Shown here piece by piece: positions 1 to 64,000 of a stretch of DNA of 64,000 bases (position 1 is its first letter; each line of letters opens with the position of its first letter). The notes under the pieces are model-generated. The model was not told the origin of the DNA. It made no database searches and saw only the letters and a list, made by a program, of their open reading frames with translations. Source of the DNA: Thunnus maccoyii. Lineage: Eukaryota; Chordata; Actinopteri; Scombriformes; Scombridae. The stretch is taken from positions 28,650,957 through 28,714,956 of the forward strand of contig NC_056542.1 in the NCBI RefSeq assembly GCF_910596095.1, given 5' to 3'. Both the position numbers and the translations under genes were made by a program.

Positions 1-550
1 AGTGTGTGAACTGTTTCAAACTGTGCAAAACGTCTGAGCCATTCATTGCATACAACCTACTGCAGCTGTCACACCACTGACCATATGTGTCAAAGTGGAG
101 AGACTGAAGTAGATCCAGTGTCCTCAACTATACAAACACGTGTTTGGGCAAGTAAATCTATGTGGGTTGTAATTTTGCAGAATTCCAGCACGGCCTTCGT
201 TGTTGCTCGCTGCTCGCTTTCTATCCACAACACACTCACACTCACATACGCGCACACGTACACAGCAGACAGTAGTGTATACAGTACTTTTGAGCACTGA
301 AATACTACAATTTACCCGCAAAGAATTCCTCCTGCGCTGACATGTCTGGATCACAACTTGTACGGTTCCTGCAGGCAGGCTGCAAGTTTGTCCACGTCCT
401 TCCTCCAAAACAATGAGTGCAGTTCCGTCTTCAAACACCAGGTGTCACTGTATCTCTTTAAAACACTGAGGGTTCAGCTACAGCGGGTGCTGCATTTGTA
501 AAGTAGTAATTTTGAGTTTAAAAGATACTATGAAATTAAAGTTCAGTTGC
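1..550. other. Intergenic, downstream of rnf144b
   Basis: No exon-like segment is recognised. Short open frames on both strands lack codon conservation or family similarity. The stretch lies beyond the likely rnf144b polyadenylation signal, so it is probably intergenic. Confidence 0.4.
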
Positions 551-556
551 TTTATT
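551..556 (-). terminator. rnf144b: Candidate polyadenylation signal of rnf144b
   Basis: AATAAA on the minus strand, about 1.7 kb past the stop codon. A cleavage site would be expected near 530-540. Confidence 0.35.
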
Positions 557-1738
557 TAATGGAGTCGCCCCCATGAGAAAATCTGGTATATTGCCATGTA
601 TGTAAAGTATATATCTTAAGTATCTATATCTATAATTTACATTATAGACATATATGTTTTGTCCAGTGTCCAAAACATATAGTTTATGTCAGATATGCTG
701 TATATGTACATATATAGCACATCTATTTCTGAATATAGAAATAATGGCTTATAATGGTTTTTATATATGGTTCATACATTTTTACATGAATTTAACATTT
801 TTTGTATCATAAATGCTGATATACAGTATATATGTATACAATTAATTATGGATATAGGCTAGTGTTATACTGTATATCTTTGTAACAAATAGATCAATAT
901 ATATATGAGTTATGGATATTGTTACTTATGTTAATTAGATGACCTTCCTGTTCAGAGGTAACAGTGTTAAAACTGCTCCAACATACAGTTAAGTTGGACA
1001 AATATACCAAAATATGGATTTTTCTTGTATGTATTTAAAACTGTTATATTTGCTTTCTGTATCAGTAGCAGATGTTTCATTTCTGTGAGTCATTCTCTAA
1101 ATATTCAGGGGAATATTTATCTCTTCTCATGTCCTTGTTGCAAACACAAAAGTGAAGTTAATGAGCTGTGAAATGATAAATGTCAGCAAACACAAACCAC
1201 CTGATGCATGTTCAATACAGTATGTTTCTTTCAGGTACAATGGCGCTTTTATAAAATATCTGATGCAGAAACATCAACAGAAAAGTAGAAATGATAACAG
1301 GATACCATACACACATAACCCATAAAAACATAGTAACACACTTTAGAAAAGTACACATTATCCTTTAGAGCCTTTGGTCTGGAACATGTTCCAGGTGGAA
1401 ACAAAAAACATTTGCAGAAGAAAAGTTCTGTGTGCACCATTGAAGCCCTATAATGTTTCATATCAGTACAGAATATACTGCACAGTGCACACATGAAGCC
1501 GTTTGCCCTCTCCCCGTTATGAAAGAATGTTTTGCATTGTTTGAGGATTTACAAGCCTGTGTAATCCTGACAGTTGCCCATTTTCATAATGCTAAAATCT
1601 TTGCATAAGATAAAGATAGAATGGAAGACAAAACTAATACAACCAAGCACCAGGCACTGTAGAGTGAGGCACTTGAGCACCTGACACCTCTGGTTTGGCA
1701 TCATGACGTTTGGCACATGAGGGTGGCGTTGAACTGCA

Positions 1739-1741
1739 TGT

Positions 1742-1840
<99 letters not shown>
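1739..1840. repeat. (TG)n then (AG)n microsatellite
   Basis: About 90 bases of TG dinucleotides, interrupted once by GAG, followed by a short AG run. It sits in the probable rnf144b 3' UTR. The open frames over it (poly Cys-Val or His-Thr) are repeat artefacts. Confidence 0.97.
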
Positions 1841-2227
1841 GTGGGTGATAACAAAGGCCCCGTCCAGGAAAATCCCCACAGGCGCTGCCTTCTCCTTGCT
1901 ACCTGTTGTGCATATGAAAACACCTAGATACGTGACTTACATTCATTCACCACATATTTACACTTCCACCATATATAGTACATACTCTTGTAATTCAAGA
2001 GGGATTTTCAAGCAGCTCTCTCACTGAGTCTGTAAATGCTGATACCGACGACATTACTGAACCACTGTAAGACCTCTGGTCTGTCGAGTCACGAAAAAGT
2101 ACTCCATTGTTGCGTAAGTGTATTCTTTTCCACCATGTAGCACTTGCACTTTGTTGGTTTACTTGGACCCTCCAGCTACGCAAAGCCGGTGAAGTGATCC
2201 TGGGCTGGGCTGATGAGAGGGAGACCG

Positions 2228-5200
2228 CTATGATGTAGAGGAGTCTGGCTGGCTGAGATCCTTCTTCCTCTTTTTCTTCTTCTTCCCTCTGCAGGGCTTG
2301 CAGACGCAACACAGAATGCAGGGCGAGGCCAGCAGGAGGAGCGGGGAGGTCACCAGCACGATGATGCTGACCCCCACCAGGATTCCCACCACCTGAGAGA
2401 CAACACAGCAACATCTTGAATAGCTGGCAGACTGATTGATAAACTACAATCTTTTCAAATAGATAACAAGGACACCAGTTGTCAAATAAAAGGTGGTAAA
2501 GTATGTGTAGCATTTCAACACCAAAACAAAATTACTGTACTCTTTTTGAGAATTTATTAGTATAATATTTTTAAATTCTTATTCAAAACATTTGTTTTTG
2601 TCAAGAAATCCCCTGAAAAGGCCCAAATCAACATTGTGGGATTGTGACTTCCCTATCCTGTCTGTGGCACTCTGCCACAAAACCACTGGTTCCTACTGAA
2701 GATGAAAATCTTTATTTAAACAGCTCATAAATATATTATTTAATTTTTAAAAGGGGCTCAGTCATTTCCCCAAAGTAGCTGAGCACTGTAGTTTTTAGCA
2801 ATCATTACTCAAAAAGGAGTAAATTGTACATTTGGTGGGGACTATTTTCAGCTGCGTATTAAAACATTTGGTGCACTAGTGTGTATTTTCAGTAATGGGA
2901 GTCAAAATAAACTGTGTGTTCATGGTAATGAAGGCTGATGACTGTGGCTCATACACAATACTTGTTAGTGTCAGTGTTGGTTTCTATCTTTTCATGAGAT
3001 TTTTTGTCTATAACATTGCTGCCCTGTCTTCCAAAACCTTTCATGGGCTCAGAAAAACAGTTCTGTTTTCAGCTGTGTGACAATGAGTTTTTCAGATAAT
3101 TCAAATGATTTTAAAATAATTTCCTGAGCCTAAGAAATTGGAAAATGTTCCAAACATATAAAGGAACACTTATTCATCCAGTTTACCCTGAAAATGACTT
3201 GCTGAGTATACTGACAGCCTGTACTGGCCTTACAGTGCATTTTATGTGAGCCACTATGGTAGATTTTGCAGGAAATCCACTGTAGTTCTTTATAGTATCA
3301 CAACAGATCGCTTTATAGAGCAAAAAGGGAAGAAAGCGCTGTTCTTCTAGTGCAAATGTAGCTAAAGCTTCCTGTTAAAAACAGTAACATTTGGTGGGAA
3401 AAGCTGACAGGGAAATCGTAAACAAGCAACTTCTTGTTTGAGACAGTAGGGTTAATGGGTTCATCAACAATACCATTAGCAATACAACCATGTCAGTAAA
3501 GTAATTATGCCAAGATATTACTATTGATTTATGTTTCTAATTGTATATTATGTAGTTATACACAATTTGGCCAAAAGTATATGGACAAATTTGTACCCAT
3601 ACCTTTGTGTCACATCATTTCAAATCTAAATTTATAAAATGTACACTACAAACACAGTAAACAGTGCACTTTGATTTATGTACTGTCACAACAGCAGTGT
3701 TTGCATGCTGCTCATAGTTACAGTGGAAGAGGAATTTGTGACAAGCAGATTGTAAAAGGTATAGGACCTGTTAGGCAAGGGTGTAACTGAGTCCGTCATG
3801 AGTTGTTTTGCAAGGAACAACTATGCTGTTGTACTTCCACTCTCCAGACACTTTGTAACACAGTCCAACCAAGACGCAATCAGGAGGCTGACTGCAAGCT
3901 TGATACTAATCATGTGATAATGGCATCAGACTTGGGAAAGTAGAAAGAAAGTTGGCTTTACGGCCAATTGTAATAGTTCTGTTGAACGGACAACGTCATT
4001 TCAGGGCAGGAATTTGAGATTAGTGCTGGGATTAGCTCAGCTTAATGTCTGATAAAGGACTATTGGGGCACAGAGCTAGAAAACAACAAACCACGAACAA
4101 CATGCTGACTCAGACTGTTGGTTTTTAAAGGGAAATTCAGCAATAAATGTAGCTGCTGATAAACAGAACAAAGCTCGTGTCTGACGGTAAATGAGAACTG
4201 AATTACTTGACATACTCATGTCAGTTTTTATTTAAATTTTCAATAAGGGAAGTGTGCGGGGATGGTGGTTTTACTGTCCTGCGTAGGAGGTTGCTGTAAT
4301 GTCCTCAGTGCAGAGTATTTCAACAGCGACTAACTGCGTTGACAGCCGAACAGAGCTGATGGGATGGAGTCCAAAATCTTTAACTTCCACTCCTGGTAGC
4401 GTGATGGCACAGCTTTAACTAAACCCATGGAATAAACTACCGCTCATGGATGGGTGTCTCTGCGAGCTAATTCATTCAGACAATGAGAGCGTCACCACAA
4501 CCCTAAAATGAATACCGTAGTCTGGTCTGCTGTCTACTGTCTGGCCTCACCTGCGTTCTGTTCCACATAACTGAGGCCCTGGAGTGGCCAAGCTTGTTTC
4601 TGCATGGTCCCTTATCGTAATGCCTCAGGAAGATATCACCCTGCAATTACAAAAGGCACATGTTAAGACAAGAAATCTACTATCATGTAATCACCAAGGT
4701 TCTTCAAACACAAACTAAAAGTTAGTGACGCAGCAGCTGAGATGTTGTGAATGTACTTGGCTATAAAATACTTCTTATCAGGTGGAGAGGGAATATAGTA
4801 ATTTTTCAAGCATGGGGACTCACATCCAGATTCTGCAGACAGTACCAGCAGAAGGTGTGTTTGCAGCTCTTACACAGCATCTGCGCACAGCCTTGGTTCC
4901 TCTCGATGTAGATACCACACATAGGGCACTGCTTGATGGGCATGTCAGAGTTGCTGTCGGAGCGGACCCTGTGGATGGATGGAGGGGGGAAGACACAGGA
5001 GGTATAAGGCATGCAGTTAATGGGGGCACGAAGACCTCAAGGGTCTCCAGGCAAAGTGTGAAATGTTTATTTAGCAGCAGAGTGAAGGGTCAGTATTCAC
5101 TTGGAATTGGGTTAATTATTTTGGGAGTCATAGGTATGAGGGAGATATTCTGTAAGTACAATACAGGGCAGCTAACTTTGACTGACTGCAGTTTGATACT

Positions 5201-8200
5201 GGGCAAGCTAGTCTAGAGTGGGTTTATCAGAGTTTGAACAGCTGCCTGCTATGGCTGGAAACAAGGTTGATGAGAGCGGTGAGAGTGGAACTGCAGAGTT
5301 GGGGTGTAATTCTCTGTAGGTTCAGCACCACAAACGACTCCTTTCATATTATAAATAGTCATTTCATCCATTGTTAATATAAAAATATTGATTAGAGCAG
5401 CTTTAAATTAGACATTTTTAGCAGTGTGATTCCAGACCTCTAAATTCATGCACATATCTCAGATTTAATTCAGCAATCCAAATAGGTCGGGTGTTGTGCT
5501 CATTGGTAGCTGATTCCCTGGTTGGAAAAACATCCGAGCCAATCAGAGCTTTGTACGCAGGATTAAGAATAGCAACGTCATCTTTTTCTGCTAAAGCCGG
5601 AAAAACAGCGACAGGACGTGACTGACACAGCTACACAAAAATTGACTTACAGAAATATTTCTTCTACCAACGTAAAAAACGTTTAAGGAATAGTTTGACA
5701 ATTTGTGAAATACACTTCGATTCGATGACGTTTAATAACTGACATTTCATAACTTGGTGTTTTTAAAGTATGTATGGATTAGATTGTCTGAATTAAACTT
5801 GATACATTACGTGTTAAGTGGGCTTTAAAAGTGCTGGTAGACAGGACTTTTTTTTTAAAAACTTTATTTAAAAAGTTTCCCCCTGTTTACAGTCTTTCTG
5901 CTCAGCTAAACTAATCACTGCTGATTCTAGCTTCTTATTTAACACACAGACATGAGAGTGAAATTAACCTTCTCATCTAACTCTCAGCAAGAAATAAAAT
6001 ATGCGTTTTTCCCAAAATGTCAAACTATTCCTGAAACTAAAGGTAACAGCTCCTAGCAACTCGCTTTTTTGGTTGCACTGGAGGACTTCAGTATTTCAAG
6101 GACAATGTGGTTGATCACTAAACCCGCAGGCCGAAGCAAATATATATCATGCTCTCAAACTAAGATCAGGTTGATTTGCCTTCATTCTTGTCACGCCTGC
6201 TCCATCACACACTCCATCCAACACACTGCAGAGACCACTGCTTCACTGCAGTGCACAGGCTCCTTCTGTACAGTGAACTAGCTGGCTTGGTGCCCATCCT
6301 CCTCCCTTTGGCACTGAGACAATGGAATTCCAATATAACTCAGCAGCTCCCAATGACATCAGTCAGTCTGGCAGAGCCACAGCTCGGAGCAGCACAGTAA
6401 TGTAGCTGTACAACAGGGAGTACACAGAGGGCACTTCTGAGGAAGACTATGCTATTAATCCTGAAATAATGTTTTCATTCAGCTCACGGTCACTAGTGGG
6501 AGAGCTACACATCACTTAAATTATCCAGTAAATGTACTGTACAACAACAATAACTTTCCTTTCCTGTCATTGTAATGATTATTATACTGTTGGGTCTTTC
6601 TACTTTAACATGAAACTTTCCTTAACAATTGAAATAATGTAGTTGATTCCGATTAACAGTTAAAAGAAACAGACACATTTGGAAAAAAATGTATCCACAT
6701 TGATGGTTACAGTTTAAACTGAGACTTGAATAGTCAATAAAGCACAGTAATCTAATCAGGGTTAAGTTACCATTTTGTTTACAGCAGTAACAAGTGTTTC
6801 TTTGTGGACTCCTCAATGTCCTGAACTAACACGCTCATCTCGCTTTCAGCACAGTATCCTTTTCAAAGTACGGCTCAGACTCTGTGGCTGCAGGGAGCGG
6901 GCGGCTGACCAAACGACCGGCTGACTGACCTGCTTTCATGAGAGGGCGAGGGTGACATCATTGGCTGGCGCTCGGGGCAGGTATGGCCGTCCTGCCAGGG
7001 CCCTCTGCACCCGGAGCAGAAGATGGTGTGACAGGTCTGGCAGGACACAGCGGAGGGCTGGCCCTCAGTGCTCGGCTGCACACTGCACACCGCCTGGCAT
7101 TCAACCACCGGGCACCAGGCTTTACTGGGGTCCAACTTCACTCCTGCAGAAAACAACAGGGGATGTGTGATTATTCTTTTATGAAGCAGACATCAAGGAG
7201 CAGAGGTGAACTAAATAAAATGCATGTTTTAGTGTTCTCTGTAGACAAGTGATACAAAGTGCAGCTGAGGATGATGGGAATGCCATTATTTTTGCAGGTA
7301 TTTGGTCATAAACCAAAGTATTTCACAAACTGAATTTTTAAGCTAAACTAATCCATCCAATATTTGTCAAGATATTTCAGTCTGGACCAAAGTGGTGCAC
7401 TGACCGACCGACATTGCATCCCCAGAGCCAAAGCTGGACATGGCTACATCTAACAAATATACTGTTGTCATATTTAATGGGCTATCTGTGAAGGCCCACA
7501 GCCTTAAAGGACAGGGTCACAATTTTTCAAGTCTGTCTTACAACAGTAAGGTGTCCTGATGAACACTGAAGTAGGTTTTTCTTGCAGTAATCATTCCTCC
7601 TGTTCATACTGACTATTAGAAAATCCCTTCATAATGCAGTTACAATGTAAGTGATGGGGGACAGAATCCACAGTCCTTCTGTGCAAAAATGTATTTAAAA
7701 GTTTATCTGAAGCTGATATGAAGCTTCAGTCGTCCAAATGAGTCAAATCAAGTAGATATCTTTCAACATTACAGTCTTTTTAGTGCCAAAGTCTCTTTTT
7801 GTTTCTATACTTCCACCGCAGCTCAACAGGGAAACACTGTCTAAGGAAACACAAAGAGGGAATTTGATGCTAAAAAGACTGTAAATGTGGCAGATATCCA
7901 CTTGATATGACTAACTCAGTCTCCCGAAGCCTCATATAAGCTTCACATCAACTTTTAAATGCATTTTTGCTCAAAATGACTGTGTGGACACACTGTGGAT
8001 TTTGTCCCTCATCATTTACATTAAAAGCACATTTGAAGGGGATCTTTTAATAGCCGGTATGAACATGAGGAATGATTACAGTGAGGAAAACCTCTTTCAC
8101 TGTTCATATGGACACCTGACTGTTGTTTTAAGACACACTTGAAAAAATGTGAACCTGTCCTTTAGGAAGTTTGCAAAAGCCGAAGGATAAAGTTTAAACT

Positions 8201-11200
8201 GCTTATGAAAAATTTGAATGTTTCACAACCAAAACAAAAACTATCTCTCATGAGCTGACTCAGATCACCAGCTCATAATTTGATTATGAATCATAACAGG
8301 AGGGAAGCTCTGTTACAAAACAGCTTGCACTTTGCACCTCATAATACATCCTGTATTATGAGTCTCATGATTTATGGCCAGAGTAAACAATATCCATTAT
8401 TGGCTTCACAACGTATCGTTACTGTGCAAATGGAAAAGACCAATATAGCTACAAGGCAAACTAACCTCAGTTTGCAATTTGTAAATGTCAACAGTAAGTT
8501 ATTTCAGTGATTCTCTTTCTGTTGCAGTGCAAGACAAAGTCAAGCATTTCCACAGCCCATGGTATAATCAGTTACACATAGGTTATACAATGTATTAGCA
8601 CAAAAACCCTCATTACTTCAGTTTTATCAGAGTAGTAACATGGACTTCTTGTAGCATTTGTTGTTGAATTTCCTGCTGTGACTGAAGGTATTAAAGCCAG
8701 AGTATCAGTAACCTCCTGGGTGACACTGGACCATAGCAGAACAGGAAAAAATGGAAACAGGCCCCACAATATCCCTGGCATGTGAAGCTCAGCACTCTGG
8801 GGGGCTGCTTACTGTAATACCTCCAGCTGATGTGCAACCTGAAATAGCCCACTGCCTGTCAACAGTCATCAGCATGCTAATGCAACAATACCCACCTCTC
8901 TCAAACGTCAGGCGCTGATACAGCTCCACCTGATCTGCTGGGGCCAAGCCAGCTATCTAGAAATCACAGAGCACACAGAAAGGGGCTTTAGTCATGTTTC
9001 ATACACTCAGAGCTTTGACATAGATTTGTGAACATGCATTGATATAGACATCCCAGGTAAGACAAGCAAGTATTTTTTTTTATAAGTTTTTATTTTGGGT
9101 AAATGCAAGATGGAAGCGAGGCTGTTAAGTGTGGCTTCCGAGAAGTCCATGCTTCAAAGATCAACTAGGATCAAAAGGTCACCTCGCAACTACAATTTGC
9201 TGCATTATCTCCAAGACAACAAAGTAGTCAGTAAAGAGCCAGTGAGAGAGAAATTGGACTAAAGGCAACATTTTTATCAGACAAGGCTGCAAAACAGCAA
9301 TCAAACTGCAATAGAGAACTACTATAACTAACTAGAATAAGATACGGAGCAAGGTGATGTCTAGATTCATTCCACAAAAAAGATGTTGCAAAGGTTTTCT
9401 AAGACCAACACTAGCTTACAGTTGGATAAAATGATTAACATTTTAAAGAACAATAAGCTGTAGGAAATTATTACTTTTCCATTCCAATCTTGCAAATGTA
9501 GCACAGACAAAGATAACTGTGCTGGGAATTTTGCAGTGCATATCTTCTGCCGTCATTTAACTACTAATTAATGGGGATGAAAATTCTTCAATTAAATTGA
9601 TTCTAATTGAGATGGAAGGCCAATAAGCAGTAGTTAAAGAGACTTTTCTTTATGTATTAGTGTTCAGAAAAGAAAAAAAAACGAAAATGAGGAACTGAGG
9701 AGCAGAATTTCCATTTGATTTGTAAATCAGCAGTTTATATTTCCTTGACGTGCTCACGGTTCATGAATGTCTGACAGCTCATGGTGTTTCACTTTTTGTC
9801 TGACAGCTCAAATTACCTCATGTCACTCTTCACATACATAAGCAACAAGAAATTCCTCTGAAATGTCATTTAGGGTGAATGTGAAGGATTTTCACAACAA
9901 TTAACCTTTGAAGTTTTCTTGCAGAACTTTGGCCTGGAGACAAAGTGTTGGAGCCAGCAACTTAGAAGTTCAAGGAATTTTCCAAAAAATCATGTTTACC
10001 TAAAACAGGATTTTAGTTGATTACATGTTTGTGCATCAACACTATATTTGTGTTTTATGGACTCATGAAGCCTACTTGCTTTTTTTGGTTTCCCTCATGA
10101 CCTACATATCATTGATTTTTAACAGGGCATACCTCAGAGTCCAGTAGCACTCCAGTCTTCTGGCAGGCCATATCTGGGCAGGTGATGGGTGCCCCCCCAC
10201 CCTCGATGATGGCCAGCTGAACATACTGCTGCAGACACTGGAGAGGGAAACACCACAGTAGCATTAGTCCACATACTGAGTAAAGCAGGCTGATTTCTTT
10301 TTTTCACAAATGTCATGCAAAAAACACACAATATAATCATACATCTTTACAGTCCCACCAGGGTGAAAAATAATACAGAACACAAAATACATTCAAGCAT
10401 GACAAACTACTCAAGACAAATGCAATGAAGGCATGGAAAACAGAGAAAAATATGAGCTATTGCACAAACTGAATTCCACATAAACATGAGTTCCTTATCA
10501 GCATTCACACGTCAAAAGTCATATGTTGCCTCAGCTGCGAAATATAGAAGGGTAGGAGGAACTAAGTAACATTGCGTAAAGGCAGACAGTTTTAAAGAAC
10601 AGAAAATAAAAACACTTAAATGTCACTTTTCACTGGAAGATGAAAAACAAGTATTTTAGGCTCACTTGTACATTCAAACTTCTGCTAATCATGTGCTTTC
10701 TAGTAAAGCATGGTGTATAGTACTGTTCATCCAACCGAGCTGGAATTTTAAAAAAACACAAACAACAGTCATTGCTCTTGAACCAGACTGGAGGAGATAT
10801 TTCAGGTTTGTACAGTGAGGTCCAACTGATAAGCAGGGTTTACGGTATCCTTCTTCCCCGTGACACTGTATGTGTATGTGTGTTTGTGTTTTATCTGTGT
10901 GACCTTGTGCATGCAACACTGACAACTTAGCTTGCTTGGGAAGAGATTAACACCTGCCACTATCTGGCAACCTCTCTGTATCAGGGCATAACACCAACAT
11001 CTCAGTTTCGATGCACCAGGCAAGCACGTATTCAACAGGAGCAGTTTAGTGGCAAACCTGTATACTAGTGATAGCGGCCCTTTGTTCATAAAAGGACTAA
11101 TCAAACTCAGTGAGTTTTTGAGCATCAGTTTTGTTTACAAGCTGTCATGAAAAATTATCAGCAGCAACAATAAATCACAAAAAAAGTATGGTCTGTGTTG

Positions 11201-11798
11201 AAACCACTTCATTGCACAAAAGCTGTAAGACGCAGCGTTTGCCAATAAAAGGAGCTATTTAAAGATCTTATAGCAGGAAGTGGTGCTGCAATAAAGAAGA
11301 CTATCCCATTCCAAGTAATTTAAACACTGGAGATTTGCCTAAATTGCCCAAAGAAAATTTTGTGTTGGATCACTTTTGTGAAATCCTCACTGCCCACACA
11401 AAGTGACTAACAGCATTAGCAATATGAGTATAAAGGATAAACTTACATTTTCTAGTAAAACTAAATATATCCTGGAGAATTTCTGATTCAGATTTGATCT
11501 TGTAACAGCTCATGTTTCTTGAGGAAGTGTCCTTAAGCAAGAACTGTTAAAAAAAAACACTTGGCGCATAAGCTACTGTATATGTCCAGAAACAATACTG
11601 GATACATTCATCTCTACTTACTGCTGTGCAGAAGACACAGTTGCATCTCTGCAGTTCCCTGGTAGCTGCAGATGGCTGCTCGCTGAGGCATAGCTTGCAG
11701 AAGATCTCGGGACCTGGTTGGGGGTTATCGCTGGCCTCAGGGGTCCCCAGCGCCGAATCCCCAGCTTCCCGGCTGAGCGTGGGACTTCTGCCGGCCAT
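2228..11798 (-). CDS. rnf144b: RNF144B-type RBR E3 ubiquitin-protein ligase
   Basis: Seven coding exons (minus strand, 5' to 3'): 11622-11798, 10133-10237, 8896-8956, 6930-7143, 4824-4968, 4551-4640, 2228-2392. They splice in frame at GT-AG sites to 957 nt, 318 residues. RING1 ligands are seen at C34, C37, C52, C54, C57, C60, C79 and C84. The IBR starts at the WCP motif (residues 124-126). RING2 holds IKQCPMC and [10 protein letters not shown], with C213 at the position of the catalytic cysteine of RBR ligases. Residues about 266-290 form one hydrophobic membrane anchor, followed by a Cys-rich and Lys-rich tail (GKKKKKRKK). RBR ligases take ubiquitin from the E2 onto the RING2 cysteine before passing it to substrate. 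Human RNF144B is p53-inducible and linked to apoptosis control. RNF144A is the alternative, but [13 protein letters not shown] and the tail match RNF144B better. The N-terminus (1-30) differs from my memory of mammals. Confidence 0.95.
2393..4550 (-). other. rnf144b: Last intron of rnf144b
   Basis: Flanked by donor GTGAGG at the 4551 exon edge and acceptor TCTCTCAG at 2393. No exon-like segment is seen. The words at about 3560-3610 (CCAAAAGTATATGGACAA) resemble the ends of Tc1/mariner-derived short elements common in teleosts; this is a weak call. Confidence 0.7.
4824..4968 (-). CDS. rnf144b: rnf144b RING2 (catalytic) exon
   Basis: Encodes residues 187-234, including [17 protein letters not shown] and [16 protein letters not shown]. 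The acceptor is a pyrimidine-rich stretch ending in CACAG, and the donor is GTGAGT. The exon contains the predicted ubiquitin-accepting C213 and nearly all RING2 zinc ligands. The leading G joins the preceding exon's AG to make an Arg codon. Confidence 0.93.
5216..5420. repeat. Interspersed repeat, copy 1 (GCTGGAAACAAGGTTGA family)
   Basis: Shares GTTTATCAG, AACTGCCTG/CAGCTGCCTG, GCTGGAAACAAGGTTGA and the 3' part around ATTGATTAG with the sequence at 50083-50310. It is intronic in rnf144b. The element class is unknown. Confidence 0.6.
5686..6032. mobile_element. MITE with GGAATAGTTTG termini, copy 1
   Basis: The left end AGGAATAGTTTGACA is matched by the inverted right end TGTCAAACTATTCCT. 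The inverted similarity continues inwards (GAAATACAC against GCGTTTTTC). Copies 2 and 3 lie at 34688-35209 and 59831-60335. This is a non-autonomous terminal-inverted-repeat element in an rnf144b intron, with no coding capacity. Superfamily is not assigned because no clear target-site duplication was found. Confidence 0.8.
7255..7455. repeat. Interspersed repeat (CCATCCAATAGTTGTTGAGATATT family), fragment
   Basis: Contains GATGGGAATGCCATTA, TTTGCAGGTATTTGGTCATA, ATCCATCCAATATTTGTCAA and ATTTCAGTCTGGACCAAAG. The same words recur at 12480-12855, 43760-44045 and 56940-57215. It lies in an rnf144b intron and is probably a degraded teleost repeat. Confidence 0.7.
7506..8163. mobile_element. 0.66-kb foldback (long inverted repeat) element
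   Basis: The left end AAAGGACAGGGTCACA pairs with the right end TGTGAACCTGTCCTTT. Inverted similarity runs for most of each roughly 300-base arm: GTAAGGTGTCC against GGACACCTGAC, TAAGTGATGGGGGACA against TGTCCCTCATCATTTA, and TGAAGCTTC against its counterpart. No coding capacity. It lies in the rnf144b intron between 7144 and 8895 and would form a long hairpin in the pre-mRNA. Confidence 0.85.
11622..11798 (-). CDS. rnf144b: rnf144b first coding exon (start of RING1)
   Basis: Starts at ATG 11798 in a good context (GGCCATGGC) and encodes 59 residues ending in VFCTA, followed by donor GTAAGT. It is preceded in the same exon by a 14-codon upstream ORF. Residues 1-30 are Ser/Pro/Glu-rich and look disordered; the RING1 begins at FCKLCL. 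Confidence 0.9.
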
Positions 11799-11843
11799 GG
11801 CCGGGCGAGGCAGGGAGGGAAGGAGGGAGGAATCAGGCGGCTT

Positions 11844-11885
11844 CTAGCCCTTCTGCTGGGGACGGAGGGGAGCTACAGCCTCCAT
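11844..11885 (-). promoter_or_regulatory. rnf144b: Upstream ORF in rnf144b leader
   Basis: ATG at 11885 opens a 13-residue frame (MEAVAPLRPQQKG) ending at TAG 11844-11846, 45 bases before the main ATG. A candidate acceptor (CCTTTCAG) ends at 11890, so the uORF would start four bases into the exon. If present in the mRNA it could lower translation of the ligase. Confidence 0.4.
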
Positions 11886-11889
11886 GTTC

Positions 11890-14800
11890 CTGAAAGGTTC
11901 AGCAGAAACAGCACTGATCTGTATCAGGCATAACACTTCCCCTTTTATTACAGTTCACACAGCCACTACTAGGCCTTCTGACAACACTGCAACCTGTTTC
12001 TGACACCTGTCATCCATTCTGTTAACCCGGAACACCAACTCTGATGACTTCAGCTTTCTCTGATGCAACACTATCATTGTCTTGCAACCTGAGACATGAA
12101 TTAGTCACTGTTTGAAGCTGTGTGGTGCATGAAGTAAAATATAATTATGTGTTATTACTGCAGTATTATTGATTAGTCATCATGTCTGTTGTTTCTCCAT
12201 AAATGGCTGTCATTTCCAAGGCCAAAGTCCAAGGTCTGTGTTTACCAAGCCTACAGTTATTGACCATCTCCTCTCTCATTCTGACAGGAAGAATTGATTG
12301 TTGATCATTTGAAACATGGTAAATAACTTGTGTAGCTACAGTCAATTGAAACTATTTTGTTTGAAGATAATGTTAACATCAAGCAAATTTACAGATCTAA
12401 ACACAAAGTACAGCACATGTACAGCTGATTATATTTAGTGTTTAGTCATAAATCAAAATATGTTTTTATAATTCATCCTAAGGGGGATATGAATGTGTGT
12501 ATGGCAATCCATCCAATAACTGTTGAGAAATGTCACTGAAAGCCACAAATATCAACTTCATGGTGGCGTTACAGAAGAATCATTAGGATTCAACCTCTGG
12601 TAACCATGAATGTCTGAAACAGATTTTGTGCCAATCCATCTATTTGATGGACTGTAGAGATATTTCACAGGATAAGAGAAAACTTCAGAAACTGCTGAGG
12701 TAAAGGCAGGGGATCACCAAAGTCTCTACAGTTCATCCTCTGGAGACCATGAATGTCTGTACCACATTTCATGGCAAACCATCCCATAGTTGTTGCGATA
12801 TAACAGTTTGGATCAGAGTATTTGACTGACCAACAGGCTGACATCCATAGAGTCATGCAGCTAGCATGGCTAAAACAAAAAAGGTATATTACACAAAAGC
12901 TGTTTAATTACAGCATCAAAGCACAAATGCTATCTGTTGGTTATCGGACATTATGTACCAGTTACATATTTTAGGACAGCAGGGCAAATGTAGGTGGATA
13001 ATATGGGCATAATCTGGTGTTAAAAGGAACTGAAGACACCAAACCCAAAAAAAATCATCCCTTTGGTTCTGCCCAATCCCAAAATGCATGAGGAATAATA
13101 ACCATAATCTGGGATTTGCCTTTAATCCTGTAGATAACAGTGGTTGGACACAGAACAGGGTCACACAGGAAACGGTGGCGTTAAAAACACACTCTGCAGC
13201 CTGAGTGGCTGTTGAAATCACACATTATCCCACACACAATGTACTCTAATTCAGCAGGCTGTTAAAGTTGGCAGGAAACTTTGGAGCAGCTCAATCAATA
13301 CAGCCACCACCAACACCACCACTGTCCTAAATTTTTCAGTGAGTGCTCTTTTATTATGTGCTATCGATCAGCGGCGGCATACATACAGATCATTGATAGT
13401 GGAGCTGATTGTAGCAACGCTCAGTGGTGTTTCTGCACAGTCATGATGTATCCTCCTGCACTGCTTTTAGACAGGCTGCAGTCATCATCCCACGATGCTG
13501 CCAGCCTGTGCCGTCCTGCCCGAGCATAACCAGCCCCATGGACTTGCATGAGAAAATAACAGGTTTCTACTAAGCTAGCTTTTCCTGCGTGGCAACTCCA
13601 ATATGTATTTAATAATGCAGTCAAGCCTATCATCCTGGAACAACTTTCGAATTCAGAGGAACTCGTGATTACTTACGTAACTGTCTGTCAATATATTAGG
13701 CCATAAAAGTGTTTTCATCTTAGAACAAAAAAAACCCCAATGTGTTATCCACCTTTGATACAACAGATATGAGGCAGTTTGATTGACTATTAACCACAGC
13801 GCTTATCAATACTTTATGGTTCCCTGATTCTAATGAAGCATCGTGATCCGATTTGTTTGCATGGATGAGTTTGGAGGATTTGACTTTCAGAAGCATCTCC
13901 TCCCTGATTATATGCAATTGTGGGACAAAATTTCAATAAATTCCATGTCAATTCAAAATGCTTGCAACCGTAAGCTTCAATCCAAAGATATTAGTATCAG
14001 TACTGACCTCCAAAAGTCCAGACTGACTGCAGTCCCTGCCACTGAAAAGCAATTAAGCTGAGAGTCCACATACAAACTTGAATTTCCAGTGTTAGAGCTA
14101 TTCATTAATCAAAACGCCCTTGTTTGCTAAGTTCTTTAAGGTGTGGAGCTGGCCATTCAGTCATTAGTAGTCCTCACGGATCAAGGTCTTGGTGGTATTC
14201 CAGCCACTGGGGATCAAAGCATCATTGTTGACCAGGGAGGCAGAAACGGAAAACCAGATCTGCCCGGTGAAAAGCTGCTGCTGCTTTACACAGACGGCCA
14301 CTGTGTTGGAGGGAGGCAGCTGGGACTGTGTGCTCGTGGAGTGTGTAGCAGAATTTATATGGCATCATTTATACAGCTGCAATCACTGCCTGTCTGTCTT
14401 TCTGGCCAAATAAGTAACCTGTGTGTTTTTGGGGCAAGAGAGCCTGAAACAAGAGCACATAAAGCTGAAACATACAAATCTGATAAAAACTGATAAGGTT
14501 GGAAAACCTGCATCTACTGTAGCCTGCATCAGGATATCCAGACTCAGTGTGGTGGATATTAAAATTGATTTTAAGGTATTATCCCTATTCCTTAAAAAAA
14601 GACTGCCAGTTTGCATTCTTTCACAGTAATCATGGAGTTAATGGAAGGTTATTTTCCATAATAGAATAAGAGGGTAATACATCTGTTACAGTGCATTCAA
14701 CCAGACCACACATGAAATTTGACACATCTGCATCACCCTCCAAGGTTGCATACTCACATAGGTCAAAATTCAAATACTGACGCATTTACAGTACCGACTC

Positions 14801-14895
14801 ACACTATTTCATACACGGCTTTGGCAGAGCAGCGTCTCCGTGAAGTGATGCAGACAAAAGCCGGATGAGCAGAGGACACACAGAGCGAAACCTAC
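11890..14895. other. Non-coding stretch, probably first intron of rnf144b
   Basis: Holds a degraded interspersed repeat (about 12480-12855, see separate entry). Several open frames of 60-116 codons exist on both strands, but none has a family signature or a splice partner. Nothing else is supported. Confidence 0.45.
12480..12855. repeat. Interspersed repeat (CCATCCAATAGTTGTTGAGATATT family), copy 2
   Basis: Contains GGGGGATATGAATGTGTGTA, CAATCCATCCAATAACTGTTGAG, TCATGGTGGCGTTACAG, and a second similar block with CATCCTCTGGAGACCATGAATG. It matches the copy at 43760-44045 word for word over long stretches with mismatches. Confidence 0.8.
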
Positions 14896-15060
14896 CTTGC
14901 CTGTGGACCACTGGGTGTAGGAGCTGCCTGAGTCCAGATCCACAGCCGCAGTGCTCTCACTGTGGCACAGACACATGTGTTGTTACAGTCTGCTGTTCTA
15001 ACAAGCGCTGCTGCCAACGCCTAATGCCGCTGCCGCCCCGCTGCCGCCTCTCTCACACAC
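14896..15060 (-). other. rnf144b: Possible non-coding first exon of rnf144b
   Basis: On the minus strand a good donor (GGCAAG then GTAGGT) ends at 14896, preceded by a GC-richer, CpG-containing segment that stands out from the AT-rich surroundings. It would splice to the acceptor ending at 11890. The upstream limit is a guess; there is no conservation or transcript evidence. Confidence 0.3.
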
Positions 15061-15094
15061 GCATAACATGTTTAAACGTCCTGCTGCTCGCTCC

Positions 15095-15096
<2 letters not shown>

Positions 15097-15155
<59 letters not shown>

Positions 15156-15184
15156 TGTGCGTGTGTGTGTGTGTGTGTGTGTGT
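15097..15184. repeat. (TG)n microsatellite
   Basis: About 88 bases of TG with one TCTGTGCG interruption. It sits between the probable rnf144b first exon and the RHIM-like gene, in the divergent intergenic segment. Confidence 0.97.
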
Positions 15185-15346
15185 TGTTTCCATCCAGGAA
15201 GCTGTGACTCGTCTCTGCTGATGTCCACTGTTGACTGCTCCTGCTGGTTATTTTACGATGTTCGTGCTGCTTTCAGGTGCAGTCGGAAAAACGGATGCCA
15301 GGCCATGAGCTGCACAGGAACGAGAATTAGGCTATAAACACCCAAT

Positions 15347-15790
15347 GATGGAATGTATTTAAGTACATTTACTCAAATACTAGTACAAATTTGAGGCACT
15401 TGGTACAAATTTTAGGCACTTGTACTTAACTCAAGTATAAAATGTTATTTTCCAATTCTACCCCTCTACATTTCAGATTGAGATATTGTGCTTTTTACCT
15501 TACTACATTTATCTGACAAATAGTTATTTTCCAGATTATAGATTTCAAATTTTAAAAAACAGAAGATAAATGTATAAAATACAATGTATTGTTGAAGATT
15601 AAACCAATTTCCCCCGGATTTTTTGGCTTGTTACTCCTTAAAAGCAGTGTCTGCTTAGAGCCCCTCATCACATTTCAGATGTCTGTGAGTTGTTAGCAGT
15701 TCCACTTAAGACACATTTCTCAGATGGTTTCATTTAAATAACTGTTCAAAGCCCAAACTCTCCAATATCTCACAAAAAACAAAAATTCGA
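15347..15790 (+). mobile_element. AAGTACATTTACT-type MITE, copy 1 (partial)
   Basis: Begins with TTTAAGTACATTTACTCAAA and continues with CTACATTTCAGATTGAGATATTGTG, ACTACATTTATCTGACA and CATTTCAGATGTCTGTGAG. The reverse complement of 16870-17276 carries the same words in the same order. It is one arm of an inverted pair around the first exon of the RHIM-like gene. Confidence 0.75.
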
Positions 15791-16461
15791 GCATATCCCT
15801 CATCAAAAAGGTGTAGCAAAACTTTTTTCTCCTTTCCTACCCTATTAATCAAATTCAAATTCAAATAAACTGGCATGAAGATGAATTACATCATCTCACA
15901 TGACGACCCCTTATATTTATCTTGTGACCTTTTCACTGGGCCGGACTTCAAAAGAAGTCTTCAAAAGACTAAATTTTTATGTTCAACTAGGCTTTGAGGA
16001 CAGCAAAATTGTACACGTGTAGTGTAATTTTCCCGTGTTGATACCTGCCTTCATGCCTGTTGCATCATTTCCTCCTCTTCATTCTGATGCCTCCTATGAG
16101 TGAACATCAGTTCAACTCATGTGCAACCAACTTAATGTGCTGTATTTTTAACGCGCCTAGACGTGGAAATAGGAGTTTACGAAGGCGGAATTGGTGGAAA
16201 AACAGATAGTCCAAAAATCTGTTTGAAATCAATAAATAAACTAACTTCATATTTAACAGGAAAATATCCTACTGTTGTGCCAGTCATTGACAAAAATATT
16301 CAGAGTCAGAGAGGGAAAAAATATATCAGTTTCTTGAACTACCTGTTGTTTATTTAATGTTTCATGTGTAGGTCCAAACATGTGAAATATCATGCAATAA
16401 TCTGTAATTACTTTAAAGAGAAAGCTTACTAGAAGCTTCGGACGGAAAGCCCAAGTTACAT

Positions 16462-16472
16462 TGCGCATGCGC
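16462..16472. promoter_or_regulatory. NRF1-like palindrome in the promoter of the RHIM-like gene
   Basis: TGCGCATGCGC fits the core of the NRF1 (nuclear respiratory factor 1) recognition sequence. It lies 88 bases upstream of the first ATG, in a short GC-rich patch within AT-rich DNA, which marks a likely core promoter. A looser kappa-B-like word (GGGGTTTTCT) lies about 20 bases downstream and is too weak to call. Confidence 0.45.
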
Positions 16473-16559
16473 CGAGTCGACCGGGGGGTTTTCTGAAAAT
16501 TTCTGTATATCAGCCGGCTTTTTGTCTTCAACTTTAGTATAACGACCACTGCCACACGA

Positions 16560-18244
16560 ATGATGAACACCTCTGACCCTCTAGCTCCGAGTCCTTTTAT
16601 AAACAGCAATTTGACAAAAATGAAAGAAAGAACATCGTTTAATCAGGTGAGAATTGTTTTATTTTATTTTATTTTTCCATAATTAGCCTGCATCTATGAG
16701 TGAAATATGTCTGTGCATGTCTCTCTTCGATATGTCAATAAAGTTAATTGCCAGTAAAAGAACTGCATGAATTAAAAGTACATAAGTGTTATCAACTTGG
16801 TGTAGTTATAGTATAAAACCAAAAGTAGTGGTTTGGTCCCTCTGTGATATATTATTATATTTGACATCATTAGATTATTAATAGTGAAGCATCAGTGATC
16901 ATGTGAGAAGTTTAGAGGGAAAAATCACTATTTGGTGGAGCTGTTAACAACTCATAGACATCTGAAATGTGACCCCGACTACACACTTCTTTTTGTAAGA
17001 CGTCAAAAGCCAAAAAGGTTGGAAACCACTGGTTTCATCTTTAACAATGTGTTGTATTTTAAAAGCTTGTTATATTATCCATTGTGTCAAATCTTCATCC
17101 GAAAAGTAACTAAAGCTGTCAAATAAATGTAGAGGAGTAGAAAGTACAATATTTCCCTCTGAAATGTAGTGAAGTAGAAATATAAAGTAGCATCAAATGG
17201 AAATACTCAAGTACCTCAAAATTGTGCTTATGTACAGTATTTGAGTAAATGTACTTAGTTACTTTCCACCACTGTATACAGGACACATAGACTGTGGTTC
17301 AGTTCTCTAAGGTCCGTGGATAAAAATAAATACTCTAAATCTAATTTGGTTTTGTGATAAAATCTTTGACACAAACAATCCCTCATTTCTCTATATTGTT
17401 GGGTGTTGTTCACTAAAACTGTTTCCTGTCTAAAACTAGCTATAGGCAAGAGAAACTGCATGTGACCTAGAAAAACAGCCCTGAGTGGAAGGTGGGCCGG
17501 GGGTGTTAGCTACATTTGTGGTGTTGTGGTTTGTGAATGCCTCCTCTATTTTGAATGTCACCATTGCTGGGAATCACTATTGTACAGAAAAACTCAAGCC
17601 CAATAACACCACCCAGATAATGGCTCCCTGACACACACATACTGAAGCTAAAGCTGATCTTCTTTTGCTTCTTTCCTCCAGGTGATGAGCTGCAGAGCCT
17701 CCAGCATGTACAAAGTCATGCAGATGGTGCAGAAGATGGCGCAGAAAAGCTGCAGGAGAGCCTGCCAACTTTTCTGCTGCCCATTGGACAATCTGTTGTG
17801 TGAAAACATCACATGGTGCCCAGGTAAAATCAATGACCCAGATTGTCTCCACACAGAAATACACAATTAAAACAATAATTTAAGAAAAACCATGAACATC
17901 TGCATGTATATTTGCTGTGTTTTACAACAGTTATGCTGAATATCTTCCTTGTTATTTCATGTTTCTGTTATTTAATTGTTCAGTGTTCAGATTCAGACTG
18001 TAGCTTTGTTTCTCAAAGACATGACTGACACTTTATTTGCACATATATTTTCATATTGCCAGATAACCCACCACACATGCCAAAAGTCTGCCATTAGTGT
18101 AAATGTAATAATACCTCTCTTGCTGTCTTTAAAACAGAAAATCACCACCCTGCACAGGATAAAACTATACCAGGTAATTTGGACACAGAAGTCACAAGAT
18201 AACTTCCACTTTTTCTATTTTTTTTTATCATTTATGTCCTCATA

Positions 18245-18279
<35 letters not shown>

Positions 18280-18281
18280 AT

Positions 18282-18312
<31 letters not shown>

Positions 18313-18332
18313 TAGATAGATAGATAGATATA

Positions 18333-18421
<89 letters not shown>

Positions 18422-18434
18422 ATTGGGCTCTATC

Positions 18435-18483
<49 letters not shown>

Positions 18484-19263
18484 TAGGTAAAACCCATTGA
18501 GGCTGGAAATCTCTTTTGCGGGGAGGGGTAACCTCACACTTACATACTCAACCTCACGGAGACTAAGTTTACTACGTATGTTCAGGAACTATAAAAAAAC
18601 GTATTCTGACACATCGTGCTGTTACATCACTCTGGAACAATAACTTCCCTTTCTCATATTCTCTTCCCTTTTTCCCCTTTCTCTCTCATGAACAGTGAGT
18701 CTCCGGAACCCGCCGCCGTCTACAATTTTGATTGTTAACATCAGCAACTCCACCTTGATTGACTGCGTCATCGGGAACGACACCTACCCATCTGCAGTGG
18801 CAGAAAATCAGCCTCTAATGCAGGAATCTGAGCTCCAAATGCATGGTGGGTAACAGTCAAACCTATTTTACAGCATTTTTCTAGGGATGTGAAGCACTTT
18901 AGCTGCCACTTAAAGTACTATGCTATGCAGTATTATGTTTTGTAGTATTACTATTACTGCAGTGCAGCCGTCACACATGTGTCTAAACATGTCACAGCAC
19001 TCAAACTATTTTTACTGCTCAGGACTAGTAAAAAACATCCACTTTGTTCATTTGTTACAGATCACATGAGGTGCAGCTGCAGCTGTGGACAGCAGGGAGC
19101 AGCACAGACCTCTGCTGTTCCTCCTCCTCCTCCTCCTCCATCAGCAGAGCCTCAGAGCATCAACATCCACAGCTCTAATCTCAGCTGCGTCATCATCGGA
19201 GACAATAACTATATGCAGGTGGACAAGACCCGCTTGATGGAATCTGAGGAAACACACATGTGA
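16560..19263 (+). CDS. Unnamed small protein with two RHIM-like motifs
   Basis: Five exons: 16560-16646, 17682-17823, 18138-18173, 18696-18845, 19061-19263. They join at GT-AG sites with consistent phase (0,1,1,1) to 618 nt, 205 residues. Exon 2 (residues 30-77) is Met/Lys/Cys-rich with a CQLFCCPLDNLLC run. Exon 4 encodes VNISNSTLIDCVIGNDTY (102-119); exon 5 has a Cys cluster (CSCSC), seven prolines (159-165), then INIHSSNLSCVIIGDNNYM (172-190) and stops 15 residues later. The second motif fits the RHIM pattern: a hydrophobic tetrad ending in Gly, then xxNxM. From memory, the human RIPK3 core is VQVGDNNYL. RHIMs form heteromeric amyloids in necroptosis and TRIF/ZBP1 signalling. There is no kinase, TIR or Z-alpha domain and no signal peptide. 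The name and function are unknown to me; an adaptor or inhibitor role is inference. Either of the tandem ATGs at 16560 and 16563 could start. Confidence 0.72.
16870..17276 (-). mobile_element. AAGTACATTTACT-type MITE, copy 2, inverted relative to copy 1
   Basis: Ends at the right with GAGTAAATGTACTTAGTTAC and TTTCCACCACTG, the usual terminus of this teleost repeat. It lies within intron 1 of the RHIM-like gene. With copy 1 it forms inverted arms about 1.1 kb apart around the gene's promoter and first exon. Confidence 0.8.
18241..18482. repeat. Compound microsatellite (TCTA)n-(TAGA)n-(AT)n-(TG)n-(TAGA)n
   Basis: A TCTA run at 18247-18279 is followed directly by TAGA runs, giving a perfect-stem inverted repeat. 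An AT run (about 18332-18366), a TG run (18367-18418) and another TAGA run (18436-18482) follow. It lies between exons 3 and 4 of the RHIM-like gene. Confidence 0.95.
18696..18845 (+). CDS. RHIM-like exon 1 of the unnamed gene (exon 4)
   Basis: Phase 1 to phase 1, 150 nt, so it can be skipped or duplicated without a frameshift. The motif NISNSTLIDCVIG has the core tetrad CVIG, and the residues after Gly (NDTYP) lack the Asn and Met/Leu of a strong RHIM. A downstream tail PLMQESE parallels LMESE in exon 5. Confidence 0.7.
19061..19263 (+). CDS. RHIM-like exon 2 of the unnamed gene (exon 5, terminal)
   Basis: Acceptor TTTGTTACAG. Encodes a Cys-rich lead (MRCSCSCG), a (CCT)n-coded run of seven prolines, and NIHSSNLSCVIIGDNNYMQV, which is the best RHIM match in the window. 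It ends LMESEETHM followed by TGA at 19261. Confidence 0.75.
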
Positions 19264-19723
19264 GGCTGTAGCCGCACACAAAGCTGACACTACACATTCT
19301 AGCAACACTTTGTCATTCGGTAGGATAACCAAAGTAACTGAAACTCAGTATTAGGAGACATTGTGAATTGGTCACCCTTTGGATTGGTCTCAGTGTCAGT
19401 TCTGCTTTGACTCAGCCTTTAGATGGGTTTCAGCCACTACCCAACTGTGTGTGTTTGCACGTACTGATTTAAAAACATAACTACAGCTAATTGCGGCCGA
19501 CTAAGTGTCGCAAGATTTTCAGTACGCAGAAACAAACGTCAGCTCTCCAAACCATACCCTAAAAAGATCCTCTTCAGTCAAAGGCTTTCCTGTTTTGCAA
19601 TGCCGGGCCTTCTGCTTCTCTGTCAGATATGAGGACATTAAGGTGGAAGCAACTGGAATTTTTACTATATCAATTTCCTACATGGATGAGTCATCCCTCT
19701 ATGATCATATTTCTTTCTTTCTT

Positions 19724-19782
19724 TCATTATTTATTTATTTATTTATTCATATATTTATTTATTTATTTATTTATTTATTTTA
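19724..19782 (+). repeat. (ATTT)n tract, AU-rich-element-like
   Basis: About a dozen overlapping ATTTA pentamers. It lies downstream of the RHIM-like stop codon and upstream of the first AATAAA, so it would be in that mRNA's 3' UTR. It may be only a tetranucleotide microsatellite. Confidence 0.85.
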
Positions 19783-19841
19783 TATCTCCTAGCATAAGCA
19801 GCATAAGCATTGGCTATTCTTCCTGGGGTCCACCAATTAAC

Positions 19842-19852
19842 AATAAAATAAA
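19842..19852 (+). terminator. Candidate polyadenylation signals of the RHIM-like gene
   Basis: Two overlapping AATAAA hexamers (19842-19847 and 19847-19852), about 580 bases past the stop. These are the first canonical signals I see on the plus strand after the gene. Confidence 0.45.
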
Positions 19853-20644
19853 CAAACAAACAATAAAAAAGTACATACAGAAGAGAAACAAAAGTGTCAT
19901 CCTTTCAACAGGATATGAAACCAAACACAAATAATTAATCAATCACAATTCCTCAAGAATTCATAGCAAACTTGATTTTTTTCCCCTTCATATTAATAGT
20001 CATCCTTGTCTGATGACATCCTTAAATTGTATATTTAGCCCTCCCACACTTTTACACGTTTAATTCCAAGAAGAAGGGTATTTAAAAACATGATCTGTCA
20101 GTAATCAATGGTCCAGTGTTCTGATATACTGGATGGATTTTTGTATTGTGTAAATGCATCAACAAACAGTATTAAAATACTGTGGCTGTGGCTGAAATCG
20201 TTATCATGTGAAGGTGTTGACTTGTATAAAAACGTATGGCCTATGGTCATTTACAGTAGACTACGTAGTAGTGTTCATTGTTGGAAGTCATTTTGATTTC
20301 TTGCGTTTGTATATTTTAATTTGTTTACTGTGATGAAATGACTTTTTGACCTTTTTGTTCAGGTTATACTGTACATAAAATATGAAAAAATCTTTTGAGT
20401 CAAGGTGCTACTTTTGCTGATATGTTTATATATGATATGATGCTGATATGCTCCATGTTACCTTCACATAGTGTACCACTTTTCTTGTTCTTCTTAAACA
20501 TTGTACGGGATTGCTTTAGTTTTGGTGTAAACTGTATGTTTGAAATGACAAAAAACATGCTTTTACATTTTTAGTTATTTTTTAAATTATTGTTGTTAAA
20601 TTAAATACATTTTTTGAATGTCACAAAGCAGTGTTGGAGAGAAG

Positions 20645-23600
20645 TCATTTCTTCTTCTTCTTTCCTTCCTTCTTCTTCTTGCCTTTCTTGCCCTCCTCTG
20701 CTTTTTTAAAACTGCCGAGGCCTCTGCGCACCATGCAGCCTCTCCACCAGGCCTGCATCTGCAGGGTCAAAGGTCACAGGTGATAAATAACCCAACACAA
20801 CAGTGGATCAGACAGAGCACGAAACATGTTAGTAAGGCTCATGGATCTGTGTCCTAATTGGATGTTATTACCTTGGTAGCAGCTCTGGCCTCTGCTTGCT
20901 GTTGGCGCAGTTTCTCCTGCTCCTCCCTGTCCTCCACCACCATCTGCTCCATCTCCCTGTACTGAACACACATCAGCATCTCATTAATGTTCATCTAATA
21001 GTGACTGTGCATCCTGTTCAGCACCTGTTCACTGTGTCTTGTTCAACATGGTGAGCTGTTCACCTTCCTCCTCATCTCCATCAGTTTGTCCAAAATCACC
21101 GTTCTTTTGCAGCGCACATTGTTGAGCTGCTGCTCCTTCTCCTGCAGCATCTGCTTCGTGCGCTGCTGCCACTGCTGCAGCTGCTGCTGCAACTCCTGAT
21201 CAACAACAACAACAACAACAAGATTAGTTGCTGCTGCAGTGCTAACATAATAATAGTAGCTTAATAAGAATCCAGCTGAACTGTAACTTGCTGCGTGCCA
21301 AGTTGAACCTGACTGTAGAAATGAGCACAGATGCAGCTGAGCCACAACTAAACTGGATGTACTGGGGATTCAGAGGAACATTGCATTAATGATGCTGTAC
21401 ATTCATAACTCACTGAAAATGGTATTTAGGAAAACTGGTTTAAGCTTTCTGCTTTCAGTGGAACAATATACAGTGTGTTTTTAATATAGATATACTCTAG
21501 TTACACTTTTGATTAACACAAAAGCAATTTTTTATCAATCCATCCTTTTATACAAATGTAAAACATATCACGGATGATTTTTCCCCAGCAGTAATAACTC
21601 TACACTCTACTGTAGAATCAAATCTGCAGAATCTGTGAAATATATTAGCTTACATTGAAATTTCAACTGGAATTGGTCCCACAATACTGCTTACAATAAG
21701 TGACTTACAATCTCAGGTGACCACACAATTGATGTGTCTCACCTGCCTAATGACAAATTTATTGCATGTCCTCCTAGCAGATGCTGGACTTGTGTCTACT
21801 TGCTATGAAATGGCCTCCTCATTCTGTCAGATATGGTCAGATGTGGTGATATTGGTGTCAAAATGAAATGATGCAGAAGTGACACCTTTTAAATGATACA
21901 ATTACATCAGTCACAACTGGTGATAGTGTTGCTTTCATGGTTAAAGATTTGAACTTTTAGATATTAATAATTGAGCTGTGTGGGAGAAGCACAGCTGTTA
22001 TTAATAGCATTAACGATGACTGGCTTTGCTCCATTCAAGTGTCCCAGTAAGCCATGACAGTGTGACAGTGAGCCAGCATGAACAATACCAGGACCTTGAA
22101 ACTGAAGCAGCTAAATGGATTTCAGCCATCATTCATTTTACTATTTACACCTGTGCTTTTCCTACTGTGATATGTCAAAATGTCCTCCATGAAACAATCC
22201 TATTACACTCAAGTCTAGTCTTAGTTAAATTATGTCTGTAGACCTGTAGTGGCATTTAGGTGATTTCTACACAATACAACATCTGGGTTTTAACTGAACC
22301 ACAAGTGCACTTAAACCACAGCCACGTCATTTTGTTACACCTAAACCTTAAACTGCAGCTAAGCCAATACCAGACAAGCAGCCCCAAGAGCAACAATTAC
22401 ATAACAACAATGGTCAGATGTTATTAATTGCTGTACCAACCTCATGTCGATTCTGCAGAAATTTGTGCGACTCCTCATGAATTCTCACCTCCTCCTTAAA
22501 CTGTTTTTTCAGCAGCTGAGAAAGAGAGCAGAGGACATCCTTTGGACTACATTGAACTCTAACTATCTCTAACCTAAATGGAGATTTGTTACTTTGAAAG
22601 TGTAACCCACACTGGACTGTTGGACCCACCTCCAGCTGGTCTTCTAGCAGCTTCTCAGCTTGGCTCGTCTCTTTTTCTGTCTTCTGGAACTGCAGCTCAA
22701 AGTCCTTCTCCACAAGCTTATTCTTGTTTTTTGTCTTCGATGGCTGCTCTTTCAGCTTTTGTGTCAGGTCTTTGGTGAGCTGCTGCATGTCATGAGGAGA
22801 GGGGAAAGTATTGTGCGTTTGATTTTGTACTCAATTAAAGGGTCAGTTCACCCCAATTAAAAGATTCTCACTCACCCCTAACAACCACTAATGTGGACAG
22901 TTTTTAGTTCTTGGATTTGCTTTCAGTGTCTCACCTTCAGTTTCTCAATTTTCTGTTGGAGCTCCTCTTCTTGCCTCTGTACATATTGTTTTCTACGCTC
23001 CAGCTCTCTCTTTGTCTCTCTGACAGCGAGACATTCACATTAATGATACAACACAGACTTCCTTGCTTTCTTTCTTCTACACCCCTGTAACACCCCTCTG
23101 TTCTCAGAAATCACACCACATTGTTTCCAGTAAATTTACTTTTCCAGTTATGTACTCTTATTATGATTAAGATTAGTGTTATTGTTTCCATATAATGTAG
23201 TAAGGAACCTTCTCATGTTCTCAGCCATCTTCTTCTGCTCCGCTTCCTCCACCACTTGCAGCAGACAGCTGAAACTCTGCTTTTCCTCCAGCTCTAAATA
23301 TAACTTGGACACCTGCTGTGATATATATTGACTGCAGAGAGGAGGGGGGGGGGCAGGCAAAGGCAGAATCACACTCTGACTGAAGACTAAATCATACTCA
23401 AATTTATGATTTAAAAATCCTATCAACAAAGCCAAATTTAGTCAACACAGTAGCTGTCTGTACTCACCAGTCTCGTTTCAGCTTGGTCACTCTGGCTTCC
23501 TCCTAAACACACACACACACACATTTAATACAGTATTTTAGTCAATACATTTTTTTTACACTGAGTTAATGAAATGGAAAATAATCTGTAATAAAAACAT

Positions 23601-24219
23601 TCACACCATCATCAGATCAAAGCAGCAGACAGCAGCTGTCTGCCAGCAGCTGTCTGACAGATGTTCCTCACAGTAAAGTCACCTGTGCTGCTGCACTGCT
23701 GCGCTCCCTGCTCATCTGCACTGTCAGAGCATGCCCCAGTATGTCCAACTGGTCTGAACAATCCTCCAGTACAGCTGCCAGTCTGAGACTCTGAATCCGG
23801 GACAAAGACATCTGTCGGACGCAGTAGTGAGAAAGAATTATTCAGATTTTACGGAAAGACCAGTGAGTTTCACACTGTGATTTTCATGTAGGTGCAGGCA
23901 AGGTACCATCCCAACTTGGGAACTTGTGACGTGCATTTACATTTCCCAAGTTTTGACATAGCTTTAATAGCTAATTAAAATGCTGAATTTACTATTTTCA
24001 GACTATAAATAGAACTGCTGTATTTCATAAGGCACGTGGTTTCATCATTAACCAAAGTATCATCAAACTAGGAGATATTTACAATGGCGTCTGGTGTAGT
24101 GAACAGTTAAGAACATTACTGTAACTGTAGCACGGTATTAACTTTCCATTTCAAGTCACAGGAAGAAACAATATCAACTGTAAGAGATAAAAACAGTCAC
24201 TCACTTCACTTCTCTCCAT
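20645..24219 (-). CDS. iqcg: Dynein regulatory complex subunit 9 (IQ motif-containing protein G)
   Basis: Ten exons (minus, 5' to 3'): 24205-24219, 23683-23811, 23468-23502, 23209-23331, 22935-23019, 22630-22782, 22441-22515, 21064-21195, 20872-20961, 20645-20758. They join in frame to 951 nt, 316 residues. The N-terminal RLAAVLEDCSDQLDILGHAL matches the conserved IQCG segment. Most of the rest is charged coiled coil (ELERRKQYVQRQEEELQQKI, EMEQMVVEDREEQEKLRQQQ). Residues 280-292 are an IQ motif (MQAWWRGCMVRR) that binds calmodulin in the family, followed by a Lys/Gly-rich tail ending KKKK. DRC9 is a nexin-dynein regulatory complex subunit controlling dynein in motile cilia and flagella. The protein is over 100 residues shorter than the roughly 440-residue human form as I remember it, mainly before the coiled coil. 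The donor at 23209 (GTTCCT) is weak but is needed for the frame. Confidence 0.93.
21985..22165 (+). repeat. Dispersed repeat copy A
   Basis: TTCAAGTGTCCCAGTAAG, CATGACAGTGTGACAGTGAG, CTGAAGCAGCTAAAT and CAGCCATCATTCATTTTA all recur, reverse-complemented, at 41690-41935. It lies in an iqcg intron. It has no coding signature; the class is unknown. Confidence 0.8.
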
Positions 24220-24290
24220 AGCAATCACAAAACATAGTTTATCCTTGTAAAACACAGCAACTGTTAGCCCGAAAGCTTGACAGTTTACAT

Positions 24291-24304
24291 GTTACTATGG
24301 TAAC
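24291..24304. promoter_or_regulatory. iqcg: RFX X-box-like palindrome upstream of iqcg
   Basis: GTTACTATGGTAAC is a near-perfect palindrome fitting the X-box bound by RFX factors (GTNRCC, spacer, RGYAAC type; one position deviates). It starts 72 bases upstream of the iqcg ATG. X-boxes at this distance are typical of motile-cilium genes regulated by RFX2/3 with FOXJ1. Confidence 0.65.
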
Positions 24305-25380
24305 GCAGCCTTTGGGCTTGTTGTTTTTTTGTTATTTTTTGCAACTTTATTGAAACAGAAATAACATGACATGACAGACAGCAGTACTGGGTGTATAAAA
24401 AAGTTTCAATATATACAAAAATTAAAAGTCTGAAAAAGGACAACAGAATGATGTATGGATGGATGAACAGTTTCTAGATGTTCAGCCCATATATTCTTGC
24501 GGTCACTTTCATTACCGTGCTGCCTGTATTCAAAATTCATGCACTGATTTCATTTGATAGATGTCTGTCTTTTAGAGAGCCGTGTCCAACCCTCCACAGC
24601 TGTATTTACTCACTTTATTCTCTTATTTATTTTTGACACATACAGTATATATAAGACCAATCTGGTTTAGGTACCTCTTCCATCATTTTTATTTCTCATT
24701 TGTACATATATGTAATTATGTGCATACAAATGAGCAATAAAAATGATGGAAGGTGAGCTTTATATGTGTGTGAGTGTGTGTGTGTTAAAGTTAAAGATTC
24801 CCTCCAGTCATGTAAAAGCCATATAAAATAAAATAAAACTCTGCTTGGGACAATGATATGTGTCTGATATGGTTTTTCCACAAAAAATGATAATTGCCAC
24901 TTTTAAATCCTTAAGATGGCCTCTACTCCTTCTCTTTCATTAAAAGTTCCAGAATCTATTAATATGCAAATATTTTTCATTTCAGAAGTTTAACTGCTGG
25001 ATACAAGATGTCTCCTGCTTCACTGAAAAGTCCATTCTCAGGGTTTGTGCACTGGAGGCTTGAAGTTTCCACAACACACTTGTGTAAGTTGCATACCGGA
25101 CCCGGATTGGCTTTCAAACTAGTTGTGTTGTCACAAATCCTGCTTGTAGACCCACCCCTAAAAACAAGATTTTCAATGAGATCAGAGAAACGTTCCACCT
25201 TCAGCAGATGATTTAAGGCCACTTTTCCAGCCAATGACAGTATTTAGAGGATCTCTCCTGGGTCTCAGGTCTTCATATTCTGACCTACTTGGAGACACAT
25301 TGGAAGCTGTTCCGAGAGGGAAAAAATCTTTTTGAAAATACAGTTTGAAATAAAAGACAAAGAAGATACAGAGACTTTGG
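24305..25380. other. Intergenic between iqcg and spire1
   Basis: Holds part of the iqcg promoter, a T-rich segment and a repeat (24787-25225). No gene is supported. Confidence 0.5.
24787..25225. repeat. Dispersed repeat with a second copy at 30918-31335
   Basis: Shared words in the same order include AAAGATTCCCTCCAG/AAAGATCCCCTCCAG, ATGGTTTTTCCACAAAAAA/ATGATTTTTCCACAAAAAA, ATATGCAAATATT/ATATGCAGATATT, CACACTTGTGTAAGTTGCATAC and GTCACAAATC. No open frame. Class unknown. Confidence 0.75.
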
Positions 25381-27581
25381 TCAGGTATTGCATCAGTGTT
25401 TATTGATGTAGTCATCATTTGTCGCACTCTCTGCAAGGAGTTACAGCTTGAAGGTAATACTGACTGAAGGTATAAAGCTACACCGTAGTACATGCATGAT
25501 GCTGTCACACTGTGAGGTTTCTTCTGTGGACGTCCCACTCCTCCCCTTCACTATTACCTGAACACACTGTACTAGGATAGTATTTTCTCTCAGAGACACA
25601 GATCTACAGCAGTCTCTGTCGATATATCATCGAGGCAACACAGATCTCATCTACGAACAAACCCTTAGAAAGAAAGTATGTACAGTAACAGTAGATGACT
25701 GTTCAACATATGAGTGTGACCATGAAAGGCATTTTTAAGGCAGAAACATCTTGGGAGGAAGATGAGGAATGTGATGTACAATAAAACACATATCCAGGCC
25801 ACATGTCAGGTATTTCTTCTTACCTATGAGACTCTGGATGACAAAGGAAAATCATAAAGGCATTATATTATGACTTATTGTACGTGTCGAACAGCAGAGC
25901 AGGACAGTATGTTTCTTTTTGTTGTTGACTGTACAGTGACCTGGGTTTCTTTAACTGTACATCTGTACAAAAACATGAAAATTAGACATTTTATTCTTAT
26001 CATTATTCACACGATGCAAACACAAGTCAGGAACTTAATGTAGTAAAAACCGAAGTAAATATACTATAGAATATTTATTTGACATGATGCTAATTGCTCC
26101 TTTTGAAGTAATATCTTCAAATCCAAGCAAAGAGTTCACTATGTACTTGTCAACTCAAAATTACATTTAAAAATGCAAAAATTAAAAGGCAAGTCTGAAA
26201 TATCCTACACATAGCGTTGCAGGCCATTATGTTTCCGTCCCTGCTTCTGTGCACATCTGAGTGATGCAAGTAAATAATGGTTGTAAATGAACATATAGTA
26301 TGAATATATGGTTAGAAATTGTGCTTTAAAAGCCCTGAAAACCTATTTTCTCAACCAGTTCCATGTGAACGCAACTTCTCTGTCAAAGTTACAGTTTTTG
26401 TTATTTCACATGAGAGATTTCTGTATTTTTTCTGGTGCTCTTGTCACTGGTTTGAATTGGGCAGGGCTGGAAACAGCTGGAAACATGTGATGTCATGTAT
26501 TTTCATGCACCAATCATAACTGTTAACAGACCACTGTCAATCAAATCTGATCAAACCACATCCACACAGTCCTGATGAAGCAGATTAGCTGACTTCTTAA
26601 GAATGTATGAACTTTAAATTTTAGTGTGGCTTATTTTGACATGAATATTTAATCTATATAGAGAAATTCCTAAGATTTGAAAGCACATTTTCAGGAGTAA
26701 TAATAAGCAGGGGTCAGTCCAGTTTGTTACATCATTTTGTTGCAAGACCGCTGCAAACATACATCAGGGGAAAAGACTTTTGGGGGGTAAAGGGGCTAAC
26801 AAAGAGATGAGACATTATTTGGCACTAAACCTGCATAAAAACAGATGATTTTCTCAATGTGGTGTAATCTGTGGTGATAAAACTTATATGTTGGGAAACT
26901 TTACCCCTGATTCCCCCCACAAAAACAGAAGCATGCCTTCAGGTGTGCTTGGTAAAGGGGAACATGGGGGGAAAGCCTCAAACTGGGGATGACTTTTCAT
27001 TGAACAATCATTTACTGTACAGACAAGTGTATAAAAAACTAAATAAAAAATTAAAAACCCATACAGCTTAATATTCCACATCTTATTGTCACGCTTCGCA
27101 ACATGATTTCTCTGCAGGCCTTGTGTCTCCTGCAGTGTCAGTGCCTGAGGGAGTCAAACACACATCAGTCTTCTGTCTTGTGCTTATTGATTTTAATGTG
27201 AGTTGGGGTGGACCACGCTGTTGTGCCATAAGAGGGGAGGGAAGTCATTCCATTTTGAGGCATTGTCATTAGTCATCAGCTCAGTTCTTGTCTTTTTCAA
27301 AAGTCTGTGAGCAGAGATTAAATGATCATCTATGATATGATAAAAAAAATGATTGGTAGATCTACATTATGCTGTTGTCTGGAGGAGCTGTACATGATGA
27401 TCAGGACACAGCAACAAAAACCACACTGTCCACCACAGAGGTTCATATCAGCCATGCTGACAGCTTTATCTGACTTAAGTATACAGTACATGTACAGTAA
27501 GATCATATCCAGAGTTGAGTCTTTATATAATTCTGCCATTGGAGCTGGAAGCAGTCAGAGAGACAGATAGAGAGAAGCAGT
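25380..27581 (-). other. spire1: Probable 3' UTR of spire1
   Basis: Minus-strand sequence after the spire1 TAA. Only short frames without family similarity occur. The boundary depends on the AATAAA at 25399-25404. Confidence 0.4.
25399..25404 (-). terminator. spire1: Candidate polyadenylation signal of spire1
   Basis: AATAAA on the minus strand, about 2.2 kb past the spire1 stop. This would give a long 3' UTR (25380-27581) with no other gene visible in it. Confidence 0.4.
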
Positions 27582-29787
27582 TTAGATCTCCTTGATTGTT
27601 CGTTCAGAGGGCCGGTACTCCTCCCTTCCTTTAGGGGAGGACATGTAGAAGGACTGGGTCTTGCGTTTTAAGCGAGCCCGCTTGGTGGCCAGAGACAGAC
27701 TGTGCTTGCTGGAGGCGATAATGTCAGAGATGAACTTCTTGCAGTCCACACACACCTCCATGGTGGCCCAGTCCTCCGTCAGCTCAGAGGGAAGCTCTAG
27801 TTCTTCATGAGACTTTAAAGAGCCGTGCTTCGAAAACCTAAACAGAACAGAAACAATTGTGCCTTTTGAAAATACATCCATTGTATTGATTTGGAGGAAT
27901 AAATCTCGTAGACAGATATCTCAGAACCTGAGCAACTGAAACCAAAACTATCTGCATAGCTAGATACCACTGGGGTGTGAAATATATATGTGCCACTAAA
28001 TCACTCCAAATGCTGCAACTGTCAAAACATACACAAAAGGTGCAATCACAAACAATGAAGGAAATGCAAACCCAAACACAGAACTGTGCAGCAGGAGAAG
28101 AAACATGGGGTTGTAGAGAAATGCTGTACAAGAGGGTGGCAGCATAATCAAAGTGACATTGAACTAAAATAATCATTTAACATGGCTTGTAAGAATATTA
28201 GGATGTTGACATGCCAACTGTAAGCATGTGTAATATGCTGATGTTTGCAAAATCTATACCTTAGTACTGCTGCGGCTGACAGATTACAGTTGGTGTTGAC
28301 AAAGTGTAGCTATGACTATGTACACCTGAGGCCGACAGAGTGAAAGAATAACAAATGTGGCTCCCTAAATATCCATCCAACAACTTTAATTTTTGGTGTG
28401 CAATGAGAATGACAGACTCACTACTTTTGTGGCAGTAGACTTATAGTCTTTGTGTCTTTTACTGGCTCTATTTATCTTCCAACTGATTAGTTTTTCTATT
28501 TTTTTGGTGTTACATGTTTAAACATTTATCTGTTTCCTATGTCCCCCATAAAACATTTCATATTTTCCACTCAAACATCTCCAAATTGACCTCCGTGTTC
28601 ATATCAGAACGAGATGAACATACTGTATCTATCGGATACTTCAATGGCGAAACGTTGTGTGCAACAAGCACGTCATTACTTCCTGATCTTGAAATAGTAC
28701 TTTCATCCACTAGATGTCAGTAACAGTTTTCTGAAAGTCCAAAGATGCAAACTGTATGTGTCATCCAGGTGAGGAGGACAGGTTGTCCCCAAGCAGCAAC
28801 TACCATGACTGAACGCCTTCACTGTTTGTATTTGTCTTCATATTTTCATTTCATGATTAGGAGCACATGTATGTGCTTTTTACACTTTGAATATTCTTGA
28901 GTATTTGCAGCATTTAGAGCACATTTCTATAAATACTTATGCTTTTACTCTTATAAGTGTTTTGATTTCACGGGCTACCATACATATATCAAACAAATTT
29001 CCTACAGCAGAGATAATCTGCATTATCTTTATCCACATCAGGACATAAGAGACTGAACAGTGCTGCCTGGTGATCTTACTTGGACATGGTCTTGTGAATG
29101 CTTTGGCGCCGTGGGCTGCTGGAGGATTTCTCTGATTTAGCTGCTGCTGCTCCGGAAGCTTTTCCAGCTCCTTTAGATGCTCCTGTTGTTGCTTCTTTCA
29201 AAGAAGGGGACGCTGCAGCTCCTCCCGCTGCTGACGGCCTCGGCTCTCCAGCCACAGAGAGTCCCTGTCCTACAGCAGACATGGCATTTATCCTGTCCCT
29301 GGGAAGAGTGTTTGTTGAACCGATGGAGTAAATGGGCAAGCTGGAATAGGGTTTGGAAGGCAGCCGCATCTGTTAGAAAGAGAAGGAATGAATGTAAATA
29401 AGTAGCCTTTTTTGAAACCTCAGATGTTGTAACTTCACTTCTAAATTCAGAGAGATGTTAGGTTTTTAGATTTCAAGTTGCTTCTTAATACAGATTAATG
29501 ATGCAAAAAAGGGGAGGTATCTTTGACAGCATCAGGAATACAATAAGACTGTAATAATGTTTTAACTGATCCAATTAATTCTATATGACTTACCTTTTTG
29601 CAGCACTGTGAACACACAGGCCTGAAAAGAGAAAAGAAGTGGTGAATGAAAGCAATTTTTTTTCTTAGATGATCTGAATAATTAATATTGAATCTAAGAT
29701 GCAGAAGTTGTTTTACTTTTTGCAAAACTGGCAGATGTAGGACCAGGTGAAAAGGGAAAACCTTTTGGTTCGACAACAGAAGCAAAG
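27582..29787 (-). CDS. spire1: spire1 FYVE-type zinc finger and C-terminus (four exons)
   Basis: 29717-29787 encodes [23 protein letters not shown]; 29594-29621 is a 28-nt micro-exon (PVCSQCCKK); 29080-29369 encodes [17 protein letters not shown] and a low-complexity Ala/Gly/Ser insert typical of the variable FYVE insertion loop; 27582-27837 encodes [13 protein letters not shown] and the conserved [17 protein letters not shown] tail, ending ERTIKEI. Confidence 0.94.
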
Positions 29788-31562
29788 CTGCAAGAGAAAA
29801 TAGGAAGACATTCGACTCAAACAAAAATAAATGAATGCAAACATTAAACATATTTGTTATAATGTATTGAACAAAATAAATCTTTCAGAGTTTTATACTG
29901 TAAACAGTGTGATACAAGCAACATGTTTCATAAAGGAGGATGTTACCTTTCCCTTCTTCATAGCATTGTAGATATCTTTATACTGCTGGAACTTCTCCAG
30001 CTCTGCCTTAACCAGTACCTGTCGGATGTGCATCACCTCCTCCACCGTCAGAGACAAGCACTCTACAGGGAAACAGAACTCCTCCTGCAAATACACACAC
30101 ACACACATATAAACACACAAGTACAGACACACAACAGTGAGTGACCTTGGCAACAGCCGGTTCAACACAGTGTTTATCATTCAGCACACACACAGCTGCC
30201 CCTCTGCACCTTTCAGAGAAGCCTGTGTGGGATCAGGCTCCATTTGGGTCATTAAAATGTTCTCATTATTCTGTGAAGAAAACAGCAGATTCAGAGAGGG
30301 CTCGTGATGTGTAAACAACCTGAGTGATGGGAAAACATGGTTCCAGCAGGGAACTGATTTTCTCTTAAAGTACCATTTCAGCGTGACTGGATTTTTCTTT
30401 TTTTTTTTTTACCATCTCAATATTTTCTGTAACCATTTATACCGAAGTACAATGTTTTATTATCGTAGAGAATATGTAGTGTTTCCCTTTGATATAGTTT
30501 CTTCTGGATAAATATTCTGAAACTGTCTAAACACTAACTCTCAGTAAAGAGGAAGACAAAATATTTGAGCCATAATTGTGTATTAATGGTTTTAATTGAT
30601 GATTATTGCTGGTGGAAGCATTGTGCTTTGGTTTGTGTGTTGGCATGACTGGGTATTGATTGAATGTTGGCAGGTCAAAAACCTACTTTCAGAGAACATC
30701 AGTTGGTTTATAATAATAAAAAGATTACTGGGACTTCTTTTTAAAGGGGAGTGCCACTGATTCTACACACATATATATACTAATACAGTGTAATGTGTCC
30801 CACACCAGCTGTCCGACACTACCACAGTGACTTATATAAAAAAAATGACATCTAGAAAGCATCAGCACATTTTTGTGTGAATTGGTGTGTTTTCTATTGC
30901 TATCTAAGTTGCTGAGATACTTAAAGATCCCCTCCAGATATATTTTATGACGTACAAGTGTTCTTCTTTGAATAGTAATTTGTGTCTGCTATGATTTTTC
31001 CACAAAAAAAGTTAGAAACCTTGTTAGCTGTTGTTTCATTACCTTGTTAGAAATTCTTAAAACAATATCTCCTTCTTCTCCCCCACTGAAAAATCGAGAT
31101 TATTATAGAATATGCAGATATTGTTCATTTCACATCAAGTTTCACATCACACTTGTGTAAGTTGCATACTAGTTCTGATGTCACAAATCATGCTCGTAGG
31201 TACACGTCAGGGGGGTAGATCTTGTTGGTAAACTCAGATTTAAGTTGAGCACATACATCAGTCTGCACAGTGACGATCAAACATCAGTCAAGTAACAGAA
31301 AGCAAAACACATTTTTGAGTGGAGGGGGACTTTAACATCTACCCTCCTGTCATTAGGGTGTGGTACAGCCTAAAGTAGGAGGATGACTGGAGTGGTGTAA
31401 GCAGCATCAATACAGTATACATCCATTTGTTATCACATGACCAAAGTTCCAAACTTAGGTCACATGATAACAACTGAGCAAACTGTGAGATGCAGGTGAA
31501 AACTCTGGAAAAAAAACTATGGACCTTGTGTCAAGAATGAACATTGAACAACATCCAATACT

Positions 31563-31598
<36 letters not shown>

Positions 31599-34500
31599 CT
31601 GGTGTGTATAGTGCCAAAGATAAACCTAAATACGGAGGTCAACATCAGATATTGTATTATAAATGCATCCAACCACCAGCAAACTAACAATTTAGTTATT
31701 TTTTCTATGCTAGAGCAGATTTAAATGAATTAGCTGTAGCTACCTATTTGTGTTTGAGTGTTAAACTGTTATGCAAAGCAGTGAAGTGTTAAACACACTT
31801 TCACCATCACCTAGAGCAGCCTGTTCTAGATGAATTATCTCTAATGAAGCGGGAAGCATTAGGAGAGGACGGGTGGCTACAGGTACTATGCCAGGACGGA
31901 CTGGGGGAGACTGGCAAACCTTGGCTGACTCTCTTCCACTGATGTAAATGCTCCTGCACAGAGCAAAAACTGCCTTCATCAACCCCAACACAAACGCCTC
32001 GATAGGGTGGTAGCTCCGCAAAGGGTGGAGAATGGAGGGAGAAGGGTGCAGGTGGGGGATCCAGGAACGAAATGAGGCTATCATCCCGACCTGAACGAGA
32101 CAAGGTTAAGGTGTGTTGTGTGGGGGAGAGGAAGAGAAGGATCCCTGCAGTTTGACCAGGAGATAAAGTGAGCATACTGGGTGGATTTGTTGATGGAAAA
32201 AGTAGAGGGAGGAAATCAAGAAACAGGCAAGCTGCACACATAAAATGATAAGAGACATGACAGTGAGTGTTTCTTTTCTTTGCAGATCCTGATGCTCGGC
32301 TTATCTCTTCACTTCTCCCTCTGTTTTTTCTCTCTTATTAAGTTACTGCACAGGATCTGAGTGGCTGTTGCTGGTTTAAAACCTTCCCAGATCACACTGC
32401 CCTCAGAAAGTCCACAAAAAAACAATACCTTTAACCCTGTCTCTTTTTGTCCAAAAACGTGTGAGACATAAACCAGAGTATTCTTCAACTGCGGATGTGT
32501 GCGGAAAGTTGTGTGACTCACCAGAGACTTAGAACTCTGTTTGGAGGGTGGCTGAAACTGTCGGACATTGGTTGGGGTTTCCTTCTCAATGGAGTGTCTT
32601 CTCTGGGAGGTCTGACGCCTCTCTGGCTGGGGTGTAGAGGAGATTGGGAGGAACAGTGGGGGAGCTGGTGTTCACAGTCAGAGGACAAGCAGAGAAAACC
32701 AGAAAGAGAGATGGGAGAGAGAAGAAAATTTGACTTGGTTTATTTGCTAAATGGAGGGAATCAATTGATTGGTGAACTCAGGGCTCAAATACTTCTCATC
32801 ACAAAGAATACAACAAAGAAAAACAGGGCTGACAAGGCCGTGAAATTAAAACTCATCGATCACTGTCTGTCTAGTTAAGGAGGTGACTGAGCTGTGACAG
32901 GGGAGTGGAAAAAATAATTCCTGACTCACTTTTCTTCCCGAGCGCAGACTCTGGGGATGTATCATCCATCAAAGACGTAGCCACACTGGAGTTGCTTGCT
33001 GATCTGCGCCCAACAATCTCATCCTGAACATATATAAATATATATATATATATAGATATAGATATATATATATATATAGATATATGGAATATTCAAGCAC
33101 TTCAATCATTATTTGCTCTGCACATGCCAGATGCACTTTTACAAAAACCCCACAAACAGACAAACTCATACTGACATCAGAGTCCGAGCTGTCCAGCTCT
33201 GCGAGGCTGGGAGCCTTCAGAAGTCTTTTCCTCTGGGGTACAGACTGAGATCCAGAGGGCTCTTCTCTGGGAGATGCTGATCCATTGGTCAGAGACAGAG
33301 AGCTGGACGTCCTCCTGCCCATGTACGGACTAAATTCGTCTGCACAGAGCCAAACATTAAGTAGAATCATTCAGAAAAAATGATGAATCTCACTTTTGAT
33401 GAATCTCAAAATGCTTCCTCTTACGATTCCTTGCATCCTCATTGACTTATAATTTTAAATCTATCTTGATTGTTGTGTCCCCTTAATAGGGCACTCTTTT
33501 CAAATCATGGTGTGTTTAAATGGGAGGTGAAGTGAAAAGATGCAATGAATCCTGGGATAGAGGACTGAGTTTTGAGATCCATCCCAAAGTTAAAGAGGTC
33601 GGGAAGGGTGAGTTCAGTTGGTTTGAAGGGGAGGCGTAGGAACAGGCCAGTGTTACACACAGAGCATGGATGCTTCATTCATGAAATATTTAGATTCTGG
33701 ACTCCTAAAATGGGCTCCACTGACAGCCTCCATGCTGCTCCATGCTTGTATATTTTTGGGAGAACCTAAATCTTTGAAACCGAACGCCCCAGTTCACTAA
33801 CAAGGTCATTCTGCACTACAAGAGGGGTCTTTATAGCTCCAAACTCTGAAGACGGAAAACAATCTATGATCACCTGGTTCTGTCTACCAAACTGTGTTAC
33901 ACTAGCTGTGATTTCTGGGAGTGCAAAAGCAGTAAACCTTAAAAGAGCTTTTAGAGGAAGGGAAGAAGGGAGGGAGGGAGGGAGGGAGTGTGAGGAGAGG
34001 AGACAAGTGAGTGCTGCAAAAGACAGATAAAGAGCCACAGCTGATAGGATCTATGGGAGCTCTTTTCTCAGCCTTTGCTGCTGTTTGTGGGAAAAGGCTT
34101 AAGCATCCACATGAGCTCGACATTTCAACAGCAGCTCTGTTTCTGCTGCTGGACTAGAACAAACCGTCTTTCTACCACCTCAGATTCCTAACAAACTCTG
34201 TCAGCAGGCTTTAGACTTAAACACAAACAAATAAGCTAAATTAGTCATAGTTTTACACTATATCCATGTCTTGGATAATCCTCAGCATTCAGTATTTAAA
34301 TAGAGGAGATATTAGTTTACAGCCGGGGAGGGAGACAGACAAGGCCATTGGGTTATGGGTGAACAAGGCCCTCCAAACCGCAGTTTTTCTCATACTTTAC
34401 CTATTCCTGTACGAAACAAGTCCTGTGGCATACTGCGAGTTTTGCCAAAACCTAAAAGGGGACACCTCCTTCATTAGGAGAGCTAAAGGAACATTCTAGC

Positions 34501-37500
34501 TTGTTATACCTGTGCTGTTAATATCATTTCTGTAGTGACTTTCTACATTGTAGAAGCCTTTAAACTGGTGTCAAGGTGTTGCATCCTGGTCTAAGGCTAC
34601 TGTTGATGGAGAAATGCTCTCTCTGGATTTCTGCCTTTGTCATTGCTCTTTGATTCTACAAAAAAGCTGAACATTTTCTGTTTTTAAAGGAATTGTTTGA
34701 GATTTGGAGAATAAGCGTTTTCCTTTGTCCTGAGTTAGATGAGAAGATCAATACCAGTCTTATGTATGTCTGTTAAGAATGAAGCTACAGCAGGGAGGTG
34801 ATTAGCTTAGCTTAGCATTAAGACTGGAAACAGCTAGCCTAGCTCTCTCCACAGTTCAAAATTCTGCCTACTGGCACCTCTAAAGCACTACTTACTTAAC
34901 ACCCTGTTTAATCTGTAGACAAACAGAAATGTTAAAGTAACAATTTGTGCACCAAACACCCGGCCACTGTTCGCCAAGAAATAGTCCAGCACACAAGCCC
35001 ATAGGCTCCAGGTGTTGGTAAGCAGATTTTTGACCTTTAGACAGAGCCAGACTAGCTGTTTCCCCCTGATTCCATTATTTATGCTAAGCTAAGCTAAGCT
35101 AAGCACCTCCTGGCTTTACTTACCCCTGGCATAAGAGTGGTATCAATTTTCTCATCTGACTCTGCACAAAAGCAAATAAGCGTATTTCCCAAAATATCAA
35201 ACCTTTCCTTTGAAAAGTTGATGCATTATTAATATTCCGATATGACACCACCACCATCTCCATTTACCCAGTTGTGAGGACTAAAAAAATGACATCACCA
35301 AACAAGAAAATGGAGCCAAATAAGCATGATATACATCACCCAGAGCTGTTTAGCAACAGTGTTTAAATCTTGTGAAATGGACTTCTCCTTGAAACAGTAT
35401 TTTCTCGTTACTGATTAAAACATTAATCATGCTCATGAAAGTGTCAGTGAGTATGCGCCCTCTCCCCATAAAATATCGAGCAAAGTGAGACTTAAACTGT
35501 TCACTCCATATGAGCATAATTCATTGTCGAAGGAAGTTGGTACACACACACACAGATTACCTGACAGCATGAATGAGTGAGCGTAAGGTGATAAAGCTTG
35601 TAGTGTGATGAGAGACACTGGCCTCAGTAGAAGGGAAAGCGGAGCACAGCTTTATTATGATTTGTTTGCCTCAGTAGGGTTTCCTTATCATCTCAATCAA
35701 AACTCTCAAATTAAATTGTTCTGATGCGTTCAATGCTGAACACATGCCACTGATGAGGGGATATACCTCATCATGTAAGACTGTGCAGTATCTGGTCTTG
35801 TGCAGAGCACGAGACTCACACATCCTCCTGCACACTGATCCATCAGCATTAAATTCTGCAAAGTCACGGTGGCACATGAAAGACCCTGCTGGATGAAGTT
35901 GATGATTGAAGACACAGAGGTGGCAGTTGTACTCTGTGCTGGTCCTTGTGATTCCTTGATTAGATGGCTAGCTGCACACTCCTTCTGCGTGGCTTTGAGA
36001 TTCAGTACTTTAGTATGTTTGAGGAATGGTGTAGTAGTTTTTAGAGAGCAAGAGCAACAACCAGGCCCCTTTTTTTAGTTATATAATCCTGTCCATTTGT
36101 TTGACAGAGCTGTAGATAACAGAGAGTATTTGAGCTGCCCTCTCAAAACTGCTACACTGCTATCATTTAGTCGGATTTCAACATCAAAATGATGTTCTCT
36201 AAAGACAGATTTGAAGTGCACTGAGCCAACAATGTCATTTCGCAACTTCAGAATTCCATATAAGCATAAGCTGTGCTCAGCAGCAATAAAACTTAAGAGG
36301 GAAGATACATTAACAAACATTAAACCTGGTTGGATAATATTACATTCTTTAAACAGTCACTGGCCATTAATTCAGCATCCAAACACTGGCCTCTTTCCAT
36401 AACAGCAAATGTCCTTTAAATGTCCCAATGTGATCTGTTCCAATCAGCCACAGTTTAATCTTTCCCTTTAGGACAGCTGCATGGTAATGGGAAGTTAGAA
36501 TTCCCTCTTGTGATAAAAAAGCATGCTCACGACACTGTAGGTACTCAGTGTCTGTTATTTTGCAGACTAAAAATGGAGAATACATTTTATTCTTCAATGA
36601 AACACTTTTTTGTTATCCCAATTTTTTTTTTTTAAAAGAAAGAAAAATAGACAGCACACTGCCCAAAGGAATGCCTCACATACTGTTATGGGTTTGGGTT
36701 AGTGTTTTAAAAAATTACATTTGGCATTTAAACATTTTAAAACAACAGACATCACACTTAGCCAGTAGTGGAATAAGTAAAGTTTTACATAAGTAAATGT
36801 AGCAATACTTAAAAATACTCTATTACAAGTACAGTAAAGTTCTTGCATTTATCTAAGTAAAAGTACAGAAGTAGTTTTATTGTATACTAAATCTACTTAA
36901 AGTATCTAAAGTTAAAGTCCCCATTATGAAGAATGGCCCCTGTCTGTGATATATTATTATATACAGTTATTGGATCAATATCACTACTGCATTAATATGT
37001 AATTTTGACTACTTTATATATTGCTGGGTAGTATAACCTATAACAATGTATCATATTTTATATGATGATCACATGTTTTGTACGTAAAATCTCAAAAAGC
37101 AGCTGGTAACTATAGCTTTGACATAACTGTGGTGGAGAAAAAAGTACAATGTTCTGAGATGTAGTGGTGTAGAAGAATAAAGTAGCATAAAATGGAAATA
37201 CTCACATTAAGTACAAGTACCTTAAAATTATACCTAATTGCAGTACTTGAGATGTCACTACAGCAGGTTTTCGAAGATGGTAAGAAAAGAACATTGATTA
37301 GCTGCAGGGCCGTAGCCTTAAAAATGCTGAGAGGTCATGAGTCTCAATCCCCTGATGTACCCCACCAAAAATAATCTCTAAAATTTTGGACTTGAATTTT
37401 TCAGTTTTTATTTATTCCTTTAACGGTTCAATTGTATTTTCTTAAATACAATAAGGGTCTAAATAGTAAAAGTTATTAATTGCGAAATGTAAACCCCCCC

Positions 37501-40500
37501 CGCAGGTCACATACAAGGTTCCTTGAAAAAACAGGACAGGACCTGAGTGTCATCAGTGTTCCTGACTCCTGCTCGATGTTTGTGCTGTGATTGAAAATCC
37601 TGTGTGTCCTTCTGCTCACATGTGTCACTCATCAGTTCTCTCTCATCTGTGTCCTACTGACCAGTGTCCCCCATCACCATGTTTCACCTCCACAGATGAC
37701 AGCCAACCATCACCAACCACTGAAGCATGACATGAAACGTGTGTACAGTGTGCTGTTTGTGTGTTTGTGTAAAAGCTATGAGAGCAGATGAGCAGCCACA
37801 ACAAGGAAAAAAACAGAAAAAGATTTTGAAAAAAAAAAAGCCAGGTAAGCAGTAAGGAGAACTTTACCTGACGCATCAAAACTGAAAGACATGCTAAGTG
37901 GCCGAATTACTGCAACGAGAAACAGTCATGGCAACGGACAGTTATTGCTTGTGATTAGGAGGCAAATTAAGGCAAGATTTAACACACAAGAGTAAGTAAT
38001 CTGTTTATATTTGGCAAGAAATTCAGGGATATAGCATGCTTATTTTCTAGTTTCAGATCACTGTAGTGTATAATTACTTTCATGATGTAAGATAATAGGA
38101 TTTCAAATAAGCCACAGCCAATGGTGAGAGCTTATTGACACTCAGAAACAGTAGCAGGGGTTAGTGTTATTAGCGTTAATGGAATTGCAGACACTTAGCA
38201 TTACTGTTGAAGTACAACTTTCACTATATTGCAAACAATATAGTAAACAAAATAATAATAGGCGTTAGTTGCAACACAAATGTGAAAAATTAGGCAGCAT
38301 TAGCAACAGCAGAGAGCAGAGGCACAAATAATAGTAGTAAAGTGCTTAAACATAGATCATAATAATGACGCTACTGTTGATTTGTAATTTATTTGCACAT
38401 GATGTCCAGCAGCTGCAAGTATAAGCTCCATACTTCAGCTTGAAAAATACATTTCATAGTGAAGTATGGTTTCATGTGCATGAGAGTGTACTTGTGTTAA
38501 GTGTAAAACAAAAGTAAAAAGGCAGCGGCAGGTACAGAGAGTCATTCAGAATCTTACCCAGCCTTCCCCTGCGGACCACATCCGGCGACACGGGTCGAAG
38601 TTTCCTCTCTGCTTTGATTTCCTCCAGGATGCGCTCATGCAGCGTGGGAGGAGGCTGTGTCTGTGGCTTCAGCTTACGGGCTGACACCTGCCAAAGGTTG
38701 ATGGAGGGTAAAAGATATGTAATGACAAAAAGTAAATAGGGTGGAGAGCAATAACCGACACAAACAGCGTTATAGCCAGCAGGCCTGTTCCTCACCACCT
38801 CCTTATATCTCCTACAACTGATTGTTCACCTCAGCGCTCTGCTGAAACAGCGCCTGCTATTTCTGCTCTAAGATTTATATCAACAGAGAACTGATGAACA
38901 CAGCATTTCACTGAATTCACAGTGCAGTGAGACTCAAATTGAATAGCAGCAATATTCATGTTTTACAAAGAGAATTCTTACACTTTTTTATATGATGGTA
39001 TTATACAAATAGTTTTACCTACTTCAGTTTTAATGTAAATCCTATTAATAGGTCTAGAATTTTTTTTGTATAACATTTTAAGTTCTGGACAATTCTTAAA
39101 TTAGTCAAGTACAGTGTGCTTTTGCAGCATACATCAGCATGAACTATGTCAAATCTGCATTTTCTTGCTCAGGAGCCCAGAGGTCAGGACGGATGCCCAC
39201 AAACAATCACATTATAGATCTGAGATGATAAACAGAATGAGAGCCTTGAAAACAATGTTATCTTTTTACTTTTTTCTATTCAATTACTAGATAATCTTAT
39301 ATCTTTCAGCTTATAAAATGTGTTCAAATAAAACAAGGGAACATTTCATTTCTTTGGTTGAACCACTGATAGACATATGATACAGCTGACCAAGGGTCAC
39401 AAGTCTAAAAGGTTGAGAACCACCGCTCTAGCTGAATGTTTATTGATATCCTTACTTAAAGACAGTCCACTGGTCTGTTCTCTCTAACAAAGGTTTTCAC
39501 AGGCTGCACGTGAACGGGGTTGTGATATTTAAGCGCGTGGCCTTTGGTTCCACTCACAGGGTTGAGAGGTGGTCTGGACCTGATGAACTCCAGGATGACT
39601 TCATGAGCGCTCTTCTTTAACCTGGGAGGGATGTCTCCATTCACCTGAACAGAAACAACACAACAGGGTAAAAATAAGAGACACAGGAAGACAGAAATGG
39701 CTTCATCCTATGACCTTACAAAAGAGTCACTCGCTGAAAATAGAAAGATCATGAATTCTAATAAAATGTAGAATTGCCTGTTGCTGAACAACCAAACCCA
39801 TGACCATAAGCTCAACTATCATCTGGGGCAGCAACTAACAATGTAACACTTATTCATTTGTAGTTGACTGTTTTTGATTAATACATTTGTTGTTGGTCTA
39901 TAAAATGTAAAAAAAAAAACATAGCAATAAATGTCCATCACAATTCCACAGAGCCAAAATCCAAATTTATGTTTTCTTATTTTGTTTGACCAAAACTACA
40001 GCAAAGATATTCAATTGACAATCATATAAAACAGAGAAAAGCAGCAAAATCCTCACATTAGAGGATTTAGAACCAGAGAACGTTTGACATTTTTATTTGA
40101 TTAAATGACAATCAGAGCTGTTGCTGATTACTTTTCTGTCGAACAACTAATTAATGAATTGACTGATTGTTTCAGCTTTACTATCAGCAATGTCACATAT
40201 TTTCCATGTAGCTGCATTTTCTGAGTGGTGACTTACAGCAGCATATTGCTGCCACCATGACAAACAAATGTGTTCAGTTTCTTCTTAAAACAAGAAACCT
40301 TTCTCATTTTAACATGATACTTATATTTAACAAGATATTTCCTCATTATTACTAGATACCAAATGAATACAAGAAATTGCCTTTTCTTGTTTTAAGGACA
40401 TATGGAAGTGTTGTGTAGTTCCAGCTTACCAACTTATCATGTACCATTTGTGAAATAACAAGAAAGTTTTGCAATACAACAAGATAAAGTGGTATGTTGT

Positions 40501-43500
40501 TATAATGAGAGATGTTTCTTGTTAAAACAGAATAATTAAGTATGTAGAAATTAACAAGAAAAGTATGTCATTATTACATGAATATATCTTTTGGCATGAA
40601 AACGATGACCACATCAGAGAAAGTCAAACACTACACTGGTTTCCAATAGAGAATCACCCCGGCCAACAATTATTATGCAACAGTGTAGCAAGCTTTTCCA
40701 AGCAGGAACTGGAACAATAGTGCAGCAAGAGGCCAAACTGGACACTGACCATGACTTTGCGCAGTTTGTAGCGTTTAGACCTGATGTCGTCCATGAGCAT
40801 TTCATAGGGAGTGAGCTGGTACTCGATGGGCAGAGGGTTGTACTGGCGCTCCTGCACCTTTTTCAGCTTGACTCCTTCGCGCAGGTCCCTCATCACCTGA
40901 ACCCAGAATCGAGCCTGATGGAAGAAGCAAAGGGCAGCATGGGAGAGGGGAAGCAGAAAATACCACGACCCTTTGGATATGAATGTATTTGACAATAGCA
41001 ATCATCTGTGCTCTAACCTCTCTGTGCACACTGAATAAGGAGGCTTCATCAAGGGGAGTGGTTCTATCCCTCTCAACATGGTTCCTGAGAAGTTCTTTTA
41101 TCACTGCCTATTTGGAGCGGTACATGCATTCATAAAGATTTCTTATGCAGAACCAAATCAACATGAGGTTATGGTATGATTATGGTCTCTATGACACCAA
41201 AAGGGACTTTGTTTCCCCTGTTAGACCTTGATAGTTGAGTAGACGTCAGATAAAATGACCGGTTGAGGTCAGAGGTCAAGAGTCTAGTTGCCTACCCAGT
41301 CAGCATTCTGTAGCTCGTTCAGGTCTCGACCAGGCTCCTCTGACGCCTCTTCCTCCATCTTACGGAGGTTCTGGTGTAAACAGAAGGACTGTGTTAGATT
41401 ATAAAGAAGAAATCACAAACACAGGAAAGAAAGAGGCTAAAAAGAAAAGGATGAAAGAACCAAATACCTGCGAAATGAATTCTCGTCAGCCTCAGCTGTA
41501 CTTTTGGCTTTACGTTAATACACGTCATGAAACTAAAACAACAACCATGATAAACATGTCCTGATAAACATTAGCATGTTAATATTGTCACTGTGACCAT
41601 TTTTACATTTATTTCACCACAACTGCTATAGATCAAACTTTGGACCTCAGCTTTTATTCATCATACAGTTAAGTTTTCTTTACAATGAGTATTATAGCTT
41701 CACAGAGCTGCCAGCATGGCCTCCAGTCTTGTTTCCAGACTGATATCTCACAGTAGGAAAAGAACAAGTTGAAATAATAAAATGAATGATGGCTGAATTT
41801 AGCTGCTTCAGTTTCAGGGTCCTGATATTGTGCATGCTGGCTCACTGTCACACTGTCATGACTTACCGGGACACTTGAATAGAGCAGAGCTATTGTTAAT
41901 GTTCTTTGTAACACCTGTGCTTTTCCTACTATGCTGAGTCAAAATGTCTGTTGCGAGGCCCATTATGTTCAAATCTATAGTTCTTGAAATGAATGTGTCT
42001 TCAAAAAAACAGAAAAACCTCATCACAAACTCGCTATTTAAGGAAGAAATAAAAATGAGAAATGAAGCTCACACAGTCCCCGTTTTCAGGCAGTCAACAC
42101 TAAGCTCCTCCATCATGACACCTGTGTGAACCCTCATAACGTGACACCATTAAAAGTGTTGTAAAACAGTCAATTCTGACTGACAGCCTATCTGTGGAAC
42201 ACAAGGCAGTGAGCTAACCTGCATTCCTCTACTGCTGGTTTAAAAGTTCAACAAGACGTCAGTATGCCTGTGTAACTGTGACCGAGGACAGAGAGACAGA
42301 ACACATGTTCCCCCTGGTTAATATTTGTGGTGAGACTGTGGTTGTCGCGTCACAGCGGAGGAGCGTTTGATAAGACAGTCACGGGAGCCTGCCCAGCTGA
42401 CTGCAGAATTAAGACCTCAACCCACCAGGGAAATCACAATTCACTATCATCCTGCCAGGGAAACAGCTGCAGCGACTGGACTGTAGGCTCAATGTATCAG
42501 TTACATAATATAGCTCACAACATAATGCATTTTGCTGCATCATAACTCTGCATGCCTACAGTGTGTACAGTACTCCATTGTCACAAGGTAACACTGAAGT
42601 GTTTAATGATTTATAACAGCCCATCAGTGCTAATCTAGCAAGTGAAGAGCCTAAAGAGAGATTAGTTCTCTTGCTTTTCATCACCATTATCTCATTGGTA
42701 TGAGTGGTGCATCATGAAATCACATCAAAGCCACATATTTCCATTTCAAAAGGCTGATTGAGCAGTGTTCTCTGCACATAATGGAGACAGTATTTTAATT
42801 AAATCATGCAAAGCAACCCTCATGTGGACAAGACCAACAGTCCTGCTCCTGCAAGTTCACATGAATAATTAGGCCAATTACCAACTGCATCTACAACCTC
42901 ATTTCTTCCAGTCAGTAATCCTGCTCTCTCTGTCTGTTATTCATTTTCTCTCTCAATAGCTGATTAGAAGCACTGATCCATGAGCAAATAGGAGCCAGAG
43001 TTGTTTCTGTGAATCACCACTAATTTAGCTGCTTTTCTTTGAATCTCCAGCAGTAGGCGGCATCTTTGTGGAGAGACAAAGCATCCTTTTTGGCAGCGAT
43101 GGCTAGTAGAGGTGGACGGATAAAGACGGATCCCCTGTGGGTTGACAGAGCTCTCCCATACAGACCGGGAGGTGGGGGGTTGGGGAATGGGCTGCTCACA
43201 GCTGATCTTACATCTGGGTATTTCACACACACACACATATATGGACATACACACAAGGAGACACAGGCTGTGTATCAGATAAACACAGGCACAGACGCAT
43301 ACATACATTACCAAACAGCCAAAATCACAGAACACACCCACACATGCTGCTCCCACTCATCTGTGTGTGCATCCATGCGGGCATGAATATGCAATCACAG
43401 GAACAGTCACATGCATAGACACACATAAACACACAAATACTGGCCTAACTGACCTCGCCTCACATTTACCAGTTCACCACGAGGCTTCACAGCAATTCAC

Positions 43501-46500
43501 TCTTTCATAATGTTGATGATGACACTGGAGCAAAGTCACATGTACTACTTTATTTTAGAATCTAGAGACAAGCTTATTTTTGACTTCCGTTTTATAATTT
43601 CCTACTTATGTTTATTGCATTTTTCAATGTCTTTTTTAATATAATGAACCACAAACACATTATCAGGCAAATGTACACAGGTATCGTTTGTTTCACAAGA
43701 ATTTATGCTCATTTGCTAATTTGCAGTTTAAATGAAAAGTTCATTACAATAAACTAAAGATCACTAAAGTTATTGCAGTTCATCCTGAGGGGGACATGAA
43801 TGTCTGTACCAAATTTCATGACAATTCATCCAACAGTTGTTGAGATATTACATAAATAAACAGAAATGTCAGCGTCATTGTGGCGCTACAGTAAAAGTAA
43901 GGGGATCACCAAAATCAGCAGGATTCATCCTCTGGGTATGATGGATATCTGTACCAGATGTCACAGCAACCCATCCAATAGTTGTGGAGATATTGCAGTC
44001 TGGAATAAAGACTGGATCCATATGCATCCACAGAGACACACTACTGTGGCTATAAAAAGAGGAAGATATATAAAAAGTAGGATATAATAATAGACATTTT
44101 ATTTTAGATTACATTATACAATGTTAATTTCATGAGGGTCTTTCAATCTCATTTCATCCCCTAACCCTTTATAACACCTATAACATAACGATTTACACAA
44201 AAATTTCATTATATGAATCAGGTACTTATAAAATACTTACTGATTTCTACTGGTACTTAAATGAAGGTGAAATGGAAGAAAACAAGGCTAGGGGGGAAAA
44301 AAGGAGTAACATTTGGGCATTTTAGAGGAAGGGAGCAATAAATCATACACAAAGTATGTTTGTACTGGCAAACAAAACTGAGGTTTGGGTAAATGGTGTT
44401 AACAACCTTGTTCATACAGTTCTGTGTAATTAAGGCATCAAAAGGGGAGCACACTTTCAACACTTCATATTTCGGCCCACATTTTAACTCTCTTGTTCCA
44501 CACAGTCTTGTTTTCACTGTACCTACATTTACGTACCAGTAGGAACCACTGAGTATTTCATTGGTACCTCATTCATATGAAATTACACTGTAAATTGTGT
44601 ATTACATTATAAATGTACTAAGTGTTACTTAATATGGATTCCTTTTACTAGTGATTCTTTAAAAATAATTTTTGTTTTAAGAAAATATTAAATGATTAAG
44701 ATAATGATGGTGCCAGTGTTTTTAAATGCTACCTCTTTACTTTGCTTGTTTTTAACGCTTCTTTCTCAGCCTTCTCCACCCTGCAATAAGAGTCCTCTCT
44801 CTCCTCTCTCTGTCCTAACAGAGAGTTATGTAACCTACCAAATCCCCTCTATTCATTCAGATGCATTACACACAGTAAAAGGGCAGCCGCAGTAGTGCAT
44901 AGCAGGAAGGAACCCTGAGGTGGTGCACAGACACACACACACACACACACACACACACCATTCCTCACGGGAAGTTTTCCAACCCACAGCTGAGCTCCAA
45001 AATGCTCCTGAGCAGAATGAAAGCCCAAAATGACTCCTGTACTTGATCTTAATGAATGAGTTGAAGAATAGAAAAATGTACAGCAACAGGACACAGCTTT
45101 GTGTTCAGAGGAAAAGCCTGAATGTGAACTTGGGGTAAATGAAAATAAGCCAATAATGCATCTGTGATGAGAGAATCACATTATCAGCTCTTATTAATTT
45201 TTCCAAAGTCACTATTCAAGCCTTTTTATCAAGTAGGAAGCAATAATTATGGTGCATTCTAACTCATTGAAAAAGTCAACTAAAGGTAATAATTGGAAAT
45301 CACCTGACACACCCTGAATATAAACATATGACCCATACCAATAATGTATTGTGGGAAGCCTTAATCCTTCATGGTATGTGAACAACTTGGAAACATGTTA
45401 CATCACAGGCCCACCTACCACGATTATAGGACCCTAAGAAATGAATTTTAGTTGTGGGGACTTGACCTCAGTGGTTTTGGCAGAATGAGAGTCAGCATGT
45501 CGACAGATATTGTCATCTATGTCAAACACAAACTACAAACGTGTCACTCCTTCTTCAAAGTAGCCCACTTCAACCTGTCAGCCTGCAGGGTGTGAGAGCA
45601 GGGCCCGTCATCCACACACTGCACAGCTGCCTCGGACTGTTAGGACGTTACAGCAGTAGTGACGTATACTAGTCCAGTTTGTGTCAATGCTGTTGATAGC
45701 TGGTATTTTGTGCTAATACCGGAAAAAACCCTGAAAAAATGTTAGCTTTTCCCTGCCAAGTTCTAAAAATCCCCTGAAACAGCACTTATACCATCTTGTT
45801 AAAGTTTATAGCTGTTGTCAGGGACAACACCAATGAACTGAAAAATAATTATTAAAGGTCCTCCATCAGCCTGATTTATCACAACCAATACCTAACAAAT
45901 ATACCAGAAAACATAATATTTTATCAGCATTGTAACCATCCAAGCACTTGTTCAGCGATACTTCAAATTAATGTTATCATATCATTAAAAAATCTATATG
46001 ATAACACCTTAAAAAACTTGAGTAACTTTTGGTGCTAGAAAACTAAATATAATTGTTAACACCCCAATTAAGTTATAAATTGTTGCTTATGCCCTTCGTT
46101 CTACTATTATATTACAGATTAAGCACTTTAATAGCTTAATTTAAGGTTTTTTCAAGTCAGTTTATTTGAGGTTTATTAAAGACAGTCCTCTAATCTTGCA
46201 AATTAAGGGAACTTTGAGGCAATCAATTCAGAGCTTTAAAACATTTTTAAGACGCTTTTAAGGGACTTGTTTTTTTCTGTGCATTATGTTTTATTAGAGT
46301 TTTTACTTTGAGTAGACAATCTAAACCACATGTCAGGTTTTGTCCGTTTATTTCTACATGTTATAAGCAATAAGTGATGCATAAAAATCAAAAGAATGAG
46401 CTGTAAGTGTGGGCTTTGACCTCAGAGTTATTGGGCATTATGTCATAGCATGAGTAATATAGGTTGTGCACTGATGTGTCCATTCATTTCTTTATCCACA

Positions 46501-48485
46501 CATATTACCATGGACGCCTTTCTGTATCAGCTGACTGACTCTGCTCTGTCACGCAGGAAACTGTCTGACTGCTGTCCTCATCTCTGTGTATCTGTTATGT
46601 CCATGCCTATTACACGCTACAATCCAGCCCCTCCTCCGGAGTGACGGTTTATTACTGAAGCAGACGAGATGTCAGACTCAGACATGACTGTTATGCTCCG
46701 CTGGTTTCCTGATTTGAACCTTTAATACAAGAGCAGCACAGAGAAAAACTGACATCATGGAAGCACAGTCACTTCGACTGGTTTACAGTTATTACATAAG
46801 AGTTATTTTCTTTGTACCTAATATTTTCACTTAGGTTCACATAACCACAGTCATCAAATACTGTAAATCGCTTCTATGTATTTACAAAATGGCAAGAAAT
46901 GAGAGAATATAATCATCATGTGAATATGAGGGACTTGCCTTCACCATCGGCACCAGCAGCTTCACAATGTAAATGTTACCCGATGTTGGCAGTGGTACAG
47001 ACAGAGTAGAGAATCAGATCAGGGCGCATGGGGCATGTAAGGTCACAGTGCTAAATCTCCTGAAGTGATGCCTCTCTATGTCCTTCATAGTCACCGTAAA
47101 GGCCAGTGATAATCCTGTAACCCTTTATGTGAGAGGAATGCCCTGTGCAGCAACTTTAGGCAGTGTTTTTGAAAGAGACTGCAATTATAAAGCATGAGTT
47201 TCTATTTCACTATAACTCCCTGTAATTTCCTGTATCTGCAGTATTTTGTGTGTGTCTAAAACACAAATCTGATGGCTTAAACTGCAACTCATGCCTTTGA
47301 AAAGAACGAATTACACGCCCCCAGCCATGATGATCATAATGATGATAAGGACCCACCTCTTTGGCACTCTTGATCTTCTCCAGGAAAGTGCGTAGCTCTC
47401 TGGTTTCTGTATACAGAGCCCGACACACTGCCTGGTAGTGACTGGGGGCGTCTGACAGACTGGGCAGATGACCTGTACACAGCTGTAAGATAGACATTGA
47501 AGCAAAGAGAAAAAAAACATTTTCAGAGGACGGTTTACACAGCTACATTTACTGTAAACAGGACAATGAAATGAATGAAAAACAATCAGTGTTAGCTCTC
47601 AATACACATTATTTGGCATTATCAAGAGCTCAATAAAGGGATTTCAGGTTATGTAAATCACCCTCTGGAAGCCATGTTGGAGGTCCCCTGCTCTTAAGCA
47701 TTAACTGAACAGCCTTCTTAGTGTGTGATGAGGATGTCTGTTCCCATCAGTGCAACATGCACACATTAGCATTTTCTAACATTGTGCTAACTATGAGTGT
47801 GAGATTTGTTTCAGTTTTTGTTTGTGTCAGCATCTAAATAACTTTAATTTCAAGCTTATCCTTTATTTCACCATTTATCAGTGACAGTGACAAGTGACTA
47901 TCTAGCTAACTGTGATATTAGCCCAAATAAACATTACCAGAAAACGTAACAGTCCAGTAGAGGCTAGCATGATATGATAAAACTATTTGCATTAGCTTGT
48001 CTTTTGGCTCATTAGCTAACAACGCTAAAAACAACTGATGTGACTCTTCTTCAGCTATAAGTCGGATTTTTTTGTAGTAAAGGCTGGACAAATGGGACAA
48101 GAGAACAGTTCCTTGTTGTACCTCGTTCCTCCACTTCAGGGAACAGAAGTTATAGTCATAACGTTTCATTTTCTGCATCACAGAAAGAAATCTGCATTAT
48201 GAAATGTCTCTTTTATTATTCAGTACAGTATACAATTTTCATTCAGCAGTCTACACCAACAACACAACTCTAATTTTCAGGAAACATATCTGTTTTTATC
48301 TGGTCTAGGCTTTATTTACACCTGATCTCTGCACCTCCACAATTTGAAACAATGATGTCAAACTGTGAAGCTCTGCTTAGGCATCTCAGGAACACTGCAT
48401 AAAAGCAAAATGCCCAAAAAGATTTGCAGACATTTGTAAATAACTGTTGTTGACTGCTCAACACAATTCACAGGATGCCTGAGGT

Positions 48486-48517
<32 letters not shown>

Positions 48518-51500
48518 GACCAACAGTGATGACAGAATATGTGCTTGTCTCTTTCAGAGGAGCAGAAGGTACTCTGGGTCACTGCTTGGCATGCTCTGGC
48601 ATCCATTTGTTCAGACTGCATTCCAGTTAGAGATATTTTCACCAAACTCAGAAAATAACAACCGTCTCTTCATAAACGTTAACCTGCCTACATTTCTCAA
48701 AGTCCTGGAATGAGAGACAGTGTTGTTTCCAGAGGGAAAGAAAACTGCTATATGCTGTTTTGCTCATATAAAAATGCAGCAGTTACATTAAAATATGTGT
48801 CACCAAGATAAATTGTATTGTATGTCAGTTAGGGACAGTACAGTAGGACAAAAGGTAAACTCGGGGAGCATAGAGAGTGAATGGACTGAGGGTAAAAAAC
48901 ACAGACTGAACAGCAACTGCAAGTGACAGCTAGCAAGCCATTGGGCCAGACAGACTGCCACACTGCTCTGATACATCTCCTTGGAGAGCAGTGTTGGTTT
49001 GTGTATGTGTGTGTGTGTGTGTGTGTGACTGGGTATGTGGCTATTATGTAAACAGTATCAGGCCATGTGAGGACTGACACAGTGACTCTCTGCTCCATTG
49101 GACAAGAGAGATACATGACTCCCAGCAAGGGTGAGCCAGGCAGCCGGCTGCACTGTGGTAGTAATTTCTGTGTTCAAAGCCAACAACAATTTCATTTTCT
49201 CACATACATCATAAGAGAGAGCCTATATATATATTATCTGTTCGTGAAGTTTAAAAAAAGATGTACTTTATTTAATTATTTCCATTTTAAGCTACAATAC
49301 CTCATACTTCTACTCCACAACAGTGCAGAGGGAGGTATAGTACTTCTTAGTTCACAACATTTATTCAACAGCTTTATTTACTAGTTTTTCAAATTTAAAT
49401 ATCTATCTAAAACAAACATACAATACAGAATAACAGCCACAAGTATACAGGCTCATCCTCAAACAGCTACAACATTAAATTCATTTTTACAAGTTAATGT
49501 GTCAGTAATAATATAATCAATACAATAACAATCAAATAATACAACTGATAAATAGCATTCTGAAAGGAGGCTTCTGCATAATGTATACTTCTACTTTTGA
49601 TACTTATTTGAGCATATTTTGCTGATAATACTTACATACTTTTACTTGAGTAAGATTTTGAATGCAGGACTTTTACATGTAAAGGAGTAATTTTGAATTG
49701 TTATAATGGTATAATGGTTGTTTACAATATGTAAAGGATCAGAATACTTCTTTCTTCACTGGAATCCATGAGTTCAAGACTGAAACATTTCCTATTTTTG
49801 GTCAGTTTCACTGTATGATTTTATATTTCATGCTTCATTATATATGATTTTATGGCACAATTGATTAAATGTGCATGGGTCGTATAAATACACTGTGTAG
49901 AATCTATTTAACGGTTTGCTTGTTTCAAAGCACAGTTGCTAAGCTAACAAACAAGTCATCTAAAAGATGTCATGTGACACAGATCTTGATTTCCCTACAC
50001 TGTCTTCCCATTAAATTCATATATAGCTGGTCCTTTTGCTGCTAAATTTCCCACTACATCCACCAGCTATGAGCTAAGTTGTCTCTGTGTGCAGTTTGGT
50101 GCTGGGCAGGTAGTGTACAGTAGGTTTATCAGCCTTTTCACTGTAAACAACTGCCTGATGCAGCTGGAAACAAGGTTGAGAGTGGTGAGACTAAACCAAA
50201 ACAGTTAAGTTACAGTGAACCAAAACAAAAAGCTGAAAGACGCTAAAATGTGCTGCAGTGCTGAAGGGATATCCATTAGAAAATACTGATTAGTGCATCT
50301 TTAAATTTGGTGTCTAGTTCTTGAAGGGGCAGTCTGTCCAAGGAAAAATCCACAGGAAAACAGGGAGTGATGTGTTTTCCATTTCCAGCAATTACAACAA
50401 TGATTTGTTTCAAATCAGTAAAAAGGACAGACGTCACAGACGAGACAACAGTCGGTTTCTGTTGCCTACCTTGAGGATATCTCTGTAGCCATGAACACTG
50501 CAGATGTTGTCAGGGTCATCCTCTGCCTCGTCCTCTTCCTCTGTGGCCTCGTAGCCTTCGTCGGGGCAGGCGTCCTTCTCAGCTTCGGCCATGTTGGTCA
50601 TGAGATCGATGAGTTGCTCCAGGGGAGGGCTGAGCTCCCTCTCCTCATTCTCCTTCAGCCCATAGTCCAGAGCCTTGTAGATCATGATGCCCAGAGACTC
50701 AATCACCTGCAAGATCACAGGAGACAACGTACACTTTGAAACCAAACATATCTTCATATCTTTCTGCTTGTTCCACCTCCATCTGTAAAGTTTACCAGTT
50801 ACCCAATCTGCATGTTCTTCTATCTACGAACATTATGTTATTAATTCAGAAATATTAAGCATACATTATTTGTGAGTAATGCACCCTTTGCCTTTCTTTG
50901 TACATTATCCTGCTGTTCATCTGCCACATAATAAAAAACAAATATGTATTTGTGTCTTTGTTATGCAATATGATCCTCTTTTTTGCGCCAAGCCTGAGCT
51001 TGACAGCTGTAATACGGTGACCTCAGAACTCAACCTTTGATGAGAGAGGCTTCCTCTGCCATTCATACACACACGCAAACATACACACACACACTCTCTG
51101 GCCTGTGACAAGCTGACCCTGGGAGCAGATTACTGATAGTAGATCTTGTGATTAACTGACGCATGATGGAAAAAGACTATCCTCACATCATGCATGTCCC
51201 AATATAGACACAGTGTTTTGAAGATGAAAGTATTCAGAATATTCAGAAGCAAGAGCCAAAGTATGTAAGAGGTCAATTTGATGCTGTCATCTTGTGCTTG
51301 AAGTCATTTAAATAGCAAGGTTTCATGGAGGAAAAAAGGTTTAAAATCTCAAATTACTCCAGCAGCATGCTCCAAACATTCACATCTTGTCTAAAATGTG
51401 GCTAAAAACTTTCATTTTCAGTTGAAAAAATGTTATAATTTTTACACAGAGGTTTCTTTTGTCAAAAGGGACTTCCTTTGCTTTAGCAACCAACACTCAA

Positions 51501-53523
51501 GCAGTCCATAATGTGGCTTTTACCAGTGTTTAGTACACACTGAGCATACAAATGGTTTGAAATGTTGTTCTGGACCCTTTAATACTTTGTTTCTATTATG
51601 AAAACTTCAAGCTGACCAAGAACACTACTTACCTTTAAATACAACACAGGGATCATAAAAACAATATTGAATACTAGAACTGCAACGATTAGTCAATAAA
51701 TCAACTAGTTGATTGATGAAAATTAATTAGCAACTATTTTTAATAACTGAATAATCATTTAGTCATTTTTCAGTAAAAATTACAAAAATTTCATTCAGAA
51801 AACTGAATATCTTTGGGTTTTGAACTGTTGGTTGGACAAAAGAAGCAATCTAAAAACATCTCCTTGGACTGTGGGAAATTATAAACATCTCTATTTCCTG
51901 ACATTTTATAAATGGTTAATAAATTAATCTAGATAATAATCTGCAGAATAAATGATAATTAGAATAACTGTTAGTTGTAGCCCTAATAAATATATTAATA
52001 CAGATTCCGGCAAGCTTTTAAAATAAAACTCTCGAACGATATTTCATAGAAGAATATAGATTTACACATTTTGTTTGCTCATTGACAAGACATTGTGCCA
52101 GATACTGAGACAATTACTGCTGCTCGAAAAGATAGCTATGGTGGAACCATAACAATTACACAATTGTACATAGTACAGATTACAACTGAAGATTTTAGGA
52201 AGTGATAGTCTTACATTTGTATACTATAGGGATGTTTTATAAAACCATACTATTAGTTTTCCATTCAAGGTTATGAGAGCCAGCTAACCAACAGCATTTC
52301 ATTCATCATCTGTGTGGTCAGAAAATTAAATCCAATAGACAAGCAAACATGAACTACATTGTTTTTAGTAGAACCTATTGAATGGAGCGACTGTGGAAAG
52401 CGAGTTCAGGGGTTCAGATAAGGCTCATATCCTTTTCTTTTGCTTGTTTTTGTTGGCAACCCAAGGCATTTGCTGGTATAGCCATAACGCTTAGTGGTAA
52501 TTAAACCCCCTAGAACTAACAACAATCATTTTATCAATACTACCTTTGCCATGACACTATAACTGTATTACAACAATACTGTAATTGTAACAAAACATTA
52601 TGGAATTCAATGTGAAACAGTATGTCAAACAAGTTATATTCTTAGGAGCTATACAGACTGGTGGCATGGAAATAGAAAAAAAAGTATATTTGGATATAAA
52701 AGACTACTTTTTAGAAAATAATGTTAAATTTATGAGATTTGTAGAAACTATCCCAAATATGCTTAAGTGTATGATATTTTTTTCTAGTCCAGATGTTTAT
52801 ACATGTAGGTCAGGAGATGGTGCATTTGATTATAGCACTCATTCTCCTCTGGAACAGGAGAGTCATGGTGGATAAAACTTACCTTGTGAGGCAGCTGGAT
52901 TCATGAGATAACAACATCACAGGATCACGCGAGAATCCATCTTGTTAGGGTTCAAGTTATGTACTTGTGTCCGAACCACCGGTGGTTCAGCGGCCTATGA
53001 GGATTCTCACGTGATTGTGTGATCTCGTGATCTTGCAAGTCCAGCTGCCCCGCAAGGTAAGATGGTGATAGACTGTGATAGACAGATGGATCATCCAATC
53101 ACCTGCTAAGTATTTTTTTGAAAGTGCCTGCCCTTTTACAAACAGTTTCCAAGGACGACTTCTCAGATGGTTCTGTGTAACAAACCATCTGGCGCCTCAG
53201 GTTAAGATAAAGCCAGCAATGCCAAAGAGAAAAGACAAGAGTGGGAAATCACACAGGGGATTATTCTGCAACCCTGAGCACAGGGAAAAGACGGAGAGCC
53301 GGGTAGACAGCACATAAACGACTGAGAGAAAAGCTGTGAGAAAAGGGGAGCATGACTGAAGGAGGAGAGGAAGGAGGGACAAAGAGATAAATGTATCAGG
53401 AGACAGGAAAAAGATGTGATGAATGAGAAGATGAGAGTCGTTGGATGGATCAGAGAGGTCAAGGAGGGAATGTGAGAAAGGGAAAAGTGAGACATCAATA
53501 CAAAGGAATGATAAAGAGTGTAT

Positions 53524-53568
<45 letters not shown>

Positions 53569-53766
53569 CATGAAGATCAAGGGCAGATCAATGGACACTC
53601 ATGGGGGGAGGAGGACTCATATGAGAGACCCTTCCTCCTCTCCCCCGTCATTGTGTAAGAGCTGGGTTTCCTCAGGGGGGAATGGCTGAAAGCGACCTCT
53701 TTGTTTGAGCTCCACCCGGATCCACACCCACTGATACATCACACCGTACACTCACACACACACACC

Positions 53767-53835
<69 letters not shown>

Positions 53836-56800
53836 CGCCTACACATGCAAACATATTCCTCCAGGGACCTGCTATAACCCCAGGCTATCACAGAGAAATA
53901 CTCTTCAGCAGTCAGCAAGAGCATGTTGTAGAAAATATGAAGATATGACAGTTATGGATTGTGCTGCCCTGCCCAGCAGCTAATGGTTTTATGTGTTAAA
54001 TATGTGGATTTTCAGGCTTCTGGTTCGTATCTGCAACTTTACTTGGCTATCTACAGTGACCACACCTTCTAAAAATCAGTTAAAGGCTATAACAGTATCT
54101 GATCTGCGGAAAGAGATTCACTTATATTGAAAAATACTGATGAAAGATGTCACAATCTCACATTGTGCATACTTTAATTTATCCAAAGGTTATAACAACA
54201 CTAAGTGTTGTAATGAGGACTATGCACCACGCTTCAATTTTTTATTCTATGTTTTACATTCATTCTCCCTAAAAAACATGTGAAACAGTCATTTCTGTTG
54301 CAGCTGTCACTCAAGTCTAAAAGAGCCTGACTAAGTCATATTTTACACATTTTTCACAAGTAATTAACTGCAAACTATGACTGATTGCAGGAAATAAGAG
54401 CCATCCCTGCAATCATGAGGTGTCTGAAAGTGAAGGCTGCCTAAAGCAAACATGTCTCCCTTCCACTTAAAAATCTCCCTGACTGGTTCCCAGGCTTCCA
54501 GGTGACCGAGCAGAATAATGGGATGCAAGAGAGGAAGCGGTGGGGAGAAGATGAAAAAGAAGAAGGAAAAGAAAAAAAAGTGGGAAGAGGATGAGAATGT
54601 CAACCAAAGGAGATTTGCTGGTTGGTGAAGCAGTGGCCATCATCACAAGCGAGAGCAACATCAAACAGTTCGGCTTAAATTTCAGCATTCCTATCACGAA
54701 GAGGAGGCAAGCTGGCCAAAGGGCCAAAATAAAAGCCAGAGTGACGCACGAGGAAATGTTTTTATATTTGTTCTGCACCTGTTAAATTGCTTTTGTCCTG
54801 CAAAGTCCTCATAACCTCACCTGAACTTTTCATTTGACCTAAATAACTGGCTCCATAATAAGACACATAGGGTTTAGAGACAAATCTTGTTGAGACAGAC
54901 AACAGAAATGTAACGCTTATTTTATTCCCACAGCATTCCTATTGCCCTTATGAGGTCAGTAAACACTGGGAGATTGATGGCAAATAGCACATATTCTATG
55001 ATGGTGCTGCCTCCTGTGTGCTCTCACAAATGCAGTTGTTATTTTCCTCAGTCTGCCTGCTGGCAGCAAATTCTTCCTCAGTTACACACAAAGACAGCAC
55101 TATATCCCTTTCTCTCCAACCTCCAGTGTATTCCCATCTACCATCCGCCTACATATCTACTATTATCCCTCAGGGACAAGGTGTTTCAAAGCATTCAAAG
55201 CATTCATAAGGAGACACTTGAATGTTTTGTCCAGGTGTCAGTTTCTCATCCAGTGATGGTTTTATTTCAACAGTAACAGTATTACATGACCTCAGGCATA
55301 AGCGCTGCACAAGAGCAGGATATGATATGACAGCAGAGTCTCATGTTAACAAGAGTACATGCAACATCTAACCTTTATTCTGGTTCAGTACATTACAAAT
55401 TATGTAATTGGACACTCCGGGTTAATATGGCCAGGTGTCTGATGCTGCTACCATTCAGTGTTTATTGTGTAACTTAAAGTTTGCTACAATGTGAAGCCCA
55501 ATATTACAATTTGCTCAGAATGGCAAAGTAAGGTAAAGTTTTAAATAATCAGATCTACTATACCTATTCTATAGCCAAAAATCACCTTATGTAATGACAT
55601 CAAACTGCATACAGCTCACTCATGTTCACTAAAGGGGCCAGTTGGTATGGTAGGACTGCAACTAACAATTATAGCATAATATGCCCAAACTAAATCCTAA
55701 AAAAAATCACAATAGTGAGAAATATCTATCACCATTTGTCCAAAGTGACATTATTAAATAGCTTTTGTCTGACTAACATCCAACATCCGAAGATATTAAA
55801 TGTAAAGTGATATAAAACATAGATAATAGTCCTGGTTAAAAGACTTAAAATCAAACTGTTATTGATTCATTTTCTGTCGCTAAACTAATCAATTAATCAA
55901 CTAACCATTTCAGCACTAGTCCTTGGAATATGTTGTGAATATAAAGAAGGGGTTTGAGAGAAGCATAATGTCTGTATGAATGACTAAATGAGACAAAAAC
56001 AAGCTTGTGACAACACTGTGTGACTAAAGGAGGTCATGGAGGATCCCACATGGTAAACAGACTGAGAATCACATTACTTTTAGTTATGTAGCTTTGTGCT
56101 ATTCTCACAGACCAAACACCACAGCCAATTGTGTTAATTAAATGCTAACTTAAATCTATGAGATACTCTTGTGTGTGACAGCCCTCCATCAGTCACTATT
56201 AGCCAGCCAGCAGAAAATGACCAGAATCAGCACAAACTAGTTAGTATTAAAGGATTGCAGAAACAATGTGGGGATTTAAAACATTTATATTTCCTTATTA
56301 GCGGGTTCACAGGAATTAGGTCATGGCAGTAAAAGTAAACAGGAACTGAGCTAAGTGAAATTTTACTAAAAAAAAATTATAAAACTGCAATTAATTAGCT
56401 CTCTGCTGTATAATCTTTTTAAGCCCAGTGCCAGGACATCTGGTGTCATTTCGTTTTAATCCTTCACAACACATCCTAGGTTTTGTAACACTAGCAAGTA
56501 GTTTAGTCTCTCATAGTCTCTTGTTCATAACGATAAGTTAAGCAAAACCCATATAAACTCCAGTTCAATAAATAAAGACATAGCTTAACTAAAAGTCAAA
56601 GGAGTAAAATCATCTTTGACCTTTGCATCCATTGTAAGCTGCATCTACTCTATGTGTTTTAAAAAAGTTATTGAAATTTTACAGGGAATATGAAACTATT
56701 CCCAATATCCAACAACAAGAGGACTGTGAGATCAACTATACAAAATACAGATGGGACACATGAGAGGTAAACACTCTCCTGTCCTTCAATAACGTCTAAG

Positions 56801-59800
56801 AACCTTCAAAGTACCATTAAGCAAAGCACTCAACTTCCACCTGCTCAACTGTGGTCACCAAGACCATGGTGGTACTGAATACAAAATGCAGTGATGTACA
56901 AAAGAGAAAATGCTACATAATGTGAAACAAGAGTGAGAGTCTACAGCCACGTTAGCATCTCTGTGAGTTAGTGCTTTCAGCTGCAATGCTAACGCCTGCA
57001 TATTAAACTCACAATGCTAACATGCTTATGCTAAGTATGTATAATGTTTACCACGTTTACCATCTTAAATCACCTTGTTAGCATGCTAACATTTGCTAAT
57101 TACCACTACACACAAAGTACAGCTGAAGTTCATGGGAATGTCTTTAGTTTTGCAAGTATCCTAAACCAAAACTGTTGGGAAAAGTAACAGTGACGGTGGC
57201 ACTAGATGAAAAATATGGCTATTACAGGTGATACACATATACTGTACATCAAAATGCATATCAAAAAGCCTACCACCTTTTAAAGAAAAGGTACAAATTG
57301 AATTTCTGTCTTTTTGTCATATCATTTATGTTTCATTTATATCTCTTGCACTGTCAGAACTCGGTATTTGCCTTTAAAGCATAATGGAATAGCACTGATA
57401 GCCATTTTTTTAACCACAGCAAAATGACAATTGTAATTGCAAAGTTTGTCTGGTAAAATCTTCTCTAAAACCAAGAAATGAAATTTAGGCAATACATAAA
57501 GAAGAACACGCTGTATTCTGTCATATCCATCCAAATATGTATTGCAGCCATCCTCCAGATTGGACATATTCAATCAGAATTCATACAACTGGAAGAACCA
57601 TACAAATATATGAAGAATTCACCAATTCACATCTAACAAATCTACTCATGTGATTATCTCAGAAGGCTGACTGACAGGAATGAGGTTCTAAAGAAATCAG
57701 TCTCTTCAGTTTAAAACTGGTGACTTTAATAGCAAGCTGGATGCAAGGAATATACAAGATGAGTAATGAAGACACACAGTAGACATATCCCCATATCCCC
57801 CAAACTGTAAGCTGATTCATGGTCGCGTCACGGACAAAAGCATGGGTTATTTCCTCTCAGGCACAAACAACAGCTGAGGAGATTCCTTTCTCTGATTCTT
57901 ATGCCTGACTACGCTGCTCTGACCTCTGACTGTCATATGACTGAGAATGGCTGCTTTGGTTTGCTATCTAGTGGACGTAGAACCCACATAACTTCACATA
58001 GAGAACACTTGAACCAAAGCACGTAAAAAAGCAAATGAACATTAACTCCGCTGCAAAAAGGCTCCTATTCCTAACAAACCACTTTCATAAGTTCTGACTG
58101 AATTTTCTGTTTACATTAAACACAGAATGTGACGTTAAACTCTAATCCCTTCCCAGACTTCAAAGCTGAGACGTTAAGAGACCACAGAGCATGCACGGTT
58201 AAACTTTGACAGAGGGGAATGTGATGAAGCATAATCCACAATTTTCTGAGGTTACACACTGCATCACGGGACCACAAAGGGTCTAGCTAGCTTGGCTACA
58301 GGGGTCATCAACAAATTCCTCACGAAAACTAGCATAGAAAAGAAGGATAATGGCTGACGAGTTTAACTTAAACATATTTGAGTGATTGCTTACAAAATCG
58401 CTAACAAATATCATCAATTTTTCAGTGAACAAGAGCTGTAGTGATTACTGTGTTGTAGGAAAACAGCCTCATCTGACATTCACAACCGCATCATTTCACG
58501 AGCTCACGCTGTTTGAAGCCGTGTGTAGATAATGTGTGTCAGCTATGACTACACACGTGTTCTTGTTCATCCAGCTTTGGGCTAATTCCACACTGTATGT
58601 TAACAGAATGCCACTGCTGCTGGATTTAATGCTGTCAAGCATCAAGAGAGTCGAACCACTTGCCAGTAGTTTTGTCAGCCAGTCTGTAACACACTGTATT
58701 GTGAGAACTCATTTCTAGTGCAAAGCTGCTTAGCAGGGATTTGTCTATACAGCTTCACTTTTTCTACTTCTACAGTCAACTGTGTTTATGTGTGTGTGTG
58801 TTTGAGGTATTCACTATCCATCTGTTATCACAGCCCTATTACACAGCAATCCAACTCCAGAACTCCCTGGAAACTACTGCACACAGTCTGTAATGAAGTG
58901 GAAATAGATCCTCAGCCATCTGATGAAGTCACACACACAAAATACTCTCACTTGAAAACCGTTTGTTAACTTTACAATACATCAAGCACTCTGGAAAGCC
59001 AAAGACACCTCTGCAGGCTAAAATTATTCCACCTACTGCATCCAGCAGTGTATTCCTGAAAAGCAAACGTAAGCAGAAAAACTAATCTGTCCATACTGTA
59101 AAGCGTGTTTCTTTAATAACTATGATCACTACCGTCAACAGCAGAGTGTGTGGAGGATGTGGGCGAGTGAGGCAATTTTACATAGACTTTAATTAGGTTT
59201 CAATTGTACTCCAGAGATTTCCAGAGGCAGGAGGCCTTGCTGGATGACATTTCCAACCAGTCAATCAGAGAAGCCAGCTGGGAGCTCTGGGGCTGAAGGA
59301 GGAAATGACTGGGTGAAGACAAAGGATGAGAGAGAGGCAGCTGGAACACAAGCCAGGAAATGGTCTTCCATATTGAGAACTTTTACATCTCTATAATGTC
59401 TTTTTACAATATATAACCAGCAGTAAACATACACTTTGTACAGGTACCCTCAAAAAACTGAATTCAAATGATCTGGCTTGTGGTAAAGAAAGTGTCAATC
59501 TTGAACTGAGGAGTGGCTCTGTGTTTTAAAGGAGCAGTTCACAGATTTTACACATCAAATCAGTGAAAACGAAGTTGTATGATGTCTTCTATGTCTCTGG
59601 GGGCTTTTTCAAGCCTGCATTTCTAACTGGGGGTATGGAGTTTGGAAGATGTAAGAATTTACTAAGCTGGGAGGCTCTAACAAAAGATGCTGAGTTGCAC
59701 TGTGGGAAGTGCAGGATCCAGTGTTTTTGGATCTTGACCTACACTAGTGACTAAAAGTCAGGATATCTTGGTTTCTTTTTCACCGATTTTGACTATTTTT

Positions 59801-61373
59801 AAAATCTGTCTCTGGCCAGCATCTCTTTAAAGGAATAGTTCACAGTTTTAGAAAATATGTTGATTTGCTCCCACCCCTCCCAAAGTTTAGACAAGAAGAT
59901 CACTCATGTGTGCATGTTAGGGCCAGGGGCCAATAAATTTAGTTTAGCATGAAGACTAGAAGAAACAGCTTTGTTCTCTCCAATTTTCTAGAATACATCT
60001 ACCAGCACCTCTAAAGCTCACTAATCTACACATTGTTTACTTCAAAATCTAAAAATGACAGTTTGTGGTCACAGTGACCAAACAGCGCTATGGCAAAGAA
60101 ACTGCACCATTGCTGGCTGGATGGATAAACTGTTGTTTGTCAAGAAATAGTTACAGCATGTAACTCCCTTTAAAACTATATTTTTTGACTTTGGAGAGAG
60201 ACAGACCAGCTATTTCTCCCTGCATACTGTCTTTATATTAAAGCTCAGCTAATTTCCCAGCTTCCTTGCTTTCCATCTGACTCTTGGAATTAAAGCAAAT
60301 AAGTATATTCCCAAAAAAGTTACTTAACTATTCCTTCAAGGTATTAAAGCCTGGTCATTTGTTTAACCTCACTGTGTCTATGAAAATTAGACATAATGTT
60401 GGTATAAGGAATGGAAGTCCATGAGCCAAATCATAACATCAAAATGTGAGCAAAGACAATGCTGCTGCATGCCACAAACTCTGCATCAACACCTTTGGAG
60501 ACTGGCTGTCTGCTATATGCTTCACTGCTCTTAAGTGTTTTTTTATGCAATGTTGTGTGTAAAGCTTGCAGTGAAACCAGTTTCCTATTGTGGAAAAATG
60601 CATTTAAACTTGTTTCATTTGTTGAAGGTGTTAGTTTAAGCAGCAGTGACCCGCATCAGTGCCATTGCAGGCATCAGGATTAACATGTTGCACACCCATG
60701 GCTTATGACAGTTTCAACCACAGTGCTATCTGACACGCATTGCACTTAATAATCCTGCAACATGCCCACTCTAATCTTAATGCTATCTGTTGTTGTGACT
60801 GTCTGCTCTCACTTACTGTAACTAGCTAATGTGACCAGCTGTGGAAGGTAAATATTTAAAAAGGAAATCATGCTTCTATTGTGGTTAAGCATGCCATTAT
60901 TCTGTACAAGCATATATTTCCCTTCAAGATATTTCTCTAATTGACTGATTGGTTCCTTTCCAGAAGCATTTCAGTTTCCCAGCCTGCACTGTGTGAGGTT
61001 TTGTGGTAATCAACAAAAACATTGCAAGTAATGTTGTCAGACTAGCTTCACCCAAAGAAACAACATGTGACCAGATTTCTAATTTTTCTTTTCTTTTTCT
61101 CAACCAGCAACCAAGTTGCACATCAATAACTTGAAGTAAACATTGACAAAGTGCAGTAAGCACAATGGTGATGTAAAAAGTAAGCATTTTCTTAAAAATT
61201 AAGTGTGCAAAACAAAGTTCACACTGTATTCTTATTCACCCTCACTTGCAGATACCACTCACACAAGCAAATATGGTCCACATAATGTGATTCAAACTTC
61301 TGTGAGCATGTGATTATGAAATACAATAAATACAAGTCACTCACCTCTGTTGTTGTGCAAGGGCTGTATTTAC
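27582..61373 (-). CDS. spire1: Spire-type actin nucleation factor 1 (5' end outside window)
   Basis: Sixteen constitutive exons, minus strand 5' to 3': 61345-61373, 50470-50706, 47357-47482, 41296-41370, 40750-40914, 39558-39644, 38558-38687, 37868-37909, 33176-33339, 32930-33023, 32522-32664, 29947-30084, 29717-29787, 29594-29621, 29080-29369, 27582-27837. They total 2075 nt and are in frame throughout (690 complete codons plus TAA). Domains: rest of KIND (formin-binding), four actin-binding WH2 repeats, a linker with [16 protein letters not shown], the Spire box ([20 protein letters not shown]), and a FYVE-type zinc finger (FCC, CQFC, CSQCC, VCVDC). It ends [20 protein letters not shown] and a short tail. 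Spire nucleates straight actin filaments with formins on Rab11 vesicles and works with myosin V. SPIRE2 is less likely, given [16 protein letters not shown] and the C-terminus. The exon for the KIND start lies right of the window. Confidence 0.95.
29947..30084 (-). CDS. spire1: spire1 Spire-box exon
   Basis: 46 codons: [20 protein letters not shown], then [20 protein letters not shown] and AMKKGK. The Spire box packs with the FYVE-type domain in membrane and Rab targeting. It has a TATTTGCAG acceptor and a GTAACA donor. Confidence 0.94.
30085..31919 (-). other. spire1: spire1 intron with repeats
   Basis: Contains the dispersed repeat copy at 30918-31335 and an (AT)n run at 31572-31598. No further exon is recognised. 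Confidence 0.7.
30918..31335. repeat. Dispersed repeat, partner of 24787-25225
   Basis: Same word order as the partner copy, including CACACTTGTGTAAGTTGCATAC and GTCACAAATC. Direct orientation. Confidence 0.75.
31920..32090 (-). CDS. spire1: spire1 alternative exon, candidate mitochondrial ExonC
   Basis: A 171-nt phase-0-to-phase-0 segment between the exons 32522-32664 and 29947-30084, both of which meet it in phase 0. Its acceptor is CTCGTTCAG and its donor is the weak GTTTGC, as often in alternative exons. In phase it encodes 57 residues, including [20 protein letters not shown], a hydrophobic and potentially amphipathic helix. Spire1C of mammals carries an alternative exon (ExonC, about 58 residues) at this point that anchors Spire to mitochondria and promotes fission. 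The match rests on position, phase, length and helix, not on alignment. Confidence 0.72.
32522..37909 (-). CDS. spire1: spire1 central linker exons (four exons)
   Basis: 37868-37909 encodes [13 protein letters not shown]. 33176-33339 encodes a Ser-rich part and [19 protein letters not shown], which I believe overlaps the myosin-V-binding motif of Spire proteins (from memory). 32930-33023 encodes [18 protein letters not shown]. 32522-32664 encodes [14 protein letters not shown] and [16 protein letters not shown] and ends in phase 0. The phase shift supplied by the last exon is required to reach the phase-0 Spire-box exon. Confidence 0.88.
33027..33085. repeat. (TA)n/(GATA)n microsatellite
   Basis: TATATA-rich run with GATA interruptions, immediately upstream (on the minus strand) of the acceptor of exon 32930-33023, with only three bases between run and acceptor. 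Confidence 0.9.
34688..35209. mobile_element. MITE with GGAATAGTTTG termini, copy 2
   Basis: Left end AGGAATTGTTTGAGATTTGG, right end AATATCAAACCTTTCCT. Internal words GAGTTAGATGAGAAGATCAA, TTAGCTTAGCTTAGCAT and CACCTCTAAAGC, plus a (TAAGC)4 run at about 35082-35103. It is colinear with copy 3 at 59831-60335. Confidence 0.8.
36765..37255 (-). mobile_element. AAGTACATTTACT-type MITE, copy 3
   Basis: Contains AAAGTACAATGTTCTGAGATG, AAAGTAGCATAAAATGGAAAT and TTGCAGTACTTGAG at its right end and CCAGTAGTGGAATAAGTAAAG at its left. It is close to full length for this family. Confidence 0.75.
38558..40914 (-). CDS. spire1: spire1 WH2-repeat exons (three exons)
   Basis: 40750-40914 holds two WH2 repeats ending LKKV and LRKV ([37 protein letters not shown]). 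39558-39644 with the first codon of the next exon makes the third ([18 protein letters not shown]). 38558-38687 makes the fourth ([18 protein letters not shown]). Each binds one actin monomer, together organising a nucleus. Confidence 0.93.
39828..40180. mobile_element. TGCAACTAAC-type MITE, copy 1
   Basis: Starts GGCAGCAACTAACAATG, contains TTGGTCTATAAAATGTAA and AAAGATATTCAATTGACA, and ends AACTAATTAATGAATTGAC then TTTCAGC. This resembles the abundant hAT-like short element of teleosts. It is intronic in spire1. Confidence 0.7.
41296..61373 (-). CDS. spire1: spire1 KIND-domain exons (four exons)
   Basis: 61345-61373 is a 29-nt micro-exon encoding KYSPCTTTE. It is followed by 50470-50706 ([32 protein letters not shown] and an acidic stretch [14 protein letters not shown]), 47357-47482 ([20 protein letters not shown]) and 41296-41370 ([20 protein letters not shown], ending NADW). 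KIND binds the formin C-terminal tail. The acidic loop is variable in the family. The start of KIND is off the right edge. Confidence 0.92.
41690..41935 (-). repeat. Dispersed repeat copy B, inverted relative to 21985-22165
   Basis: The reverse complement carries TTCAAGTGTCCCGGTAAG, CATGACAGTGTGACAGTGAG, CTGAAGCAGCTAAAT and CAGCCATCATTCATTTTA. It extends further than copy A (CTGGAAACAAGACTGGAGG). Confidence 0.8.
43760..44045. repeat. Interspersed repeat (CCATCCAATAGTTGTTGAGATATT family), copy 3
   Basis: Contains TCATCCTGAGGGGGACATGA, CATCCAACAGTTGTTGAGAT and a second half with CATCCTCTGGGTATGATGG and CCCATCCAATAGTTGTGGAG. It is the best-preserved two-module copy in the window. Confidence 0.85.
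44929..44959. repeat. (CA)n microsatellite
   Basis: About 30 bases of CA dinucleotides in a spire1 intron. Confidence 0.95.
49240..49765 (+). mobile_element. AAGTACATTTACT-type MITE, copy 4
   Basis: Left part has ATACTTCTACTCCACAACAG; right part has TTTTGCTGATAATACTTAC, TAAGATTTTGAATGCAGGAC and AATACTTCTTTCTTCACTG. Degenerate but near full length. Confidence 0.7.
50083..50310. repeat. Interspersed repeat, copy 2 (GCTGGAAACAAGGTTGA family)
   Basis: Contains GTTTATCAGCC, AACTGCCTGATGCAGCTGG, AAACAAGGTTGAGAGTGGTGA and ATACTGATTAGTGCATC, colinear with 5216-5420. Confidence 0.65.
51675..51985. mobile_element. TGCAACTAAC-type MITE, copy 2
   Basis: Left end ACTGCAACGATTAGTC and right end GTTAGTTGTAGCCC are inverted complements with mismatches. 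Internal TTGGGTTTTGAACTGTTGG and GGACAAAAGAAGCAAT also fit the family. Confidence 0.8.
52878..53061. mobile_element. 184-bp palindromic foldback element
   Basis: CTTACCTTGTGAGGCAGCTGG at the left pairs with CCAGCTGCCCCGCAAGGTAAG at the right. GATCACGCGAGAATCC pairs with GGATTCTCACGTGATT, centred near the perfect palindrome CCACCGGTGG. This is a short non-autonomous element; I have the impression of similar elements in other teleosts but cannot name it. Confidence 0.85.
53521..53566. repeat. (TG)n microsatellite
   Basis: TG run of about 45 bases in the large spire1 intron. Confidence 0.95.
53752..53832. repeat. (CA)n microsatellite with CCCA interruptions
   Basis: About 80 bases of CA with an internal (CCCA)3 block. 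Confidence 0.95.
55653..55919. mobile_element. TGCAACTAAC-type MITE, copy 3
   Basis: Starts GGACTGCAACTAACAATTAT; contains TTGATTCATTTTCTGTCGC and AATCAATTAATCAACTAA at its right side, like copy 1. Confidence 0.7.
56940..57215. repeat. Interspersed repeat (CCATCCAATAGTTG family), 5' fragment
   Basis: GTTAGCATGCTAACATTTGC, CACAAAGTACAGCTGAAG and CATGGGAATGTCTTTAG precede a GGTGGCACTAGATGAAAA word. It overlaps in content with the fragment at 7255-7455. Confidence 0.6.
59831..60335. mobile_element. MITE with GGAATAGTTTG termini, copy 3
   Basis: Left end AGGAATAGTTCACAGTTTTAG, right end AAAAGTTACTTAACTATTCCT. Internal ACCAGCACCTCTAAAGCTCAC and GCAAATAAGTATATTCCCAAA match the other copies. Confidence 0.8.
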
Positions 61374-62418
61374 CTGCAGGGAAACAAGAAAGCAGTGTTG
61401 TGATAATCAGAAGATTTAAGTCTAAGCATAAAGCAGCTTACATACATACATACATGTAAAGCTACATATGCAACATTGTTCAGTTACAGCACATAAATAT
61501 ATACAGTATGACTGACAGAGCTTAGACATATGTGATGATGCTCTTAGCCATTAATGCCAAACTCCATGCATTACTTTTGGTGCAATATCTTAATATCAGT
61601 GAAGTGTACATTTTCTCCAAATCCACTGCAGTCACTTCTAAGGTACCAATGGACAGTCATTTGGTGTTCCAGTGAAAAGTTACAGCAGCAGGTTGATGTA
61701 TGTGGGATTGACTCAAAATAAATTACAGTGGCTGTGTTCAGTGGCATAGAAATGAAGGAACATGTCACCCAGTGCAACGGGCTGGCTCACTAATTTGTGT
61801 TGATAGTATGATCAATTCATATTTGGTTTTTATGTTTTCATGGAATTTAATTGACAAGAAAGAAAGATATCACTGGCCTTATCCTTTAAACACTCACATT
61901 CCTAGTGCAGGTTTAAAATAAAAACTGTTATTAAATCTGATAACTGAGATCTCTATTATCTTTTGCTATGTTAGTTTGCTCTGTGGTCTAGAATCCTTGA
62001 GGCTTACTTATCATTGATTACATATCCTCGTCTTCATTAAACTAATTTCAGCAGAAGTGCTCTAGTTATCATTACACACACTAGACCAGCTTAAATAAAA
62101 GCTCTGTTTCATTTCTAATTACTTCAGTAGTTTGAGCAGCATGTGACCAATGATGACAAATCTCCTCCCAGGAAGCCATGATGCATGAATGTGCTCCCTT
62201 TCAAAAAGAAGACCTACTTTAATATTCCCCACAGGCACAGCTTTTACTTCATGAACAAGCAGCCTGCTGACTTATGACCCTCTCAACAAATAGCTGTTTT
62301 GTATTCTAACACGCAACAATGCAACATCACCACAGCTCTGACATCATCCACTGACCTTTATTTGCATCAGCAGATTTGGATGCAATGCTGTTGTGTGATG
62401 AGGAAGAGTTAAAGGTGT

Positions 62419-62498
<80 letters not shown>

Positions 62499-64000
62499 TG
62501 TGCACAGCCAATAAGGTGAGCAGATAATCGAATGTGCTTCCTTAATGATACTAAAACAGTTTAGGAGGGTTCCTGAAGCATTAAATTAAATCAATTTATC
62601 ACTCTCTAGACATGTCAGAAAACATTTACATTTGTCTGCAAGGTTTTTAGAATTGTCCTGCTTTCCTATGATGGATTCGGATATAACCCAAAGTGGCAGG
62701 TGCCCCAGATAAACTGCTGAATAAAAACAACTAGGTGAACATGGTTTTGAGTGACAACAAGGTCTAAAACTAACCTTGACTGGTTTTTACTTGAATGCTT
62801 TACAGTCAATTTAACAGATGAAAGCTTCGGAAGTTCAACATACCAAAAGCGTTTGTCACAGATTTATCTCATTATTTACATGGATGAGTGTGTTTTCCAA
62901 AGCTTAGAGAGGGAGCCTGCACTGAACAGCACAGATAAGTGGCAATTACAGCTGCAAATTACCCTGAAAAAAGCATTAGTGTGGTTACACTGATCAGGAC
63001 ACTTCCAAAACATTCCCAAAATTACATGGGATTGCCTGAAGATATATAGAGAATATTACCTTTGACTGGAGGCCCTCAATGCAATAATCCATATCTCAGT
63101 TGTCTCAGTATATCCCTCAATATTTATCTAAATTTACCCATTTTGTGACTGATTTTACATGCATAGGACAATGTGTTTCATATGTGTACTTCATGAAAAG
63201 ACTAACATTTCGCACTGTGTGTGATATGAAAGAAAAGGTACCCAGAATGTAAAATGTGTTTACTGTATAAATACTAAAAGAAAATGAAAACATGAAATAT
63301 ACATTACAAATACAATGTCAAATATCTTGCTGAGCTATAGTAGTTCAGTACATTTTCAATACATTTTGCATGGCATGACAGTACATGAGCAACAGAGGAA
63401 TAAAAGCCTGGACTCCCCTCTCCAATGGTTGCTTCCATGCTGCTTAAAATAGCCCATTCATTCTAACCATATAGACCTACAGGCCACAACCAGCATCATC
63501 ATCATCACAGCTGTGCCTCTCAAATTTGCTTGTAAAAGTTGATAAGAAGAAGCATGCATGTATTGGCTAAAAAGCCATAGCATTGACTCAGCAGTGCTGT
63601 GCATGGTGTGTGTGTACATTATTGCTGAGTTAATAGCCTGTCCCTCAGGCCCTCAGGTACAGTCCATTATAGAGATAGATTGAGAGATAGGCATTTAGTC
63701 AGTCTGCTCTGCGCTCTGTTTTAGTGTGTGAACAAATGTGATTACAGGGGATGATGAACACGCCAGGCCTCGGTTTGACAATGTCAAATGTGTTTGGGTT
63801 AAGTGCATGTTATTGTTCACAGACACACCCATCGACTGTACCAACACACACATCACATGGCATGCAGTTTCATCTGGTTTGTTTTGACACTGGTTTGAAT
63901 CCTTGTTAATACCTTATAACAAAAAAGATCTGTAGTAACTCAGATACTGGATAAATACCACAGACACACTGAAACTTTCCCATATGAGGCACAAATTACC
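61374..64000 (-). other. spire1: spire1 upstream intron (continues past the window)
   Basis: Preceded by the acceptor CCCTGCAG at 61374-61381. It contains the long TG microsatellite at 62415-62502. No exon with the KIND start (an LSLEEILR-like motif) was found, so exon 1 is taken to lie beyond the right edge. Confidence 0.6.
62415..62502. repeat. (TG)n microsatellite
   Basis: About 88 bases of nearly pure TG. Confidence 0.96.

Follow-up and report, generated by a model that had tools for sequence, protein, structure and literature searches.

Four human proteins are named as RHIM proteins, i.e., RIPK1, RIPK3, TRIF and ZBP1 (PMC9444067, PMC12119088), and the core tetrad of the motif is defined as (V/I)-Q-(V/I/L/C)-G (PMC9444067). 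The term cRHIM is used for a RHIM without the conserved Gln that retains the V and G of the core (PMC9496462; PMC9531809), and insect cRHIMs without Gln are reported to assemble into amyloid (PMC9496462, PMC9531809). Fly Pirk, or Rudra, is described as a protein of about 197 aa with two repeats in a central element and a cRHIM (PMC2483946, PMC9496462), while a mosquito Pirk-like protein is said to be without any cRHIM (PMC9531809). Some viruses encode RHIM decoys, e.g., varicella-zoster ORF20, which are said to inhibit cell death (PMC9444067; PMC7375649). Concerning fish, mutation of the zebrafish TRIF RHIM disrupts NF-kB activation according to a paper on carp TRIF (PMC8421551), the atypical tetrad VQSG of flounder Ripk3 is described as required for necroptosis (PMC10825024), and ZBP1, which bears more than one RHIM, is said to be missing from every fish species examined there (PMC12119088).

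The locus studied here lies in a stretch of 64,000 nucleotides of Thunnus maccoyii, which was analyzed as a whole and is called the window. It encodes a 205-residue protein with a RHIM-like motif near its C-terminus. With insect Pirk/Rudra it has in common a size of about 200 residues, two repeats and a cRHIM, a likeness taken from published descriptions only and one of design, homology not being claimed. ZBP1/DAI has more than one RHIM, and in the fish protein a single RHIM-like motif is accompanied by its diverged duplicate; neither contains a kinase or TIR domain, but the fish protein differs in having no Z-alpha. As in varicella-zoster ORF20, the motif is placed outside a signalling enzyme or adaptor, although, unlike the viral decoys, this is a host gene with introns.

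Gene structure and upstream region

A splice-chain search gave a coding span (16560-19263) of five exons with 618 nt, equivalent to 205 aa plus stop. The introns between all five exons are GT-AG, with junction phases 0, 1, 1, 1. The features of the locus, in window coordinates, are the following:

16463..16472, + strand: GCGCATGCGC palindrome, about 90 bp 5′ of the start codon, sole copy within the window
16560..16646, + strand: exon 1, 87 nt, coding starts at ATG; donor CAG|GTGAGA, rank 1 of 229
17682..17823, + strand: exon 2, 142 nt, rich in Cys and Met; acceptor rank 1 of 213
18138..18173, + strand: exon 3, micro-exon of 36 nt
18696..18845, + strand: exon 4, 150 nt, phase 1-1; a diverged duplicate of the exon-5 unit
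18734..18790, + strand: exon-4 repeat core VNISNSTLIDCVIGNDTYP, containing Gly115
19061..19263, + strand: exon 5, 203 nt including stop; Pro-rich linker, then RHIM-like motif and acidic tail
19159..19224, + strand: RHIM-like motif INIHSSNLSCVIIGDNNYMQVD, tetrad VIIG with Gly185

Splice sites were scored with site tables and compared among the GT/AG sites of 16.0-19.5 kb. The donors of exons 1, 2 and 3 ranked 1, 5 and 2 among 229 sites, and the acceptors of exons 2, 3, 4 and 5 ranked 1, 10, 6 and 4 among 213; the exon-4 donor ATG|GTGGGT scored 7.6, equal to the exon-2 donor. A gene finder that seeks the longest ATG-to-stop chain via strong splice sites, and does not use the motif as input, returned exactly these five exons, while none of 60 dinucleotide shuffles reached 205 aa (the longest shuffled chain had 120 aa). 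This confirms the gene of five phase-consistent exons and 205 residues proposed in the first-pass annotation. No upstream exon was added by the finder back to 13000 (cut-offs 7/7 and 6/7), and when the search was extended to 20600 a sixth exon, consisting of simple repeat, could be appended. Intron 3 is packed with microsatellites. The gene is flanked by an RBR-ligase gene, probably RNF144-like, and by drc9/iqcg, with a KIND-domain gene, probably spire, farther out.

That there is no gene, but an accidental splice-like chain or a decayed pseudogene, is very improbable. It is true that with site cut-offs of 8/8 the chain is lost past exon 2 or another frame takes over, and that exons 1 and 3 have just 37% and 42% GC. 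Nevertheless, the shuffles gave no chain of equal length, the reading frame is open across all five exons, the GC content of exons 2, 4 and 5 is 50-53% (exon 4 measured with 3 extra 3′ bases) versus 32-37% in the introns, and the microsatellite filling of intron 3 counts on the same side.

Concerning the upstream region, the GCGCATGCGC palindrome, presumably an NRF1-type core, is a possible promoter element; the fuller pattern YGCGCAYGCGCR had no match within the window. NF-kB, ISRE and GAS sites were absent from 15.4-16.9 kb, where the expected count of each is just 0.07 to 0.47.

Protein make-up

Scans of the protein against Pfam, NCBIfam and PADLOC found no other domain above cut-off (three Pfam entries were sub-threshold), in agreement with the proposal that kinase, TIR and Z-alpha domains are absent. 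Z-alpha had no Pfam match in the 205 residues, and no nucleic-acid-binding or oligomerising domain was found in the three scans. The best 19-residue hydropathy mean was 1.38, with no membrane-spanning-like segment. Seven Cys are contained in residues 33-75, and residues 37-60, from exon 2, could possibly form an amphipathic helix.

The RHIM-like motif of exon 5

The motif VIIGDNNYM begins at 19189, and the tetrad Gly is residue 185. Its proposed closeness to the RIPK3 core held: the comparison with human RIPK3 gave 39 points (BLOSUM62), a score reached by 0 of the 55,754 background 15-mers of the window. In a separate shuffle test of exon 5 against human RIPK3, 0 of 3000 shuffles scored as high. 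The G-DNNY-hydrophobic half is almost identical to that of the human RIPK3 RHIM (PDB 7dac); the differences are the lack of a kinase, VIIG in place of VQVG and 2 additional residues ahead of the tetrad. When the motif was compared with six known RHIMs, the background 15-mers equal or better numbered 0, 0, 1, 7, 10 and 14 of 55,754, and with exon 5 as the query those scoring as high numbered 0, 1, 12, 12, 12 and 23. In an 18-mer test (47,497 background), the spread was 0 to 47 for exon 5 and 0 to 127 for human TRIF, a true RHIM. So, judged by these sequence scores, the exon-5 motif is as near to the known RHIMs as some RHIMs are among themselves, and its likeness lies within the spread of the RHIM family itself, while that of exon 4 lies outside.

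Within the window, the motif ranked first against the average of five RHIMs and was the top match of a four-RHIM HMM, with an E value of 0.0052 that becomes non-significant when scaled from the window to 782 Mb; with RIPK3 left out of the HMM, E rose to 0.17 (window level). In rankings against single RHIMs, exon 5 came second with the fish's own ripk1 and outside the top six with human TRIF.

The likeness extends to the fish's own Ticam1, with a Smith-Waterman score of 45 between exon 5 and the Ticam1 tail (0 of 3000 shuffles as high). The exon-5 motif and the Ticam1/TRIF RHIM (G000:C12, L049) share C-terminal placement, a Gln-less core (VIIG versus IMIG), M-x-V-D past the core and an upstream I-x-I strand, which in exon 5 is off by two residues in register relative to both RIPK3 and Ticam1. 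They differ in that the open frame of Ticam1, 577 residues long, includes a TIR domain (PF13676), whereas the 205-residue protein has no TIR. The Ripk3 motif located in this fish, FQHG, also deviates from the canonical tetrad.

Neither VIIG (exon 5) nor CVIG (exon 4) agrees with the tetrad (V/I)-Q-(V/I/L/C)-G, as both copies are devoid of Gln, and a four-RHIM alignment has 6 invariant columns, 3 of which the exon-5 motif misses in an ungapped comparison. Of the fit to the RHIM core claimed in the first-pass annotation, the likeness to known RHIMs stands and the agreement with the defining tetrad does not. The V-I-I-G of exon 5 conforms to the cRHIM definition, with no Gln and the core V and G kept; exon 4 has C for V.

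Profile and structure-database searches

A significant match in a RHIM profile search had been named in the first-pass annotation as possible support, and no such match was obtained. The Pfam model PF12721 gave 11.2 bits (E 0.29) with the 37-residue tail, below its cut-off of 20 bits, although it was the sole family listed. It was unlisted for the whole protein and for the 67-residue exon-5 peptide, the lone Pfam entry of the latter being the unrelated DUF4616 (E 0.026). Genome-wide, at E<=10, the exon-5 locus was not listed, and the single match above cut-off was ripk1. In control runs, PF12721 reached 29.6 bits with the fish's own ripk1 and was unlisted for its own ripk3 and ticam1 pieces, i.e., the curated model is blind to 2 of the 3 RHIM genes located in this fish. 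Given this failure on the motifs of ripk3 and ticam1, its silence on exon 5 is not decisive.

In a PDB search with the full protein (query with one extra residue), RIPK3 was found with E 0.11, behind transcription factor DP-1 with E 0.027, and the tail alone gave no match. As a yardstick, the real ripk1 RHIM of this fish reached RIPK1 at E 0.94 only. A relationship of exon 4 to DP-1 (PDB 2aze, E 0.027 to 0.1) was discarded, the match being a short run within one exon and taken as chance.

Exon 4 as a diverged copy

The exon-4 sequence CVIGNDTYP begins at 18764, with its Gly as residue 115, and is weak as a RHIM. The likeness between exons 4 and 5 was reached by only 3 of 20,000 shuffles, and the columns retained between them include N-I, I-G and Y, on RHIM-core positions. 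From this resemblance, the two exons are duplicates of one unit, with exon 4 diverged. In comparisons with six known RHIMs, 182 to 23,008 of the 47,497 background 18-mers scored as high as exon 4, and on these counts exon 4 is not RHIM-like by itself. The double RHIM first proposed is therefore reduced to its exon-5 half: since neither copy has Gln, PF12721 remains below cut-off and exon 4 is not RHIM-like, we describe the protein as having a single RHIM-like motif together with a copy that has diverged.

These data bear on the idea that the gene is real and its RHIM likeness fortuitous, the product being a disordered Cys- and Pro-rich protein with another function, e.g., a palmitoylated membrane-tethered scaffold. 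We regard this as quite possible, with somewhat less than an even chance. It is favored by the scaled HMM E value, according to which motifs of such quality are expected somewhere in 782 Mb, and by the missing tetrad Gln, the poor RHIM likeness of the duplicate exon 4, the seven Cys within residues 33-75 and the lack of nearby NF-kB, ISRE and GAS sites. On the other hand, the C-terminal placement, the core, the hydrophobic position that follows it and the upstream I-x-I (off by two) are all RHIM-like, the resemblance holds for human RIPK3 and the fish's own Ticam1 alike, and the columns shared by exons 4 and 5 include ones that coincide with RHIM-core positions.

Relatives and origin

No second copy of the gene was found in the 782-Mb genome. 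Beyond its own exons, a whole-genome search (query with one extra residue) gave 15 weak matches, with E values from 0.05 to 5.7. Seven of them were aligned (L016, L017, L018, L020, L025, L026, L029) and were rejected as paralogues, as in all seven the best alignment crosses a proline-rich run; that of L018 continues through the motif region with the core unmatched. The proline-free tail matched only itself in the genome. In prokaryote and viral collections no relative was confirmed, and viral_contigs gave no viral relative. Concerning origin, exon shuffling from ripk1 was discarded because the ripk1 RHIM exon seems to start just before the motif, unlike exon 5, and descent from ZBP1 was discarded because there is no Z-alpha here.

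Discussion

The interpretation that we tentatively prefer, close to an even chance, is that of a small stand-alone cryptic-RHIM protein which would join or cap Ripk/Ticam1 amyloids and has a layout like that of fly Pirk. The protein would probably be cytosolic. Its head, encoded by exons 1-3, is rich in Cys and perhaps helical, and is followed by a unit that occurs twice, each time encoded by one exon; the second copy would end in a Gln-less ("cryptic") RHIM-type amyloid motif. Because kinase, TIR, death and Z-alpha domains are all absent, we infer that it would act only by RHIM-to-RHIM contact, adding onto strands of Ripk1, Ripk3 or Ticam1 during stacking. As the protein lacks an effector domain, it would most likely cap or dilute those strands, so that NF-kB, interferon or necroptosis signalling would be limited. 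In the IMD pathway, the fly cRHIM protein Pirk has such a limiting role.

The opposite direction, in which the protein would be a positive adaptor seeding Ripk/Ticam1 filaments, as a functional stand-in for ZBP1, seems improbable to us. The reported absence of ZBP1 from all fish species examined and its possession, too, of more than one RHIM (PMC12119088) are in its favor, and the Cys-rich head could serve as a sensor or membrane anchor. However, Z-alpha is absent and the scans revealed no nucleic-acid-binding or oligomerising domain. Moreover, the neighbours of this gene are unlike those we take to be the neighbours of ZBP1.

Returning to the capping protein, its strongest version, a host stand-alone cRHIM that would be the first in a vertebrate, with a Pirk-like design, capping Ticam1/Ripk amyloids by means of Gln-less RHIM units of TRIF type in ZBP1-less fish, is in our opinion unlikely. 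As there is almost nothing in the protein besides the motif, it may be a small intrinsic regulator, or decoy, of RHIM wiring, in which this amyloid-forming motif connects the signalling proteins of cell death and antiviral defence. If so, this would be a fifth vertebrate RHIM protein, one that is little more than the motif, and vertebrates, like flies and herpesviruses, would tune signalling amyloids with RHIMs placed outside the signalling enzymes. It would also suggest that Gln-less RHIM motifs escape profile searches, and that the tetrad Gln may be dispensable in fish, both in Ticam1 and in the gene of this 205-residue protein.

Gene model and neighbourhood

The five-exon model proposed in the first-pass annotation proved correct, as all the exons are there and in phase (618 nt, encoding 205 aa). 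They were recovered with a motif-blind gene finder, which takes the longest ATG-to-stop chain through sites scored with splice-site tables.

Exons of the candidate gene
16560-16646, forward strand, exon 1
17682-17823, forward strand, exon 2
18138-18173, forward strand, exon 3
18696-18845, forward strand, exon 4
19061-19263, forward strand, exon 5

At site cut-offs 7/7 and 6/7, identical exons were obtained from each of the regions 16300-19400, 15300-19400 and 13000-19400; the chain was not recovered at 8/8, and stretching the region to 20600 led the gene finder to append a sixth exon of simple repeat. None of 60 dinucleotide shuffles gave a chain of at least 205 aa (longest, 120 aa). Among 40 tiles of 3.1 kb from both window strands, two, both on the minus strand, gave chains above 205 aa (296 and 206 aa). 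Their positions, roughly 26.8-29.9 kb and 20.6-23.7 kb, are sites of minus-strand neighbour genes. Since longer chains occurred only there, the length of 205 aa is typical of real genes in this window and not of shuffles. The GC content is 50–53% in exons 2, 4 and 5 (exon 4 counted with 3 extra nt), 32–37% in the introns, and lower in exon 1 (37%) and exon 3 (42%). The candidate gene is very probably real. Intron 3 contains long TATC, GATA and GT microsatellites (18240-18485).

The neighbour genes look ordinary.

Neighbouring features
4809-5036, minus strand, in-frame IBR domain of an RBR-type ligase
14167-14364, minus strand, 66-aa open frame, 53% GC, without Pfam match
from 20.6 kb, minus strand, dynein regulatory complex 9 / IQCG gene (E 3.7e-14)
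50437-50823, minus strand, frame of a KIND-domain gene (E 4.9e-35)

The ligase is presumably RNF144, with an extent of about 2.2-12 kb suggested by open frames, and the KIND-domain gene is taken to be spire. The 66-aa frame is possibly an exon of a neighbouring minus-strand gene.

RHIM likeness of exon 5

Searches of Pfam, NCBIfam and PADLOC agreed with the earlier claim that the protein contains no kinase, TIR or Z-alpha domain, and death and CARD domains were likewise unlisted. Pfam reported for the whole protein three entries, all unrelated and sub-threshold, RHIM being unlisted both there and for the 67-residue exon-5 peptide. For the proline-free 37-residue tail, RHIM was the sole Pfam family reported, with 11.2 bits (E 0.29) under a cut-off of 20, in the profile check suggested at first pass.

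The pattern [IVL]-x-[IVL]-G-x-x-N-x-[MLI] had three matches in the six-frame window, and exon 5 (VIIGDNNYM) was the sole one when the second position was narrowed to Q or I, I having been chosen with exon 5 in view. All the 15-mer and 18-mer counts below are limited by a background of translated window DNA, not a proteome. Scored against five known RHIMs averaged together, exon 5 ranked first of 55,756 15-mers (26.8; runner-up 20.0). The closeness to the RIPK3 core, noted earlier, was clear against human RIPK3 alone (39; next 15-mer, 24); exon 5 was second in the window against this fish's own ripk1 alone and outside the six best matches when human TRIF was used alone. Built from four RHIMs (RIPK3 and RIPK1 PDB chains, own ripk1 and human RIPK1), an HMM placed exon 5 top in the window with E 0.0052, or E 0.17 without RIPK3 in the model. 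The motif alone cannot carry the claim, because this E-value would not be significant once scaled from 64 kb to the 782-Mb genome.

The PDB search gave DP-1 (E 0.027) and RIPK3 (E 0.11) with the full protein and no match with the tail alone; it is a blunt search, in which the genuine own ripk1 RHIM reached PDB RIPK1 only at E 0.94. The likeness to transcription factor DP-1 (PDB 2aze, IVNTSKKTVIDCSISNDKF) lies in the exon-4 peptide (18731-18790; E 0.1 with exon 4 alone) and was taken as chance.

Calibration against RHIMs of the same genome

RHIM genes located in this fish
contig C12 (locus L001), ripk1, core IQIG
contig C22, ripk3, kinase exons in stretch L041; motif IQLSNVTGFQHGNNNTM, core FQHG, at 2026-2076 of stretch L045, forward strand
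G000:C12:13521127-13521585 with flanks (L049), minus strand, ticam1, C-terminal RHIM-type motif, tetrad IMIG, without Gln

Two of these three genes have unusual tetrads, ticam1 lacking Gln altogether. Pfam RHIM detected ripk1 (29.6 bits) and was silent on the ripk3 and ticam1 pieces. The name ripk3 is based on two exons, which share 56% and 48% identity with human RIPK3, and on the motif, which follows them on their strand after about 9 kb; we infer that they belong to one gene. The best-scoring kinase of the RIPK3 search was elsewhere, on contig C21. The FQHG tetrad is unlike the fish variants named in PMC12119088 (VQFG, LQIG, VQSG and CQIG). Three near-identical tandem RIPK3-like kinase genes occur at G000:C5:19674540-19690409 (L034, L035, L037; L042, L046, L047); for two of these copies, the downstream stretches that were scanned contain no RHIM-like motif (best 14.2 to 14.5, versus 35.8 for ripk3).

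With 18-mers centred on the core Gly (47,497 background windows), the windows scoring at least as high as exon 5 were 0 against human RIPK3, 7 against own ripk1, 2 against own ripk3, 0 against own ticam1, 1 against human RIPK1 and 47 against human TRIF. With exon 5 as the query, 0 to 55 windows were as high. Human TRIF as the test object gave 0, 1, 127, 14 and 3 against the other five RHIMs, so exon 5 is within the family spread. Exon 4 is outside it (182 to 23,008 of 47,497 as high), which reduces the "double RHIM" claimed earlier to a single RHIM-like motif with a diverged duplicate. Gapped alignment of exon 5 scored 45 with own ticam1 and 52 with human RIPK3 (0/3000 shuffles each), 33 with own ripk3 (26/3000) and 30 with own ripk1 (66/3000); for exon 4, the shuffles were 77/3000 with ticam1 and 340, 576 and 1398 of 3000 with the other three. 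Altogether, the balance leans slightly towards exon 5 being a true RHIM-class motif.

Exons 4 and 5 are internal duplicates with a common phase 1 start. Their alignment keeps PPPS, [VI]-N-I, S, L, I-G, Y and L-M, and its Smith-Waterman score of 49 was reached by 3/20,000 exon-5 and 14/20,000 exon-4 shuffles. With proline runs removed, 10/20,000 shuffles matched the score; at the DNA level none of 2000 did (exon 4 taken 3 nt longer). The tetrad glycines, residues 115 and 185, are 70 residues apart.

Relatives and possible function

In the whole-genome protein search, the four larger exons matched at their own locus. Fifteen further matches, among the best candidates scored, had E 0.05 to 5.7; the likeness ran over the proline-rich stretch in all seven aligned. 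The tail matched only itself. No relative was confirmed in genome_contigs (prokaryotes; 263 pattern matches) or viral_contigs (41), collections without fish and thus silent on orthologues. The gene may already carry an "uncharacterized" label in fish genome annotations.

Among the papers listed in searches of openly licensed PubMed Central full text, there was no stand-alone vertebrate RHIM protein. RHIM stacking is a cross-beta amyloid, with hydrophobic core packing and Gln and Asn hydrogen bonds along the fibril (PMC9531809); insect cryptic RHIMs, without Gln, still form amyloid (PMC9496462). The core VHIG of Aedes PGRP-LE and IMD (PMC9531809) is near the VIIG of exon 5. Pirk bears a cryptic RHIM according to a review (PMC9496462), and the Aedes Pirk-like protein has none and nonetheless blocks amyloid (PMC9531809). 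A carp study states that fish TRIF misses the C-terminal RHIM domain and also that NF-kB activation is disrupted when the RHIM of zebrafish TRIF is mutated (PMC8421551); a Gln-less ticam1 motif may reconcile both statements. In flounder Ripk3, changing VQSG to AAAA lowered necroptosis (PMC10825024), VQSG placed in human RIPK3 did not activate NF-kB, and ZBP1 is reported to be absent from all fish species examined (PMC12119088).

The likeliest mechanism would be RHIM-to-RHIM contact of the candidate protein with Ticam1 and Ripk proteins. As it has no effector of its own, it would cap or dilute their amyloid; this inhibitory direction is a guess from architecture. That the protein is a RHIM-based regulator, as first proposed, is a function we infer wholly, and its chances are somewhat below even.
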